DNA from: Halomonas sp. KAO
GTDB lineage: Bacteria; Pseudomonadota; Gammaproteobacteria; Pseudomonadales; Halomonadaceae
DNA length: 64,000 bases
NCBI RefSeq assembly: GCF_015595025.1
Contig: NZ_JADNRL010000019.1
Coordinates: 679,521 to 743,520, forward strand
Reading direction: 5' to 3'
Shown one piece after another: positions 1 through 64,000 of this stretch. How positions within the stretch are numbered: position 1 is the first letter of the stretch; every line of letters starts with the position of its first letter. The notes under the pieces were generated by a model. The model had not been told where the DNA came from, did no database searches, and saw only the letters and a program-made list of their open reading frames with translations. The position numbers and the translations under genes are program-made.

Positions 1-14
1 GGGGGTATAGGCCA

Positions 15-506
15 ATGAACCATCCGCGCCCCAATCGCAACGTCACGCGCACCCTGCCGGCACGCAAGCGCATCGCCCTGATCGCCCACGACGGCAAGAA
101 GGCCGAGCTGCTGGAGTGGGCCGAGCGCTGGCGCGAGACACTGGCTGATCATGAACTGATCGGTACCGGCACCACGGCCAGCCGGGTATCGAAGGCGCTC
201 GAGCTACCGATTCGGGGGCTGATGAGTGGCCCGCTCGGCGGTGACCAGCAGATCGGTGCACTGATCACCGAGCAGAAGCTCGACCTGCTGGTCTTCTTCT
301 GGGACCCCTTCTCGCCCCAGCCCCACGACCCCGACGTCAAGGCACTGCTGCGCCTGGCGGCGCTGTGGAACGTCCCGGTGGCCTGCAACGCCGCCAGCGC
401 CGACTTTATGATCAGCTCGCCATGGCTCGATCGGGACTACACGATGAACATTCCCGACGCCGGCGCCTGGGTCTCGGGCCGGATATCCCCGCAGGACGAC
501 CAGTGA
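15..506 (+). CDS. mgsA: methylglyoxal synthase
   Basis: Converts dihydroxyacetone phosphate to methylglyoxal plus phosphate, a cytosolic bypass of lower glycolysis that relieves sugar-phosphate build-up. The 163-residue protein is slightly longer than the usual ~150 because of a basic N-terminal extension. Family landmarks are clear: the LIAHDGKK start of the fold, the phosphate-binding GTGTTA segment, the GPLGGDQQIGA loop and the FFWDPF strand. The ATG at 15 is the first start available in the window, and no good ribosome-binding site precedes it, so the start could differ by a few codons. It is followed by the convergent crcB pair on the other strand. Identity is secure from motifs; regulation is not visible. 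Confidence 0.93.
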   Translation: MNHPRPNRNVTRTLPARKRIALIAHDGKKAELLEWAERWRETLADHELIGTGTTASRVSKALELPIRGLMSGPLGGDQQIGALITEQKLDLLVFFWDPFSPQPHDPDVKALLRLAALWNVPVACNAASADFMISSPWLDRDYTMNIPDAGAWVSGRISPQDDQ

Positions 507-537
507 AGCCGCCACACTGAAGGGCTGTCGAGCCCCG

Positions 538-930
538 CTACTCCAGCAGCGTGGCCAGCCGGCCTCCACCAAGATGGCCGATCCAGGCAGCCCCCAGCCA
601 CCCCACGAGACTCAGCACTATATAAGTCAGAGCCATCATCAGATGGCCCTGGCTCAACATGGTCAGGGTCTCCAGGCCGAACAGCGAGAAGGTGGTAAAG
701 CCACCGCAGAAGCCGGCGACCAGGAAGGGCTGCCGGCGTGCCACACCTCCATGAGGGCGAGCCGCGGCGTAGGCGGCAAGCAGGGCGATCAGCCCGGAGC
801 CCACCAGGTTCACGAGCAGTGTCGCCCTGGGAAAGCCGGGGGCTGCCAGCCATACACCGAACTGAAAGCGCGCCAGGCTACCCAGCCCACTGCCCAGGCC
901 GACGGCCGCATAGGCACGCCAGGCGCTCAT
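538..930 (-). CDS. crcB: fluoride ion channel CrcB/Fluc (second of a tandem pair)
   Basis: Small four-helix membrane protein of the Fluc family, which exports fluoride as a dual-topology dimer. The 130-residue product has four hydrophobic segments, the LLVNLVGS segment in helix 2 and the canonical GFCGGFTTFS break in helix 3 that supplies the pore phenylalanines and the central sodium site. I start it at the ATG ending at 930, which overlaps the stop of the upstream crcB by four bases (ATGA), so the two are translationally coupled. Paired crcB genes often encode channels in which each polypeptide has a fixed, opposite orientation; whether this pair forms a heterodimer is inference. Confidence 0.9.
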   Translation of the reverse strand: MSAWRAYAAVGLGSGLGSLARFQFGVWLAAPGFPRATLLVNLVGSGLIALLAAYAAARPHGGVARRQPFLVAGFCGGFTTFSLFGLETLTMLSQGHLMMALTYIVLSLVGWLGAAWIGHLGGGRLATLLE

Positions 931-1307
931 GCCAGAGCTCCCGCGAGCCAGGCACCCAGCGCCAGGGCGGCAAGCCCCGCGGCCAGGGTCGCCGCCATGT
1001 AGCCCATGGCCGCGGGGCCGCGCTCCTGCTGCCATAACGACAGCGTCTGCAGGCTGAGGGATGACACCGTGGTATAGCCGCCCAGCAGCCCCGTACCCAG
1101 CAGGAGCCATGCCCCGGAGGGCGACCCCTCGGCAGGGAAGCCCAACCAGCCGGCCAGCAGCCCCATGGCCAGGGCACCACTGACATTCACCACCAGAGTA
1201 CCCCAGGGAAAGCCCAGGCCCAGCCATCTCCCCGCGGCATCGCCGATGGCGAGCCGCAGCATGCCGCCCAGGGCCCCACCGACCAGCACCGACAGCGCTT
1301 CCAGCAT
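927..1307 (-). CDS. crcB: fluoride ion channel CrcB/Fluc (first of a tandem pair)
   Basis: A 126-residue, four-helix Fluc-family protein immediately upstream of the second crcB. The TLVVNVSGA segment and GLLGGYTTVSS break mark the family, but the helix-3 motif departs from the usual TTFS: Val replaces the pore phenylalanine position, while its neighbour keeps Phe. This fits a paired-subunit channel in which only some pore residues must be kept in each chain. It reads on the minus strand from an ATG at 1307. I looked for a fluoride riboswitch in the upstream 180 bases and did not see the conserved GAUGG-containing pseudoknot segments, so control is unknown. Confidence 0.87.
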   Translation of the reverse strand: MLEALSVLVGGALGGMLRLAIGDAAGRWLGLGFPWGTLVVNVSGALAMGLLAGWLGFPAEGSPSGAWLLLGTGLLGGYTTVSSLSLQTLSLWQQERGPAAMGYMAATLAAGLAALALGAWLAGALA

Positions 1308-1427
1308 GCCTGGCTATCTCCCGTGAACGAAAAGTGCCACCCGAAGGTGGCGAACGAGTATCGCACGCTTGCCGTACCGACAGCAGTTCCGCCGTCTCGA
1401 CAAATGTGACACATCCCAGCTCACACG

Positions 1428-1433
1428 TACAAT
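1428..1433 (+). promoter_or_regulatory. possible -10 box for the MscS-type gene
   Basis: TACAAT matches the sigma-70 -10 consensus at five of six positions and lies about 115 bases before the chosen start at 1548. No convincing -35 box is seen 16-18 bases upstream, so this is only a candidate. Confidence 0.25.
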
Positions 1434-1547
1434 GGCTGTACATGAAAACCGTGCACGGCGCCGGACTCGTGACCCTGCGCGAAAGTCCGTATCATGGCTA
1501 TCCTGAGACAATTTACCGCCCACACGCCAAGAGATGGAGGTCACAGC

Positions 1548-3923
1548 GTGAACCCCAAGCGAGCCCTACCCCTGATGCTCGGCTGGCTGTTACTGGCACT
1601 GCTGATGCTGGCAGCTCCTGCCCAGGCACAGCAGGCGAGCGGTAGCAGTGAGCCACCCGCCTACTCGACCCTGGCCGACCTGCTCGAGAACCAGGAGACC
1701 CGACAGGAGTTGATCGACCAGTTGCGCGGCATGGCCGGCGACGTGGCCGAATCGACCCCCGGCGAAGCCGCCAGCGCCGCCCCCTCGCTGCCACGCCAGC
1801 TGGCAGAGCTGACCAGCCGTGTCGCCAGCGATATCGGCAGCCAGCTCGAGGCCATCGCCTCGGCCATTGGCGGCATGTTCGCGAGCGATCTGGAGAGCAC
1901 CTTCGACATGGGGGCCTTCACCAGCGCCGCCATCAACCTGGGTCTGGTGATCCTGGCGACCTTTTTGCTGTTTATCGCCGTTAGACGCCTGGCCAGGCCG
2001 CTATTCACCAGCATCAGTCAGTGGTCGCTGAACGGCCGCGGCCTGACCCCGATCCTGCGCCTGATCATCTGCGTGGCACTGGCCGCCGTGGTCGATGTGC
2101 TGATCGTGTCTCTCGCCTACCTGGGCGGTAATCTGATCGCCACCTTCGCCATCGGCCAGACCGGCGAGCTCTCCACCCAGGCCTCGCTGTTCCTCAACGC
2201 CTTCCTGGTGATCGAGCTGCTCAAGGCCGGGGTGCGCATGCTGTTTGCCTCACGCTACGACGGCCTGCGGCTGCTGCCCATCTCCTCGGAAGAGGCCTCC
2301 TACTGGAATCGCTGGATCGCCCGGCTGATCGGCCTGGTCGGCTACGGCCTGATGGTCGTGGTGCCGCTGGTCACCGTCTATCTGTCACCGGCGGTAGGCA
2401 AGGGCCTGGGCACCCTGATCATGGTCGCTGCCTTTCTATATGCCGTGGTGGTGGTGCTCAAGAATCGCAAGCGTCTGCGTGACGCTTTCGATGCTAAGGC
2501 CCACCAGACCACCATGGCCGCCAGTCGCGTCTCGCTGCAGCTGTTCGCACGCACCTGGCACCTCTTCGCCCTGGCCTACTTCACCATGGTGCTGGTACTG
2601 ACTCTAGCACGCCCCGAAGATGCCCTGCCCTTTGTGCTCTTCGCCACCCTGAAGAGCATCGGCGCCGTGGTGGTGGGCCTGCTACTCTCCAGTTTCCTGA
2701 CCCAGACCATCGGTCGCCGCATCCGCCTCTCCGATGACCTGCGCCGCAAGCTGCCGCTGCTCGAGCCACGCCTCAACAGCTATGTACCCAATGCCCTGCG
2801 GGTGATCCGCACCCTCATCGTGGTGCTAATCATCATGGTGGTGCTCAACGCCTGGGGCGCCTTCGACCTTGCCGCCTGGTATGCCTCGGAGGTGGGTCGC
2901 AATCTGGTCGGCAAGCTGGTCAGTGTGGCGACGATCCTGGCCATCGCACTCATGGTATGGCTGGCCCTGGCAAGCCTGATCGAACACAAGCTCAACCCCG
3001 ACACCGGTGGCGGCATGCCCTCGGCGCGTGCCCAGACGCTGCTTTCGCTGTTCCGCAACGCCCTGGCCATCGCCCTGGTGACCATGACGGCGATGATCGT
3101 GCTGGCCGAGATCGGCATCAATATCGGCCCGTTGATCGCCGGTGCCGGGGTACTGGGCCTGGCCATCGGCTTCGGCGCCCAGAAGCTGGTGCAGGACATC
3201 ATCACCGGCATCTTCATCCAGGTGGAAAACGCCATGAACACCGGCGATGTGGTCACGGTGGGCGGCATCACCGGCACCGCCGAGAAGCTCAATATCCGCT
3301 CGGTGGGCATTCGCGACCTCTCGGGCACCTACCACCTGGTGCCCTTCTCGAGCGTGGATACCGTCTCCAACTATATGCGCGGCTTCGGCAACCATGTCGG
3401 CGAATACGGCATCGCCTATCGTGAGAATATCGACACCGCCATCGAACAGCTGCAGCTCGCCTACCAGGACCTCAAGGCCAGCGACGAGCACGGCCACAAG
3501 CTGCTGGCTCCCCTCGATGTCGCAGGTGTCACCGCCCTGGCCGACAGCTCGGTGAATATCCGGGTGATCATCAAGACCACCCCCGGAGATCAATGGGCCG
3601 TGGGGCGCGCCTACAACCGCCTGGTCAAGCTGCGCTTCGACGAGGCCGGTATCGAGATTCCCTTCCCGCACACCACGCTCTACTTCGGACAGGACAAGTC
3701 CGGTACCGCACCGCCCGCCAACCTGCGCGTCATGCAGCAGGACTTCACCATCGACGGCAGCCCGGCCGGGCAGCCCAGAGGCGATGACACGGCCACCGAC
3801 GACCGCTTCATCCCTGTCCGGAAAGGCGCTACCACCTCGGCGAGCGAGCGCATCAATCCACGTCATGAGCAGGTGGACCCCGAGAACAAGAAGCCCAGCG
3901 GCAGCGATGTCGACGAGCCCTGA
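1548..3923 (+). CDS. large MscS-family mechanosensitive channel (YbiO-like)
   Basis: Inner-membrane mechanosensitive channel expected to release solutes on hypo-osmotic shock. The 791-residue product is far larger than E. coli MscS (286) and resembles the YbiO class: a signal peptide ending AAPAQA, a ~100-residue periplasmic domain, about ten membrane segments, and a C-terminal MscS core. The pore helix sits near residues 525-545 (GAGVLGLAIGFGAQ), followed by the beta domain with GDVVTVGG. I chose the GTG at 1548 because GGAGG lies eight bases upstream and the signal peptide begins directly there; an ATG at 1494 has no comparable site. The C-terminal ~60 residues are polar and probably disordered. 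A strong terminator follows. Confidence 0.88.
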   Translation: MNPKRALPLMLGWLLLALLMLAAPAQAQQASGSSEPPAYSTLADLLENQETRQELIDQLRGMAGDVAESTPGEAASAAPSLPRQLAELTSRVASDIGSQLEAIASAIGGMFASDLESTFDMGAFTSAAINLGLVILATFLLFIAVRRLARPLFTSISQWSLNGRGLTPILRLIICVALAAVVDVLIVSLAYLGGNLIATFAIGQTGELSTQASLFLNAFLVIELLKAGVRMLFASRYDGLRLLPISSEEASYWNRWIARLIGLVGYGLMVVVPLVTVYLSPAVGKGLGTLIMVAAFLYAVVVVLKNRKRLRDAFDAKAHQTTMAASRVSLQLFARTWHLFALAYFTMVLVLTLARPEDALPFVLFATLKSIGAVVVGLLLSSFLTQTIGRRIRLSDDLRRKLPLLEPRLNSYVPNALRVIRTLIVVLIIMVVLNAWGAFDLAAWYASEVGRNLVGKLVSVATILAIALMVWLALASLIEHKLNPDTGGGMPSARAQTLLSLFRNALAIALVTMTAMIVLAEIGINIGPLIAGAGVLGLAIGFGAQKLVQDIITGIFIQVENAMNTGDVVTVGGITGTAEKLNIRSVGIRDLSGTYHLVPFSSVDTVSNYMRGFGNHVGEYGIAYRENIDTAIEQLQLAYQDLKASDEHGHKLLAPLDVAGVTALADSSVNIRVIIKTTPGDQWAVGRAYNRLVKLRFDEAGIEIPFPHTTLYFGQDKSGTAPPANLRVMQQDFTIDGSPAGQPRGDDTATDDRFIPVRKGATTSASERINPRHEQVDPENKKPSGSDVDEP

Positions 3924-3954
3924 TCTCGGCGCGATAGTCCACATGTAGCACGGC

Positions 3955-3990
3955 AGCGGGGCCGCCTTCGGGCGGCCCCGCTATTTGTTT
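3955..3990 (+). terminator. rho-independent terminator after the MscS-type gene
   Basis: A 12-bp perfect GC-rich stem (3955-3966 with 3971-3982) with a TTCG tetraloop is followed by ATTTGTTT. It lies 31 bases after the channel gene's stop codon. Confidence 0.85.
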
Positions 3991-4331
3991 CATCGCCATT
4001 TGACCTGAAGTTGGTGGGTGCCTCGCGTAGATCCGATAAGCCAGAGACGCATCGGGCATGACGCTGGCGCCCGCTCTATGTCCGCTGCGCTGGCACTTAC
4101 CGAGCCTATGAATTTGGATGGCTCATTAGTGCCATGCGGCCGATCATCACGCCGACCTAGGAAGACCCCGATATTTCTGGGTGGCTCCCGAGCCGGGGCG
4201 AAGCGGTAGGGTAGGAGAAGGAGAGGCGGTCCGATGCATCGGCTCCACATCACGGCGGGAGCCGGCACCCATCACCAGATACACGAAGGGGGCGCCAAAG
4301 CGCCCCCTTCCGTCATGAAGAAGACCAGCCG
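3991..4331. other. intergenic stretch without a recognisable gene
   Basis: About 340 bases separate the MscS terminator from the end of hemY. No frame here gives a protein I recognise. Three structures stand out. A short hairpin at 4032-4056 (TCCGAT with ATCGGG) resembles the ends of enterobacterial REP elements. CCGATGCATCGG at 4231-4242 is a perfect 12-base palindrome. A strong hairpin near hemY is listed separately. Base composition is more mixed than in the flanking genes. It may be a decayed or purely spacer region. Confidence 0.5.
4285..4310 (-). terminator. hairpin downstream of hemY, probable terminator
   Basis: An 11-bp stem (4285-4295 with 4300-4310) with a four-base loop lies 22 bases past the hemY stop on the minus strand. 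The following minus-strand bases are only moderately T-rich, so termination efficiency is uncertain. Confidence 0.6.
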
Positions 4332-5588
4332 TCAGGAGGCCTTCTTCGCCCGCTTCTCGTCGAGCACATCCCTGTCCTCGCTGGGCTGGGGCAGCGAGGG
4401 AAGCGACTTGTCGAGCAGCTCGACGCTCTGGCGATAGTAGAGCTGGCTCTTCTGGTGCTCGCCCAGGTTGGCGAAGAGCCTTGCCAGTTCGGCACACACC
4501 ACGCCGCTCGGCCGCTGGCGCTGGCTCGCCTCGAAATACTCCTGGGCCTTACCCCAGTAGGCGTTGCGCAGCGCCAGACGCCCCAGGGTCAGCAGCAGGT
4601 CGGGGTCGTTGGGTCGCTCCTTCAACCACTGCTCGGCGGTGACCAGCTGACGGGACGCATCCACATCGAGCAGGCCATAGCGCAGCACCAGGCGACTGTC
4701 CCAGTTCTCCTTGAGGGAGTGACGCAACAACCGCTCGGCGATGGGCTCCTGGCCCCCGTGCACCAGCGCCTCGGTATAGAGCACGATCAGTTCGACGTCA
4801 CCACGCAGATGGTCGGGCATATCGGCCCACAGGCTGCGCACCGTCTCGATGTCGCTACCCTCGCGAGCCTCACGCACGATCAGCTCGCGATAGGCACGCC
4901 GCTCGAGCTGGGCGCGCTCCTCGGGAGAGATCAGCTGCTGGGCGCCCAGGCGCGGCATCAGGCGACGCAGTCCATCCCAGTCGCTGACGCTGAGATAGGC
5001 CTGCTTGAGCTGCTTGAGCACCTGAGGGTGGTTGGGCAGCTGACGATCGAGCCGGGTAAGGATGGCCAGCGCCTCCTCATACTGCTGACGATCGAGCAGC
5101 AGCTGGGCCTGCACCAGCCCCACGGCGGAGTCGGCACCCTCGGTGCTGAGATGAGCGCGCTTGAGCAGGGTATCGGCCTGCTCGAAGCGACCCTGATAGT
5201 GGGCCGCCAGCGCCGCGGAGAGATAGTTGACCAGCGGCGTGCTGGAGTCGTCCGCCGACTTGACCAGCGACTTCTCGGCCTTCTTCCAGCGGCCCTCGGC
5301 CAGCGCCACCAGGCCGCGCACGGTGCGCTTCATGGCGGAACGATGGCGGGAACGGCTGTTCCAGACCTTGAAGCGGGAGACCGGACGGGTGAGGCGCATC
5401 AGCAGGCGCAGCGCGAAGTGCAGCACCAGGAAAGCGGCCAGCAGGAGCACCAGCCCGAACCAGAAGGAGGTCTGGAAGGAGGTATCCCCCACCCGGACCA
5501 GCCAGTAGCCGGGCACCGACATCATCAACTGTCCGAACAGTGCACCAATGGCCAGGCCTATGACGATGATCAGTATCAGCTTTCTCAT
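4332..5588 (-). CDS. hemY: HemY-type haem-biosynthesis-associated TPR membrane protein
   Basis: Proteobacterial HemY is an inner-membrane protein with a TPR domain, encoded with hemC, hemD and hemX and thought to organise early tetrapyrrole enzymes; it is not the protoporphyrinogen oxidase of the same name. The 418-residue protein begins with two membrane helices (about residues 1-22 and 40-65) and the hallmark GYWLVRVGDTSFQTS segment between them. A helical repeat region follows, with TPR-like units through residue ~390, then a charged tail. Its ATG overlaps the hemX stop by four bases, so it is the last gene of the hemCDXY operon. Confidence 0.92.
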   Translation of the reverse strand: MRKLILIIVIGLAIGALFGQLMMSVPGYWLVRVGDTSFQTSFWFGLVLLLAAFLVLHFALRLLMRLTRPVSRFKVWNSRSRHRSAMKRTVRGLVALAEGRWKKAEKSLVKSADDSSTPLVNYLSAALAAHYQGRFEQADTLLKRAHLSTEGADSAVGLVQAQLLLDRQQYEEALAILTRLDRQLPNHPQVLKQLKQAYLSVSDWDGLRRLMPRLGAQQLISPEERAQLERRAYRELIVREAREGSDIETVRSLWADMPDHLRGDVELIVLYTEALVHGGQEPIAERLLRHSLKENWDSRLVLRYGLLDVDASRQLVTAEQWLKERPNDPDLLLTLGRLALRNAYWGKAQEYFEASQRQRPSGVVCAELARLFANLGEHQKSQLYYRQSVELLDKSLPSLPQPSEDRDVLDEKRAKKAS

Positions 5589-6982
5589 GCCTCATCTCCC
5601 TGGCGCGACTCGAAGCGGCGCTCGATGAAGGTGGCCAGGGCCTGCTGGGAACCGCTGATATCGGGCAGCTCGGGACGAACCGCCTTGCCCTTCAGCTCAC
5701 GCAGACGCGCGAGCACCGACTGCACTCCGCTGTCGTCGGTATCGTAGTAGCCTTCGATCAGGGTGATGGCCTTGTCCAGGCTGGCCTCGAAAAGCGTCTC
5801 GTCCTCCTTGAGCAGGGCCAGCTGGGCCTGCTCGATCACCAGGCGTACGCTCTGACGCAGGTAGGTCTCCTGCTCCGGCGAGATCAGCGCCTCCAGGGCC
5901 TCATCATGCTTGCGCACGGTGACCAGGCTCTTAAGCTCCTGACCGAAGCTCGACAGCTGCTGCTGCCAGGAGCCCGTCGGCGCCTCCTCCATGCCGGAGC
6001 TGGCGGTGATCTCGTCGATGTCCTGGGAGAGCGGATGCCCGGCGATCTGCTCCTGCTGGGCATTGAGGGTCAGCCACAGCCCGGTGCGGTCCACCTGGGG
6101 CACCGCCTCCAGGCCGGAGAGCTCATTGGCGATCTCGCGGCGCACCGGCACCAGCGCCGGGTTGTCGGCCTCCTTGAGGCGCGCGTCGGCGGTGCGCAGC
6201 AGCGCGGCGGCACCCTGAACATCGCGCTCCAGCTGCAGGCGCTGATTGGCCAGGCGCAGCAGATAGGCCGCCTCGGCATGCAGCCAGTCCCGCTCGTCGG
6301 TCTGCTGCTCGCTGGAGAGCTCGGCCAGCACACGATCGAGGGTCTCGTTGACCTCGCCGCGGTAGTCGGAGAACTTGCCCTCGAGCGACGAGACGGACTC
6401 CTCGAGGCTGGCCTGGCGCTCGCTCTCGGCCTCTTCGAAGCGTGACTGCAGCTGGTTCAGGTCGCCGGTGGTAGCGGCCTGGCTGGTCCGGGACTCCAGC
6501 TCGGCGAGGCGCGCCTGCTGGGCATCCAGCTTCTGCCAGGCCTGCCAGCCAAACAGGGCAGCGGCGATGGCCAGCAGGAGGACCAGCACGATCGCTACCA
6601 CGCCGGCCTTGCCACCCTTGCCGCCACCACTGCCAGTCGCGGTGGGCGTACCGGTCTTGGCGCCGCCTCCACCGGACTCAGGCTTGCCGGTCCTGGTGGA
6701 GGGTGTCTCGTTCTTGCCGGCGGCAGGCTTCTTGTCGGCTGGCTTGCCGGCCTCAGGCTTGCTTCCCGCTGTCTTACTCGAGGCAGGCTGCTCGGCAGGC
6801 GCCTGGCTCGCGGCCGGCTTGGCGGCCTCGCTCCTGGTACCGCCAGCCTGGTTCGACTTGTCATGCCGGCGGGAGCGGCGCTTGCCGGAGCCATTGCCCC
6901 TGCTGGCCTCGTCACCCGAGGTCGCCGACTGTGCGCCGTCAGACGCCTTCTGTTCTTCCTGCTCGTGTGGTTGCTTGCTCAT
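5585..6982 (-). CDS. hemX: HemX, membrane-anchored uroporphyrinogen-III methyltransferase-like protein
   Basis: HemX proteins are annotated as uroporphyrinogen-III C-methyltransferases but lack the SAM methyltransferase fold; their role in haem synthesis is unclear. This 465-residue protein has a ~120-residue basic, Lys/Pro/Ala/Gly-rich low-complexity cytoplasmic segment, one membrane helix (AGVVAIVLVLLLAIAAALFG) and a coiled-coil-rich periplasmic domain, the normal HemX plan. I start it at the ATG ending at 6982, eight bases after the hemD stop. An in-frame ATG ending at 7021, preceded by AGGAAG, would add 13 residues and overlap hemD; that alternative has the better ribosome-binding site. 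The stop overlaps the hemY start. Confidence 0.9.
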   Translation of the reverse strand: MSKQPHEQEEQKASDGAQSATSGDEASRGNGSGKRRSRRHDKSNQAGGTRSEAAKPAASQAPAEQPASSKTAGSKPEAGKPADKKPAAGKNETPSTRTGKPESGGGGAKTGTPTATGSGGGKGGKAGVVAIVLVLLLAIAAALFGWQAWQKLDAQQARLAELESRTSQAATTGDLNQLQSRFEEAESERQASLEESVSSLEGKFSDYRGEVNETLDRVLAELSSEQQTDERDWLHAEAAYLLRLANQRLQLERDVQGAAALLRTADARLKEADNPALVPVRREIANELSGLEAVPQVDRTGLWLTLNAQQEQIAGHPLSQDIDEITASSGMEEAPTGSWQQQLSSFGQELKSLVTVRKHDEALEALISPEQETYLRQSVRLVIEQAQLALLKEDETLFEASLDKAITLIEGYYDTDDSGVQSVLARLRELKGKAVRPELPDISGSQQALATFIERRFESRQGDEA

Positions 6983-6989
6983 CTTGTCG

Positions 6990-7787
6990 CTAGCCCTTTT
7001 CGAGATCGTCTTGATCGACATCGGCTTCCTGCGAGTCACAGGCGTTGGACACGGCCGCCGCCAGTGCCGTCGGGGTGGCGCCACGCGCCACGACGGGGTC
7101 ACGAAACCCCAGCTTGCCAGCCAGTGTAGCCAACCGGGCGCTGGAAACGATTAGCGGTTGGTTCAAGGCGGCGCCTGCACACCATCTTGCCAGATAATCG
7201 AGGATTTCTCCGCTGCTGACCACCAGTGCGCGGAAGTGGCCCGTGGCAAGACACTCTGCCATGGCCGGCTCGGGGGGCTGGAGGGTGCGCCGATAGACAG
7301 CCAGACGCGTTACCCGGGCCCCGCGTGCGGCGAGCGTTTCTGCAAACAGGGTGCGCCCGCCTTCCCCGGCCACCAGCAGCACCTTCTCGTGATCGAGCGC
7401 ACGCAGGGAACCCAGGGTGAGCAGCGCCTCGCTGGTATCCTCGCCGGCGATCGCCGGGGGCACATGGACCCGCACGCCGAGTCGCTCATGCAGCACGGCG
7501 GCGGTCGCCGCCCCCACGGCATAGTAGTCGATGCCCACCGGCAGCTGGGGCCAGAAGCGGTCCAGCGCCTCGGCGAGGCACTCGGCGGCGAAGGGGCTAA
7601 CCACCATCACGCGCCGAAACTGATCGAAATCGAGCCAAGCCGCACGCTGCTCGGGGGTCTCGGGCAACGCCTCGACGCTCATCGCCTCGAAACGCGCGAC
7701 CGGCAGGCCATAGTCGGCAATCGCGGCGGCCAACACGGCACCGCGTTCTCCGGGACGCGTGATCACCACCCGCGGCTGAGTCTCCAT
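6990..7787 (-). CDS. hemD: uroporphyrinogen-III synthase
   Basis: Cyclises hydroxymethylbilane with inversion of ring D to give uroporphyrinogen III, the branch-point of haem, sirohaem and cobalamin synthesis. The 265-residue product begins with the typical RVVITRPGE motif and carries the two-lobed HemD pattern, including VVSPFAAE and YAVGAATAAVL in the hinge half and ALVVSSGE in the second. HemD sequences vary widely, so position in the operon is important support. The start ATG shares one base with the hemC stop (TGATG), indicating coupling. The frame stays open upstream through hemC, but those residues are a shadow of HemC and are excluded. Confidence 0.93.
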   Translation of the reverse strand: METQPRVVITRPGERGAVLAAAIADYGLPVARFEAMSVEALPETPEQRAAWLDFDQFRRVMVVSPFAAECLAEALDRFWPQLPVGIDYYAVGAATAAVLHERLGVRVHVPPAIAGEDTSEALLTLGSLRALDHEKVLLVAGEGGRTLFAETLAARGARVTRLAVYRRTLQPPEPAMAECLATGHFRALVVSSGEILDYLARWCAGAALNQPLIVSSARLATLAGKLGFRDPVVARGATPTALAAAVSNACDSQEADVDQDDLEKG

Positions 7788-8728
7788 CAACCGGCGCCGT
7801 AGACCTCGGCGAGGATCTCTCCGGCGCCCATCTCCAGCAGCTCCTCGGCAACCCGGATGCCCAGCGCCTCGGGCTCGTGAATCGAGCCACGCCCCTCGGT
7901 ACGCAGCACGCGCGCCCCATCGGGGGTGCCGACCAGGGCGCGTAACCACAGGGTCTGGCCATCGTTCTCGAACACCGCATGACCACCGATCGGCACCTGA
8001 CACCCTCCTTCGAGGCGAGTGTTCATGGCCCGCTCGGCGCGTACGCGAGTGGCGGTATCGGGATCATCCAGCGGCGCCAGCAGGCCGATCAGCTCGGGAT
8101 CGTGAAGGCGACACTCGATGCCCAGCGCGCCCTGGCCACAGGCCGGCAGGCAGACCTCGGGGGGCAGCTCCTGTGCGATTCGCTCGCCCAGATTCAGGCG
8201 ACGCAGCCCGGAGGTGGCCAGGATGATGGCATCGAAATCCCCGGCATCGAGCTTGCCCAGGCGAGTCTGGACGTTGCCCCGCAGGCTGAGGATCTCGAGG
8301 TCGGGACGCGCCTCCCTGACCTGCAGGCCGCGGCGCAGGCTGGAGGTGCCCACGCGCGCGCCTTCCGGCAGCTCGTCGAAGCTGGCGTAGTGGTTGGAGA
8401 CGAAGGCGTCGGTCGCCTCCGCACCGGCCAGGATCACCGAAAGGCCCAGCCCCTCGGGGAAGCTCATGGGCACATCCTTCATGGAGTGCACCGCGATATC
8501 AGCACGTCCGTCGAGCATCGCCTCCTCGAGCTCCTTCACGAAGAGCCCCTTGCCCCCCACCTTGGCCAGCGGGGTGTCGAGGATCTTGTCGCCGCGAGTG
8601 GACATGGCGACCAGCTCCACCTCGAGACCGGGATGAAGGGCCACTAGCCGATCGCGGACATATTCGGCCTGCCACATGGCCAGTTGACTCTTGCGCGTGG
8701 CGATGCGCAGCTTGGTGATGGATTGCAC
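7787..8728 (-). CDS. hemC: hydroxymethylbilane synthase (porphobilinogen deaminase)
   Basis: Polymerises four porphobilinogen molecules into hydroxymethylbilane on a covalently attached dipyrromethane primer. The 313-residue product shows [15 protein letters not shown] at the N-terminus, the catalytic Asp in [13 protein letters not shown] and LRGNVQTR substrate-binding motifs, and the cofactor cysteine in [10 protein letters not shown] use a GTG start ending at 8728 because AGGGAG lies just upstream and the conserved domain starts directly; a more upstream ATG would add ~30 residues with no family counterpart. First gene of the minus-strand hemCDXY operon and divergent from argH, an arrangement also seen in Pseudomonas-type genomes. 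Confidence 0.95.
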
Positions 8729-9015
8729 GAAGTTCTCCCTGTGCCGGCGCCCCGGCTGGCAGCGAGCCAGCGCAGGTTTCCGGCGAAGTTGACATGCATG
8801 ACGCACGATAACCCTCATCATAACAAGCCCCCAGCCCGAGAGGAAAAATCCACGGCCCGTGCGGCTCCGCTGCCCTGTCGGCGGAGGACGCCCCTCGCCT
8901 GCCTCGGCGACTCTGGTACACTCCTTGCCATGTCGCGCCTGCCGCCGCGAGACCGGCGGCCGCGGGGGGCCCAGCCCCCAGCCAACCGCAACCCGTCATG
9001 CAGGATCCCGAACCG

Positions 9016-10433
<1,418 letters not shown>

Positions 10434-10434
<1 letters not shown>

Positions 10435-10634
10435 TGGGCCGCCTGGCTTTCTCTGCCCTGGTCTTGTTCCTGGCCCTGGGTCTGGCCGGCTGTGGCCAGA
10501 AGGGGCCGCTCTATCTGCCCGGTGACGAGCAGGCCGCCGAGCAGTACGGCCCCCGCGAGACCCAGCAGGCCAGCGATGCCCAGCAAGAGAGTACCGAGCG
10601 CGATCAGGACGCGCCCCAGGACACGGAGGAATAG
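10434..10634 (+). CDS. lptM: small lipoprotein LptM (YifL)
   Basis: A 66-residue lipoprotein with a hydrophobic signal peptide and lipobox LAGC, the acylated cysteine being residue 20. The conserved stretch after it, GQKGPLYLP, is the diagnostic LptM/YifL motif. In E. coli LptM stabilises the LptDE lipopolysaccharide translocon by promoting correct LptD disulphides, so an outer-membrane role is expected here. The remaining ~35 residues are Gln/Glu/Asp-rich and probably disordered. It starts on the last base of argH (TGATG) and ends two bases before lysA, matching the lptM-lysA-dapF order of other gammaproteobacteria. Confidence 0.9.
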
Positions 10635-10636
10635 CC

Positions 10637-11923
10637 ATGGACCACTTCAACTATCGCGACGGTGTGCTCTACGGCGAAGAGGTGCCGCTGAGCACCATCG
10701 CCGAGACATTCGGCACGCCCTGCTATGTCTACTCCAGGGCCACCCTGACCCGCCACTTTCGCGCCTATACCGAGGCGCTGGGCAGCCATCCTCACCTGAT
10801 CTGCTATGCGGTCAAGGCCAACTCCAACCTGGCGGTACTGGGGCTGCTCGCCCGCCTGGGCGCCGGCTTCGACATCGTCTCGGTGGGCGAACTCGAGCGG
10901 GTGCTGGGCGCGGGCGGCGATCCGGCCAAGGTGGTCTTCTCCGGCGTGGCCAAGCAGGAGGGCGAGATGGCCCGAGCGCTGGAGGTCGGCATCAAGTGCT
11001 TCAACGTCGAGTCACGCCCCGAGCTCGAGCGCCTCGACGCCGTCGCCGGCCGGCTCGGCAAGGTGGCCCCGGTATCGCTGCGCGTCAATCCGGACGTGGA
11101 TGCCGGCACCCACCCCTATATCTCCACCGGGCTCAAGGACAACAAGTTCGGCATCCCGGTCGACGAGGCGCTGGAGGTCTACGAGCTGGCCGCCAGGCTC
11201 CCCAACGTGCGCGTCACCGGCCTGGACTGCCATATAGGCTCCCAGCTCACCGAGCTCGCCCCCTTCCTCGATGCCCTGGACCGCCTGCTGCTGCTGCTCG
11301 AGACCCTGCGCCACCGCGGCATCGAGGTGGAGCACCTGGACCTCGGCGGCGGCCTCGGTGTGCCCTACCGCGACGAACAGCCGCCGGCGCCCTTCGACTA
11401 CGCCACGGCCCTGCTCGAGCGCCTTTCCGGCTGGGAGGGCAGCGAGGGGCTGACCCTGCTGTTCGAGCCGGGACGCTCCATCGCGGCCAATGCCGGGGTG
11501 CTGCTGACCCGGGTGGAGTTTCTCAAGCCCGGCGAGACCAAGAACTTCGCCATCGTCGATGCCGCCATGAACGACCTGATCCGCCCCGCGCTCTATCAGG
11601 CGTGGCAGGCCATTCTGCCGGTGGACACGCGCCATCCGCGGCCCAGCGACACCTACGATGTGGTCGGCCCGGTGTGCGAGACCGGCGACTTCCTGGGCAA
11701 GGAGCGCACGCTTGCCATCGCCCCTGGCGACCTGCTGGCGGTGCGCTCGGCCGGCGCCTACGGCTTCGTGATGGCCTCGAACTACAACAGCCGCCCGCGC
11801 CCCGCCGAGGTGATGGTGGACGGCGACCGGAGCCACCTGGTGCGCCGCCGCGAGCGACTCGATGAGCTGTGGACGGGTGAGGCCCTGTTACCGGACGACG
11901 CCGGGTCGGAGGGTGGGCACTGA
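10637..11923 (+). CDS. lysA: diaminopimelate decarboxylase
   Basis: PLP enzyme that decarboxylates meso-diaminopimelate to lysine, the final step of the DAP pathway. The 428-residue protein has the PLP lysine in CYAVKAN (about Lys60), the glycine-rich phosphate loop in [20 protein letters not shown], and the catalytic cysteine region [10 protein letters not shown]. The start ATG follows GGAATAGCC two bases after lptM. The stop overlaps the dapF start (TGATG), so decarboxylase and the epimerase that makes its substrate are translated together. The fold-III length and motifs leave no serious alternative. Confidence 0.96.
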
Positions 11924-12771
11924 TGCTGCTGCACTTCACCAAGATGCATGGCCTCGGCAACGACTTCATGATGGTCGACCTGGTGACCCAGCGTGCCCGC
12001 TTCACCGACGACCAGGTCCGCCGCCTGGCCGACCGCCGCTTCGGTGTCGGCTTCGACCAGCTGCTGGTGGTCGAGCCACCCCGGGATCCCGACATGGATT
12101 TCCGCTACCGCATCTACAACGCCGACGGCAGCGAGGTGGAGAACTGTGGCAACGGAGCGCGCTGCTTCGCCCGCTTCGTGCGCGACCAGCGCCTCACCCA
12201 CAAGCGCGAGATCCATGTGGAGACCGCCGGCGGCCCCCTGGTGCTGAAGGTGGAGGAGGATGGCCGCATTCGCGTCGACATGGGGGAGCCCCGCTTCGCC
12301 CCGGCATCGCTGCCCTTTACGCCTGAGCCCTTCGAGGGCGACACGGACCGGGTGCTGCACCGCCTCGAGGTGAACGGTGAGTCCGTCGAGCTGGGGGTGG
12401 TCTCCATGGGCAATCCCCATGCGGTCATGCGAGTCGATGCTGTCGACGAGGCGCCCGTCGAGCGCATCGGCCCAGCCATCGAGGCCCATCCGCGCTTTCC
12501 CAGGCGAGTCAATGTCGGCTTCATGCAGGTGGTGTCCCCCCACGAGATCCGCCTGCGGGTCTACGAGCGGGGTAGCGGCGAGACACTGGCCTGCGGCACC
12601 GGTGCCTGCGCCGCGGTGGCCAGCGGCATCCGCCAGGGCCTGCTGGAGAGCCCGGTGAGCGTGCACCTGCCGGGGGGCGAGCTGACCATCGAGTGGCACG
12701 GCCCCGGCACGCCGCTAGCGATGACCGGTCCCGCCGAGCGCGTCTTCGATGGCCGCCTGCTGCTGTATTGA
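11923..12771 (+). CDS. dapF: diaminopimelate epimerase
   Basis: Cofactor-independent epimerase that interconverts LL- and meso-diaminopimelate, supplying both lysine and peptidoglycan. The 282-residue product has the N-terminal [11 protein letters not shown] motif and the two catalytic thiols, Cys75 in [10 protein letters not shown] and the second in LACGTGACA near residue 222. The pseudo-symmetrical two-domain pattern is complete. It lies between lysA and the DUF484 gene, the usual gammaproteobacterial order. A separate start for the next gene lies 42 bases after its stop. Confidence 0.96.
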
Positions 12772-12812
12772 CCGCGGACCATCCCGATCCCGCGCCAACC
12801 GAAGGAGATGGC

Positions 12813-13529
12813 ATGTCACAAGCCGCACCAGAACCGCGCAAGACGCTCGACCCGGATCGGGTCGCCGAATGGTTGGCCACCCACCCCGACTTCTTCGTCG
12901 GGCGTGAGGGCCTGCTCCAGCAGCTCAAGGTTCCCCATCCCGAAGCGGGCGGTGCCACCTCGCTGCTGGAGCGTCTGGTTCACGACCTGCGGGGCCGCGC
13001 CGAGAAGGCCGAAGAGCGCCTGGAACAGCTGCTGGAGTCGGCGCGCCACAACGAGGCCCAGTATCGGCGCACCCGGGAGCTGGTCCTGGCACTGGTGGCC
13101 GCCCAGGATCGTGACGCCCTGGGGCAGGCGCTCTCCACCCAGTTCAGCGAGCACTTCGCCACCCCCGCGGTGGCGCTGTGGTGCCCGGCCAGCCTCTCCG
13201 ATGCCGAGCCACGGCCCCCCCAGGCGCCACGCCAGGTGATCGACGAACATGCCGGCTCACGCCTGGCGGGTCTCCTCGATGGCCGTACCAGCCGCTGCGT
13301 TCGCCTGACACCCACCGACTGGAAGCGCCTGCTGCCCCACACCGGCGCGCCGCGCCGCTCGGGCTCCTGTGCCATCACTCGGCTGAGCCTGGGTGAGCCC
13401 CTCGGCTACCTGATACTGGCCAGCCGTGATCCGGACCACTTCCGCGCCAGCATGGATACCCTGTTCACCGAGTATGTGGGTGATGTGGTGGCACGATTGC
13501 TGATACGCCTCGGCCCCGACCATGCCTGA
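12813..13529 (+). CDS. DUF484 family protein (YigA-like)
   Basis: A 238-residue protein of the DUF484 family, almost always encoded between dapF and xerC. It begins with the family's PDRVAEWLATHPDFF motif, followed by a coiled-coil (about residues 55-90, Glu/Arg-rich) and a GAF-like domain to the C-terminus. Its biochemical function is not known; the fold suggests ligand sensing. I start it at the ATG at 12813 because AAGGAG lies eight bases upstream; an open frame further upstream overlaps dapF and is a shadow. The last eight bases overlap xerC, suggesting coupling. Confidence 0.88.
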   Translation: MSQAAPEPRKTLDPDRVAEWLATHPDFFVGREGLLQQLKVPHPEAGGATSLLERLVHDLRGRAEKAEERLEQLLESARHNEAQYRRTRELVLALVAAQDRDALGQALSTQFSEHFATPAVALWCPASLSDAEPRPPQAPRQVIDEHAGSRLAGLLDGRTSRCVRLTPTDWKRLLPHTGAPRRSGSCAITRLSLGEPLGYLILASRDPDHFRASMDTLFTEYVGDVVARLLIRLGPDHA

Positions 13530-14439
13530 GCACGGGCCGCTTGCCGACGAGGTCGAGGTCTTTCTCGAGGGGCTGTCGCGCACCGCCAGCCCCGCGACCC
13601 TGGACGCCTATCGGCGCGACCTGGCCAGCCTGCTCGCCTTCATGGACGAGCAGGCGATCACGGCATGGCAGCAGCTGGACGCCGGACTGATGCGCCGCTT
13701 CCTGGGCGGTGAGCGCGCTCGTGGCCTGGGGCCACGCAGCCTGGCTCGTCGCCGTTCGGCCTGCTCGAAGCTCGCGGAGCATCTGCTTGCGGCGGGGCAC
13801 CTCGACCACAACCCAGTGGCGCTGGTGCGCAGTCCGCGTCAGCCGCGACACCTGCCACGCCCGGTGGATGTGGACCGCCTGACGAGCTTTCTGGACACTC
13901 CCCACGACGGTTCTCCCCTGGCGGTACGCGACCAGGCGATGCTCGAGCTCTTCTACTCCAGCGGCCTGCGCCTGGCCGAGCTGGCCGGGCTGGATCTGGA
14001 TGACCTGCACGGCGAGCGGGTGCGAGTGCTGGGCAAGGGCAGCAAGCCACGCCAGGCCCCGGTGGGGTCGCGCGCCCGCCAGGCCCTGGAAGCGTGGCTG
14101 AAGATACGCATGAACATGGCGACGCCTGGCGAGAGCGCGCTGTTCGTCAGCCAGCGTGGCGGGCGGCTGGGCCACCGCGCCATCCAGCAGCGCCTGGCGC
14201 TGGTGGCCCGGCGCCGCGGGCTCGACGAACATCTGCACCCCCATCGCCTGCGCCACTCCTTCGCCAGCCACCTGCTGGAGTCGAGCCAGGACCTGCGGGC
14301 CGTTCAGGAGCTGCTCGGCCACGCCAATCTCTCCACCACCCAGGTCTACACCCATCTCGACTGGCAGCATCTGGCGGCCAGCTACGACGCCGCTCACCCG
14401 CGAGCACGACGTCGTCCCAGCGACGAGACTCCGACATGA
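13522..14439 (+). CDS. xerC: tyrosine recombinase XerC
   Basis: Site-specific recombinase that with XerD resolves chromosome dimers at dif. The 305-residue protein has the N-terminal SAM-like DNA-binding domain and a C-terminal catalytic domain with the recombinase set: Arg in SGLRLAEL, Lys in GKGSKPR, His-x-x-Arg in HPHRLRHSF, His in LLGHANLSTTQ and the nucleophile Tyr in VYTH. Position between DUF484 and yigB identifies it as XerC rather than XerD or an integrase. I saw no dif-like 28-base site in the immediate surroundings. Its stop overlaps the next start as ATGA. Confidence 0.95.
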   Translation: MPEHGPLADEVEVFLEGLSRTASPATLDAYRRDLASLLAFMDEQAITAWQQLDAGLMRRFLGGERARGLGPRSLARRRSACSKLAEHLLAAGHLDHNPVALVRSPRQPRHLPRPVDVDRLTSFLDTPHDGSPLAVRDQAMLELFYSSGLRLAELAGLDLDDLHGERVRVLGKGSKPRQAPVGSRARQALEAWLKIRMNMATPGESALFVSQRGGRLGHRAIQQRLALVARRRGLDEHLHPHRLRHSFASHLLESSQDLRAVQELLGHANLSTTQVYTHLDWQHLAASYDAAHPRARRRPSDETPT

Positions 14440-15173
14440 ACCTCGAGGCGATCACCTTCGATCTGGATGACACCCTGTGGGACAACGGCGGCGTAATGCG
14501 CCGAACCGAGCAGGGCCATTACGGCTGGCTCGATGCGGCACTCGCCGAGTGGCAAGCCGTTGAGCCCGCCGGCCGCTTCGCCACCCGCTTCCCGCTGGAG
14601 ACCTTCGTGGCACGCCGCCAGTCCCTGGCGACCGCCCACCCGCCACGACGCGGCGACTTCACCTGGCTTCGCCAGCGCGCACTGAGCGAGCTGCTCGGGG
14701 AGTACGGTCTGGCGCAGGAACACGCTGAGCATTGGGCCCGAAGTGCCATGGAGCGTTTCATGGAGCTTCGCCATGAGGTGGAGCCGCACCCGGAAGTGGA
14801 GCATCTGCTCGAGCACCTGGCCAGGCACTACCGCCTGGCCAGCATCACCAACGGCAATGTCGAGGTGACTCGCCTCCCGCTGGGGCGCCACTTCCCGGTG
14901 GCCGTGGCCGCCGGCGAGCTGCTCGCCCCCAAGCCCGACCCGCGCCCCTTCCTGCTGGCCCTGTCACACCTCGGCACGCATCCCGAGCGAGCGCTTCATG
15001 TGGGGGACTCCTGGGAGGAGGATGCCCTGCCCGCCCGCCGCCTGGGCATGCAGGCGGCCTGGATCGGCCCCGACGATCGCCCGATGCCCCACGGCATCCA
15101 CCGCCTGGATCATGTTCGCGAGCTGCCGGCGCTGATCCAGTGGATGGAAAAGACCCGTAAGCACACAGGATAA
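14436..15173 (+). CDS. yigB: HAD-superfamily phosphatase (YigB-like)
   Basis: A 245-residue haloacid-dehalogenase hydrolase. Motif I is FDLDDTLWD with both catalytic aspartates, motif II is SITNGN, motif III lysine lies in APKPDPRPF, and motif IV is HVGDSWEEDALPARRLGM. E. coli YigB dephosphorylates 5-amino-6-(5-phosphoribitylamino)uracil in riboflavin synthesis; that substrate is inferred here from synteny with xerC rather than shown by the sequence. The ATG overlaps the xerC stop by four bases. It is the last gene of the argH-to-yigB run and converges on engB 27 bases away. Confidence 0.88.
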   Translation: MNLEAITFDLDDTLWDNGGVMRRTEQGHYGWLDAALAEWQAVEPAGRFATRFPLETFVARRQSLATAHPPRRGDFTWLRQRALSELLGEYGLAQEHAEHWARSAMERFMELRHEVEPHPEVEHLLEHLARHYRLASITNGNVEVTRLPLGRHFPVAVAAGELLAPKPDPRPFLLALSHLGTHPERALHVGDSWEEDALPARRLGMQAAWIGPDDRPMPHGIHRLDHVRELPALIQWMEKTRKHTG

Positions 15174-15200
15174 GCTGGCGGGGAGGCTCCGTCCTTGTGG

Positions 15201-15830
15201 TTACTCTTCCACGGCGCCCAGCAGCCAGCCATCGAGGCGCGCCTCGAGCTCCTCGATGCCCTGAAGCTTGAGCGACGAGAACAGCTGGATGGTCACCAGG
15301 TCCTCCCACTCGCGCAGCCGTGAGCGCACCTGCTGCAGGGCATTTGCCGCCGCACCACGCTTGAGCTTGTCGGCCTTGGTCAGCAGGATATGCACCGGCA
15401 TCTCCTGCTCATCGGCCCAGCCCAGCATGGTCTGGTCGAACTCGGAGAGCGGGTGACGCACATCCATCACCAGCACCAGCCCGCGCAGGGCGTCGCGGTG
15501 CCGCAGATACTCGGAAAGATGACGCTGCCACTCCAGCTTGACCGCCTCCGGCACCTTGGCATAACCGTAGCCGGGCAGGTCCACCAGGCGCCGGTCACTG
15601 TCGTCCCCCAGCGAGAAGAAGTTGATCAGCTGGGTACGTCCGGGCGTCTTGGAGATGCGGGCCAGCCCGCTCTGCCGCGTCAGCGTATTGATTGCGCTGG
15701 ATTTTCCCGCATTCGAACGGCCCGCGAATGCCACCTCGGCGCCACCGCCATCGGGGCAGTGGGCCAGGGTGGGGGCGCTGATGAGAAAGCGGGCGGTCTG
15801 GTAGTTGAGACAAGGGTTGAGTCGCGCCAT
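15201..15830 (-). CDS. engB: ribosome biogenesis GTPase EngB (YsxC/YihA)
   Basis: Essential small GTPase involved in late 50S subunit assembly. The 209-residue protein shows G1 [10 protein letters not shown]2 around TPGRTQ, G3 DLPGYGYA and G4 LTKADK in the right order and spacing. The start is the ATG ending at 15830, with AGGAA about eight bases upstream on the minus strand; the open frame extends further but without family residues. It is divergent from the cytochrome c4 gene, an arrangement also found in Pseudomonas. It shares the intergenic region that contains a strong plus-strand -10 box. Confidence 0.95.
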
Positions 15831-15896
15831 GGGCAAGAATTCCTGACATTGATCAAGGGCCCGTCGGCTTGCATTCCCGCCGACGGGGTGATTCGG

Positions 15897-15902
15897 TATA
15901 AT
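15897..15902 (+). promoter_or_regulatory. consensus -10 box upstream of cytochrome c4
   Basis: A perfect TATAAT stands 162 bases before the cytochrome c4 start. The -35 position 17 bases upstream reads TTCCCG, a weak match, so the promoter may need an activator. The implied leader is about 155 nt. Confidence 0.5.
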
Positions 15903-16063
15903 ACAGTGTCTTTTGTCTGCGACCCGGGGCACGCTAGTGTACCACCGCGCCCACGACGTCCGCGATTGGCCCGCTCGAGCCCACAGAGGCTGGCCGACGT
16001 CGCGATCCGGGCGAGACCCAGGGTACGTACCGGTCAACAACGTAACGGCATAGTGGATTAGCG

Positions 16064-16684
16064 ATGAGAAAGTTACTGGCAAGCCTGGCAATCACCATAG
16101 GCGCCGTCGGCGCCGCCCACGCGGACCTCGAGGCCGATGCCGATGCGGCAGCGGGCAAGGAGAAGGCAGTGGCCTGCGCCGCCTGTCATGGTCAGGAGGG
16201 CATCAGCCCCTCGGGCGCCTTCCCCAACCTGGCGGGTCAGCAGACGTCCTACCTGGCCAAGCAGATCATGGATATCCGCGACGGCAACCGCGTGGTGCCG
16301 CAGATGGCCGGCCAGGTCGACAACTTCTCCGACCAGGATGCCTGGGACGTGGCCAAGTTCTTCTCCGACAAGAGCCCCGCTCTGGGCCAGGCCGATGCCG
16401 ACGAGCTGCTGGTAGAGCGCGGCCGCGAGCTCTATCGCGCCGGCGACATGGCCAAGGGCATCCCGGCCTGTGCCGCCTGCCACACCCCGACCGGCCAGGG
16501 CATCGGCACCGCCGTTTATCCGGCACTCTCCGGCCAGCATGCCGATTACACCGTGTCTACCCTGCAGGACTTCGCCGCCGGCAACCGCGCCAATGACCCG
16601 GCCAATATCATGCGCGATATCGCTTCCAAGATGAGCGACCGCGACATGGAGGCCGTGGCCAATTATGTGCTGGGCCTGCACTGA
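16064..16684 (+). CDS. di-haem cytochrome c4
   Basis: Periplasmic electron carrier that donates electrons to terminal oxidases, notably cbb3 types. The 206-residue precursor has a signal peptide ending AHA, and two homologous class-I cytochrome domains, each with a CAACH haem motif (near residues 38 and 138) and downstream Met ligands in QMAGQ and KMSD. The [15 protein letters not shown] start of the mature protein and overall length are typical of c4. An ATG follows a long leader with a consensus -10 box. A terminator follows, so it is probably transcribed alone, although dsbA lies next door as in Pseudomonas. Confidence 0.93.
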
Positions 16685-16716
16685 GCCCGCCTCGCTCGGC
16701 GACTCTGTACACGATC

Positions 16717-16745
16717 GGGGCGGCCTTCGGGCCGCCCCTGTCATA
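16717..16745 (+). terminator. terminator after cytochrome c4
   Basis: A nine-bp perfect stem (16717-16725 with 16730-16738) with a TTCG loop is followed by TGTCATAT, a short mixed tail. It lies 33 bases past the stop codon. Confidence 0.7.
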
Positions 16746-16840
16746 TCCGCCTTGGCATCCCGGGAACCCAGGCCCGAGGATGCGCTCAAAGGCAGCAACA
16801 TCCGGACACGCCCGGACGCGATTCCTCACCAAGGAGAGAG

Positions 16841-17479
16841 ATGCCCATGTTGAAACCCCTGATGCTGGTACTCGCCAGTCTCGCCCTGCCCGGCCTCGCC
16901 AATGCCCAAAACCTGGTGGAGGGTGAACACTACGAGGTGCTGCCCGAGGCTGTTGAGACCCACGTGGATGAGGGGCAGATCGAGGTCACCGAGGCCTTCT
17001 GGTACGGCTGCCCCCACTGCTACAACCTCGAGGAGCCACTCAACGCCTGGCTGGCGGAGACTCCCGATGACATCAGTTTCCAGCGCATGCCGGCCACCAT
17101 GGGCGGTGACTGGAACAAGCACGCCCGGGCCTTCTACGCCGCCGAGGCGCTGGGCATTCTCGACGCCATCCATGACGACTTCTTCCATGCCATTCATGAA
17201 GAGGGGCAGAGACTGACCGACAGCGGCGACATCGCCGACTTCTTCAGCGACTACGGTGTCAGCGAGGAAGAGGCGCTGCAGGCCCTCGACTCCTTCGCGG
17301 TAAAGAGCCGGGTCAACCAGGCCAACACCCGCATGCGCACCATGCGCCTGATGGGAGTACCCGCCCTGATGGTCGACGGCCGCTACCTGGTGACGCCGAG
17401 CAGCGCCGGCAGCCTGGCCAACATGCCGCAGATCGCCGAGGCTCTGGTCGACAAGGTTCGCGAGGAGCGTGAGGAGTAG
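16841..17479 (+). CDS. dsbA: periplasmic thiol:disulphide oxidoreductase DsbA
   Basis: Introduces disulphides into exported proteins in the periplasm. The 212-residue precursor has a signal peptide ending GLANA, a mature start with the family QNLVEGEHYEVL, the thioredoxin-fold active site FWYGCPHCYNLE, the helical insertion domain and the cis-proline loop GVPALMV. AAGGAGAG precedes the ATG at 16841; an ATG two codons later is a possible alternative. It is followed immediately by the EEP-family gene. Abundant c-type cytochromes in this window make a DsbA neighbour sensible. Confidence 0.95.
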   Translation: MPMLKPLMLVLASLALPGLANAQNLVEGEHYEVLPEAVETHVDEGQIEVTEAFWYGCPHCYNLEEPLNAWLAETPDDISFQRMPATMGGDWNKHARAFYAAEALGILDAIHDDFFHAIHEEGQRLTDSGDIADFFSDYGVSEEEALQALDSFAVKSRVNQANTRMRTMRLMGVPALMVDGRYLVTPSSAGSLANMPQIAEALVDKVREEREE

Positions 17480-18304
17480 ATGTCTCACCTCGCGGAGGCA
17501 AGAGTGCCGCCCCTGAAGGGCGGCCACCTCAAGCTGCTGACCTTCAACCTGCAGGTCGGCATCCAGACCTCGGCCTACCACCACTACCTGACCCGCAGCT
17601 GGCAGCACCTGCTGCCTCATCCCCGGCGGCTACGCCGACTGGCCATGGTCAGCGAGGTGCTGGGCCGCTTCGATATCGTCGGCCTTCAGGAAGCCGACGG
17701 TGGCAGCTTCCGCTCCAGCCAGGTCAACCAGGTGGAGTACCTGGCCACCCGTGGCGGCTTTCCTCACCACTATCAGCAGCTCAACCGCAACCTGGGCCGT
17801 ATCGCCCAGCACAGCAACGGCCTGCTGTCGCGACTTGCCCCGGCCCATATCGAGGAGCACCAGCTCCCCGGCACGCTGCCCGGGCGAGGTGCCATTCATG
17901 CCCGCTTCGGGGATGGCCCCGACGCCCTGCACCTGTTTGTTGCTCACCTGGCCCTCAGCCACCGCGGCCGTGTCCGCCAGCTCGACTATCTCTCCGAGAT
18001 CATCCAGCCGCTGCGCCATGTGGTGGTGATGGGCGATCTCAACTGTACCCCCGAGCAGCTCCATGGCCACCAGCGCTTCTCCGCCTCGTTGCCGCTTCAC
18101 CCGGTACGCCCTCCCTTGAGCTACCCCTCGTGGCAGCCGCGTCGCGCCCTGGACCACATCCTGCTCTCCAACTCCCTGGAGGCCGACGAGGTCCGCGTGC
18201 TCGACCATCTGTTTTCGGACCACCTGCCGATCGCGGTGGACGTTCGTCTGCCACCGGCCTGTCTCCAGGCGCTTGTCACCCACCCACAGGGCGACGCCAA
18301 CTAG
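17480..18304 (+). CDS. endonuclease/exonuclease/phosphatase family hydrolase
   Basis: A 274-residue EEP-fold metal hydrolase. Visible motifs are LLTFNLQVG (metal-site Asn), VGLQEADGG (metal-binding Glu), the HLALSHRGR strand, MGDLNCTPE (Asp and Asn) and SDHLPIAVDV with the terminal catalytic His. There is no signal peptide, so it is probably cytosolic. The family includes nucleases, phosphodiesterases and lipid phosphatases, and the sequence does not tell which. It begins one base after the dsbA stop, so both are likely in one transcript; the dsbA-EEP pairing is conserved in pseudomonads, but I know of no functional explanation. Confidence 0.85.
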   Translation: MSHLAEARVPPLKGGHLKLLTFNLQVGIQTSAYHHYLTRSWQHLLPHPRRLRRLAMVSEVLGRFDIVGLQEADGGSFRSSQVNQVEYLATRGGFPHHYQQLNRNLGRIAQHSNGLLSRLAPAHIEEHQLPGTLPGRGAIHARFGDGPDALHLFVAHLALSHRGRVRQLDYLSEIIQPLRHVVVMGDLNCTPEQLHGHQRFSASLPLHPVRPPLSYPSWQPRRALDHILLSNSLEADEVRVLDHLFSDHLPIAVDVRLPPACLQALVTHPQGDAN

Positions 18305-18382
18305 GCCACGGGGTCGGCAACGGGTGACGTTTGACGGCGAATCGGCGAAGATGCGCCTCCTGACCAACCTGCAGGAGGAGAC

Positions 18383-18928
18383 ATGCCTGACACTCGCCCA
18401 CCGGCCCTGCTCAGGGGGCTTGACGCCGTGACCGACCTGGTCGGCCGTACCACCGCCTGGCTGGTGCTGGTGATGATGGCGGTACAGTTCGCCATCGTGG
18501 TGATGCGCTACGTCTTCGGCATCCACAGCATCGCCCTGCAGGAGTCGGTGATGTACATGCACGCCATGGTATTCATGCTCGGGGCCGCCTGGACCCTGCA
18601 GCATGACGGCCATGTGCGAGTCGATATCTTCTATCGCAAGCGCTCGCCACGCAGCCGGGCGAGCGTCGACCTGTTCGGCACCCTCTTCCTGCTGTTGCCG
18701 GTGACGCTCTATATCCTGCTCGGCAGCCTGGGCTATGTGAGCAGCAGCTGGGCGATCCTCGAGCGCTCCCCCGACGGAGGCATACCCGGCGTCTTCCTGC
18801 TCAAGAGCCTGATCCTGGCAATGGCGGCACTGCTGCTGGTGCAGGGTATCGCCCAGCTGATTCGTCAGACGCTGATCCGTAGCGGCCGACTCTCTTCCGA
18901 CACCCCGCGCCACGAGGAACAGCCGTAA
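18383..18928 (+). CDS. TRAP transporter small permease (DctQ-type)
   Basis: Four-helix small membrane subunit of a tripartite ATP-independent periplasmic transporter. The 181-residue product has the DctQ features: FAIVVMRYVFG in helix 1-2, SVMYMHAMVFMLGAAWTL and HVRVDIFY after the second helix. GGAGGAG precedes the ATG. Its stop overlaps the large permease start by one base. No periplasmic binding-protein gene lies on either side, which is unusual because most TRAP loci keep all three together; the partner must be elsewhere or shared. Substrate cannot be told from the permease. Confidence 0.9.
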   Translation: MPDTRPPALLRGLDAVTDLVGRTTAWLVLVMMAVQFAIVVMRYVFGIHSIALQESVMYMHAMVFMLGAAWTLQHDGHVRVDIFYRKRSPRSRASVDLFGTLFLLLPVTLYILLGSLGYVSSSWAILERSPDGGIPGVFLLKSLILAMAALLLVQGIAQLIRQTLIRSGRLSSDTPRHEEQP

Positions 18929-20343
18929 TGCTGACGACGCTGCTTGAACTGATTCCCCTGCTGCTGTTTGTCACCATCTGCGGCGTGCTGATGCTCGGCT
19001 ATCCGGTCGCCCTGTCGCTGGCGGGCACCGCCCTGTTCTTCGCCGGGCTCGGCTTCGCGCTGACCCACCTGGGAGTCCCCGTCCCCTTCGAGCCGGGCTA
19101 CCTCAGCGCCATGCCCAACCGCCTCTTCGGCATCATGACCAACCAGACACTGCTGGCGGTGCCCCTGTTCGTGCTGATGGGAGTGCTGCTGGAGAAGTCA
19201 CGGGTCGCCGAGACGCTGCTCGACGCCATGGCCCTGGCCTTCGGCGCCCTGCGCGGCGGGCTGGGCATCGCCGTGGTGCTGGTCGGCATGCTGCTGGCCG
19301 CCTCCACCGGCATCGTCGGCGCCACCGTGGTGACCATGGGCCTGCTGTCGCTGCCCACCATGCTCAAGCGCGGCTATTCGCCCTCGCTCGCCACCGGCAC
19401 CATCTGCGCCACCGGCACCCTGGGCCAGATCATCCCCCCCTCCATCGCCCTGGTACTGCTCGGCGACGTGCTCTCCAACGCCTACCAGCAGGCCCAGCTG
19501 GCGATGGGCGTCTGGAGCCCCAAGACCCTCTCGGTGGGCGATCTCTTTATCGGCGCCCTCATCCCGGGGCTGCTGCTGGTCGTGGTCTATATCCTCTACG
19601 TGACCCTGACCGCCTGGCTGAGGCCCAGCCTCGCCCCCCCGGTGGACCGCCAGGCACTGATGGAGGAGCTCGATCACAACGGCAGCCTCTGGCCACTGCT
19701 GCTCAAGGGGCTGCTGCCACCGGTGCTGCTGATCGTGGCGGTCCTGGGCTCGATCCTCGGCGGCTTCGCCACCCCCACCGAGGCCTCGGCGGTGGGCGCC
19801 TTCGGCGCCTTCCTGCTGGCGCTGACCAATCGCCGCCTGAACCTCACCATGCTGCGCGATGTGGTCCACTCCACCGCTCAGGTCACCAGCATGGTGTTCC
19901 TGATCCTGATCGGTGCCGCACTGTTCTCGCTGGTCTTCCGCGCCTTCGGCGGCGAGGAGCTGGTCGTCGAGCTGTTCGAATCGCTGCCCGGCGGCGTGGT
20001 GGGAGCCACCCTGGTGGTCATGCTGGTGATCTTCCTGCTCGGCTTCATCCTCGACTTCATCGAGATCACCTTCGTGGTGGTGCCCATCGTCGGGCCGGTG
20101 CTGCTGGCCATGGGGCTCGACCCCATCTGGCTGGGCATCATGATCGCCATCAACCTGCAGACCTCATTCCTGACGCCACCCTTCGGCTTCGCGCTCTTCT
20201 ACCTGCGCGGCGTCACCCCCGAGTCGGTGCCCACCTCGGCGATCTATCGTGGCGTGATCCCCTTTATCCTGATCCAGCTCGGCATGCTGGTGGCGCTGGC
20301 GCTCTTCCCGAGCCTGGCTACCTGGCTACCGAGCCGGATATGA
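18928..20343 (+). CDS. TRAP transporter large permease (DctM-type)
   Basis: Large membrane subunit that carries the sodium-coupled transport path. The 471-residue protein has about 12 membrane segments, the NQTLLAVPLFVLMG region, the GTLGQIIPPSIALVLLG loop and the C-terminal LQTSFLTPPFGFALFYLRG motif of DctM proteins. It is longer than the ~427-residue SiaM/TeaC type and resembles the long class assigned to mannitol, chloroaromatic or keto-acid substrates; that is inference from length and motif detail. It ends six bases before the convergent nuoN, with no clear terminator between them. Confidence 0.9.
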   Translation: MLTTLLELIPLLLFVTICGVLMLGYPVALSLAGTALFFAGLGFALTHLGVPVPFEPGYLSAMPNRLFGIMTNQTLLAVPLFVLMGVLLEKSRVAETLLDAMALAFGALRGGLGIAVVLVGMLLAASTGIVGATVVTMGLLSLPTMLKRGYSPSLATGTICATGTLGQIIPPSIALVLLGDVLSNAYQQAQLAMGVWSPKTLSVGDLFIGALIPGLLLVVVYILYVTLTAWLRPSLAPPVDRQALMEELDHNGSLWPLLLKGLLPPVLLIVAVLGSILGGFATPTEASAVGAFGAFLLALTNRRLNLTMLRDVVHSTAQVTSMVFLILIGAALFSLVFRAFGGEELVVELFESLPGGVVGATLVVMLVIFLLGFILDFIEITFVVVPIVGPVLLAMGLDPIWLGIMIAINLQTSFLTPPFGFALFYLRGVTPESVPTSAIYRGVIPFILIQLGMLVALALFPSLATWLPSRI

Positions 20344-20349
20344 CCCGTT

Positions 20350-21789
20350 CTACGGCACCCCGCCCAGCTGAGCTGCCATATCGATCATCGGCGCCGGATA
20401 GAGCCCCAGCACGATGACGGCGAGCGCCACGCCCAGTACCACCAGCCCCCCGGCACGTGCGCCCCAGTCGTGGGGCGCATCGCGTCGCTGCATGCCCGGC
20501 GCCAGCAGGTAGAGTGTCACCATGACCCGCAGGTAGTAGTAGAGGCCGATGGCGCTGCCCAGGATGATGCCGCCCACCAGCCACCAGCGGCTTGCCTCGA
20601 CGCCCAGGGCGATGATATAGAACTTGCCGATAAAGCCTACCGTGGCGGGAATGCCCGCCAGGGAGAGCATGGCGATGGTCAGCACCGCCGTGAGGTAGGG
20701 ACGGCGCCAGAAGAGGCCACGGTAGTAGTGCAGCGCCGCCACATCCTCGCCACCGGCGGCACCGGAGATCAGGGTGACCACTCCGAAGGCGGCCAGGGTG
20801 GTCAGTACGTAGGTAATCAGATAGACGCCGCCGGTCTCCGCCGCCAGTCCGTCCCCCACGACCAGTGTCACCAGCAGGTAGCCGAAATGGGCGATGGAAG
20901 AGTAGCCGAGGAGGCGCTTGAGATTGGACTGGGTCAGCGCCAGCAGGTTGCCCACCAGCATGCTGGCCAGCGCCAGTATCGCCAGCAGGGTCTGCAGCCA
21001 CCGCCCCTGAAGGCCGGGCACGTCAAGCACCAGGCGCAGCAGCAGGAAGAACACCGCCACCTTGCTGGCGGTGGCCAGGAAGGTGGCCGCCGGCGCTGGC
21101 CCGCCCTCGTAGACATCCGGGGTCCAGAGATGAAAGGGGACCACGGAGAGCTTGAAGCCCAGGCCGACCACCATCATGCCGACACCGGCCAGTCCCCAGA
21201 GGCCGGTTTCCCCGCTCAGCTCGACCAGCAGAACATCGAACCGCAGCTCGCCGGTCTGGGCGTAGAGCAGCGCCATGCCGAACAGCAGGAAGGCGCTCGC
21301 CGCGGCGGAGAGAATCAGGTACTTGACGCCGGCTTCCAGGGAGCGGCGCTCTCGATAGGCGTAGGCCAGCATGCCGTAGAGCGGCATGGAGAGCAGTTCC
21401 AGGCCGACGAACAGGCTGGCAAGATGACGGCTCGCCGCCAGCGTCAGGCCACCCGCCGCGGCACACAGCAGCAGCAGGTAGAACTCCTCCCGGGCGCCCC
21501 GATACTGCTCGAGATAGGCGTGCGACAGGATGGCGCAGATCAGGGTCGACCCCAGGATCAGCACGCCGCCCAGCATCGCCAGGCCATCGAAGGCCAGCAG
21601 CGGCGTTTGCACCGGCCCCGCCTGCCAGGCGATCACCTGAGCGACGAGCGCAAGCGAAAGCCCCAGCGCGGTGACGGCCACCGTGGCCGCATGTTGCCGG
21701 CGCCAGGCGATGCCCAGCATCACCGTGACGGCCGAGGCCGCCACCAGCATCAGCGGCAGCAGGGCGACGAAGCGAGCACTCGTCAACAT
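20350..21789 (-). CDS. nuoN: NADH-quinone oxidoreductase subunit N
   Basis: Antiporter-like proton-pumping membrane subunit of complex I, last gene of the nuo operon. The 479-residue product has about 14 membrane helices and the family signature around FVGLELLSMPLYGM, the broken-helix lysines (ASKVAVFFLLLRL) and GYSSIAHFGYLL. The start is the ATG ending at 21789, which shares one base with the nuoM stop. The frame remains open upstream into nuoM but those residues are unrelated. It converges on the TRAP large permease. Confidence 0.95.
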   Translation of the reverse strand: MLTSARFVALLPLMLVAASAVTVMLGIAWRRQHAATVAVTALGLSLALVAQVIAWQAGPVQTPLLAFDGLAMLGGVLILGSTLICAILSHAYLEQYRGAREEFYLLLLCAAAGGLTLAASRHLASLFVGLELLSMPLYGMLAYAYRERRSLEAGVKYLILSAAASAFLLFGMALLYAQTGELRFDVLLVELSGETGLWGLAGVGMMVVGLGFKLSVVPFHLWTPDVYEGGPAPAATFLATASKVAVFFLLLRLVLDVPGLQGRWLQTLLAILALASMLVGNLLALTQSNLKRLLGYSSIAHFGYLLVTLVVGDGLAAETGGVYLITYVLTTLAAFGVVTLISGAAGGEDVAALHYYRGLFWRRPYLTAVLTIAMLSLAGIPATVGFIGKFYIIALGVEASRWWLVGGIILGSAIGLYYYLRVMVTLYLLAPGMQRRDAPHDWGARAGGLVVLGVALAVIVLGLYPAPMIDMAAQLGGVP

Positions 21790-23336
21790 CAGCGAACCTC
21801 CGTCAGGGCGTCCGCTCCGGCGGGAACGCGGTCGAAGATCTCGGACAGCTGCTGCACCCCATCCATGGCGGCGCCGGTGGTATCCAGCAGCGGCTGAGGA
21901 TAGAGCCCGAGCCACAGCACCAGGGCCAGGATCGTCAGCATCATGAGGAATTCCCGGGTATCGAGCCCCGCCAGGGGCTCATCGCTGCGGGGCGGGCCAT
22001 AGTGCACCCGCTGCATCAATATCAGCGAGTAGACGGCCGCCAGCACCAGGCCCACGCTGGCGGCGACCACGACCCAGGGAGCCGTGGAGAAGGTGCCGAA
22101 CAGCACCATGAACTCTCCGACGAAGTTGGCGGTGGTCGGCATGCCCAGCGACGCCGCGACGAAGAACAGCCAGAACCCCGGCAGGCTGCCCAGCCGCCCC
22201 CAGAGCCCCCCCATCAGGGTCATGTCGCGGGTATGCAGGCGCTCATAGAGCTGCCCGCTGAGGATGAACAGCCCCGCCGCGGAGAAGGCGTGAGCCAGCA
22301 TCAGCACCACCACGCCCTGCAGGGCCAGCGACGAGCCGGAGTAGATGCCGATCAGCACGAAGCCCATGTGAGCGATGCTGGTATAGGCGATGAAGCGCTT
22401 GATGTCCTGCTGGCCGCAGGCGAGTATCGCGCCGTAAAAGATCCCCAGCAGCCCCAGCCCCATCGCCACCGGCGCAAAGGCCTGGGAGGCCTCTGGAAAC
22501 AGTGGCAGCGCGAAGCGCAGCATGCCGTAGGCGCCGGTCTTGAGCAGGATGCCCGCCAGATCCACGCTACCCGCGGTGGGGGCCTGGGCATGGGCGTTGG
22601 GCAACCAGCCGTGGAAGGGCACCACCGGCAGCTTGACCGCGAAGGCGATGAAGAAGCCCAGCATCAGCCAGAAGGCCAAGGTCGGGGACAAGGACGTGCC
22701 CAGCAACACCTCGTAGCTGAAGGAGTAGTCGCCGGTATTGGCATGGTGAGCGAACACCAGCCCCAGTATCGCCGCCAGCATCAGCAGCCCGCTGGCCTGG
22801 GTATAGATGAAGAACTTGGTGGCGGCCCCGATGCGAGTTCGCCCCCGGGAGCCGCTATGCCCCCATAGCGCGATCAGGAAGTACATCGGCACCAGCATCA
22901 TTTCCCAGAAGAAGAAGAACAGGAAGAGATCCATGGCCAGGAAGACGCCGATCACCCCGCCGAGAATCCACAGCAGGTTGAGGTGAAAGAAGCCGATGCG
23001 CCCGACGATCTCCTTCCAGGAGCAGACCACCGCCAGCACGCCGAGAAAGCCGGTCAGGGCAATCAGGGCCAGGGAGAGCCCGTCCAGGGCCAGGTGAATG
23101 TCGATACCGAAGCGCGGAATCCAGGGTGCCCGGAACTCCAGGGCCCATCGCGGATCCTCGCCATCCAGCGCCGGCAGGCCAAAGTCGAGCTGGCCCCATA
23201 GCCACAGCGGAATCGCCAGCTCGATCAGCATGGTGATAAGCGCGATCCAGCGGGTCGGCCTGTCGCCCAGGCGCTCCGCCTGCCAGCACAAGATCCCGCC
23301 GACGAAGGGAATCACAATCAGCCACACGAGAATCAT
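21789..23336 (-). CDS. nuoM: NADH-quinone oxidoreductase subunit M
   Basis: Second antiporter-like proton-pumping subunit of complex I. The 515-residue protein has about 14 membrane helices with the essential Glu in FFFWEMMLVPMY, the pumping Lys in FAVKLPVVPFHGWLPNAHAQAPT and the broken-helix region IAYTSIAHMGFVLIG. Length equals that of the E. coli subunit. It follows nuoL after a 49-base gap, the largest spacing in the distal half of the operon, and its stop overlaps the nuoN start. Confidence 0.96.
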   Translation of the reverse strand: MILVWLIVIPFVGGILCWQAERLGDRPTRWIALITMLIELAIPLWLWGQLDFGLPALDGEDPRWALEFRAPWIPRFGIDIHLALDGLSLALIALTGFLGVLAVVCSWKEIVGRIGFFHLNLLWILGGVIGVFLAMDLFLFFFFWEMMLVPMYFLIALWGHSGSRGRTRIGAATKFFIYTQASGLLMLAAILGLVFAHHANTGDYSFSYEVLLGTSLSPTLAFWLMLGFFIAFAVKLPVVPFHGWLPNAHAQAPTAGSVDLAGILLKTGAYGMLRFALPLFPEASQAFAPVAMGLGLLGIFYGAILACGQQDIKRFIAYTSIAHMGFVLIGIYSGSSLALQGVVVLMLAHAFSAAGLFILSGQLYERLHTRDMTLMGGLWGRLGSLPGFWLFFVAASLGMPTTANFVGEFMVLFGTFSTAPWVVVAASVGLVLAAVYSLILMQRVHYGPPRSDEPLAGLDTREFLMMLTILALVLWLGLYPQPLLDTTGAAMDGVQQLSEIFDRVPAGADALTEVR

Positions 23337-23385
23337 AGATATCGCATCCCGTCAGGAGAACACTGGGCACTAGCGCCCACCAGCG

Positions 23386-25272
23386 CTACATGAACAGGGC
23401 CAGACTCAGCAGGATCAGCGCCGCCCCTACCGTCATGGTGGTGGCATAGCCGCGCAGCCTGCCGGTCTGGGCTCGAGAAAGCCCGAAATGCACGAGGCGC
23501 AGCGCCCTAGCCACCAGGCGAAAGACGCCGTCGAACAGGTCGCCTTTCAGCAGCCAGACCAGGCCTCTATAGGGCCGCACCAGCGTCCAGTCGAAAAGCG
23601 TGTCGAAGCCCCAGGCGCGGTTCCAGAGGCGCCAGAGCCCGGCTCCCGGCCCCTCGCGGGTAACGCGAGACAGCCAGTCGCACTTGGTCAGGAACAGCCA
23701 GCCGCCCAGGACGATGCCGATCAGCGCCGTGGCGGAGGCGACCCACACGAGCGCAGTATGCCCGGCCTCCACACCCGTCCCGGGACTCGCGACCAGCACA
23801 TCGTCCACCGGCGGCGTGATCCAGCCCCCCAGGAAGGTCGAGAGCACCACCAGCACCACCAGCGGCACCCCATGGGCCAGGCCCCGCCCCGCTTCGGCAT
23901 GCCGGGCGCCGTCGCTCTTCGCCTCGCCGTGGAAGATGCCGATGATCAGGCGCAGGGTGTAAACCGATGTCAGCAAGGCACCGATCAGGCCGGCCAGCAG
24001 CAGGCCGGCGTGCCCGGATGCCAGTGCCTGCCACAGGATCTCGTCCTTGCTGTAGAAGCCGGCGGTGACCAGCGGCAGCGCCGCCAGGGCCGCGCCGCCG
24101 ACGAGAAAGCCCACGTAGGCCAGGGGCAACCTGCGCCACAGCCCGCCCAGACGACGCATGTCCTGCTCGTGATGGCAGCTGACGATGACCGCGCCGGCGG
24201 CGAGGAACAGCAGCGCCTTGAAGAAGGCGTGGGTCATCAGATGGAAGAGCGCCGCGTCATAGGCGCCGACGCCCAGGGCCAGGAACATGTAGCCGATCTG
24301 GCTCATGGTGGAGTAGGCCAGCACGCGCTTGATGTCGGTCTGGGCCAGGGCAGCGAAGCCCGCCAGCAGCAGGGTCAGGGCGCCGATGACGCCGGTGGCA
24401 TGAAGGGCCAGGGGCGCAAGCTCGAAGAGTCCGTGCATGCGAGCGATCAGGTAGACCCCGGCGGTGACCATGGTGGCGGCATGGATCAGCGCCGATACCG
24501 GGGTGGGGCCGGCCATGGCGTCCGCCAGCCAGGTATGCAGCGGCAGCTGCGCCGACTTGCCCAGCGCCCCGCCCAGCAGCAGGAAGGCCGCGACCTCCAC
24601 CACGAGATCGCCGGAGCCCCACAGCAGGGGCGCAACGGCGAGGACCTCGGCGATGTCCAGGGTGCCCATCCGGGCGAAGATCAGGAACATGCCGATGGCC
24701 AGGAAGACATCGCCGATGCGGGTGACGATAAAGGCCTTGAAGCCGGCCCAGCCGTTGGCGCTGTCGCGGTAGTAGTAGCCGATCAGCAGATAGCTGCACA
24801 GGCCGACCCCTTCCCAGCCCAGGAACAGCAGCAGCAGGTTGTCGCCCAGCACCAGCAGCACCATGCTGAACACGAAGAGGTTCATGTAGGCATAGAAGCG
24901 GGTGATGCCCTCTTCGCCGCGCATGTACCAGGCGGCGAAGAGGTGAATCAGGAAGCCCACGCCGGTGATGATTCCCAGCATGGTCAGGGAGAGGCCATCC
25001 AGGGTCAGGCCGATGGTCGGCTGGAAATCGCCCACGGCGATCCAGTGCCAGAGGGTGACCCGATAGGCGCCCGGTTCGGCAAGGTAGCGCAGGGCGATCA
25101 GCAGGGTGACCAGGGCGGCCAGCCCCAGGCTGGTGACGCCGACGGTCGCGCTGGATCGCTCCCCGAGGGTGCCCCGGGACAGGCTCAGGATCAGCATGCC
25201 CGCCAGGGGCAGCAGGAAGGTCAGGGCAAGCAGTGCCCCCATCGAGGGCAGTGAAGTCACTGGTTCCATCAT
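23386..25272 (-). CDS. nuoL: NADH-quinone oxidoreductase subunit L
   Basis: Distal antiporter-like subunit of complex I with the long lateral helix that runs along the membrane arm. The 628-residue protein shows the key Glu in [19 protein letters not shown], the pumping Lys in [25 protein letters not shown] and [16 protein letters not shown], and a final helix after residue ~600. Two adjacent ATGs are possible; the one ending at 25272 overlaps the nuoK stop as ATGA and is chosen. A longer open frame upstream is an nuoK/J shadow. Confidence 0.95.
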
Positions 25273-25577
25273 CCGCGCATCCTGCTGACCACGTCGATAT
25301 CCAGGGTCTTGAAGCGATGCTGCAGCTGAATCAGCAGCGCCAGCCCCACGCTCGCCTCCGCCGCCGCCAGGGTGATCACCAGCAGGAACATCGCCTGCCC
25401 CTCGGGCTGCTGCCAGGCGGTGCCGGCGACGATGAACGCCAGTCCCGCGGCATTCAGCATGATCTCGAGGCTCATCAGGATAAAGATCATATTGCGACGA
25501 AACAGCAGTCCCGCCAGCCCCAGGGTGAAGAGGATGGCGGCCAGCACAAGGCCGTGTTCCACGGGCACGCTGCTCAT
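25269..25577 (-). CDS. nuoK: NADH-quinone oxidoreductase subunit K
   Basis: Small three-helix membrane subunit (MrpC-like) of complex I. The 102-residue protein has the expected length, with conserved glutamates in [13 protein letters not shown] (helix 2) and [13 protein letters not shown] (helix 3) that form part of the proton path. It starts at the ATG ending at 25577, overlapping the nuoJ stop by four bases, and its own stop overlaps nuoL. The very tight packing indicates strict co-translation. Confidence 0.96.
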
Positions 25578-26113
25578 GGCGCCTCCTGACGGCGATCGGA
25601 TGAGGACGGTTTTGGCGTCGTCGGTAGACGGCCCACATGGGAGGCGGTCACCAGCGCCGCCAGCAGCAGCAGGGCACTCAGCTCGACTACCAGCAGCCAG
25701 GGTCCGAACAGCCGGGTGCCCACCGCCTTGGCGGTCAGCGCATCGCCGCGCTGCATCAGCATGCCGGCGTCGCCCCGCCACAGCAGGACGCTCAGGGTCA
25801 GCAGCAGGAAGGCGGCGAGCAGCGAGGGGCCCAGCCAGGTGCGCGGCCGCAGCCAGGCGCGCTCCTGGGCGACCCCCGCCTCTCCCAGATTGAGCATCAT
25901 CACCACGAAGACGAAGAGCACCATGATCGCCCCGGCATAGACGATGATCTCCAGGACGCCGGCGAAGGGCGCGCCCAGGGAGAAGAACACCATGGCCACC
26001 GCCAGCAGCGACACCACCAGGTACAGCACCCCGTGCACCGGATTGGGGTTGGTGATCACGCCGAGGGTGGCCAGCACCGCGACCAGTCCGCTCAGGTAAA
26101 ACGCAAACTCCAT
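25574..26113 (-). CDS. nuoJ: NADH-quinone oxidoreductase subunit J
   Basis: Five-helix membrane subunit of complex I. The 179-residue protein carries the [25 protein letters not shown] helix region and the pi-bulge helix [20 protein letters not shown], both typical. The ATG ending at 26113 is preceded on the minus strand by AAGGAGAGACC. It overlaps nuoK by four bases and is 49 bases downstream of nuoI. The C-terminal ~20 residues after the last helix are charged and variable. Confidence 0.95.
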
Positions 26114-26162
26114 GGTCTCTCCTTGGCCATAGCGGCCCAGCGACGGTTGTCGGATTCGCCCC

Positions 26163-26702
26163 TCATGGCAGCAGGCTGGTGACGTCGACCGGCTCCTCCT
26201 CATCCTGCGCCTGGCCCTTCTGCTTGCCGGCGATGGCCAGGCCCGCCACCTTGTAGAAGTGGTAGTCATGATCCTTGCCCGGGCCGTTGATCAGCAGGTC
26301 CTCCTTCTCGTAGACCAGCTCCTGGCGACGGTACTCGCCCATCTCGAAGTCGGGGGTAAGCTGGATCGCCGAGGTCGGGCAGGCCTCCTCGCACATCCCG
26401 CAGAAGATGCAGCGCGAGAAGTTGATGCGGAAGAACTCCGGATACCAGCGGCCGTCCTCCTGCTCGCCCTTCTGCAGCGCGATGCAGTCCACCGGACAGG
26501 CCACGGCGCACAGGTTGCAGGCCACGCAGCGCTCCTCGCCGTCCGGGTCTCGGGTCAGCACGATGCGCCCGCGATAGCGCGGCGACAGATAGACCTCTTC
26601 TTCCGGATAGCTGAGGGTCTCGCGCTTGCGAAAGCCGTGCATGAAGATCGTGCTCAGGGTACGCAGCTGAGAGCCAATGCCTTTCAAAAGCCCCTTGTAC
26701 AT
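26163..26702 (-). CDS. nuoI: NADH-quinone oxidoreductase subunit I
   Basis: Peripheral-arm subunit holding clusters N6a and N6b that pass electrons toward N2. The 179-residue protein has two 8Fe-type ferredoxin motifs: Cys59, 62, 65 and 69 in [12 protein letters not shown], and Cys98, 101, 104 and 108 in [12 protein letters not shown]. An amphipathic N-terminal helix precedes the YPEEE motif. The ATG ending at 26702 is preceded by GGAGGAGTTGCC on the minus strand, a strong ribosome-binding site. It lies 17 bases after nuoH. Confidence 0.96.
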
Positions 26703-26719
26703 GGCAACTCCTCCTCCTA

Positions 26720-27700
26720 TCAGGCCGGCGCGACGAGCAGGATGACCGCGCCGGTCACCAGCAGGTTGATCAGCGTCAGCGGCAGGCAGACGATCCAGCC
26801 GAAGGTCATCACCCGGTCGTAACGCGGCCGGGGCAGCGCGGCCCGCACCAGGATGAACAGCACCAGGAAGACGCCGGTCTTGATCACGAACCAGACGATG
26901 GGCGGCAGCAGCGGGCCGTGCCAGCCGCCGAAGAACAGGGTGACGACCAGCGCCGAGATCAGCAGCATGCCGACATACTCGCCGATGAAGAACATGCCGA
27001 ACTTCATGGAGGAGTATTCGATATGGTAGCCGTCCGCCAGCTCCTGCTCCGCCTCCGGCTGGTCGAAGGGATGGCGGTGCACCACCGCGAAGCCGGCGAC
27101 AAGGAAGTTGCAGAACCCCAGAAACTGCGGAATGACATACCACAGCCCCTGCTGGGCGTTGACGATCTCGCGCAGGTTGAAGGAGCCGGCCATGGCGACG
27201 ACCCCCATCAGCGACAGCCCCATGAAGATCTCGTAGGAGATCGTCTGGGCCGAGGAGCGCATGGCGCCGATCAGCGCATACTTGTTGCCACTGGCCCAAC
27301 CGCCCAGCAACACCGAATAGACATTGATGCCGCCCATGGCCAGGAAGAACAGCAGGCCGATGTTCCAGTCCGCCACGCCCCAGCCGGGGGTGATAGGGAT
27401 GATGATGAAGGAGAGCAGCAGCGAGGCCATGGCGATGGCCGGCGCCAGCACGAAGATCGGCCGATCCGCGAAGGGCGGAATCCAGTCCTCCTTGAAGAAG
27501 ATCTTGATCATGTCGGCGATCAGCTGCAGCGAGCCGAAGGGTCCGACGCGATTGGGGCCATAGCGGTCCTGCCACAGACCCAGCAGGCGCCGCTCCACCA
27601 CGGTGAGCACCGCCCCGGCCAGCACCGCGGCGAGCAGGATCACCAGCGCCTGCAGCATGGCCAGGACGATGGCGACGACTTGTGGGGTCAGCCACTCCAT
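26720..27700 (-). CDS. nuoH: NADH-quinone oxidoreductase subunit H
   Basis: Membrane subunit that forms the quinone-entry chamber with NuoB and NuoD. The 326-residue protein has about eight helices, the [14 protein letters not shown] loop, the Glu-rich [19 protein letters not shown] loop and the [10 protein letters not shown] segment, all diagnostic. Its start shares one base with the nuoG stop (TGATG). The frame upstream is open into nuoG but without family similarity. Confidence 0.96.
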
Positions 27701-30444
27701 CAGCGCTTCTCCTCGGCGGTCACCGTGTCGGGCGCCTCGATTCGCGCCTTGTCGCCGCTGGCGAACTCCTGGGTCACGCCCGCCGGCAGGCTCACCACGC
27801 CATCGGGCAGCTGCTGATTGCAGCACAGCGGCAGCGTCAGCCGGGCGCTGGCGTTCGCCAGCGTGACCGGGCTACCCTCGGTGAGCCCCAGCCGCTGCGC
27901 GTCCCGCTCGCTCAGGCCCAGCTTAGGAGGGCCGGCGCGCTCGCGAATGGGCGCGGCCAGGGCCGAGGTCTCCTCGCCGCCGAACAGCCGCGGCAGCACC
28001 AGCACCCGCCACTCCCCCGGCGTGGCGACGAACGCCTCGGGAATATCGGGATCGTCGTCATGGGCGCCGAGACGCGGCACGGCCAGACGCACGCCCGGAT
28101 TTCCACCGCGCAGATGCCCGCCCACCTGATCGGTAAACTTGTTCCAGGCCTGGGGCGAGTTCCAGCCCGGTGCCCAGGCGAAGGGGATCTCCCGGCGCGG
28201 ATGCGCCACGCCGCTGTAGCCCTCCATGGAAAAGGCGAAGGGCGAATCCTTGTCCTGAGGGACGCGCGGTTCGCTCACCTCGATGTCGGCGCGCATGGAG
28301 GTACGACCGCTGTAGCGGTGCGGCGCCCGGGCCAGGCGGCTGCCCGCCACGCGATAATCGCCCCCCGGGGCCGCGTCGAGGATGCCTTTCAGGGCGGGGT
28401 GGCGACGGGCGCAGGCCGCGGTGACCTCATCCAGGGTAATAGCGCTGGCGACTTCCCGATACAGGCTGGTGCGCAGGGCGTGCAGCCAGTGCCAGCCATC
28501 GTGCAGGCGGCTTTCCGGACGCAGATGACGCGGATCGAAGACCTGGAAGAAGCGCTGCGCACGCCCCTCCAGGTTGACCAGGGTGCCGCTGCCCTCGGCA
28601 AAGCTCGTCGCGGGCAACCCGAGCCTGGCCCGCTGCCAGGTGGGAGTGCGCTGATGGTCCAGCACCACCAGCTCCTCCACGGCATCCAGGGCGGCCTCCA
28701 CCCGGGCCTGGGGCAGGCGCGCGTAGAGGTCGTTTTCGAGTACCACCAGGGCGTCGGCGCGGCCCGTCACGACCTCGTCCAGGGCCCACTCCAGGGGCCG
28801 GCCGCCGAGCAGGGCGGCACCGGTGCTGTTGGCCTCGCGGCGCACCAGCATCAGGCCGGCGCTCCTGGCGCGTCGCGAGAGCGCCCGGGCGATGCTGCCG
28901 GCGGCATCCAGCACCCGCGTGGACTCCAGAGAGCCGCCGCTAATCACCAGTGGCTTCGTCGCTTTCAGCAGCTGGTCGGCCACCGCCCGGGCCGATGCCT
29001 CCAGGGCAGCATCGAGCCCTTCCACACGAGGCGCGCTGGCATCGATGGCATGAGCGATGGCGAAACCCAGTCGCGCGATGTCCTGAGGCGTCAGTTGCCA
29101 GCGGTCCGCGGCGATGGCGTCCAGCTCGGTGGCGGCGGGATAGGCGATGAACAGTGGATGGCGGCTGTCCTGAGCCAGGGTCTTGACGGCCTCGATGTTC
29201 CAGGCCGAAATGCCGCGCTCCTCGGCCAGCTCATCACGAATCCCCAGCACCGCCTGACGCACCCCCAGCGCCAGACGCGCGGCACTGTGCAGCAGGTCCT
29301 CTCCCAGCACCAGCACCGCATCGTGCTCCTCCACCTGGCGCAGGGTGGGAACCGGCAGGCCGCAGGAGACTTCCAGCTCCGCCATGCGCGTGAGGCATGC
29401 CTGCTCCCGGGCGGCGATACCGCTGGAGAAGTTCTCCTCGCCGACCAGCTCGATCAGCTGATGGTTGCTCTCCAGGCTGGCCCGCGGCGAGCCGATGCCG
29501 ATTACCCGCTCGGCGCTGCGCAGCAGGTCCGCGCCGCGGTCCAGGGATGGGTCCACTTCCAGGGTGACCATATCGGCGGTATGCCCGCTGCGCCATTCAG
29601 GCCGGCGAGGCCGATCGGCGCGATTGACGTAGCCGTAACCGAAGCGCCCTCGATCGCAGAGGAAGTAGCGGTTGAGATCGCCATGGTAGCGGTTGACGAT
29701 ACGGCGAATCTCGCCGTAGCGCTCCCCCGGGCTGATATTGCAGCCCAGGGCGCACTGGTGGCAGATGCTGGGCGCGAACTGCATGTCCCACTTGCGGACG
29801 TAGCGGTTCGAGTGCGTCCGGTCGGTGAAGACCCCGGTGGGACAGACCTCGGCCAGGTTGCCGGAGAAGGGGCTCTCCAGGATGCCTTCCCGATGGCGCC
29901 CGAAATAGAGGTTGTTGCTCGTGCCGAAGACACCCAGATCGGTGCCACCGGCATAGTCATTGTAGAAGCGTACGCAGCGGTAGCAGTTGATGCAGCGATT
30001 CATCTCGTGGGCGATGAAGGGGCCCAGATACTGGTTGCGGTGGGTGCGCTTGCGGAAACGATAGCGGCGCCGATTGTGGCCGGTCATCACCGTCATGTCC
30101 TGCAGATGACAGTGGCCACCCTCCTCGCAGACGGGACAGTCGTGGGGATGGTAGGTCATCAGCCACTCCACCACCTGGGCACGAAACGCCCTGGCCTCCG
30201 CGTCATCGATGGAGATCCAGCTGTCGTCCGCGGCCGGGGTCATGCAGGACATCACGATCTTGCCCTGGGTGTCGTCGGCATCCTTGTACTGCTTGACCGC
30301 GCACTGGCGGCAGGCGCCGATGCTGCCCATCGCCGGATGCCAGCAGAAGTAGGGAATGTCGAACCCCAGGGAGAGGCAGGCGTGCAGCAGATTGTCCGAC
30401 CCGTCCACCTCGTAGGCCTTGCCACCCACATGAATCGTCGCCAT
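27700..30444 (-). CDS. nuoG: NADH-quinone oxidoreductase subunit G
   Basis: Largest peripheral subunit of complex I, a molybdopterin-oxidoreductase-fold protein carrying iron-sulphur clusters. The 914-residue protein has the N-terminal 2Fe-2S ligands in [17 protein letters not shown], the His-ligated cluster in [16 protein letters not shown], and the [10 protein letters not shown] set. It also keeps a further CHQCALGCN plus distant Cys motif, the N7 site found in E. coli NuoG but absent from many others. Start and stop both overlap neighbours by one base. The C-terminal third is divergent, as usual for the family. Confidence 0.96.
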
Positions 30445-31796
30445 CAGCTCCCCCCCTCAAGCACCGAATGGACAATGCCGGCCTCGAAGTCCGCCCGGAA
30501 GTGGCGGATCGCCGACTCCAGCGGCATCGCCGCCCCCGGGGCGTGGGCACAGAAGGTTTGCCCCGGCCCCAGATCCGTGGCGTGCTGCTCGAGGAGCTCG
30601 ATGTCCCCCGGCTCGCCCTCGCCGCGCTCAAGGGCCTGAAGCAGCTTGACGACCCAGGACAGGCCGTCGCGGCAGGGGGTGCACCAGCCGCAGGACTCCC
30701 GGGCGAAGAACTGTTCGAGATTGCGCAGCAGCGCCACGATGCTCTGACGCTCGCTGACCACCGTCAGCAGGCCGGTGCCCAGACGGCTGCCGTGGTCGCC
30801 GACGGTATCGAAGTCCAGGGGCAGCTCGAGGTGTTCCGGGAGCAGGAAGCCGGTGCTGCCGCCGCCGGGTAGCCAGGTCTTTAGGGTATGGCCCTCACGC
30901 ATGCCCCCGGCGCGCTCGAGGATCTCCCGGCCGCGGGTGCCGATGGGCAACTCCCAGAGCCCGGGGCGCTCGACCAGACCGGAGACACCGTAAAGCTTGG
31001 TGCCGCCATCCTCGCTCAGGCCGTCGGACAAGCCCTGGTACCACTCCGCGCCGTGCTGCATGACACCCGGGGCGTTGCACAGGGTCTCGACGTTGTTGAC
31101 CACCGTGGGCTTGCCCCAGGCGCCGGACTGGCCGGGAAACGGCGGCTTGGTCCGGGGATTGGCGCGCTTGCCCTCCAGGGAGTTGATCAGGGCGGTTTCC
31201 TCGCCGCAGATGTAGCGTCCGGCACCGGTATGCAGGGCGATATCGAAGTCGAAGCCACTGCCGTTGACGCTTTCACCCAGCCAGCCGGCCTCCCGCGCCT
31301 CCTCCAGGGCCAGGGCCAGAGAGCGCGCCGCCTCGACGTACTCGCCGCGCAGGAAGATGTAGCCGTACCGGGAACGATTGGCGTAGCCGGCGATGATCAT
31401 GCCCTCGATCAGCAGATGCGGCTGCTGCTCCAACAGCAGGCGATCCTTGAAGGTGCCCGGCTCCATCTCATCGGCGTTGCAGAGCAGATAGCCGCGAGGC
31501 AGCTGATCGCCCACCAGGGTCAGGCTCCACTTGACGCCGGCGGAGAAGCCGCCGCCTCCGCGACCGCGCACGTTGGCCCGCTTCATGGTATCGATCACCT
31601 CGTCGGGCGTGCAGCGCTCGAGGGTGTATGCCGCGCCCCGATAGCCCTCCTTCTCGCGGTACTCCTCGAAACCGACCCGCGCACCATCCTCGCGCAGCCG
31701 CCAGGTCAGCGGATGGGTATCGGCGCGGCGCTCCTCGGCACCCTGGCGCAGCTGGCAGCGATAGCGCAGCCGGGAATCCCTGGGTATCGCGTTCAT
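30444..31796 (-). CDS. nuoF: NADH-quinone oxidoreductase subunit F
   Basis: NADH-binding flavoprotein subunit of complex I. The 450-residue protein contains the glycine-rich NADH/FMN site [14 protein letters not shown], the [17 protein letters not shown] segment, [17 protein letters not shown], and the N3 4Fe-4S cysteines in [12 protein letters not shown] plus a later Cys near FCAHAPG. The chosen ATG ends at 31796 and overlaps the nuoE stop (ATGA); an upstream extension of the frame is an nuoE shadow. Confidence 0.96.
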
Positions 31797-32332
31797 GGAT
31801 AGGCCTCCAGGAGTTCCTCCAGAACGTCCGCCGCGATGGGACCGAAGGTGTCCTCGTCGATCACCATCGCCGGCCCGCGGTCGCAGGCGCCCAGGCAGCA
31901 TACCGGCAGCAGGGTGAAGCGCCCGTCCGCGGTGGTCTGACCGAAGTGGATACCGAGACGCCGGCTCAGGGCGGCGCTGAGCGCCTCGAAGCCGGTCAAA
32001 AAGCAGGCGCTGCTGTCGCAGACCAGGATCACATGGCGTCCCACCGGCTGACGAAAGATCAGGCTGTAGAAGGTCGCCACGCCTTCGACCTCTCCCGCAC
32101 CGACCCCCAGCGTCTCAGCGATGGCAACGATGGCGCCGTCCGGCACCCAGCCATGGCGGCGCTGCACGATCTTCAGCGCCTCGATGCAGGCCGCCCGGGG
32201 CTGCTCGTAGCGCCCGCGCTCCTCGAGGATGGCGCGCCGATCCTCCTCATGGAGCTGGAAGCCATCGGTAGCGATGGTATCGACGGTGTCGACGGTGTCG
32301 GCGGCGGAGGAAGAAGGTATCTGCGACATCAT
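31793..32332 (-). CDS. nuoE: NADH-quinone oxidoreductase subunit E
   Basis: Small subunit with the off-path 2Fe-2S cluster N1a beside the flavin. The 179-residue protein has the thioredoxin-like fold and the four cluster cysteines in [10 protein letters not shown] and [10 protein letters not shown]. The [15 protein letters not shown] segment is typical. The first ~20 residues are a low-complexity Ser/Asp/Thr-Val stretch whose DNA contains a nine-base repeat (about 32276-32297), so the N-terminus may vary between strains. It ends in a four-base overlap with nuoF and begins two bases after the nuoCD stop. Confidence 0.95.
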
Positions 32333-32334
32333 GA

Positions 32335-34122
32335 TCAGCGGTCCACGTCGGCCATGACGAAATCGATACTGCCCAGATGCGCGATCAGGTCCGGCACGAA
32401 GCCGCCACGCATCAGCTCGGGCATCTGCTGCAGGTGCGGGAAACTCGGCGTGCGGATACGCGTGCGGTAGCTCATGGTGCCGCCGTCACTGGTCAGATAG
32501 TAGCCGTTGATACCCTTGGTCGCCTCGACCATCGAGAGCGACTCGTTGGCCGGCAGCACCGGCCCCCAGGAGACCTGCAGGAAGTGGGTGATCAGCGTCT
32601 CGATATGCTGCAGCATGCGTTCGCGTGGCGGCGGCGTGGTCAGGGGATGATCCGCCTTGTAGTCTCCCGCCGGCATATGGTCGATGCACTGCTGGATGAT
32701 CCGCACGCTCTGGCGCATCTCCTCGATGCGCAGCTGGCCACGATCGAAGGCGTCGCCGTTGTGGCCCAGGGGCACCTCGAAGTCGAAGTTCTCGTAGCCC
32801 GAGTAGGGGCGCTTCTTGCGCAGATCGAAGTCGCAGCCGGTGGCACGCAGATTGGGGCCGGTGACGCCCCAGGCCAGGGCATTGGCGGTATCGAAGGCGG
32901 CAACATGCTTGGTGCGATCGCGCACCAGGGAGTTTTCCATCATCACCCGCTCGTACTCCCTGAGACGGGCGGGCATCCAGTCGACGAATTCCTGCATCAG
33001 CCGGTCCCAGCCCTTGGGCAGGTCCTGCATCAGGCCGCCGATACGAAACCACGCCGGATGCATGCGAAAGCCGGTGATCGCCTCGATCACCTCGTAGCCC
33101 TTCTGGCGATCCGTGAAGGTATAGAAGACCGGCGACATGGCGCCGAGGTCCTGAAGATAGGTACCCAGGAACAGCAGATGGCTGGTGATGCGAAACAGCT
33201 CCGCCATCATCACCCGCACGGTCCGGGCGCGCTCGGTCACCTCGATCCCCGCGAGCCTCTCCACCGCCAGCACGTAGGGCAGGTTGTTCATCACCCCGCC
33301 CACGTAGTCGATACGGTCGGTATAAGGGATGAAGCTGTGCCAGGACTGGCGTTCCCCCATCTTCTCCGCGCCGCGATGGTGATAGCCGATATCCGGCACG
33401 CAGTCGATGATCTCCTCGCCGTCGAGCTGCAGCACGATGCGAAAGGCGCCGTGAGCGGAGGGGTGATTGGGCCCCAGGTTGAGGAACATGAACTCCGTGT
33501 TCTCGTTTTGGCGCCGCATCCCCCAGGCCTCGGGATCGAACTTGAGCGCCTGCTGCTCCTGGTCCTGCCCCTCCACGGTCAGGGTGTAGGGGTCGAACTC
33601 GGTGGCCCGGGCGTGATGATCCTTGCGCAGCGGGTGGCCGTTCCAGGTCGGCGGCATCAGGATGCGGTAAAGGTTGGGATGGCCCTCGAAGCGGATGCCG
33701 AACATGTCCCAGACTTCCCGCTCATACCAGTTGGCGTTGCGGTAGAGGCCCGCCGCGCTGGGCAGACGCAGGTCGTCCATGTCCAGGGCGACCTTGAGCA
33801 TGATGTCGCGATTCCCCGAAACCGACAGCAGCTGGTAGAAGACGGTGAAGTCCGCCGCCGGCGGTGCCGCCCGATGCTCTCGCAGGCGCTCGTCGGTGGC
33901 AGAGAGATCGAAGAGCATCTCGAAAGACTCCGGTGCAGCGCGCAGCGTCTCCAACACCTCGAGCAGCGCCTCCCGTGCCACCCAGAGCACCGGCATGCCG
34001 GTCAGGGTGGCCTGCTCGTGGAGCAGCTGCGCGCCGAAGCGCTCGCTCAGCCTCTCGACCAGCGAGCCGGCTCGGCCATCGAGAGCGGATGTTGCACGGG
34101 TGTCGGTGTGGTCGACGTTCAT
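32335..34122 (-). CDS. nuoCD: fused NADH-quinone oxidoreductase subunit C/D
   Basis: Single 595-residue polypeptide joining the 30-kDa NuoC domain (about residues 1-190, with [25 protein letters not shown]) to the 49-kDa NuoD domain (about 205-595, with [13 protein letters not shown], the quinone-site His and [10 protein letters not shown], and the C-terminal DFVMADVDR). The fusion is normal for enterobacteria and many other gammaproteobacteria. NuoD lines the quinone cavity with NuoB. The gene lies 94 bases after nuoB, the longest gap in the operon's proximal half. Confidence 0.96.
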
Positions 34123-34216
34123 CCTGGTAGAGATCCCCTCGTCCTGAAGTCATGACGGTAAGGCATGCCGATCCATAGCCTGCCCAGGCTGTCGTGAAGC
34201 AGGTTGCAGGTGCCCC

Positions 34217-34894
34217 CTAGACGCTGTCCGGCGTGCGCAGCTGCGTCGCCTGGATGCGTCGCTCGCGGTTCCTCTCACGCTGGGACGGCATCTCGGCACG
34301 ATATACGCCCTGATCGCCGACCACCCAGGAGAGCGGCCGACGCTCCTCCTGTATCGAGTCCTGAAGCAGCTGCAGCCCCTGCAGAAAGACTTCGGGGCGC
34401 GGCGGGCAGCCCGGCACGTAGACGTCCACCGGCAGGAACTTGTCGACTCCCTGCACCACCGAGTAGATGTCGTACATGCCGCCGGAGTTGGCGCAGGAGC
34501 CCATGGAGATCACCCACTTGGGCTCGAGCATCTGGTCGTAGAGCTGCTGGATGACCGGTGCCATCTTCACGAAGCAGGTGCCGGCGATGACCATGAAGTC
34601 CGCCTGGCGCGGCGAGGCGCGGATCACCTCGGCGCCGAAGCGGGCGATATCGTGGGGTGCCGTGAAGGCGCTGGTCATCTCGACATAGCAGCAGGAGAGA
34701 CCGAAGTTGTAGGGCCACAGCGAGTGCTTGCGTCCCCAGTTGACCGTCGAGTTCAGCACCTCCTCGAGCTTGCCGGTGAAGACGCTGCGATGGACCTGCT
34801 CACGCATCGGGTCCGCGACGTGCTGGCGCTTCTCCAAGGGGTAGCGCGCCTCCTCGGCGACGGCGTCGTCGGCCCGAGTCAGGGTGTACGTCAT
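34217..34894 (-). CDS. nuoB: NADH-quinone oxidoreductase subunit B
   Basis: Peripheral subunit that holds the terminal 4Fe-4S cluster N2, the electron donor to quinone. The 225-residue protein has adjacent cysteines in LSCCYVEM, then the further ligands in GTCFVKM and [10 protein letters not shown]. The [19 protein letters not shown] helix and [11 protein letters not shown] segment are diagnostic. It begins at the ATG ending at 34894, 36 bases after nuoA. No internal anomalies. Confidence 0.96.
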
Positions 34895-34930
34895 CGATGT
34901 CTCCCCTGAAATCCAAAGAGTGGAGTCCCG

Positions 34931-35383
34931 CTAGGCGGATTCGCGTGTGGCGTCGGGCGAGTGTCGCACCCGAGCCGGATCGCTACGGTGCATGCCATCG
35001 CTGCCCCTGGGGGCCCAGCTGAGCGCGCCGACACGGCTGTCATAGACCAGCCCCGCCAGCAGGATAAGAATGAAGAGTGCCGCCCCCCAGAACCCGGCCC
35101 AGCCGACCTCGCGCACGGATACCGCCCAGGCGAACAGGAAGACCGCCTCGATGTCAAAGATCACGAACAGCATGGCAACCAGATAGAACTGGATGGAAAA
35201 GCGCTGCCGGGCGCTGCCGGCGCCGACGATGCCACTCTCGAAGGGTAGTGCCTTGCTGCGACCCCGGCTACGCCCCCCCAGCATGGCGGACATACCGATC
35301 ATGAAGGCGCACAGAACGAAGACCGCCAGGATGAAGAACCCAATGCCCCAGTATTCGGCCATCAACGCTGTCTCCTGATCCAT
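34931..35383 (-). CDS. nuoA: NADH-quinone oxidoreductase subunit A
   Basis: First gene of the complex I operon, encoding a three-helix membrane subunit. The 150-residue protein shows [38 protein letters not shown], whose core is split here as PFESGIVG and [14 protein letters not shown], both hallmark NuoA motifs. The C-terminal tail is short and charged. GAGGAAG precedes the ATG at 35383 on the minus strand; a second ATG seven codons in (MAEYWG) is possible. The 170 bases upstream should hold the operon promoter, but I see no clear -35/-10 pair. Confidence 0.95.
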
Positions 35384-35555
35384 GCACGCTTCCTCGCTAA
35401 ATCCGCTGCTTCCCTGCCTATGCCACCTTCATGCCATGTCGTCTGAACGATCCGGCACATCCACCATGTTGCCTGGCAGCATAAGTAGCAGCCTTACGTA
35501 TTCTCGCCATCAGCTTAGGAGAAGATGGGAGATTTTCCAGCGACCGTGCCCTCCC

Positions 35556-35987
35556 CTATCTGCACAGCGGGGCCAGCCAGGCCTCGGCGAGCCACAGTAC
35601 CAGCGCATAGCGCCCCGCCTTGGCCAGCCCGATCAGCAGGGTGGCCCGCCACCAGGATAGTCTGAACAGGCCCGCCAGCACGGTGAGCGGATCACCTATC
35701 ACCGGCGCCCAGGAGGCCAGCAGGCTCCATTCGCCGAAGCGCTGGTACCAGCGCTCCGCCCGCGCCAGGCTCGCCGGCGAGGCGGGAAACCAGCGACGTC
35801 CCTGGAAGTGGCGCGCGTAGCGGCCCAGGGCCACATTGACCAGGCTGCCCAGGGTATTGCCGGCGGTGGCCACCGCCCATAGCGCCAGGGCCGGCTGTTC
35901 CAGACACCACAGACGGGCCAGCCATACCTCGGAGCCACCGGGCAGCAGGGTGGCACTGGCCAGGGCCACCAGAAAGAGGCTCAGCAT
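35556..35987 (-). CDS. YqaA-family (SNARE-associated/DedA-like) membrane protein
   Basis: A 143-residue inner-membrane protein of the YqaA branch of the DedA/VTT superfamily. The E-x-G-like SEVWLA start, the AGNTLGSLVNVALGRYAR segment with its glycine-rich re-entrant loop, and GEWSLLASWAPVIGDPLTVLAG match the family. Related DedA proteins act in lipid scrambling or membrane homeostasis; the role of YqaA is not established. It starts from the ATG ending at 35987 with only a weak TAGG site. It is divergent from thiD. Confidence 0.85.
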   Translation of the reverse strand: MLSLFLVALASATLLPGGSEVWLARLWCLEQPALALWAVATAGNTLGSLVNVALGRYARHFQGRRWFPASPASLARAERWYQRFGEWSLLASWAPVIGDPLTVLAGLFRLSWWRATLLIGLAKAGRYALVLWLAEAWLAPLCR

Positions 35988-36053
35988 GGCCTACCCCACT
36001 GCCCTTGCAGTAGGCTGGCAAGTCTCCAATGACCCTGTGATGACATAACGACG

Positions 36054-36866
36054 ATGACCCTCTCAGACCGGATTCCCAATGCCCTGACCATCGCCGGCGC
36101 CGACCCCAGTGGCGGCGCCGGCATCCAGGCCGACCTCAAGACCTTCTCGGCGCTGGGCGCCTATGCTACCAGCGTCATTACCGCCCTGACCGCCCAGAAC
36201 ACGCGTGGCGTCAGCGGGGTTCACCCGGTGCCCGCCGACTTTATCGCCGCTCAGCTCGCGACCCTGCTCGACGACGTGCGCATCGATGCGGCGAAGATCG
36301 GCATGGTGGCCAGCCTCGAGGTCGCCGAGGTGATCCGCGACAGCCTGGCGCAACGCCGGCCTCGCTGGGTGGTACTCGACCCGGTGATGGTGGCCAAGAG
36401 CGGCGATATCCTGGTGGACGACGCCGGCATCCGCGCGGTGCGCGAGGTCCTGGTACCCCAGGCCGACCTGATCACTCCCAACCTGCCCGAGGCCGCGGTG
36501 CTGCTGGGCCTCCCCGCTCCGATCGACCGCACCGGCATGCTGGCCATGGCCCCCGCCCTGCGCGAGCTGGGGGCCGGCGCCACCCTGCTCAAGGGGGGGC
36601 ACCTGCGCGGCGAGGAGTGCCCCGACCTGCTGGTCACCGACGAGGCGGCCACCTGGATCGAGGGGGCCCGGGTCGATACCACCAACCTCCACGGCACCGG
36701 CTGCACGCTCTCCTCGGCGATCACCGCGCATCTGGCGCGGGGCGACACCCTCCAGGAAGCGGTGGCATCGGCCAAGCGCTGGCTGGGCGAGGCGCTGGCC
36801 GCCAGTCGACGCCTGGGGGTGGGCCACGGCCATGGACCGGTGCACCACTTCCACGCCTGGTGGTAA
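36054..36866 (+). CDS. thiD: hydroxymethylpyrimidine/phosphomethylpyrimidine kinase
   Basis: Phosphorylates HMP and HMP-phosphate to HMP-diphosphate in thiamine synthesis. The 270-residue ribokinase-fold protein has TIAGADPSGGAGIQADLKTF at the N-terminus, GMVAS, DPVMVAKSG and the ATP/anion-hole motif GTGCTLSSAITAHLA with the catalytic Cys/Asp-type loop of ThiD. There is no recognisable ribosome-binding site before the ATG at 36054. No other thiamine genes are nearby and I saw no TPP riboswitch upstream. The short tail GHGHGPVHHFH is His-rich, as in several ThiD proteins. Confidence 0.94.
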   Translation: MTLSDRIPNALTIAGADPSGGAGIQADLKTFSALGAYATSVITALTAQNTRGVSGVHPVPADFIAAQLATLLDDVRIDAAKIGMVASLEVAEVIRDSLAQRRPRWVVLDPVMVAKSGDILVDDAGIRAVREVLVPQADLITPNLPEAAVLLGLPAPIDRTGMLAMAPALRELGAGATLLKGGHLRGEECPDLLVTDEAATWIEGARVDTTNLHGTGCTLSSAITAHLARGDTLQEAVASAKRWLGEALAASRRLGVGHGHGPVHHFHAWW

Positions 36867-36967
36867 CCCCCTTCGGTGCCTCGGCCTTGCCGCACGCCTT
36901 GCAGCAATGGCCGAGGCCTCCCATGCTAAAGATCTACACCGCCGTGGCGCCACGCCCAGGAGCCGTC

Positions 36968-37813
36968 ATGAACTCGACCCTGCTGTTCGCCTGCGACCTC
37001 TCGGCCGAGAACCGTGCCGCCTTCGCCAGGGCCATTCGCCTGGCCACCGAGCAGGGTTCACGCCTCGATGTCCTCCACGTGCTCGACCCCTACCTGCCTC
37101 GCCGCGTGCTTCACGACCTGGAGGAGGCCGTGGTAGCCGACATGCAGGCCACCCTCACCGATATCCGCGAGGAGTATGCCCTTCCGGAGCCGCGGGTGCT
37201 GCTGCAGACGGTCACCGGCACCCCCTTCGCCGAGATCATCCGCGAAGCCCACGAGCGCGAGGTGGACATGATCGTGCTGGGTGCCCACCGCAAGCGCGGC
37301 CAGCCCGACCTTGTTGCCGGAACCACCCTGGCCCGGGTGCTGCGCAGCGCCCCCTGCCCGGTGCTCTCGGTGAGCCACACCGCCAACCAGGACTGGCAAG
37401 AGGTCCTGCTGCCCATGGACTTCTCGCTCACCTCCCGGCACACCCTGCGCGAGACCCTGCGGCGCTTCCCCGAATCGCGCCTGACCCTGCTCCACGCCTG
37501 GGACATTCCCGGCGAGCGTGAGCTGGGTTCGCGCAGCGACTTCGCCCGCTGGCGCGACCGCGAGGTGGCACGCCTGAAGGCCCAGCTGGAGTCCGAGGTC
37601 GAGCGCCTAATGGCCGAGCTCGACGACGTGCCCGAGGTGGCGCTGGTGCTGGAGCAGGGGGCCCCTCTGGAGGTGCTGATGAACCGGCTGCGTCACCAGC
37701 CGCCGGATCTGCTGGCGCTGGGTAGCCGGGGCCAGCTCGGCCGCCAGAGCCTGATCACCGAGTCGCTGCTGGCCGAGCCCCACTGCGACATCATGCTGTG
37801 TCGTGCCTGGTAG
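36968..37813 (+). CDS. tandem-domain universal stress protein
   Basis: A 281-residue cytosolic protein with two Usp (UspA-fold) domains, about residues 1-140 and 145-281. The first keeps the GAHRKRG...GTTLARVLRSAPCPVLSV nucleotide-loop pattern; the second ends LALGSRGQLGRQSLITESLLAEPHCDIMLCRAW, less canonical. The double-domain plan is that of UspE. I start at the ATG at 36968 because AGGAG lies six bases upstream; an ATG at 36924 would add 15 non-conserved residues. It lies about 100 bases after thiD and is followed by dtd. Confidence 0.88.
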   Translation: MNSTLLFACDLSAENRAAFARAIRLATEQGSRLDVLHVLDPYLPRRVLHDLEEAVVADMQATLTDIREEYALPEPRVLLQTVTGTPFAEIIREAHEREVDMIVLGAHRKRGQPDLVAGTTLARVLRSAPCPVLSVSHTANQDWQEVLLPMDFSLTSRHTLRETLRRFPESRLTLLHAWDIPGERELGSRSDFARWRDREVARLKAQLESEVERLMAELDDVPEVALVLEQGAPLEVLMNRLRHQPPDLLALGSRGQLGRQSLITESLLAEPHCDIMLCRAW

Positions 37814-37873
37814 CGGAGGGCTCGACCGGCATGTGATACCCTGCGCGGCGTTCGTGATTGCAGGGAGACAGGG

Positions 37874-38311
37874 ATGAAGGCGTTGATTCAGCGCGTGACC
37901 CGCGCCAGTGTCGAGGTGGAGGGAAGCGTGGTCGGGGCCATCGACCACGGCCTGCTGGCCCTGGTCGGCGTGGAGAAGGGAGACGACGAGGCCGCCGTGG
38001 AGCGGCTGCTGCACAAGCTGCTGCACTATCGGGTTTTCAGCGATGCCGAGGGCAAGATGAATCTCAATCTGCAGCAGGTGGACGGCGGCCTGCTGCTGGT
38101 TTCCCAGTTCACCCTGGCCGCCGACACCCGCAAGGGGCTGCGTCCCAGCTTCTCCAGCGCGGCCCCGCCCGCCGATGGCGACCGCCTCTTCCATCGACTG
38201 CTGGAACGCGCCGAAGCCGCCTGGCCGAAGGTCGCCAGCGGCGAGTTCGCCGCCAATATGCAGGTCGCGCTGGTCAATGACGGCCCGGTGACCTTTCTGC
38301 TCGAAAGCTGA
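37874..38311 (+). CDS. dtd: D-aminoacyl-tRNA deacylase
   Basis: Removes D-amino acids mischarged onto tRNA, and glycine from tRNA-Ala. The 145-residue protein has the canonical [15 protein letters not shown] start, the [12 protein letters not shown] motif and the Gly-cisPro motif in NDGPVTF that excludes L-aminoacyl substrates. GGGAGACAGGG precedes the ATG. The C-terminus is at the usual position. The 223 bases after it, up to the ABC-F gene, contain no gene or clear terminator. Confidence 0.96.
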
Positions 38312-38534
38312 GCCTGCTGCAAGCCTGTTCACACCGTGCAAGCACGAGTCGCGCCCCCCGGTTTGAAACCCTGCCGCTGCGCTCGCGACCTGTCCGTCGG
38401 GTCACAACATAACCCCTCACGGGTGACCCTCGCTCTCCATCCCTGGCGATCGCCGGACGTCGCTTCGCTTGCGCCAGCAACCCGGGGTATATGTCGCTTT
38501 TCGTGCTTGCCCGGCTCTCCCAGACACAGACACC

Positions 38535-40487
38535 TCAGCCACCGAGTTCAGCCTCCATGGTTTCCAGTGCCTCCTCGGCGGCGAGCCACTCCGCCTCCAG
38601 ATCCTCGAGGCGGGACTTGAGCTCACCCTGGCGGGCCAGGGTCGCGGTAAGCTCCTCCTTGCGGGCGGGGTCGGTATAGAGCTCGGCATCCCCGAGCCCC
38701 TCCTCCACCCCGGCAAGCTCCGCCTGGACCTTCTCCATGGCCTGCTCGGCGCGATCACGCTGTTTCTTCAGCGGGCGCAGCTTCTCGCGCAGCTCGGCGG
38801 CGGCGCGACGCGACGCCTTGCGATCCTCCTTCGACGCGCCCCCGTCGAGCTGGCGCTCCTCCCTCTCTCCGCGGGCCTCGCGGCGCTCGCCCTCCAGGCG
38901 GGCCTTGAGCCATAGCCGATAGTCCTCCAGATCACCGTCGAAGGGCTCCACCCGGTGATCGGCCACCCGCCAGAACTCATCCACGCTGGCACGCAACAGG
39001 TGCCGGTCGTGAGAGACGATGATCACCGTGCCCTCGAAACCCGCCAGCGCCTCGGTCAACGCCTCGCGCATCTCGAGGTCCAGGTGGTTGGTGGGCTCAT
39101 CGAGCAGCAGCAGATTGGGTTTCTGCCAGGCCACCAGGGCCAGCGCCAGGCGCGCCTTCTCACCCCCCGAGAAGCGCCCCACCTCACCGAAGACATCGTC
39201 ACCCGGGAAGCCGAAGCCACCCAGAAAGTTGCGGATCTCCTGATCGCTGGCGGTAGGTGAGAGGCGCTGCACATGCATGAAGGGGGTGGAGGCGAGATCC
39301 AGCCCCTCCAGCTGATGCTGGGCGAAATAGCCGACCTTGAGATGCTCCCCGGCGATGCGCTTGCCGGCGAGCAGCGCAAGCTCACCGGTAAGCGTCTTGA
39401 TCAGGGTCGACTTGCCGGCGCCATTGGGGCCCAGCAGGCCGATGCGCTGTCCGGGCAGCAGCGTCAGCCTGACGTTGTCGAGCTGGACCTTTTCCGTGCC
39501 CGGCGCCTCGCCCTTGGGGCGATAGCCCAGTCGTGCCTCGTCCAGCACCAGCAGTGGGTGGGAGGTCTTGTCCGCGGCGGGCAGGCTGAAATGGAAGGGA
39601 GAGTCGGCATGCGCCACGGCGATGTCGCCCATGCGCTCGAGCATCTTCAGACGGCTCTGGGCCGCGCGGGCCTTGGTGGCCTTGGCGCGGAAACGAGCCA
39701 CGAAGCGCTCGATCTCCTCGCGGCGCGCCTGCTGCTTGGCGGCCTCGGCCTGCTGCAGCGCCAGCTTCTCGGCCCGGGTGCGCTCGAAGGTGGTGTAGTT
39801 GCCGCGGTAGAGCACCAGGGAACGGCGATCGAAGTGCACGATGCTGTCGCACACCGCATCCAGGAAATCGCGGTCGTGAGAGATCAGCAGCAGGGTGCCG
39901 GGATAGCGTGTCAGCCACTGCTCGAGCCACAGCAGGGCATCCAGGTCGAGATGGTTGGTGGGCTCGTCGAGCAGCAGCAGATCGGAGGGCATGAACAGGG
40001 TGCGCGCCAGGTTGACGCGCATCCGCCAGCCCCCCGAGAAGGATGATAGAGGGCGCTCCAGATCCTGCTGGGCGAAGCCGAGGCCTACCAGCAGCTGGGC
40101 GGCCCTGGCCGGGGCGCTGTAGCCGTCCAGCGCCTCGATGACGCCGTGCAGCTCCGCCTCACGATGGACGTCGCCGGCCTCCCTGGCCTCTGCCAGGGCC
40201 GCCTCGGCCCGACGCAGCTCGGTATGACCATCGAGAACATGATCGAGCAGCGAGCGCGACAGCGCCTCCACCTCCTGGGCCATATGCGCGATGCGCTGCC
40301 CGCCGCTCATCTCGATCTCACCGCGGTCCGGCGTCAGTTCACCGAGCAGCAGCTTGAACAGGCTCGACTTGCCGGCCCCGTTGGCGCCGACGATGCCCGC
40401 CTTGTGACCGGCATGCAGGGTCAGGTCGGCGCCCTCGAGCAGGGCCTGGGTGCCGCGTTGCAGGGAAACTTGGCGCAGTGCGATCAT
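38535..40487 (-). CDS. yheS: ABC-F ribosome-associated ATPase (YheS-like)
   Basis: Soluble ABC-F protein with two ATPase domains and no membrane part; members act on the ribosome, and YheS has been linked to relief of translation arrest. The 650-residue protein has Walker A motifs GANGAGKSS and GPNGAGKST, signatures FSGGWRMR and FSGGEKAR, and LLLDEPTNHLD twice, with an inter-domain linker rich in Arg/Lys (AKATKARAAQSRLK). The C-terminal ~120 residues form a charged coiled coil. The start is the ATG ending at 40487; the frame stays open upstream without family residues. It is divergent from the TIGR02444 gene with only 50 bases between the starts. Confidence 0.92.
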   Translation of the reverse strand: MIALRQVSLQRGTQALLEGADLTLHAGHKAGIVGANGAGKSSLFKLLLGELTPDRGEIEMSGGQRIAHMAQEVEALSRSLLDHVLDGHTELRRAEAALAEAREAGDVHREAELHGVIEALDGYSAPARAAQLLVGLGFAQQDLERPLSSFSGGWRMRVNLARTLFMPSDLLLLDEPTNHLDLDALLWLEQWLTRYPGTLLLISHDRDFLDAVCDSIVHFDRRSLVLYRGNYTTFERTRAEKLALQQAEAAKQQARREEIERFVARFRAKATKARAAQSRLKMLERMGDIAVAHADSPFHFSLPAADKTSHPLLVLDEARLGYRPKGEAPGTEKVQLDNVRLTLLPGQRIGLLGPNGAGKSTLIKTLTGELALLAGKRIAGEHLKVGYFAQHQLEGLDLASTPFMHVQRLSPTASDQEIRNFLGGFGFPGDDVFGEVGRFSGGEKARLALALVAWQKPNLLLLDEPTNHLDLEMREALTEALAGFEGTVIIVSHDRHLLRASVDEFWRVADHRVEPFDGDLEDYRLWLKARLEGERREARGEREERQLDGGASKEDRKASRRAAAELREKLRPLKKQRDRAEQAMEKVQAELAGVEEGLGDAELYTDPARKEELTATLARQGELKSRLEDLEAEWLAAEEALETMEAELGG

Positions 40488-40537
40488 GCGGGCTCCACAA
40501 GAGTGTGGCCGCCGCTCGAGGCGGCGGCGAAAGGACA

Positions 40538-41074
40538 ATGATCGACGATTCTACCGAAATGCTGACCATCCTGCGGGCTCGACTCGCCGAAGAGCCGCTG
40601 TGGCCCTTTGCCCTGACGCTTTACGCCCGGGAAGGGGTCGAGGCTGCCTGCCTGCAGCTGCAGGACGACGCCGGGGTCGATGTCTGTGAACTGCTGTGGC
40701 GCTGCTGGCTGCTGCGGCATGGCGCCGTGCCGCAGCCAGACTGCGAATCGGCGCTTGTCGAGATACACCGCTGGCAACGCGATGTCACCCTGCCGCTGCG
40801 GCGCCTGCGCCGCGAGCTCAAGGTCGCCGCCGGATCACTCGAGGGCGTGGCCAGGCTACGTGATACCCTCAAGCAGGCGGAACTTCAGGCCGAACGAGAG
40901 ACGCTCGCGCGGCTGGAAGCACTGGCCATGACCCACCCACTGGGGACGCTTTCCCCCGCCGATCAGCCGGCGGAAAAAACCCTGCAAGACGCCCTGCAAC
41001 TACAGAAAAAAGCCCACCTTTCAACGCTAAATCGCCTGGTGACGCGCCTTGACCCTCCCCGGAGCCCACGCTAG
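40538..41074 (+). CDS. TIGR02444/DUF2390 family protein
   Basis: A 178-residue cytosolic protein of a proteobacterial family without known function. The LWPFALTLYAREGVEAACLQLQDD opening and VCELLWRCWLLRHG segment are characteristic, followed by the LPLRRLRRELK stretch and a helical, Leu/Ala/Glu-rich C-terminal half. AAAGGAC precedes the ATG. In many genomes it sits divergently beside yheS, as here. The end of the gene overlaps a possible -35 box for teaA. Confidence 0.8.
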   Translation: MIDDSTEMLTILRARLAEEPLWPFALTLYAREGVEAACLQLQDDAGVDVCELLWRCWLLRHGAVPQPDCESALVEIHRWQRDVTLPLRRLRRELKVAAGSLEGVARLRDTLKQAELQAERETLARLEALAMTHPLGTLSPADQPAEKTLQDALQLQKKAHLSTLNRLVTRLDPPRSPR

Positions 41075-41077
41075 CCT
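41049..41077 (+). promoter_or_regulatory. possible promoter for teaA
   Basis: TTGACC (41049-41054) and TAGCCT (41072-41077) are separated by 17 bases. The -35 matches consensus at five of six positions; the -10 is weak. An alternative AT-rich -10 (TCTAAT) lies at 41094-41099. Osmotic control is known for the H. elongata tea genes but is not shown here. Confidence 0.35.
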
Positions 41078-41165
41078 GAAAAAGCCGCGTGAATCTAATA
41101 TTCCCTCGATGCCTTGTGGCAAGCTCCTGCGAGCCCGGGCAAAACCTGCAGAAGGGGCTACAAGA

Positions 41166-42188
41166 ATGAAGTCACACAAGCTGTTGACCACCGCCGGTAT
41201 CGGCGCACTGATGTTCGGCATGACCTCCGCCGCCATGGCAGACAACTGGCGCTATGCCCACGAGGAGTACGAGGGCGACGTTCAGGACGTCTTCGCCGTG
41301 GCCTTCAAGGAGTATATCGAGGAAAACTCCGACCACAGCGTGCAGATCTACCGCTTCGGCGAGCTCGGTGAGTCCGATGACATCATGGAGCAGACCCAGA
41401 ACGGCATCCTGCAGTTCGTCAATCAGTCGCCCGGCTTTACCGGCTCGCTGATTCCCGAGGCTCAGATCTTCTTCGTCCCCTATCTGCTGCCCACCGACGA
41501 AGAGACCGTCATCGAGTTCTTCGACAAGAGCAAGGCCATCAACGAGATGTTCCCCGAGCTCTACGCCGAGCAGGGGCTGGAACTGCTCCAGATGTACCCC
41601 GAAGGCGAGATGGTGGTCACCACCGACGAACCCATCGAATCCGTGGACGACTTCGAGAACAAGAAGATCCGCGTGATGACCAACCCGCTGCTCTCCGAGA
41701 CCTACAACGCCTTCGGCGCGACCCCCACGCCGCTGCCCTGGGGCGAGGTCTACGGCGCCCTGCAGACCGGTATCCTCGACGGCCAGGAGAACCCGATCTT
41801 CTGGATTCAGTCCGGCGGTCTCTACGAGGTATCCCCGAACCTGGTGTTCACCGGCCACGGCTGGTTCACCACCGCCATGATGGCCAACCAGGACTTCTTC
41901 GATGGCCTCTCAGAGGAGGATCAGCAGCTGGTACGTGACGCCTCGGAAGCGGCCTATGACCACACCATCGAACACATCCAGGGCCTGTCCGAGGAAGCCC
42001 TGAACAAGATCAAGGAGGACTGCGACAACTGCACCTACACTCGCCTGGATGAGGAGCAGATGCAGTCGCTGCGCGAGCGCGCGCCGCAGGTCGAGGAGGC
42101 CTACGTCGAGATGGCCGGCGAAGACGGTGCCGAGCTGCTCGAGCAGTTCAAGGCCGACCTCGAGGCCGTGACCTCCGACGAGGAGTAA
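41166..42188 (+). CDS. teaA: ectoine/hydroxyectoine TRAP binding protein TeaA
   Basis: Periplasmic substrate-binding subunit of the osmoregulated ectoine transporter first described in Halomonas elongata. The 340-residue precursor has a signal peptide ending AAMA and a mature start DNWRYAHEEYEGDVQDVFA. From memory, this and long later stretches ([44 protein letters not shown]) match H. elongata TeaA nearly residue for residue, including Trp/Phe residues of the ligand pocket. I start it at the ATG at 41166, where the signal peptide begins. A strong hairpin separates it from teaB. The mature protein is very acidic, as in halophile exports. Confidence 0.93.
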   Translation: MKSHKLLTTAGIGALMFGMTSAAMADNWRYAHEEYEGDVQDVFAVAFKEYIEENSDHSVQIYRFGELGESDDIMEQTQNGILQFVNQSPGFTGSLIPEAQIFFVPYLLPTDEETVIEFFDKSKAINEMFPELYAEQGLELLQMYPEGEMVVTTDEPIESVDDFENKKIRVMTNPLLSETYNAFGATPTPLPWGEVYGALQTGILDGQENPIFWIQSGGLYEVSPNLVFTGHGWFTTAMMANQDFFDGLSEEDQQLVRDASEAAYDHTIEHIQGLSEEALNKIKEDCDNCTYTRLDEEQMQSLRERAPQVEEAYVEMAGEDGAELLEQFKADLEAVTSDEE

Positions 42189-42208
42189 CTGCCTCCCACC
42201 GCCATGCT

Positions 42209-42245
42209 CAGGGGGTGGCCCATCTCGGGCCACCCCCTGTTCGTT
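42209..42245 (+). terminator. hairpin between teaA and teaB, probable attenuator
   Basis: A 13-bp perfect stem (42209-42221 with 42227-42239) and five-base loop are followed by TTCGTTAT. Placed 20 bases after teaA, it should reduce read-through to the permease genes and protect the teaA message, giving an excess of binding protein. Confidence 0.65.
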
Positions 42246-42381
42246 ATAACGACGACGACAGCCTGAGGGGACGCGCTGCGTGCACCCAGCGTTGACCCTC
42301 AAGCCACGCCGCGGCTCTGCAGGGCGTATGCTGACTGTCGAGACGCGTCTTACCACACTGCATGCTGAAGGGAGTGCAGCC

Positions 42382-42960
42382 ATGACAGATGAAGAAGCCG
42401 AAAAGGCCTATCGCTCCGGCCTCCCCGGGCCGCTGGGGGCGGTCGATACCCTGATAAGCAAGCTGGAGGCGGTGCTGCTGGCCATGGGCGTGCTGCTGAT
42501 GGCCGTCAATACCATCGCCAACGTGATCGCTCGCTTCGTGATCGGTGACAGCATCTTCTTTACCGGCGAGATCAACCGCATCCTGATCATCATGATCACC
42601 TTCGCCGGTATCGGCTATGCGGCACGCCATGGCCGGCATATCCGCATGTCGGCCATCTACGATGCCCTGCCGGTAGGCGGGCGCCGCGCCCTGATGATCA
42701 TCATCTCCCTGTTCACCGCGCTGGTGATGTTCTTCCTGCTCTACTACTCGCTCGTCTACATCCTCGACCTGCAGTCCAAGGGCAGGGTGCTGCCGGCTCT
42801 GGGCTTTCCGATCTGGCTGATCTACGTCTGGGCGCCGCTGGGATTTCTGATCACCGGGATCCAGTACCTGCTGACTGCCATCAAGAACATGACCTCCAGG
42901 GACGTCTACCTGTCGACCAGTGTGCTGGATGGCTACAAGGATACGGAAACGGAAGTCTGA
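42382..42960 (+). CDS. teaB: ectoine TRAP transporter small permease TeaB
   Basis: DctQ-type four-helix membrane subunit of the Tea transporter. The 192-residue protein has helices near residues 30-50, 60-80, 100-125 and 140-165, with the FTGEINRILIIMITFAGIGYA and HGRHIRMSAIYD motifs after helix 2. GAAGGGAG precedes the ATG at 42382; an open frame upstream is non-coding. It lies between teaA and teaC in the same order as in H. elongata. Assignment rests on the unmistakable TeaA neighbour plus the DctQ features. Confidence 0.92.
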   Translation: MTDEEAEKAYRSGLPGPLGAVDTLISKLEAVLLAMGVLLMAVNTIANVIARFVIGDSIFFTGEINRILIIMITFAGIGYAARHGRHIRMSAIYDALPVGGRRALMIIISLFTALVMFFLLYYSLVYILDLQSKGRVLPALGFPIWLIYVWAPLGFLITGIQYLLTAIKNMTSRDVYLSTSVLDGYKDTETEV

Positions 42961-42990
42961 CGCAGGGCTAAGGCCCGAGGGGAACGCACA

Positions 42991-44274
42991 ATGACCACCA
43001 TAATGGTTTGCACCATGATCGCCCTGCTGCTGCTGGGCTTTCCGATGATGATCCCGCTGATCACCGCCGCGGTGATCGGCTTCTTCATGATGTTCAATGG
43101 CCTGGGCCAGATGGATACCCTGATCCAGCAGATGATGGCCGGTATCCGCCCCGCCTCGCTGATCGCGGTACCGATGTTCATCCTCGCCGCCGACATCATG
43201 ACCCGCGGCCAGTCGGCAGACCGCCTGATCGCCATGGTGATGTCCTTCATCGGCCATATAAAGGGCGGCCTGGCGGTCTCGACCGCCACCTCCTGCACCC
43301 TGTTCGGCGCCGTCTCGGGCTCCACCCAGGCCACCGTGGTGGCGGTGGGTTCACCGCTGCGCCCCAAGATGCTCAAGGCCGGCTACTCCGACGCCTTTAC
43401 CCTGGCACTGATCATCAATGCCAGTGATATCGCCTTCCTGATTCCGCCGAGCATCGGCATGATCATCTACGGAGTCATCTCCGAGACCTCCATCGCCGAG
43501 CTGTTTATCGCCGGTATCGGGCCCGGGCTGATGATCCTGGCGATGTTCTCGGCCTACTGCGTCGCCTATGCGATGATCCGCGGTGTCCCTACCGAGCCCA
43601 GAGCGACCTGGGGCGAGCGATTCACCGCCGTTCGTCAGGCACTGTGGCCCCTGGGGTTCCCGGTAATCATCGTCGGCGGTATCTATGGGGGCATCTTCAG
43701 TCCCACCGAGGCCGCCGCCGCCTGTGTGCTCTACGCGGTATTCCTGGAGTTCGTCGTCTTCCGCTCGCTGAAGATGCAGCACATCTATGCGATCGCCAAG
43801 TCCACCGGCCTGATCACCGCGGTGGTGTTCGTGCTGGTGGCCGCGGGCAACGGCTTCTCCTGGATCATCTCCTTCGCGCAGATTCCCCAGTCGATCCTGG
43901 AGGCCGTGGGCATCAACGAGGCAGGCCCCACCGGCGTGCTGATCGCGATCTGCATCTCCTTCTTCGTGGCCTGCATGTTCGTCGACCCCATCGTGGTCAT
44001 CCTGGTACTGACCCCGATCTTCGCCCCGGCGATCGCCGCCACCGGCCTCGATCCGGTCCTGGTGGGTATCCTGATCACCCTGCAGGTAGCCATTGGCTCG
44101 GCCACGCCACCCTTCGGCTGTGACATCTTCACCGCCATCGCGATCTTCAAGCGCCCCTACCTGGATGTGATCAAGGGGACACCGCCCTTTATCTTCATGC
44201 TGATACTGGCCGCGGCACTGCTGATCATGTTCCCGCAGATCGCCCTGTTCCTGCGCGACGTGGCCTTCAACTGA
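42991..44274 (+). CDS. teaC: ectoine TRAP transporter large permease TeaC
   Basis: DctM-type large membrane subunit that imports ectoine with sodium. The 427-residue protein has about 12 helices, the [18 protein letters not shown] region, [33 protein letters not shown] and the C-terminal [17 protein letters not shown] motif. AGGGGAACGC precedes the ATG at 42991. It is followed 17 bases later by teaD. Length is that of the standard DctM class, in contrast to the 471-residue permease at 18.9 kb. Confidence 0.93.
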
Positions 44275-44291
44275 GCCAAGGAGAGAGAACC

Positions 44292-44732
44292 ATGTTCAAT
44301 CGGATCCTGGTCCCGGTGGATGGCTCCAAGGGTGCAATCAAGGCCCTCGAGAAGGGCGTGGGGCTACAGCTGCTCACCGGCGCGGAGCTCTACCTGCTGT
44401 GTGTCTTCAAGCACCATAGCCTGCTCGAGGCATCGCTCTCCATGGTGCCCGACAAGCTGGAGATCCCCCACGACGTCCTCAAGGAGTACGCCACCGAGAT
44501 CGCCGTGCACGCCAAGAATCAGGCCATCGAGATGGGGGTGCCCGCCGACAGGCTGCGCGCCTTCGTCAAGGCCGGCCGCCCCTCGCGCACCATCGTGCGT
44601 TTCGCCCGCAAGCGCGAGTGCGACCTGATCGTGATCGGTGCCCAGGGCACCGGCGGTGACAAGAGCCTGCTGCTGGGGAGTGTCTCCCAGCGCGTGGCGG
44701 GCTCCGCCCACTGCCCCACCCTGGTGGTCTGA
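44292..44732 (+). CDS. teaD: universal stress protein TeaD
   Basis: Single-domain Usp protein encoded directly after the transporter, as in H. elongata where TeaD binds ATP and lowers ectoine uptake. The 146-residue protein starts [15 protein letters not shown] and has the ATP-binding motif [30 protein letters not shown] precedes the ATG. The pairing of a Usp with a TRAP system suggests an energy or osmotic-state check on transport, which is inference from the characterised homologue. Confidence 0.92.
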
Positions 44733-44746
44733 GCCTTCCCCTCTTC

Positions 44747-44778
44747 GTCCCGGTTTCGCTCGGATGCGGAACCGGGAC
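44747..44778 (+). terminator. hairpin after teaD, possible terminator
   Basis: A nine-bp stem (44747-44755 with 44770-44778) follows the teaD stop by 14 bases. The tail is GGCCCTGTT, short of T, so efficiency is doubtful. Confidence 0.4.
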
Positions 44779-44861
44779 GGCCCTGTTAGAGTCCCATGAT
44801 TCGCATTCATCCCAGGCGCCACCGGCGCCGGAACCACAAGCCGGAATCACAAGAGAGCCAC

Positions 44862-45644
44862 ATGAAACGACTGCTGACCACCGCCTCACTCGCCGCCCTG
44901 CTGGGTGCCGCGCCCCTGGCAATGGGGGCCCCGGAAAGCGATGAAGAGAAGCTGGGCTACAGCCTGGGCGTGACCCTGGGCCAGAGCATCCAGCAGGATG
45001 TCGAGAACCTCGATGTCGACGCCTTCACCCAGGCCATCCAGGACGTCTTCGCCGGCGACGATCTCGAGATGAGCGACGAGGAGATGGCCGAGGCGCTGAT
45101 GACCTTCCAGCAGCAGGCCGCCGCGGCCCGCCAGGCGGAGGCCGAAGCCGCCGCCGAGGCCAACCGCGCCGAGGGCGAGGCCTACCTGGCCGAGAATGCC
45201 GAGCGCGAAGGTGTCGAGACCACCGACTCCGGCCTGCAGTATCGTGAGCTGGCCTCCGGTGACGGCGCCACCCCCGGCGCCCAGGACAGCGTCGAGGTGC
45301 ATTACGAGGGCACCCTGATCGACGGCACGGTCTTCGACAGCTCCTATGCGCGCGGCAACCCGGTCAGCTTTCGCGTCGACCAGGTGATCGAGGGCTGGCA
45401 GGAAGCCCTGCAGCTGATGAGCGTGGGCGATACCTGGGAGATCGTCATTCCCCACGAGCTCGCCTACGGCGCCCAGGGCCAGGGCCCCATCGGCCCCTAC
45501 GAGACCCTGACCTTCAAGGTCGAGCTGCTCGGCATCAACGACGCGCAGGCATCATCCGGCGACAGCGCCGACGAAGCCTCGGCAGAAGAGAGCGTTGACG
45601 ACGGCGCCGAGGATGCCGTCGACGATAGCCAGGCCAGTGAGTAA
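44862..45644 (+). CDS. periplasmic FKBP-type peptidyl-prolyl isomerase
   Basis: FKBP-type prolyl isomerase of the FkpA/Mip architecture. The 260-residue precursor has a signal peptide ending AMGA, a helical dimerisation domain with DEEKLGYSLGVTLGQSI (about residues 25-120), and an FKBP domain (about 125-225) with VEVHYEGTLIDGTVFDSSY and the VIEGWQEALQLM and YGAQGQGPIGP loops. A ~30-residue Asp/Glu/Ser-rich C-terminal tail follows, unusual for Mip proteins but common in halophile exports. Its last eight bases overlap the GTG start proposed for the esterase. Confidence 0.9.
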   Translation: MKRLLTTASLAALLGAAPLAMGAPESDEEKLGYSLGVTLGQSIQQDVENLDVDAFTQAIQDVFAGDDLEMSDEEMAEALMTFQQQAAAARQAEAEAAAEANRAEGEAYLAENAEREGVETTDSGLQYRELASGDGATPGAQDSVEVHYEGTLIDGTVFDSSYARGNPVSFRVDQVIEGWQEALQLMSVGDTWEIVIPHELAYGAQGQGPIGPYETLTFKVELLGINDAQASSGDSADEASAEESVDDGAEDAVDDSQASE

Positions 45645-46701
45645 GTCTCGCTCGGCCACCTGGGCGGCCGGTGCGATCCTTGCCACGCTGCCCACGACTG
45701 CGCTGCTCGCCGATACGCCCCCTTCTCCCCGGCAGCTCCCGGCCCTGGCCGCCAGCGCCGAGAATGCCAGCGTCATCGGCGTCTCCTCGGGTGGCTACAT
45801 GGCGACCCAGCTGGCCGTGGCCTGGCCGGAGCGCTTCGCCGGTCTCGGCGTGCTCGCCGCGGGTCCCTGGTCCTGCGCCCAGGGCTCGCTGGGTCTGGCC
45901 TTGGGTCAGTGCATGACCACCCGACGCGGCATGCCCGATATGCAGGCCCTGGAGCAACGCCTTGTCGGCTACCGTGAACGCGACCTGGTCGGTGAGGCCG
46001 AGGCGCTTGAGTCACTCAGGGTCTATGTCTGGCACGGCGGCGCCGACGAGGTGGTCGAGCCACGGCTGGGAGGGGCGCTGGTCGAGCAGTTTCGGGGCTG
46101 GCTAAGCGATCCCTCGCAGCTGCAGTGGCGCCAGGACGCCGATGTGGGCCACGGCTGGCCCGTCGACGCCACGCTCGGCCAGGCCGATGACGGCGCGCTG
46201 GCCGACTGTCGTGACGCGGGCCCTCCCCACCTGCTGGCCTGTGACAGCGATATCGCCGGCGACGCCCTGAACTGGCTGCACGGTGACCTGACGCCGCCCG
46301 CCGATGGCGAGGCCGCCGGCGAGCTGCGGCGCTTCGACCAGGGCGACTACGACGCCAGGGGGCTGGCCGATACCGGCTACCTGTTCGTGCCGGAAGGCTG
46401 CGAGGAGGGGGGCTGTGAGGTCAGCATGGCCCTGCACGGCTGCGGCATGGCCGCCGAACAGATCGGCGACACCTTCGTTAGCCATACCGGGCTCAACGCC
46501 TGGGCGGCCGAGAACCGGCGTATCGTGATCTACCCACAGACCGAGACGCGCCTGGGCAACCCGCAGGCATGCTGGGACTGGTGGGGCTATGCGGAGAGCA
46601 CCTGGCAGCTCGACCCCATGCATGACAGCCGCCAGGGCACCCAGACCCGCGCGCTGATGGCCATGCTGGAGCGGCTTCAGGAAGCGCTGCCGTCGCGCTA
46701 G
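45637..46701 (+). CDS. PHB-depolymerase-like exported esterase (type 2 catalytic order)
   Basis: A 354-residue secreted alpha/beta hydrolase of the polyhydroxybutyrate depolymerase group. It has a signal peptide ending at about residue 26, the lipase box GVSSG with Ser50, Asp137 in GGADEVV and His172 in GHGW. The oxyanion-hole motif ALHGCG (His267) lies after the triad, which is the circularly permuted 'type 2' order. No linker or substrate-binding domain follows, so it may act on short oligomers or non-crystalline polymer. The GTG start at 45637 places the signal peptide at the N-terminus and overlaps the FKBP gene by eight bases. Substrate is inference. Confidence 0.75.
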   Translation: MSKSRSATWAAGAILATLPTTALLADTPPSPRQLPALAASAENASVIGVSSGGYMATQLAVAWPERFAGLGVLAAGPWSCAQGSLGLALGQCMTTRRGMPDMQALEQRLVGYRERDLVGEAEALESLRVYVWHGGADEVVEPRLGGALVEQFRGWLSDPSQLQWRQDADVGHGWPVDATLGQADDGALADCRDAGPPHLLACDSDIAGDALNWLHGDLTPPADGEAAGELRRFDQGDYDARGLADTGYLFVPEGCEEGGCEVSMALHGCGMAAEQIGDTFVSHTGLNAWAAENRRIVIYPQTETRLGNPQACWDWWGYAESTWQLDPMHDSRQGTQTRALMAMLERLQEALPSR

Positions 46702-46792
46702 GCTTGGTGGCGGGTGCACAGGCTGGGTCAGGCCGGGTAGAGGAGCTGGACTAGCGGAACCGGGCCAGCAGAGCTGGACTAACGGGTCAGGA

Positions 46793-47380
46793 CTAGAGAG
46801 TGTCGTGCAGCGCGGCGAGCAGCCCGCGATGGGAGGGGGAATAGAGCACCCGGCGCTGGATCTCCCCCTCACGGTCGACCAGATAGAGCGACGAACTGTG
46901 GTCGATGGTGTAATTCATGGCGGAGTCCGGCGCATCGACCTTGCGCCATACCACCCCGTAGCGCCCGGCCAGCTCCTCGAGCTGGGCCGTGCGGCCGGTG
47001 GCACCGATAAAGCGCTCGCCGAAGAACGCCAGATACTCCTCCAGCCGCGCGAGGCTGTCGCGCTCGGGATCCAGCGAGACCATCAACGGCACGAGCCGCT
47101 CACGCTGGGCGGGTTCGAGCTCGGCCAGCGCCTGACGCACCACCGCCAGGCTCATGGGGCAGACATCGGGGCAGTGGGTATAGCCGAAGAACAGGACCGC
47201 CAGCTGGTCATCGCCCAGGTGTTCGAGGCTGAACTCCCCCCGGGTCGAGGGCAGCTCTACCGGCCCGCCGACGGGGCCGCCGTCGACTCCCGCCGTCAGC
47301 TGCTGCTGATACCAGCCGACACCGCCCACCGCCATCAGCACGATCAATGCCACCCCGGCCCAGACTCCCTTGCGTTTCAT
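46793..47380 (-). CDS. SCO1/SenC/PrrC family copper chaperone
   Basis: Membrane-anchored thioredoxin-fold protein that delivers copper or maintains thiols for cytochrome oxidase CuA assembly. The 195-residue protein has one N-terminal helix, then GYTHCPDVCP with the copper-binding cysteine pair, the SLDPERD motif and the distal His in YTIDHSSSLYLVD. All three metal ligands are present. The ATG overlaps the stop of an upstream gene by four bases, so the two are co-translated. No oxidase subunit genes lie in the window. Confidence 0.93.
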   Translation of the reverse strand: MKRKGVWAGVALIVLMAVGGVGWYQQQLTAGVDGGPVGGPVELPSTRGEFSLEHLGDDQLAVLFFGYTHCPDVCPMSLAVVRQALAELEPAQRERLVPLMVSLDPERDSLARLEEYLAFFGERFIGATGRTAQLEELAGRYGVVWRKVDAPDSAMNYTIDHSSSLYLVDREGEIQRRVLYSPSHRGLLAALHDTL

Positions 47381-47895
47381 GGTGCGTCTCCCCTGACCTC
47401 GAAATCAAACCCGCTCCCGAGCTTACCATCGGCCGTCTCGATAACCACCCGTGCCCGCCAGGGCATCACCGCCTCGGTACAGATGGGTATCTGTCCCTCG
47501 CCCCGATAGTGGCCATCCGCCCCGAGGCTCAGGGGGTAGCGGTGCAGTCCCATGTCCATGTCGCGTCCGACGAAGTCCACCATCACGCGCTCGGCCTTCA
47601 CCCCCTGCAGGGACACCTCCAGCGGCAAGCGCTGCAGCGCGCGTATCTCGCCACGCACGCCGAGGTCGAGTGTCAGCTGGCGCTCTTCGCCCAACCTGGC
47701 CAGACAGGGCCCGCTACTCAGCTGACATTCCGGCGACTCGGGATACCAGCGCACCTGTCCGATGTCACGCAGCAGGTGGCTGACCAGGAACCACAGGGCG
47801 ATGGCCACCGTGCCCAGGGTCAACAGCACCAGCAGGCGCAGCAGCGGCGGGCGTGAAGCAGTCGTGGGAGAGTCAGGCATAGGGGTCGGGGTCAT
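47377..47895 (-). CDS. unrecognised membrane-anchored protein paired with SCO
   Basis: I do not recognise a named family with certainty. The 172-residue product has one membrane helix (about residues 18-40) and a ~130-residue predicted beta-rich periplasmic domain. Candidate metal ligands are Cys57 and Cys64, a Met/His cluster (Met113, Met115, His118 in RDMDMGLHRY), and Cys139 and Met144. Its four-base overlap with the SCO gene implies a joint role in copper handling or oxidase assembly; this is inference. The start could also be the ATG ending at 47880. It is divergent from the AEC transporter. Confidence 0.7.
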   Translation of the reverse strand: MTPTPMPDSPTTASRPPLLRLLVLLTLGTVAIALWFLVSHLLRDIGQVRWYPESPECQLSSGPCLARLGEERQLTLDLGVRGEIRALQRLPLEVSLQGVKAERVMVDFVGRDMDMGLHRYPLSLGADGHYRGEGQIPICTEAVMPWRARVVIETADGKLGSGFDFEVRGDAP

Positions 47896-47987
47896 CGCAC
47901 AGAGAACCGGTAGTGGCAAGCTTATCAGCATTCGTTTGTGGCAGACTGCGGAACGATGTCGCAGGTAACGAGACCAAGGAGACCGAC

Positions 47988-48905
47988 ATGGCGGACATAG
48001 CGGGTGCCCTGGGGCCCCTGTTCCTGCTAATCCTGCTGGGCAGCGTGCTGGGCTGGCTGCGCCAGCCGGGTGCCGACTTCTGGCCACAGCTGGAGCGACT
48101 GATCTACTTCCTGCTGTTCCCCGCCATGCTGGTGGCGACCCTGGCCACCGCGGATGTCAGCCAGGTGCCGGTGACCCGTGTGGCGATCGCCCTGCTGGGC
48201 CCCATGGGCGCCTTCGCCATCGTGCTATGGCGGCTGCGTGGCTGGCTGGGCATGCAGGCCGCGGCCTTCACCTCGGCCTTCCAGGGGGCGCTGCGCTTCA
48301 ACACCTATGTAGGGGTGGCCGGCGCCGCGGCACTGCACGGTCTCCCGGGAGCCACGGTAGCCGCGGTGGCCGTGGCGCTGATGGTCCCGGTGGTCAATGT
48401 CCTCTGTGTCTCCAGCTTTATCGCCGCCGGTACCCTGGGGCGCGGCAGCCTCGCCAAGAGCCTGGCGGCCCTGGGCCGCAACCCTCTTATCCTGGCCTGC
48501 CTGGTCGGCATCGGGCTCAATATCGGCGGCATCGGCCTGCCGGGGTGGAGCGAAGCCACGGTGGAACTGCTGGGGCGTGCCGCCCTGCCTTTGGGACTGG
48601 TGGCGGTGGGCGTGGCCCTGCGTCCCGCCGCCCTGGTACGCCTCGATCGTGGAATCTGGGCAAGTCACCTGGTGAAGCTGGCGCTGATGCCGGCACTGGC
48701 ACTGGCACTGGCACTGCTGCTGGGGCTCGACCCGGTGAGTCGCGATGTGGTGCTGCTGTTCGCCGCGCTACCCACCGCCACCTCGGCCTATATCCTGGCC
48801 CGCCAGCTGGGCGGGGATGCCGAGATGATGGCCGCCGTGATCACCGGCCAGACGCTGCTGGCCATGGCGACCCTGCCACTGTGGCTGCGTATGGCGGGAA
48901 CCTGA
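47988..48905 (+). CDS. AEC (auxin efflux carrier) family transporter
   Basis: Inner-membrane carrier of the AEC family, whose bacterial members export or exchange malate, malonate and similar compounds. The 305-residue protein has about ten helices in two inverted halves; FQGALRFNTYVGVAGAAALHG and PLGLVAVGVALRP are typical. AAGGAG precedes the ATG at 47988. Four perfect copies of GGCACT near the 3' end encode an Ala-Leu run, so the length of one helix could vary by slippage in steps of two residues. Substrate is unknown. Confidence 0.85.
   Translation: MADIAGALGPLFLLILLGSVLGWLRQPGADFWPQLERLIYFLLFPAMLVATLATADVSQVPVTRVAIALLGPMGAFAIVLWRLRGWLGMQAAAFTSAFQGALRFNTYVGVAGAAALHGLPGATVAAVAVALMVPVVNVLCVSSFIAAGTLGRGSLAKSLAALGRNPLILACLVGIGLNIGGIGLPGWSEATVELLGRAALPLGLVAVGVALRPAALVRLDRGIWASHLVKLALMPALALALALLLGLDPVSRDVVLLFAALPTATSAYILARQLGGDAEMMAAVITGQTLLAMATLPLWLRMAGT
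48692..48715 (+). repeat. four tandem copies of GGCACT inside the AEC gene
   Basis: Perfect hexanucleotide repeat, 4 copies, in frame and encoding alternating Ala and Leu within a membrane helix. Copy-number change would not shift the frame. Confidence 0.85.
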
Positions 48906-48925
48906 AATGAGCCATTAATAAAAAG

Positions 48926-48960
48926 CGTTCGCATTTGTGTTGACGACACAAACGCGAACG
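48926..48960. promoter_or_regulatory. inverted repeat overlapping a promoter, candidate operator
   Basis: Arms 48926-48940 (CGTTCGCATTTGTGT) and 48946-48960 (ACACAAACGCGAACG) match at 14 of 15 positions around a five-base spacer. The repeat covers the -35 box and most of the spacer of the promoter listed next, the usual place for a repressor site. Seen directly; the binding protein is unknown. It could also serve as a weak terminator for the AEC gene, though the tail is not T-rich. Confidence 0.55.
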
Positions 48961-48968
48961 ATTACTCT
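48940..48968 (+). promoter_or_regulatory. sigma-70-type promoter for a candidate small RNA
   Basis: TTGACG (48940-48945) and TACTCT (48963-48968) are separated by exactly 17 bases. The -35 matches consensus at five of six positions. No protein-coding gene follows on this strand before a strong terminator about 100 bases on. Confidence 0.5.
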
Positions 48969-48974
48969 TTGATT

Positions 48975-49089
48975 GGCGGCGTTGATGAGGCGTCGCCACC
49001 AGGCAGGGCCCGCCAGTCTCCTGGCCTGGTTTCTCCCTCTCATTGCTAGACACGGTCTTGCGCCACCCTCCTCGAGGGTGGTTTTTTTT
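48975..49089 (+). ncRNA. candidate free-standing small RNA
   Basis: About 115 nt between a predicted promoter and a strong terminator, with no open frame that looks coding. The predicted RNA opens with a seven-bp stem (48975-48981 with 48991-48997, one G-U pair), continues with a second hairpin (48998-49004 with 49024-49030, extended inside by AGG/CCT), has an unpaired pyrimidine-rich stretch (TTTCTCCCTCTCATTGC) and ends in the terminator hairpin. That plan is typical of Hfq-type trans-acting small RNAs. I do not recognise it as any named RNA. The end abuts the convergent hemN stop. Confidence 0.45.
49063..49089 (+). terminator. strong rho-independent terminator of the candidate small RNA
   Basis: Eight-bp stem (49063-49070 with 49074-49081), three-base loop and a run of eight T. 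The T run exists only on the plus strand, so it does not serve hemN. Confidence 0.88.
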
Positions 49090-49091
49090 GT

Positions 49092-50477
49092 TCACACCGT
49101 GCGCGAGTAGCGTCCCGTGCTATGAGCCAGGTAGGCATCGAAGGCCATGGCGGCATTGCGCATCATCAGCCGCCCGGCAGGGAGCAGCTCGATCTCGTTA
49201 TCGCGGATCGCCAGCAGACCATCATCGGCCATCTCCCGAAGCTCCTCCAGGGCGTCGGCGAAATAGTCACGGAAGACGATGCCGTGCTTGGCCTCGATGG
49301 CGGCGAAGTCGATGCGGTTATGGCACATCAGGGCATTGATCACGTCGCGACGCAGGCGATCATCGTCGCTGAGCCGATAGCCCCGGAACACCGCGAGACG
49401 CCCCTCCTGCAGGCGGTGCTGATACTGGGCGGTCTCCTTGACGTTCTGGCTGTAGGTATCGCCTACCTTGCCGATGGAGGTGATGCCCAGGCCGATCATG
49501 TCGCAGTCGGCATGGGTGGAGTAGCCCTGGAAGTTGCGCTGCAGGGTGCCGTTCTCCCGGGCCAGGGTCAGCTCGTCATCGGGCAGGGCGAAGTGATCCA
49601 TGCCGATATAGACGTAGCCGGCCTCGGTAAGCCGTCGAATGGTCAGCTCCAGCAGTTCCAGCTTGCGCTCCGGAGGCGGCATGTCCTCGGGGCGTATCAG
49701 CCGCTGCGCCTTGAACAGCTCCGGCAGATGCGCGTAGCTGTAGGTGGCGATCCGGTCCGGGCGCAGCGCGATGATCTTGTCCAGGGTGGTATCGAAACTG
49801 GCTACCGTCTGCAGCGGCAGGCCATAGATCAGATCAACGCTGATCGACTGGAAGCCTGCCTGGCGAGCGGCATGCACCAGGGAGACGACATCCTCCTCGC
49901 TCTGCACCCGATTGACCGCCTTCTGCACGTCGGGATCGAAGTCCTGTACCCCGAAGCTCAGGCGATTGAAACCCAGCGCATGGAGCTCGTGAATCTGCTC
50001 GGGGGTCACCGTGCGTGGATCCACCTCCAGCGAGAACTCGCGCTCCTCGGGCGGCGCGAAGTGGAAGGCGGCATCCAGGCTCGCCATCAGCTCGCCGAGC
50101 TGGTCATTGCTCAGGTAGGTCGGCGTACCGCCCCCCAGATGCAGCTGGGTCATGCGTCGGGTCTCGTCGAACAGCGCCCCCTGCACCCGGATCTCCTGCT
50201 GCAGCCAGGCCAGATATTCCGCCGCACGCTCGGTGTTATGGGTGATGATCTTGTTGCAGGCGCAGTAGTAGCAGAGGCTCTTGCAGAACGGAATATGCAC
50301 ATAGACCGACAGCGGCTTGGGCACGGTGGCACCATTGCTGCGCTCGGCGGCGGCACGATAGTCATCCTCGGCGAAGGCCGCGTGAAACTGCGGCGCCGTG
50401 GGATAGGAGGTATAGCGCGGGCCGGGACGATCGTATTTCTCGACCAGGGGACGATTGAAGAGCTGATGGTCTTGCAT
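49092..50477 (-). CDS. hemN: oxygen-independent coproporphyrinogen III dehydrogenase
   Basis: Radical-SAM enzyme that converts coproporphyrinogen III to protoporphyrinogen IX without oxygen. The 461-residue protein has the extended HemN cluster motif HIPFCKSLCYYCACNK, the YTSYPTAPQF N-terminal segment, LHLGGGTPTYL and the C-terminal RNFQGYSTHADCDMIG region that separates true HemN from HemW. The start is the ATG ending at 50477. An FNR/ANR-type site lies 104 bases upstream, consistent with anaerobic induction. It complements the hemCDXY operon at 4-9 kb. Confidence 0.96.
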   Translation of the reverse strand: MQDHQLFNRPLVEKYDRPGPRYTSYPTAPQFHAAFAEDDYRAAAERSNGATVPKPLSVYVHIPFCKSLCYYCACNKIITHNTERAAEYLAWLQQEIRVQGALFDETRRMTQLHLGGGTPTYLSNDQLGELMASLDAAFHFAPPEEREFSLEVDPRTVTPEQIHELHALGFNRLSFGVQDFDPDVQKAVNRVQSEEDVVSLVHAARQAGFQSISVDLIYGLPLQTVASFDTTLDKIIALRPDRIATYSYAHLPELFKAQRLIRPEDMPPPERKLELLELTIRRLTEAGYVYIGMDHFALPDDELTLARENGTLQRNFQGYSTHADCDMIGLGITSIGKVGDTYSQNVKETAQYQHRLQEGRLAVFRGYRLSDDDRLRRDVINALMCHNRIDFAAIEAKHGIVFRDYFADALEELREMADDGLLAIRDNEIELLPAGRLMMRNAAMAFDAYLAHSTGRYSRTV

Positions 50478-50580
50478 GGTCAAACGGCCTCGTTGAATGC
50501 CTTGGCACCGCCGCGGCAATGCCCGATGGTGCGCAGTATGCCAGCATGAGGATGAAACGTTGGATCCCATGCAGGGCCAG

Positions 50581-50594
50581 TTGACCCTGATCAA
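50581..50594 (-). promoter_or_regulatory. FNR/ANR-type binding site upstream of hemN
   Basis: On the plus strand TTGAC-CCTG-ATCAA matches the palindromic consensus TTGAT-N4-ATCAA at nine of ten positions. It lies 104 bases before the hemN start. ANR control of hemN is known in Pseudomonas; here it is predicted. Confidence 0.6.
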
Positions 50595-50713
50595 TTTCTT
50601 TGGCGAGCTGAAATACGTCGCACGTTAACGAACAATCGCCAGATGGGGCATTTTAACTACGCGAAGCGAGCTTTCACTGACATGGCACAGCCCTCGCATT
50701 GCCTTTGATGTTA

Positions 50714-50724
50714 AAATGCATGTG
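50714..50724 (+). promoter_or_regulatory. NsrR-like half-site upstream of ybaN-nsrR
   Basis: AAATGCATGTG matches the reverse of the E. coli NsrR 11-base motif AANATGCATTT at all but one position. The second half of the palindrome is poor. It overlaps a -10-like TAAAAT (50712-50717). Together these suggest autoregulation of nsrR. Confidence 0.35.
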
Positions 50725-50771
50725 AATTATCGCTTAACTGCTTGCTTCCTTTGTTGAGGGAGGGTCATGAC

Positions 50772-51182
50772 ATGTCGGGATCCGCTTCGCGTCTTGCCTG
50801 GTGCGGCCTTACCTACGGCTGCATCGGTCTGGGTACCGCCGGGATGGTACTGCCGCTGCTGCCGACCACCCCCTTCCTGCTGCTGGCCGCCTGGTCGGCG
50901 CCCAAGGGATCGCCGCGCCTGGCGCGCTGGCTGCATTCTCACCCGCGGTTTGGCCCTACCCTGCTGGCCTGGCGCGAGCGGCGCGCCATACCACGACGCG
51001 CCAAGGCTCTAGCGGTGCTGCTGCTGACCGTCAGCTGGACGATGCTGTGGGCCGGCGGCGCGCCGCTCCCGGGACTGGTGGCATCGGGGTTGCTGTTTGT
51101 TACGGTCGCCGGCTTCGTGCTGAGCCGACCCGCTGACGCGGCGCCGCCGTCCGCCGAGCCCCACCTCCGGGCCCAACGCTGA
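50772..51182 (+). CDS. YbaN-family (DUF454) inner-membrane protein
   Basis: A 136-residue membrane protein of the YbaN/DUF454 family, function unknown. The GLGTAGMVLPLLPTTPFLLLAAWSA block near the N-terminus is diagnostic; a SPRLARWLHSHPRFGP linker and two further helices follow. The C-terminal ~20 residues are Pro/Ala-rich. AGGGAGGG lies eight bases before the ATG at 50772. It precedes nsrR by 32 bases and is probably cotranscribed with it. Confidence 0.85.
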   Translation: MSGSASRLAWCGLTYGCIGLGTAGMVLPLLPTTPFLLLAAWSAPKGSPRLARWLHSHPRFGPTLLAWRERRAIPRRAKALAVLLLTVSWTMLWAGGAPLPGLVASGLLFVTVAGFVLSRPADAAPPSAEPHLRAQR

Positions 51183-51214
51183 TTCGAACATGATACGAGG
51201 CGACGCTTTCTGCC

Positions 51215-51664
51215 ATGCACCTGACCCGCTTCACCGACTACTCCCTGCGCGTGCTGCTCTATCTGGCGGTCAAGGGTGAAGAGCGCTCCACCATCACCGA
51301 GATCGCCGAGCGCTTCGAGATTTCACGCAACCACCTGATGAAGGTGGTCCAGGACCTCAGCCACCACGGCTATATCACTTCGATTCGTGGCAAGCATGGC
51401 GGCCTGCTGCTCAGACGCGAGCCGGACAGCATCGTGCTCGGCGAGCTGATACGTCGCACCGAGCGCGACCTGACCCTGGTGGAGTGTTTCGGCGACGACA
51501 ACGAGTGCCTGATCACCCCCGCCTGCCGACTCAAGCAGATCCTTGCCGAGGCCCTGGACGCCTTCATGGCGGTGCTCGATGGCTACACCCTGGAGGACCT
51601 GCTGGGTCCTCGCCGCCAGCCGCTGATCCAGCTGCTGCAGCTGGACGAACCGCCGTCCCCGTGA
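51215..51664 (+). CDS. nsrR: nitric-oxide-sensing Rrf2-family repressor NsrR
   Basis: Iron-sulphur transcription repressor that loses DNA binding when its cluster reacts with NO. The 149-residue protein begins with MHLTRFTDYSLRVLLYLA, the winged-helix region contains ISRNHLMKVVQDLSHHGYI, and the three cluster cysteines are Cys91, Cys98 and Cys104 in ECFGDDNECLITPACRLK. The first two cysteines are two residues further apart than in E. coli (91/96/102), still within the family. No flavohaemoglobin or NO reductase gene is in the window; likely local targets are ybaN-nsrR itself and perhaps the small cytochrome downstream. Confidence 0.9.
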   Translation: MHLTRFTDYSLRVLLYLAVKGEERSTITEIAERFEISRNHLMKVVQDLSHHGYITSIRGKHGGLLLRREPDSIVLGELIRRTERDLTLVECFGDDNECLITPACRLKQILAEALDAFMAVLDGYTLEDLLGPRRQPLIQLLQLDEPPSP

Positions 51665-51778
51665 GCCCCTATCTCGCGGCGAACGGCCCTTGGCTCTCAG
51701 TATCGTTTTTAGCCTCACATCCATTAGATTTTTCTTTTTCTCCTCGGGGGTCTAGCCTGAGTATGACGCACGTCAAGC

Positions 51779-51810
51779 GCTGACATCATGCCGACTGGCA
51801 TGATGTCAGC
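51779..51810. repeat. perfect 14-bp inverted repeat upstream of cytochrome c553
   Basis: GCTGACATCATGCC (51779-51792) and its exact complement (51797-51810) flank GACT. The repeat is followed by G/C-rich sequence, not T, so it is not a terminator by itself. It could be a protein-binding site or an RNA stem. It stands five bases ahead of a terminator-like hairpin. Confidence 0.8.
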
Positions 51811-51814
51811 AGCT

Positions 51815-51848
51815 GCCCGGTGGGCTGATCGATACAACCGGGCTTTTT
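51815..51848 (+). terminator. terminator-like hairpin between nsrR and cytochrome c553
   Basis: A seven-bp stem (51815-51821 with 51837-51843), 15-base loop and TTTTT. It lies only 32 bases before the cytochrome start, so it could act as an attenuator in the cytochrome leader rather than as the nsrR terminator. Confidence 0.6.
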
Positions 51849-51879
51849 CAGGCATGAAGTTGCATTCCGGAGATGTCCT

Positions 51880-52194
51880 ATGAAACTGGTTCTCGCCGCT
51901 ACCCTGCTGGGTAGTGCCCTCCTGGCCATGAACACCCAGGCCGCGGGTGACGCTGCCGCCGGCGAAGGCAAGATCGGCACCTGCGTTGCCTGCCATGGTG
52001 CCGATGGCATGGCCGTCGCCCCCATCTACCCTAACCTCGCCGGCCAGTCTGCCACTTACCTCGAAAGCAGCCTCAAGGCCTACCGTGCCGGCGAGCGTGG
52101 CGGCGGCATGTCCGCCATGATGACCCCGATGGCCCAGAGTCTCTCCGATGAAGACATCGCCGATATCGCCGCCTATTACTCCAGTCTGGAGTGA
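51880..52194 (+). CDS. small mono-haem cytochrome c (c553/c554-like)
   Basis: Periplasmic electron carrier. The 104-residue precursor has a signal peptide ending TQA, a single CVACHG haem motif and the axial Met in MMTPMAQSL. PNLAGQSATYLESSLKAYRAGER is the pattern of cytochrome c553 and of a single c4 domain. CCGGAGATG precedes the ATG. It resembles half of the c4 protein at 16.1 kb. An NsrR-like half-site at 51857-51867 and two hairpins lie just upstream, pointing to control at transcription or early elongation. Confidence 0.9.
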   Translation: MKLVLAATLLGSALLAMNTQAAGDAAAGEGKIGTCVACHGADGMAVAPIYPNLAGQSATYLESSLKAYRAGERGGGMSAMMTPMAQSLSDEDIADIAAYYSSLE

Positions 52195-52413
52195 TCGCCA
52201 GCCTCAAGTTCTGCCGAGGGTCGGTCACCATACCGGCCCTTCCCACGCATCCTGATCACATTTTACGTGTCGTTTCCCTCCTGGCCGATGCGGCCTGTCG
52301 ATGACCGTCAAGCGTACTCCTCGCAATAACGGCATTGCGCTTGGCCCGTTACCAGGCATGATATGAAGCCTCTTGCCCACAAAGGCGCCGTATCGACACG
52401 CGAAGAGGCCAGG

Positions 52414-52965
52414 ATGCCCCTTATTTTCACGCCTATCTTTCGTATTATTGCCACACTGACCGGCCTGATCTCTCTGATCACGACCGTACACGCCGTGCAG
52501 TTCAACGTCGCCGAGGTCGAGCGCCATGGCGCCTGGCAATCGATGACTCTTAGCCTCGGCGAGGAGCGTCTCTACCGCGCCCTGGAGGGTGATAACTACG
52601 CCGACGCCCACTTCAGCGTCAATGTCAGCCCCGGCGCCTGCGAGGCACCCTGGCTGGAGCTGCGCGTGGACCTCGGCGAGCACCAGCCTGAAAGCCAGGT
52701 GGTCAACCTGGTACCCGCCGACCTCAGGGTCGATGAGCAGACCATCCACTCGGGACAGGCCGAGTTTCGCACCGAGCGCGGCGACAGCGGCTTCTATGTA
52801 CGGTTCGATCTTCCCGCGCAGCCACTGCTGTTCGATGAGATGCGCCGGGGCGAGATCCTGCGCCTGCGAATGATGCGCGGCCCCGACGACCCCTGGTTCA
52901 TGGTCTTCGCCCTCGATGGTGCCGGCGAGGCAATGGACCGCATGGCGCAGGCCTGTCGCCCCTGA
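52414..52965 (+). CDS. exported protein of unknown function
   Basis: I do not recognise a family. The 183-residue precursor starts with a hydrophobic signal peptide ending TTVHA; the mature part is acidic with beta-strand character and two cysteines (near CEAPW and at the C-terminal QACRP) that could form a disulphide. GAAGAGG lies just before the ATG at 52414; an upstream ATG at 52363 would put 17 polar residues ahead of the signal peptide. It stands alone between the small cytochrome and ppiA, in the same direction as both. Confidence 0.7.
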   Translation: MPLIFTPIFRIIATLTGLISLITTVHAVQFNVAEVERHGAWQSMTLSLGEERLYRALEGDNYADAHFSVNVSPGACEAPWLELRVDLGEHQPESQVVNLVPADLRVDEQTIHSGQAEFRTERGDSGFYVRFDLPAQPLLFDEMRRGEILRLRMMRGPDDPWFMVFALDGAGEAMDRMAQACRP

Positions 52966-53056
52966 GCTCAGGCAATGAGTGAGCCCCGCTGACAGCGGTG
53001 CCCCGGCGCCGTATGCTGGGTACCGATATCAACCGACACCCCCCAAGGAGTGCCCC

Positions 53057-53632
53057 ATGCGACGCCTAGCCCTCGCCCTACTGACGGCGACCCTGCCTGC
53101 CCTGGCGCTTGCCCAGACCGACGCCGCCCCCGACGTGGTGCTGCATACCAGCGAGGGTGCCATCGGCATCGAGCTTTACGAGGAGCAGGCCCCGCAGAGC
53201 GTCGAGAACTTCCTCGCCTACGCCGAGTCGGGCCACTACGACGGCACCCTCTTCCACCGGGTGATCGACGACTTCATGATCCAGGGCGGCGGCTTCGACA
53301 CCGACTTCACCCAGAAGGCGACCCGCGAGCCGATCGAGAACGAGGCCGACAACGGCCTCAAGAACCGCCGCGGCACCCTGGCCATGGCGCGCACCGGGGC
53401 GCCCCACTCGGCCACCGCCCAGTTCTTTATCAACGTCGCCGACAACGGCTTCCTCGACCATGTCAGCACCCAGTCGGGCCAGACCTGGGGCTATGCGGTG
53501 TTCGGTCGGGTCGTCGACGGCATGGAGGTGGTGGACACCATCAAGCGCGTGCCCACCGGCAATCGCGGCCGCCTTCAGAACGTGCCGAAAACGCCGGTGA
53601 TCATCGAACGCGCCGAGGTACTCGGCGATTGA
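53057..53632 (+). CDS. ppiA: periplasmic cyclophilin-type peptidyl-prolyl isomerase
   Basis: Cyclophilin-fold prolyl isomerase exported to the periplasm. The 191-residue precursor has a signal peptide ending ALA and the cyclophilin core: TLFHRVIDDFMIQGGGF with the catalytic Arg, MARTGAPHSATAQFFINVADN and YAVFGRVVDGMEVVD. The signal peptide selects PpiA rather than cytosolic PpiB. CAAGGAG precedes the ATG. It is followed by the DUF6164 gene after 22 bases, probably in one transcript that ends at the shared hairpin near 54.05 kb. Confidence 0.92.
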   Translation: MRRLALALLTATLPALALAQTDAAPDVVLHTSEGAIGIELYEEQAPQSVENFLAYAESGHYDGTLFHRVIDDFMIQGGGFDTDFTQKATREPIENEADNGLKNRRGTLAMARTGAPHSATAQFFINVADNGFLDHVSTQSGQTWGYAVFGRVVDGMEVVDTIKRVPTGNRGRLQNVPKTPVIIERAEVLGD

Positions 53633-53654
53633 TCGATAGAGGAGAGTAACCAGA

Positions 53655-54020
53655 GTGGCGACACTGCTGTTTCGGCTCGACAACGTGCCCGAGGAGGAGG
53701 CCGACGAGGTACGCCGCCTCCTCGAACAGCACGGCTTCGACACCTTCGAGAGCCGCGCCGGCTTCTGGGGGCTTGGCGTGGCGGCCATCTGGCTGCGCGA
53801 CAAGGGCGATTACGAGGCCGCCAGAGAGGCGCTGGATAGCTATCAGCAGGGGCTCGCCGCACGGGTTCGCGAGGAGCGCGATGCGCTGGCCGAGCGCGGT
53901 GAAGCCCCCACCCTGTGGCGCCGCCTGCGCCAACACCCCGTGCGCATGCTGCTGGTTGTGCTGGCACTGGCCGGGGTGTTGACCCTTACTCTGCTGCCCT
54001 TCCTGGGCCTGATCGGCTGA
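53655..54020 (+). CDS. DUF6164 family protein
   Basis: A 121-residue protein with a cytosolic N-terminal part and a single C-terminal membrane helix (about residues 95-118, MLLVVLALAGVLTLTLLPFLGL). The opening LLFRLDNVPEEEADEVRRLLEQHGFDTFE and the GFWGLGVAAIWLRD motif are those of DUF6164, which has no known function. The GTG at 53655 is preceded by GAGGAGAG at suitable spacing. It converges on ahpF across a strong hairpin. Confidence 0.78.
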   Translation: MATLLFRLDNVPEEEADEVRRLLEQHGFDTFESRAGFWGLGVAAIWLRDKGDYEAAREALDSYQQGLAARVREERDALAERGEAPTLWRRLRQHPVRMLLVVLALAGVLTLTLLPFLGLIG

Positions 54021-54034
54021 TGCCTGGATACGCC

Positions 54035-54067
54035 AACGCCCCCGCCGGTTGAACCGACGGGGGCGTT
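54035..54067. terminator. bidirectional terminator between DUF6164 and ahpF
   Basis: A ten-bp perfect stem (54035-54044 with 54058-54067), extended by an inner CCGGTT/AACCG pairing. It lies between two convergent genes. Tails are only moderately T-rich on either strand. Confidence 0.65.
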
Positions 54068-54097
54068 GCATGGTGTGGAAGCCGAGGACTTCCTGGA

Positions 54098-55651
54098 TCA
54101 GCTGCGGATCAGGTGATCGAAGGCGCTCAGCGCGGCCTTGGAGCCCTCGCCCATGGCGATGACGATCTGCTTGTAGGGCACGGTGGTCACGTCGCCGGCG
54201 GCGAAGATCCCGGGCACAGAGGTCATGCCGCGCTCGTCGACGACGATCTCGCCACGCTCGGAGAGCTCGATGGGTGAATCCTTGAGCCACTCGGTATTGG
54301 GCACCAGGCCGATCTGCACGAACACGCCCTCCAGCTCGACCCGACGGATCTCGCCGCTGGCGCGCTCCTCGTAGGTGAGGCCGTTGACGCGCTGGCCATC
54401 GCCGTTCACCTCGGTGGTGCGGGCCCCCAGGATGATCTCCACATTGGGCAGGCTGCGCAGCTTCTTCTGCAGCACCTCATCGGCGCGCATCTCGTCCATG
54501 AACTCTAACAGCGTCACATGGCCGACGATGCCGGCCAGGTCGATGGCCGCCTCGACGCCGGAGTTGCCCCCGCCGATGACCGCCACCCGCTTGCCCTTGA
54601 ACAGCGGGCCATCACAGTGGGGGCAGTAGGCCACCCCCTTGTTGCGATACTCGGCCTCGCCGGGCACGCCCATCTCGCGCCAGCGGGCACCGGTGGCCAG
54701 CACCAGGGTCCTGCTCTTGAGGCTGGCGCCGGATTCGAACTGCACCTCGTGCACTTCGCCCGGCTGACCCGGCAGCAGCTTGACGGCACGCTGGAGGTTC
54801 ATGATGTCGACCTCATACTCCCTGACATGCTCCTCCAGTGCCGCGGCCAGCTTGGGCCCGTCGGTATGGGGAACGGAGATAAGGTTCTCGATGGACATGG
54901 TGTCGAGCACCTGGCCGCCGAAGCGCTCGGCGGCGACACCGGTGCGAATGCCCTTGCGTGCGGCATAGACCGCCGCCGCCGCGGCGGCGGGGCCACCACC
55001 GACCATCAGCGTATCGAAGGTCGGCTTCTCGCTGAGCTTGGCGGCCTCGCGCTCGGCGGCACCGGTGTCCACCTTGGCCAGGATCTGCTCCATGCTCATG
55101 CGTCCCTGATCGAAGGGCTCGCCGTTGAGATAGATGCTCGGCACCGACATCACCTGGCGCTCTTCCACCTCGTCCTGAAACAGGGCCCCGTCGATGGCCA
55201 CGTGATGGACGTTGGGGTTGAGGATCGCCATCAGGTTCAGCGCCTGGACCACATCCGGGCAGTTCTGACAGGAGAGCGAGAAGTAGGTCTCGAAGTTGAG
55301 CTCACCCTCCAGCCCCTTGATCTGCTCGATCACCTCGTCGCTGGCCTTGGGCGGATGGCCACCCACCTGCAGCAGCGCCAGCACCAGGCTGGTGAACTCG
55401 TGCCCCATGGGGATGCCCGCGAAGACCACGCCGGTCTCCTCGCCAGGGCGATTGATGGCGAAGGAGGGGCGACGTGCCTCCTCGCCATCAAGCTTGAGGG
55501 TAATCTTGTCGGTCAGGCCGACGATATCGGCCAGCAGGCCATGCAGTTCCTTCGACTTGGCGCCATCATCGAGGGACGCAACGATCTCGAAGGGCTGAGT
55601 GACCTTGGCCAGATAGGCCTTGAGCTGAGTTTTCAGGTTGTCGTCCAACAT
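54098..55651 (-). CDS. ahpF: alkyl hydroperoxide reductase subunit F
   Basis: Flavoprotein that uses NADH to re-reduce AhpC. The 517-residue protein has the N-terminal double-thioredoxin domain with Cys128-Cys131 (SCQNCP), and a thioredoxin-reductase-like C-terminal part with [17 protein letters not shown] for FAD, the CPHC redox centre, [15 protein letters not shown] for NADH and [15 protein letters not shown]. Length equals E. coli AhpF (521). AAGGAA precedes the ATG ending at 55651. It is the second gene after ahpC, separated by 169 bases that contain an attenuator-like hairpin. Confidence 0.96.
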
Positions 55652-55740
55652 GACAGCGTGTTCCTTCATGTTCGAGAGTATCAGGCCACGAGCTAGCCGC
55701 GCCCTGCCGGTTTGACAGTGCCATCGATCTGGCTCGTGAT

Positions 55741-55777
55741 GCGAAATAGGGCCCCGGGCGGGGGAGGTGCCCGGGGC
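55741..55777 (-). terminator. attenuator-like hairpin between ahpC and ahpF
   Basis: A nine-bp perfect GC stem (55751-55759 with 55769-55777) followed on the minus strand by CCTATTTCGC. It probably lets only part of the transcription reach ahpF, matching the usual excess of AhpC over AhpF. Confidence 0.65.
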
Positions 55778-55820
55778 GGTGTGGCAAGGCCGGAAGAGGG
55801 CCTCGCCACGCGGGCGGGGC

Positions 55821-56384
55821 TTAGATCTTGCCGACCAGGTCCAGTGACGGCGCCAGGGTCTCTTCGCCTTCTTCCCACTTGGCCGGGCAGACCTCGTTGG
55901 GGTTGGCACGCACGTACTGGGCGGCCTTGACCTTGCGCAGCAGCTCTTCGGCGTTACGGCCGATGTTGCCGGCGTTCAGCTCGATGATCTGGATCTTGCC
56001 ATCGGGGTCGACCACGAAGGTGCCACGCTCGGCGATACCGGCATCCTCGATCAGCACCTCGAAGTTGCGCGAGATGGTGTGGGTCGGGTCGGCCAGCATC
56101 GGGTAGGTCAGCTTGCCGATGGTCTCGGAACTGTCGTGCCACGCCTTGTGGGTGAAGTGGGTGTCGGTGGAGACGCTGTAGATCTCGACGCCCAGCTTCT
56201 TGAACGCTTCGTAGTTGTCCTGCAGGTCACCCAGCTCGGTGGGGCAGACGAAGGTGAAGTCGGCCGGGTAGAAGAAGAAGATGCTCCACTGGCCCTTCAC
56301 GTCCTGTTCGCTGACGTCGATGAACTCACCGTTATGGTAAGCGGTGGCCTTGAACGGCTTGATTTCGGTGTTAAGCAGGGACAT
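55821..56384 (-). CDS. ahpC: alkyl hydroperoxide reductase subunit C
   Basis: Typical two-Cys peroxiredoxin that reduces organic and hydrogen peroxides. The 187-residue protein has the peroxidatic Cys47 in [13 protein letters not shown] and the resolving Cys near residue 166 in [11 protein letters not shown]. The YPADFTF and [12 protein letters not shown] segments match E. coli AhpC, including the length of 187. GAAAGGAGC precedes the ATG ending at 56384. An OxyR-like site lies about 80-115 bases upstream. Confidence 0.97.
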
Positions 56385-56456
56385 TCGTTAATGCTCCTTT
56401 CGTCGTTGCCTAGGGGTGGCTGGAATACGCAGGCATGGTAGCCCGTATTACCCGAT

Positions 56457-56462
56457 AGTATA
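56457..56462 (-). promoter_or_regulatory. -10 box of ahpC
   Basis: TATACT on the minus strand matches the -10 consensus at five of six positions, 73 bases before ahpC. No good -35 is visible, as expected for a promoter that depends on OxyR bound just upstream. Confidence 0.5.
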
Positions 56463-56463
56463 A

Positions 56464-56500
56464 ATTGAATGGGGGCATCGCCCTGATAATTCAACCCTAT
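56464..56500 (-). promoter_or_regulatory. OxyR-like binding site upstream of ahpC
   Basis: On the minus strand four tetrads, ATAG, TTAT, ATGC and CAAT, are each separated by exactly seven bases, the spacing of the OxyR consensus ATAG-N7-CTAT-N7-ATAG-N7-CTAT. They match at 12 of 16 positions. The site abuts the -10 box. Confidence 0.6.
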
Positions 56501-56518
56501 GACAGGGGCGGTGCACGG

Positions 56519-56923
56519 TCAGCCGATGCGCACCGCCTCCCCCTGGCGGTCCAGAGCCAGGAAGGCCTCGACGTTGCCCATCTTCAGCGACTCGACCATG
56601 CGCTCGAGCTGCGCCTCGGCCTGCTCGGAAGCGGGGGCCTCGCTGCCACGCCCCGAAAGGGCACCGACGAAGACGATGTCCCACTCGACACCGGTGTTCT
56701 GCGACTCCACCACCAGGCCGGCCATATCGGTCAGCTCCTCGGGAGCCTTGTCGACACACAGCACCGGGGCAAGCACGCCACCCTCGCCCCGCTCGAAGCG
56801 GGCACGCTGCTCGGCGGAGGGGTTGTCCGGCAGTTCGGCACGGGTAAAGACGAACAGCAGGCGCTGGGCATCGGGCTGCAGGCGCGCTTCGCTTAGCAGA
56901 TCGGAGAAGTTGGTGATGGCCAT
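56519..56923 (-). CDS. conserved protein of unknown function upstream of ahpC
   Basis: A 134-residue soluble protein beginning MAITNFSDLLSEARLQPDAQRL, split here as MAITNFSDLL and LLFVFTRAELPD. Similar proteins in Halomonas and Pseudomonas are sometimes labelled 'ribonucleotide reductase subunit alpha', which I think is a misannotation because the chain is far too short and lacks the active-site motifs. One Cys (VLCVDKAPEEL) is notable. It starts at the ATG ending at 56923, on the same strand as ahpC and ending 19 bases before the OxyR-like site. Function unknown. Confidence 0.75.
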   Translation of the reverse strand: MAITNFSDLLSEARLQPDAQRLLFVFTRAELPDNPSAEQRARFERGEGGVLAPVLCVDKAPEELTDMAGLVVESQNTGVEWDIVFVGALSGRGSEAPASEQAEAQLERMVESLKMGNVEAFLALDRQGEAVRIG

Positions 56924-57038
56924 GCGAAGCCTCCGGGGGCAATCGAAAAGAAGAGTGAGCGCCAGCCTGCTCCCTTTGGAGGCGGCGCTCAAGGGGAAGG
57001 CGGGCGAATCGACTCAGTCAAGATGGTGGGAGCAAGAC

Positions 57039-58079
57039 TCAGCCGTGGCGGGCGCTGAGGATATGGTGCAGGCCGCTGCACTCCACCAGGGGGTCGTCGC
57101 AGTTGACCACCACCTCGGTGTGACCCAGCACATGGCCCTTGCCGGTGATGGTGTTCTCCACCACCGTATGGGCGCCCTCCCGACGGGTACCGGTGAAGGT
57201 GCCGATAAAGCCGGTCTCGCGCAGGGAGATGGTCTCCAGCCGGTCGCCGGGCTCGAGGGTACCCTCATGGCGCATCAGCGCCAGGCGTGCCGAGGTCCCG
57301 GTGCCGGTGGTGCTGCGGCAGATCACCCCCGGATGCACATAGGTGGCCGAACGCGAGCGGTAGAAGTCATCGGCCACCTGCTCCACCGGGCCCATGAAGT
57401 GCAGGAAGGGCAGTGGCCCCACATCGCCCAGGGTGTAGTGGGAGAAGCCGCGCTCGGCCTGAATCGCCTCGACGATCCTGTGGGCACACTCGGCGAGCTC
57501 ACGCTCCTCGTCGCGGTTGAGATGAAAGCCGAGCTCACCGGCATCCACCAGGGCATAGAAGCCGCCGCTGTAGGCCACGCTGTAGGCCACCTCGCCCAGC
57601 CCCGGCACCTGGATCGAGGCACGATAGGTATCGATATAGCTGGGCAGCCCCTCGCAGGTGATCGCCTCCACCACGCCGTTCTCCACCCTCGCCTCGATTC
57701 TGACCAGCCCCGCCGGCGCCTCGAGCGTGAAGCGCTGCACACCCTCCCGCTTGGGCACGATGCCGGCCTCGAGGACCGCGGTGGCGGTGCAGATGGTATT
57801 GGAGCCCGAGTAGATGGGGTAACCCATCACCTCCATGATGATGTAGCCGGCGGCCGCCTCGGGGTCACTGGCCGGAACGATCAGGTCCACCGACATCTCG
57901 GGCACGCCATAGGGTTCGAACAGCAGCAGCTTGCGCAGGCCATCGGCATCATCGCGCAGGTAGTGCATCTGCTCGCGTACGGTGGCGCCGGGCAGGGCGT
58001 CGATGCCCCCCAACACGATCCGGCTGACATCACCGCCGGCGTGGGTGTCCATCATCCTGAAGCTGAGCGGGCGGGTCAT
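57039..58079 (-). CDS. proline racemase family protein with a Ser/Thr catalytic pair
   Basis: A 346-residue member of the proline racemase/hydroxyproline epimerase/dehydratase superfamily. The MDTHAGGDVSRIV start, the first catalytic loop and the TGTGTSARLALM loop are clear. At the positions where racemases carry two cysteines this protein has Ser91 (YSGSNT) and Thr258 (RSTTGTG). Cys/Thr marks trans-3-hydroxyproline dehydratases and Ser/Cys occurs in some epimerases; Ser/Thr is not one of the pairs I know to be characterised. Proline racemase activity is therefore unlikely and the reaction is open. The start overlaps the stop of the MDR oxidoreductase gene by four bases, implying a joint pathway. 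Confidence 0.85.
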   Translation of the reverse strand: MTRPLSFRMMDTHAGGDVSRIVLGGIDALPGATVREQMHYLRDDADGLRKLLLFEPYGVPEMSVDLIVPASDPEAAAGYIIMEVMGYPIYSGSNTICTATAVLEAGIVPKREGVQRFTLEAPAGLVRIEARVENGVVEAITCEGLPSYIDTYRASIQVPGLGEVAYSVAYSGGFYALVDAGELGFHLNRDEERELAECAHRIVEAIQAERGFSHYTLGDVGPLPFLHFMGPVEQVADDFYRSRSATYVHPGVICRSTTGTGTSARLALMRHEGTLEPGDRLETISLRETGFIGTFTGTRREGAHTVVENTITGKGHVLGHTEVVVNCDDPLVECSGLHHILSARHG

Positions 58080-59269
58080 GGGCGCGACTCCTGCTGGGAA
58101 GAGGGAGCGGCAAGGGCGAAGGGAGCACCATGCGCCTCCCACTGGCGGTCGGGAACGATCACGATCTTGCCCAGGAAGTTGCTGCCGCGACTGACGAAGT
58201 AGCGCTCGGCCTGGTGAAGTTCCGAGAGCCGGAAGGTGGCATGCAGTACCGGCTTGAGCTTACCGGAGCGGATCCAGACGATCAGCTGCTCGGCCTCGTC
58301 ACGGGTGCCATGGGAGACACCGAAGATCTGCACCTGATAGAGGTAGATGCGCGTCCACAGGATCTCCGAGATATTGCCGCCGCTGGCCCCGGCGATGGAG
58401 AGCCGCGGATAGCTGGTGCGCGCCTTCATGTCCTGAATCATGGTATCGATGAAACAGTCGGTCATCTCGCCACCGACCAGGTCCATCACCGCATCGATGG
58501 GCGCCCCTCCGGTGGCCTCGAGGACCCGCTGGGCGAAGCCCTCGAGCTCGCCGCGATCGATTACCGCCTCGGCACCCAGGGCCTCGAGCGCCTCCGCCTT
58601 CTCCGGCTGGCTCACCGCATAGGGAGTGGCCCCCAGGATGCGGCAGAGCTGGATCAGTGCCGTGCCCACGCCGCCGCTGGCGCCGCTGACCAGTACCCGC
58701 TCACCGGCAGCCACGCCGGTCGAGGTCAACATATGGTAGGCGGTCTGATAGGAGCACATGCCCAGGGCGGCGAGCTCGGCATCGTCGAGCTCGGAGTTGG
58801 GTACATGATGGAACTGGTCCGAGGGCACGACGACATACTCGGCGAAGCCGCCATCGGCGCCATGGCCGTAGTAGTCCGGGGTCAGATTGATGTCGCGGCG
58901 GGCGTCCGGGTAGAGGTTGAAGTCGAGCAGGCCGCGCTCGCCGATCCGTGCGGCATCGACGCCTTCGCCCACCGCCACCACACGCCCGGCAATATCGGCA
59001 CCCTGGATACGCGGGAAGGTCAGGGTCGGCTCACCGCCCATGGCAAAGGAGGTCACCTCGCCCTTCTTCACCGGGTAGAGCCCCTCCCGGGCCTTGCGAT
59101 CGGTGTTGTTCTTGGCGGTGGCCGTGACCCCTACCAGCACCTCGCCTGGGCCCGGCCGCGGGGTCGGCACGTCATCTCGGTAGACCAGCCTGTCGATATC
59201 GCCATGCCCGGTCAGCAGCATGGCCGACATGGTGGCGGGAACGTTTGCATGGGGAGTGGGGTTCGCCAT
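58076..59269 (-). CDS. zinc-independent MDR-family oxidoreductase
   Basis: A 397-residue medium-chain dehydrogenase/reductase. It has the GroES-like N-terminal domain, GADIAGRVVAVGEGV, a Rossmann domain with VSGASGGVGTALIQLCRILGA for NAD(P), and a C-terminal catalytic closure. The usual catalytic zinc residues are missing (AKNNTDRKAREG replaces the Cys loop), so it fits the quinone-oxidoreductase side of the family. GGAGGCAGCAG before the ATG ending at 59269 is a strong ribosome-binding site. It is cotranscribed with the racemase-family gene; the substrate is unknown. Confidence 0.85.
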   Translation of the reverse strand: MANPTPHANVPATMSAMLLTGHGDIDRLVYRDDVPTPRPGPGEVLVGVTATAKNNTDRKAREGLYPVKKGEVTSFAMGGEPTLTFPRIQGADIAGRVVAVGEGVDAARIGERGLLDFNLYPDARRDINLTPDYYGHGADGGFAEYVVVPSDQFHHVPNSELDDAELAALGMCSYQTAYHMLTSTGVAAGERVLVSGASGGVGTALIQLCRILGATPYAVSQPEKAEALEALGAEAVIDRGELEGFAQRVLEATGGAPIDAVMDLVGGEMTDCFIDTMIQDMKARTSYPRLSIAGASGGNISEILWTRIYLYQVQIFGVSHGTRDEAEQLIVWIRSGKLKPVLHATFRLSELHQAERYFVSRGSNFLGKIVIVPDRQWEAHGAPFALAAPSSQQESRP

Positions 59270-59457
59270 CTGCTGCCTCCTTGGTGGGAATGCTCGTGGG
59301 GCCACCGACAACGCGTCGGCGGCGTGAAATTGTCCACAGCACAATAGCAGAGTGCCCCCGGCACAACCGAGCCCTTGAGGTAGCGAATAGCGGTGTGATC
59401 CTTCCTGTTTTACGGCAAGGAGATGGCGGTTTTTCTGCGCTCCTTGGCTCTGAGCCC

Positions 59458-59985
59458 CTACCAGTGCAGCGGATAGCGCCGGTGGCGGGCCAGGTTGTTC
59501 ACCAGCACCGCCACCACCACCATGATGGCGCTACCGACGCCGATGGGCATCAGCGGATACCACCAGCCCAACCCCGTGATCTCGGGCCCGCCGATCACCG
59601 CGATCAGGGCCGCGGCGGCACCGGGCGGGTGCACGCTGTGAGTCAGCTGCATCAACAGGATGGAGAGCGATACCGCCAGGGTCACCGCCAGCGTGGTAGC
59701 GCCCAGCAGCTGGAAGCAGGCGACCCCGGCCATCGCCGAGAGCAGGCTGCCCAGCAATACATTGCGTGGCTGGGCAAAGGGGCTTTCCGGTGCGGCGTAG
59801 AGCAGCACCGAGGTGGCACCGAAGGAGGCCACGATCAGCAGCTGCTGGGAGAGCCAGTGCGCACTGAGCCAGCAGATCGCCCCCATGCCGGCCATGGCAC
59901 CCAGCCATGACCAGAGGGCATCACCGAGATCGGGCGTATCGCGTCGCAGGCGCTCACCGCGCATCTTTCCCAGATAGGTCTTCAT
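59458..59985 (-). CDS. HPP family membrane protein
   Basis: A 175-residue four- to five-helix inner-membrane protein named for its conserved His-Pro-Pro motif, present here in THSVHPPGAAAALIAVIGG. GASSVLL-like FGATSVLLYAAPESPFAQPRN is also typical. HPP proteins have been linked to nitrite transport in plastids and cyanobacteria; function in this organism is not known. CAGGAACG precedes the ATG ending at 59985. An AT-rich segment upstream (about 60025-60085) probably holds its promoter. Confidence 0.87.
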   Translation of the reverse strand: MKTYLGKMRGERLRRDTPDLGDALWSWLGAMAGMGAICWLSAHWLSQQLLIVASFGATSVLLYAAPESPFAQPRNVLLGSLLSAMAGVACFQLLGATTLAVTLAVSLSILLMQLTHSVHPPGAAAALIAVIGGPEITGLGWWYPLMPIGVGSAIMVVVAVLVNNLARHRRYPLHW

Positions 59986-60019
59986 CGTTCCTGAATCGTG
60001 AGGGGTGAGCGGCAGAGTC

Positions 60020-60090
60020 TGACAAATTACTTAACGACATTAAAGCAAGTATTATTTATAACCAAATGAATTAAATTTGATCGGTGTCAT
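60020..60090 (-). promoter_or_regulatory. AT-rich segment, probable HPP promoter region
   Basis: A block of roughly 60 bases is about three-quarters A+T in otherwise GC-rich DNA. On the minus strand TTGGTT, a 17-base spacer and TAATGT can be read as a promoter, and several other -10-like hexamers overlap it. Confidence 0.4.
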
Positions 60091-60198
60091 GTTTCCCCGC
60101 CTTGCCAAGGCCTCACTCCCCTTGTCGCCACTGTCGGCATCACCACAGACAGTGAAGCGGGCCGACGCCCCTGCCAACGAATCCCAGGCACGCAGAAG

Positions 60199-60226
60199 GG
60201 CCCGGGGAGAGAGTTCTCCCCGGGGC
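60199..60226 (-). terminator. terminator downstream of tRNA-Arg
   Basis: A ten-bp perfect GC-rich stem (60201-60210 with 60215-60224) with a four-base loop; on the minus strand it lies about 15 bases after the tRNA 3' end and is followed by CCCTTCTGCG. Confidence 0.65.
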
Positions 60227-60238
60227 CTACGATATTCT

Positions 60239-60315
60239 TGGCGCGCCCGGCAGGATTCGAACCTGCGACCTTTGGCTTCGGAGGCCAACACTCTATCCAA
60301 CTGAGCTACGGGCGC
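60239..60315 (-). tRNA. tRNA-Arg(CCG)
   Basis: Complete cloverleaf of 77 nt on the minus strand: seven-bp acceptor stem GCGCCCG/CGGGCGC, D arm with GCTCAGTTGGATAGAGT, anticodon stem TTGGC/GCCAA with loop CTCCGAA giving anticodon CCG, T arm GCAGG-TTCGAAT-CCTGC, discriminator G and an encoded CCA. It reads the arginine codon CGG. A terminator hairpin follows. Confidence 0.97.
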
Positions 60316-60563
60316 CTTGCTCGACATGGCATCGAGCGGTCGACATCCTAACCGCCAGGCAGGCCACTGTCCAGCGCAAGGCGTTGCGAACGCTTTCATG
60401 GCACCTAAGCGTGGACGGCGCTGCCATTTTCCTGGCGCCAGGGTTGCCGGTATACTGTCGGCAATGACTGCATGATGGCATCTCCTCGGCTGCGTTGCCG
60501 ATACCGTTCCCGCCGGGCGCTGCCACGAACAACTTCCTAAAGGACCGTGAAGAGGTGGTGAGA

Positions 60564-61421
60564 GTGAAATTCAGCAAGCTGATCATGGGGTGCCTGGCCA
60601 CCCTGGGCCTGACCGCCGGCGCCGGCACCGCCCTGGCGCAGGTCGACGCCGAACGCGAAGCCATCGCCGAGCGCCTGAAGCCGGTGGGCGAGCTCTGTGT
60701 CGAGGGCGAAGATTGCGGCACCGCCAGTGCCAGTGCCGGCGGTGCCAGCAACGGTGCCTCCAGCGGCGGCGATATCGATGGCGCCAGCATCTACAACAGT
60801 GTCTGCATGGCCTGTCATGAGACCGGTGCCGCTGGCGCCCCGATTCGCGGCGACGAAGCGGCCTGGGCCGATCGCGTGGAGAAGGGCTTCGCCACCCTGC
60901 TGGACCACTCCATGAATGGCTTCAATGCCATGCCGGCTCGAGGCGGCAACCCCAACCTCTCCGACGCCGAGATGGAGGCCGTCACCGCCTATATGGTCGA
61001 GCCGGTGATGGATGTGCCGGAACTGGGCGGCGGCGACGAGGCGGCGGCCGAAGCGCCGGCAGAGGAAGCCGACGAGAAGGCACAGGCCGATGCCGCCAGC
61101 CAGGAAGATGCTACCGATGAGTCGGCAGGGAATGCCAGCGCCGAGGAGTCTGCCGCGGGCGGTGAACCCTCCCACGCCGGTATCGACGGAGAAGCGATCT
61201 TCAATCAGATCTGCATGGCCTGTCACATGACGGGGGCAGCTGGCGCTCCGGTCCGCGGTGAAGCCGACCAGTGGGCTCCTCGCCTGGAGCAGGGCATCGA
61301 GACCCTCTACGACCACTCCATCAACGGCTTCAACGCCATGCCGGCCAAGGGCGGCAACCCGAACCTCTCCGATGATGAGGTAAAGGCTGCTACCGACTAC
61401 CTGATCGCTCCGGTGCGATAA
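60564..61421 (+). CDS. di-haem cytochrome c5-type protein (duplicated domain)
   Basis: Exported c-type cytochrome made of two cytochrome c5 domains. The 285-residue precursor has a signal peptide ending ALA, an unstructured Ala/Ser/Gly linker, a first domain with CMACH (Cys81-His85) and axial Met123 in NAMPARGG, an acidic Glu/Ala-rich linker (about residues 155-205), and a second domain with CMACH (Cys217-His221) and Met259 in NAMPAKGG. The two domains are very similar, a recent duplication. I chose the GTG at 60564 (GAGGTGG upstream); GTGs at 60555 and 60558 are alternatives. Role: periplasmic electron transfer to a terminal oxidase. Confidence 0.88.
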   Translation: MKFSKLIMGCLATLGLTAGAGTALAQVDAEREAIAERLKPVGELCVEGEDCGTASASAGGASNGASSGGDIDGASIYNSVCMACHETGAAGAPIRGDEAAWADRVEKGFATLLDHSMNGFNAMPARGGNPNLSDAEMEAVTAYMVEPVMDVPELGGGDEAAAEAPAEEADEKAQADAASQEDATDESAGNASAEESAAGGEPSHAGIDGEAIFNQICMACHMTGAAGAPVRGEADQWAPRLEQGIETLYDHSINGFNAMPAKGGNPNLSDDEVKAATDYLIAPVR

Positions 61422-61441
61422 GCTCCCGATCACGGCGGGTC

Positions 61442-61476
61442 AAGCGGGGCGCCTACGGGCGCCCCGCTTGCGTCTG
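61442..61476 (+). terminator. terminator after cytochrome c5
   Basis: A 12-bp perfect stem (61442-61453 with 61458-61469) with a four-base loop lies 20 bases after the stop codon; the tail is GCGTCTG. It also lies downstream of the convergent rep gene. Confidence 0.7.
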
Positions 61477-61517
61477 ATTGCCAGCAAGATGCCAGCCCAG
61501 CAGAGCAGGCATTCGAC

Positions 61518-63593
61518 TCACCCCAACAGAGAGCGCAGCCCGGCGATGGCACTCTGCCCCCGCGCCTGCTTCTTCTCCGGATCCTCACGGTCCGACCGCC
61601 CCTCCCATTCCAGATCCGCCTCGGGCAGCTCGTCGAGAAAGCGACTGGGTGCGCAGTCCATCAGCTCTCCGTAGGTCTTGCGCTGTCGAGCCAGGGTCAG
61701 GGTCAGGGTACGCCGCGCCCGGGTGATGCCCACATAGGCCAGGCGCCGCTCCTCCTCCACCGTGCCCGCCTCGATGGCATTGCGGTGGGGCAACAGCTCC
61801 TCCTCCAGCCCCATCAGATAGACATGCGGGAACTCGAGGCCCTTGGAGGCGTGCATGGTCAGCAGCTGAACACGGTCGGAGTCATCCTCCTCGGCCTGCT
61901 GCTCGAGAATATCCCGCAGCACCAGCCGCGAGATGGCCGCCTCCACGCTGTCGGTCTCGGTCTCCTCGGAGGCCGTACTCTCCTCCGGGTCGGCCTCCAT
62001 CGACTTCTCCAGCTGGTCGATCAGGGTCCAGACATTGGCCATGCGCCGTTCGGCGATGGTCGGGGCGCTGGCGTTCTGATAGAGCCAGGCCTCGTAATCC
62101 ATCTCGTGCAACATGTCGCGAATGGCGGCGATGGCATCGCCGCCATCCATGCGTCGCCGCACGCCGTCGATAAAATGGGTAAACCGCCCCAGACGTTCGA
62201 CCGCCCTGACCGGCAGCTGCTCGGCCAGACCCAGCTCATGGCAGGCGGCGAACAGCGAGATGCTCCGCCCATTGGCCTGCCCGTTAGCGTAGTTGGCCAG
62301 CTTCTCCAGGGTACCGGGGCCGATCTCGCGGCGCGGCACATTGACGATGCGCAGGAAGGCGTTGTCATCGGCCGGATTGATCAGCAGCCGCAGGTAGGCC
62401 ATGGCATCCTTGATCTCGTTGCGCGAGAAGAAGGAGGTGCCCCCGGAGAGCTTGTAGGGAATCTGGTAGTGCTGCAGCTTGAGCTCCAGTAGCCGGGCCT
62501 GGAAGTTGCCGCGGTAGAGCACGGCGAAATCCCTCCACTCGGCGCGCTCCTTGATGCGCCGGGTGAGGATCTCGCTGGCCACGCGATCCGCCTCGGCCTC
62601 CTCGTGGCGGTTGACCACCACGCGGATCGGCGCGCCCTCGCCCATGTCCGACCACAGGGTCTTCTCGTAGACATGGGGGTTGTTGCTGATCAGGGTGTTG
62701 GCGGCGCGCAGGATGGTGCCGGTGGAGCGATAGTTCTGCTCGAGCTTGATGACATCCAGGCGCGGAAAGTCCTCGCCCAGGGTCACCAGGTTCTCGGGGC
62801 GTGCCCCACGCCAGGCGTAGATCGACTGATCATCGTCGCCCACCACGGTGAAGGTGGCCCGCTCGGCCATCAGCAGCTTGACCAGCTGGTACTGGCTGAC
62901 GTTGGTGTCCTGATACTCATCCACCAGCATGTAGTGAATGCGCTTGCGCCAGCGTGCCAAGGCCTCGGGGTCGTCGCGCAGCAATACCACCGGCAGCAGG
63001 ATCAGGTCGTCGAAGTCCACCGCGTTATAGGCCTTGAGGTGGCGGTTGTAGGCCTCATAGACCCGCGCGGCGAACAGCTCATCCTCATCGGCGGCATGCG
63101 AGAGCGCCTGGCCCGGCAGTATCAGGTCGTTCTTCCACTCGGAGATGCGGTGCTGCACGGCATTGATCTGGTCGGCGTCGACCTGGGCATCCTTGTGCAT
63201 CAGGTCGCGCAGCAGTGCCTTGGCATCCTCGGGGTCGAACAGCGAGAAGCCGGGGCGATAGCCCAGCGCCTTGAGCTCGCGGCGGATGATATTGAGCCCC
63301 AGGGTATGGAAGGTGGAGACGGTCAGCCCGTGCCCCTCCTTGCCCTTGAGCATTGCTCCCACCCGCTCCTTCATCTCCCGGGCGGCCTTGTTGGTGAAGG
63401 TCACCGCGGCAATGCGTCGGGCACTCATGCCGCACACCTGAATCAGGTAGGCGATCTTGGTGGTGATCACGCTGGTCTTGCCGGAACCGGCCCCCGCCAG
63501 CACCAGGCAGGGGCCGTCGATATAGCGCACCGCCTCCTGTTGCCGGGGGTTGAGGCCGGCGAGACGCTGCTGGATGGTCTTGGGAGCACTCAA
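61518..63593 (-). CDS. rep: ATP-dependent DNA helicase Rep
   Basis: 3'-5' superfamily 1 helicase that helps replication forks through protein roadblocks. The 691-residue protein has Walker A GAGSGKT, TFTNKAAREMKERVG, the DEYQDTN Walker B, GDDDQSIYAWRGA, QNYRS, STSF-type GGTSFFSRNEIKD, and motif V/VI (LLTMHASKGLEFPHVYLMG, YVGITRARRTL). LNPRQQEAV, FTVVGDDDQ and GTSFFSRNEIKD distinguish Rep from UvrD. Compared with E. coli Rep there is an acidic insert near residue 540 (EESTASEETETD). Its start overlaps the trmL stop (ATGA). Confidence 0.93.
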   Translation of the reverse strand: MSAPKTIQQRLAGLNPRQQEAVRYIDGPCLVLAGAGSGKTSVITTKIAYLIQVCGMSARRIAAVTFTNKAAREMKERVGAMLKGKEGHGLTVSTFHTLGLNIIRRELKALGYRPGFSLFDPEDAKALLRDLMHKDAQVDADQINAVQHRISEWKNDLILPGQALSHAADEDELFAARVYEAYNRHLKAYNAVDFDDLILLPVVLLRDDPEALARWRKRIHYMLVDEYQDTNVSQYQLVKLLMAERATFTVVGDDDQSIYAWRGARPENLVTLGEDFPRLDVIKLEQNYRSTGTILRAANTLISNNPHVYEKTLWSDMGEGAPIRVVVNRHEEAEADRVASEILTRRIKERAEWRDFAVLYRGNFQARLLELKLQHYQIPYKLSGGTSFFSRNEIKDAMAYLRLLINPADDNAFLRIVNVPRREIGPGTLEKLANYANGQANGRSISLFAACHELGLAEQLPVRAVERLGRFTHFIDGVRRRMDGGDAIAAIRDMLHEMDYEAWLYQNASAPTIAERRMANVWTLIDQLEKSMEADPEESTASEETETDSVEAAISRLVLRDILEQQAEEDDSDRVQLLTMHASKGLEFPHVYLMGLEEELLPHRNAIEAGTVEEERRLAYVGITRARRTLTLTLARQRKTYGELMDCAPSRFLDELPEADLEWEGRSDREDPEKKQARGQSAIAGLRSLLG

Positions 63594-64000
63594 GGGAGAG
63601 GCCTCACGCTGTCTTCCCCTGCCGCGCCGGCGAAGTCCAGTTGCCGCCAGGCTTCATAGACCAGCACCGCACAGGCATTGGAGAGATTGAGACTACGGCT
63701 GTCGGGCCGCATGGGGATGCGCAGCCGCTGGGACTCGGGCAGGGCATCGAGCATCTCCTGGGGCAGGCCACGGGTCTCGGGGCCAAACACCAGGGCATCA
63801 CCTGCCCGGTAGTCGGGCTCATGGTAGCCACGCCGCCCGCGCGTCGATACCGCAAAGACCCGCACCGGCCTGGCGGCCTCGAGGTAGGCCTGCCAGTCAG
63901 GGTGCACGCCTACCGCTGCCCACTCGTGATAATCGAGACCGGCACGGCGCAGGCGCCGGTCATCGAGTTCGAACCCCAGCGGCTCGATCAGGTGCAGGCG
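63590..64000 (-). CDS. trmL: tRNA (cytidine(34)-2'-O)-methyltransferase, 5' part beyond the window
   Basis: SPOUT methyltransferase that modifies the wobble base of tRNA-Leu. The visible 136 residues start at HLIEPLGFELDDRRLRRAGLDYHEW and include the knot motifs FGPETRGLP, IPMRPDSRSLNLSNACAVLVYEAWRQL. E. coli TrmL is ~157 residues, so about 25 N-terminal residues lie past position 64000. The gene overlaps rep by four bases. A GTG at 63907 could be mistaken for a start but conserved sequence continues upstream of it. Confidence 0.92.
   Translation of the reverse strand, partial: RLHLIEPLGFELDDRRLRRAGLDYHEWAAVGVHPDWQAYLEAARPVRVFAVSTRGRRGYHEPDYRAGDALVFGPETRGLPQEMLDALPESQRLRIPMRPDSRSLNLSNACAVLVYEAWRQLDFAGAAGEDSVRPLP

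Follow-up and report, generated by a model that had tools for sequence, protein, structure and literature searches.

A probable small-RNA gene of Halomonas appears to belong to a divergent Halomonadaceae branch of PrrF

Between a plus-strand gene that we take to encode an AEC-type permease (47988-48905) and a convergent minus-strand gene that is presumably hemN (49092-50477; named so in the sequence-only reading of this DNA), a 64,000-nucleotide stretch of Halomonas sp. KAO (hereafter the window) holds a short segment in which promoter-like elements, hairpins and a terminator follow one another closely. The sequence-only reading took this segment for an undescribed, free-standing regulatory RNA. 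We asked whether it is a small-RNA gene and, if so, to which kind of regulator it belongs.

The anatomy of the segment is that of an independent transcription unit. As the earlier reading had it, a -35 element (TTGACG, 48940-48945) is set 17 bases from a -10 element (TACTCT, 48963-48968), both on the plus strand and read directly from the sequence. Almost every one of 30 genus loci has TTGAC, with L016 deviating, and the -10 element aligns with TTACTCT or TTATCTT in relatives. TACTCT agrees with TATAAT at three of six positions, and a consensus scan reported the terminator and no promoter at 48940-48968. Judging from the sequence and the genus alignments, the predicted plus-strand sRNA would span 48975-49089 and measure ~115 nt; its start is placed from the -10 element and the first hairpin, to within about 3 nt, and the length follows from that placement. 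Hairpin P1 (48975-48997, +) has the stem GGCGGCG/CGTCGCC and the loop UUGAUGAGG at 48982-48990, and hairpin P2 (48999-49029, +; CCAGGCAGG...CCTGGCCTGG, loop word CGCCAG) is seen when the segment is folded alone. The pyrimidine-rich putative target-pairing core UUUCUCCCUCUCAUUGCUAGACACGGUCUUG (49030-49060, +) follows. The earlier reading was right about two hairpins and a pyrimidine-rich strand but not about their order, since P1 and P2 are adjacent and the strand lies 3´ of both. Scan and fold both place an intrinsic terminator at 49062-49089 (+). Its eight T (49082-49089) were as described, though the scan gave nine pairs with a loop of three (49062-49082) in place of the eight-bp stem, and each genus locus has a terminator hairpin, of changed sequence. 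Two 5´ hairpins, a core and an intrinsic terminator within an inferred length of ~115 nt are the architecture of PrrF. At gathering cut-offs, the sole Rfam match in the whole window was a tRNA gene (60242-60315, -), RyhB was absent from the Rfam matches to the window, and a search of PLSDB plasmids gave no match.

Folding and base-pair changes were examined next to this anatomy. The predicted fold of 48960-49095 was better than those of 200/200 dinucleotide shuffles (z -3.44). In the lowest-energy fold of the window sequence alone, longer-range pairing takes the place of P2; when P2 is folded in isolation, a hairpin appears in 31/31 genus sequences, with z below -1 against mononucleotide shuffles in all 31 (mean z -2.64). 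In an alignment of 31 transcripts (A2), 95.4% of the cells of P1 are paired, four of its seven pairs have changed on both sides, and its loop UUGAUGAG is invariant in 31/31 rows; the three outer pairs of P2 are 83.7% paired. For these ten pairs (seven of P1 and three of P2), the percentage paired, the number of both-side changes and the covariation score were each reached by 0/500 shuffles, and two of the five pairing measures were not above shuffles (145/500 and 98/500 reached the observed value). In the terminator and inner P2 the arms are displaced by the sequence alignment, which rules out a count of individual pairs there. The core is only moderately unpaired in the predicted ensemble, with a mean of 0.52 versus 0.33 in the 5´ part. 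We also noted that the P2 loop word, CGCCAG or UGCCAG, is nearly constant while the P2 stem varies, and that many sister-genus copies have UGUCAGG.

The segment is kept across the genus. A DNA search gave matches in 35/58 genomes, comprising 35/37 of the window's genus (its own genome included) and 0/21 from other families; the completeness of the two genus genomes with no DNA match is 79% (G002) and 85% (G025). In an alignment of 30 loci (A1), the core is near-invariant, the P1 loop is constant and the -35 region is conserved, so that promoter elements, P1, core and terminator all recur. A search of the genome collection for the exact core pattern gave 104 stretches, each with Halomonas, Vreelandella, Billgrantia or Halovibrio variabilis in its title. 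The comparison that the sequence-only reading had proposed, of promoter, stems and terminator in related genomes, thus showed retention beyond chance across the genus, and the covariance search that it had suggested was also positive: a model built from genus loci only, the window sequence among them (R2; it matches the window at 48972-49094), matched 262/275 Halomonadaceae genomes at E of 0.001 or less. The window genome has one R2 match, and many relatives have two to five, often close together. Grouped PrrF-like RNAs, at two to five matches per genome, occur in several genera, at L043, L044, L076 and other loci. We conclude that this segment very probably encodes a small RNA.

A comparison with Rfam, also suggested earlier, pointed to the kind of RNA, with a qualification. 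The PrrF model, RF00444, aligns in its entirety with 48940-49090, but at 30.2 bits against a cut-off of 90 (E 0.0016 in a 251-base search), and at genome scale it does not match the window's own genome. Weak Rfam matches to anti-hemB, a beta-proteobacterial toxic sRNA, suhB and a piece of human lncRNA were rejected as all far under their cut-offs; the first three fall on the core-terminator or terminator part. Across Halomonadaceae, RF00444 matched 168/275 genomes in 23/24 genera at E of 0.1 or less, and every listed match spans model positions 1-150. The best of them, in sister genera, reached 75.1 bits (E 1.1e-12), and none of the 275 genomes passed the cut-off. None of 14 control genomes matched. 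Across the order, 61/390 genomes matched at E of 0.01 or less, and the 17 over the cut-off all belong to one family (f21), which we take to be Pseudomonadaceae because it alone passes. Matches at E of 0.01 or less occur in 13 families of the order, some of them near the limit.

The reciprocal search led back to the same loci. R2 matched 17/17 of the f21 loci scoring above the PrrF cut-off, at E between 6e-6 and 0.02, aligning with core plus terminator only in 8 of them; none of 30 SOD/SDH control loci matched at E of 1 or less, and there were four off-site matches at E 0.2-0.65. Similarity is thus significant in both directions through intermediates, from RF00444 to the sister genera and from R2 to f21. 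The core of the window's genus aligns with the core UAUCUCCUCAUCAGGCUAAUCACGGUUUU of loci over the PrrF cut-off; the sister-genus core reads UCUCCUCAUCAAGCUAGUCACGGUCUUU, with boxes such as AATGATAATGATTATC, and that of the f21 loci UCUCCUCAUCAGGCUAAUCACGGUUUU (L076 and L078, which had no pattern match, were left out of the comparison of cores). By these comparisons of sequence, the window RNA is a divergent homologue of PrrF; since it misses the RF00444 cut-off, we call it a homologue only and not an Rfam-level member. The description "undescribed" therefore holds for the Halomonadaceae branch, in which 0/275 genomes exceed the Rfam cut-off, and not for the kind: a distant PrrF relative missed by the curated library is a new branch, not a new kind of regulator.

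Very probably, the window RNA is an sRNA of the PrrF type that would spare iron: made from its own promoter, it would be induced when iron is short, be bound by Hfq and act on mRNAs through its core. Iron-loaded Fur would repress the single-copy gene, and iron shortage would lift Fur and allow the ~115-nt RNA to be made; Hfq would bind and stabilize it. The core, UCUCC..CUCAU..GCUAG(U/A)CACGGU, would pair with mRNAs of iron-containing proteins at their ribosome-binding regions, whereby translation would be blocked and iron spared. The sequences themselves establish the anatomy of the gene, its conservation, its homology to PrrF, Fur-box-like promoters in the lineage, complementarity to sodB leaders in relatives and an hfq gene, whereas transcription, the iron response, binding of Fur and Hfq, and repression are what we infer. 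The earlier reading had assigned the locus the plan of Hfq-dependent trans-acting sRNAs, and the plan matches, with both the eight-T tail and an hfq gene found in the window genome, but it is that of a known type, PrrF, rather than of an unknown kind.

With respect to Fur, the window genome carries Fur-family genes, and an inverted repeat surrounds the -35 element (48926-48960), with facing half-boxes GTTCGCATTT upstream and AAACGCGAAC downstream. These halves align with the Fur-box-like halves TGAGAAT/ATTCTCA in relatives, and several columns of the repeat are constant in the genus. Scored with a 14-letter Fur word from the literature, the mean best match was 11.8 of 14 in f21 loci, 12.0 in other families, 10.9 (7 to 13) in sister genera and 9.4 in the window's genus. 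The best match in the window itself is 8/14, equalled by 6/30 windows of its locus, and control by Fur would therefore follow from the lineage, not from the window sequence. That the promoter palindrome is conserved as a hairpin was rejected, as it showed no covariation beyond shuffles. On the minus strand, the repeat at 48926-48960 together with a T run scores as terminator-like, facing hemN; the corresponding A run beside the promoter repeat is present in genus loci although hemN is mostly absent there.

Complementarity to likely targets was found in relatives of the window genome. Genes of the sodB type (start MAFELPALPY or alike) we presume to encode Fe-SOD. The test covered 12 of 30 SOD loci, the others being set aside because they resemble SodA, come from outside the genus, lack a clear start or belong to G022, and it used a local complementarity score adopted after duplex energies had given little signal in GC-rich DNA. 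In these 12 genus genomes, sodB leaders are complementary to the core of the same genome around the Shine-Dalgarno region, ranking in the top 5% of same-genome windows in 9/12 and the top 6% in 11/12; the exception is G007 (rank 81 of 489 windows). Combined, the ranks give a Fisher chi-square of 88 with 24 degrees of freedom, a value to be read with the genomes being related and the per-genome ranks hence not independent. Shuffled cores did as well at most 32 times in 500 in 10/12 genomes, and 84 and 100 times in the other two. For G022, handled apart from the 12 and with its second copy (L308) left out of the pairing, the duplex of its own core with the sodB leader was predicted at -31.4 kcal/mol. 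For sdhC, where 18 of 30 SDH loci were used for complementarity and 21 for duplex energy, the start ranked in the top 3% of the window background in 17/17 relatives, at a site that overlaps conserved codons. When duplex energies were compared with those of shuffled cores, just 3/12 sodB pairs reached 3/300 or fewer and 0/21 sdhC pairs reached 5%. The sodB complementarity in relatives is in keeping with repression of iron-protein mRNAs in the manner of PrrF. In the window genome, sdhC complementarity was ordinary (118/2552 windows as good; duplex energy -26.3 versus a background mean of -21.8 and a 5% point of -28.3), as was complementarity to the leaders of acnA, acnB, sodA, catalase and hemN; no Fe-type sodB was found there, the single SOD match being SodA-like.

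These last results, with the weak Fur box, bear on whether the homologue is decaying or rewired in the window species and has lost its iron switch, which we consider unlikely, though it is the best-surviving of the alternatives. Two further observations favor it. At core positions 49049-49051 the window, L186 (H. icarae) and L241 read GACACGGT where the other aligned genus copies read GTCACGGT, giving GACACGG for GUCACGG, which by sequence is a change in the putative seed within one small clade. In addition, the fur gene of the window's own genome (C24:634150-634514, -; locus L295), ~45 kb upstream of the window, reads in two frames, broken within a G run. However, fur is whole in 8/8 relatives examined, L241 and L186 included, so the break would be a strain-level mutation or a base-call error in the G run. 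Moreover, the RNA is 114/115 identical in L241, its nearest kin (permease end 290/300, hemN end 216/226), and 111/115 in L186 (permease end 282/300); its conservation equals or exceeds that of the permease end, and with copies this near-identical it is not decaying fast. Against L002 the RNA is 105/117 identical, with 265/300 at both the permease end and the hemN end. Over four close relatives, conservation of the RNA is about level with that of neighboring coding DNA, not above it.

A quite improbable alternative is that an unrelated Hfq-type sRNA, with other triggers and targets, converged on the PrrF layout of a C-rich, anti-Shine-Dalgarno core behind a Fur-like promoter. C/U-rich cores that pair with Shine-Dalgarno sequences recur in unrelated sRNAs, and the window copy by itself reaches 30 bits where the cut-off demands 90. 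The sister genera bridge this gap, however, with matches of up to 75 bits, sibling copies and a core near that of the over-cut-off loci, and the return of all 17 of those loci by R2 likewise argues against convergence.

Slightly less probable still is that the permease mRNA ends here, with the segment as its 3´ untranslated region and terminator, at most giving rise to a processed 3´ UTR-derived RNA. The permease gene does lie within 1.5 kb upstream in 29/30 genus loci and in 95/104 of the named stretches, in counts that cover 1.5 kb, or less where a contig ends, and genus loci picked for the RNA. But conserved promoter elements stand between the permease stop codon and the RNA, and the permease is within that distance in only 7/20 sister-genus loci (absent in 13) and in 0/17 of the over-cut-off f21 loci. 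A link to hemN was rejected, as hemN is within 1.5 kb in only 4/30 genus loci, 0/20 sister-genus loci, 0/17 f21 loci and 3/104 named stretches. Since the neighbors change between loci, the RNA seems to be an independent gene, beside which hemN lies by accident. In the window, as had been stated, the next plus-strand gene is ~1.6 kb on and hemN is convergent; the hemN stop codon is only a few bases away from the T run. The claim of a free-standing regulatory RNA has good support, with recurrent promoter, P1, core and terminator and no constant neighbor in permease or hemN. Upstream of hemN, at 50581-50594, we noted TTGACCCTGATCAA, in our reading a good FNR/ANR-type box, which would fit an anaerobic role. 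Finally, a dual-function RNA encoding a small peptide from the ATG of the P1 loop is barely credible: an ATG or GTG is mostly retained in the loop, but the reading frame is not retained among copies, being as short as 6 codons in some and reaching the 200-codon ceiling of the check in others, and no Shine-Dalgarno sequence lies in the few nucleotides before the ATG, so the small-ORF reading was rejected.

Returning to the PrrF-type RNA, we tentatively raise one elaboration, doubtful as it is: the PrrF of Halomonas, Vreelandella and Billgrantia may have gained a built-in gate, a pairing of P1 loop and core that would keep the seed covered up to the moment when Hfq or a target releases it. Here the P1 loop, constant as (U)(G/A)AUGAG, would contact the core word CUCAUU, either as a pseudoknot or as a loop-to-core contact between two RNAs. 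The loop word AUGAG is complementary to CUCAU in the core (-5.2 kcal/mol for the window's word pair), and the window P1 loop also complements, at every base, the sister-genus core word CUCAUCAA. Such a match is not unusual by chance (by our estimate, between about one in eight and one in four), which leaves the gate as a conjecture only.

Judged by Rfam and the literature searched, what is new is the Halomonadaceae branch of PrrF, the kind being already known. The main iron-sparing sRNA of pseudomonads is thereby extended to a salt-loving family in which the curated library is blind (0/275), and R2 is a model able to find the family's copies (262/275). Matches under the threshold in 13 families make the evolution of core and targets testable. 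Vreelandella records carry a native PrrF relative, and we take Vreelandella to be likely kin of Halomonas bluephagenesis. P. aeruginosa PrrF1 has reportedly been imported into H. bluephagenesis as a synthetic tool, named in one of the papers the "PrrF1-2-HfqPa system" (PMC12164125, PMC13101641, PMC13414033); a native relative could cross-talk with, or replace, this imported scaffold. In open-licence PubMed Central, the retrieved passages that join PrrF with Halomonas concern this tool or else use the two words apart, and PrrF together with Halomonadaceae gave no report. The retrieved portions of that literature on Halomonas sRNAs, or on PrrF, ArrF and Azotobacter, likewise describe no native Halomonas PrrF. 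RyhB/PrrF-like systems of cheese-ripening microbes are called understudied in a review of iron in cheese that lists Halomonas nigrificans (PMC12096840), and a Vreelandella nigrificans record (L184) carries the RNA.

Among known systems, the closest are PrrF1 and PrrF2 of Pseudomonas, which are 116 and 114 nt and lie in tandem in P. aeruginosa (PMC2851614). The likeness covers length, the order of P1, P2, core and terminator, the core words UCUCC..CUCA..GCUA.UCACGGU, a Fur-box-like promoter element within the lineage, multiple copies in many relatives and, in relatives of the window genome, complementarity to the starts of sodB and sdhC. In contrast to PrrF, Halomonas-family copies score 30-75 bits against the cut-off of 90, the core of Halomonas, Vreelandella and Billgrantia reads CUCAUUGCUAG versus CUCAUCAGGCUAA in loci over the cut-off, the window branch has its own P1 loop (UUGAUGAG) and a GC-rich terminator of another sequence, and the window genome has a single copy. 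ArrF of Azotobacter vinelandii is cited as an iron-repressed PrrF homologue acting on sodB (PMC2851614). RyhB of enterobacteria and NrrF (PMC2851614, PMC4211561), and likewise BrrF and HrrF, are Fur-repressed iron-sparing sRNAs alike in function, and PrrF and RyhB are reported to share no sequence homology (PMC4211561).
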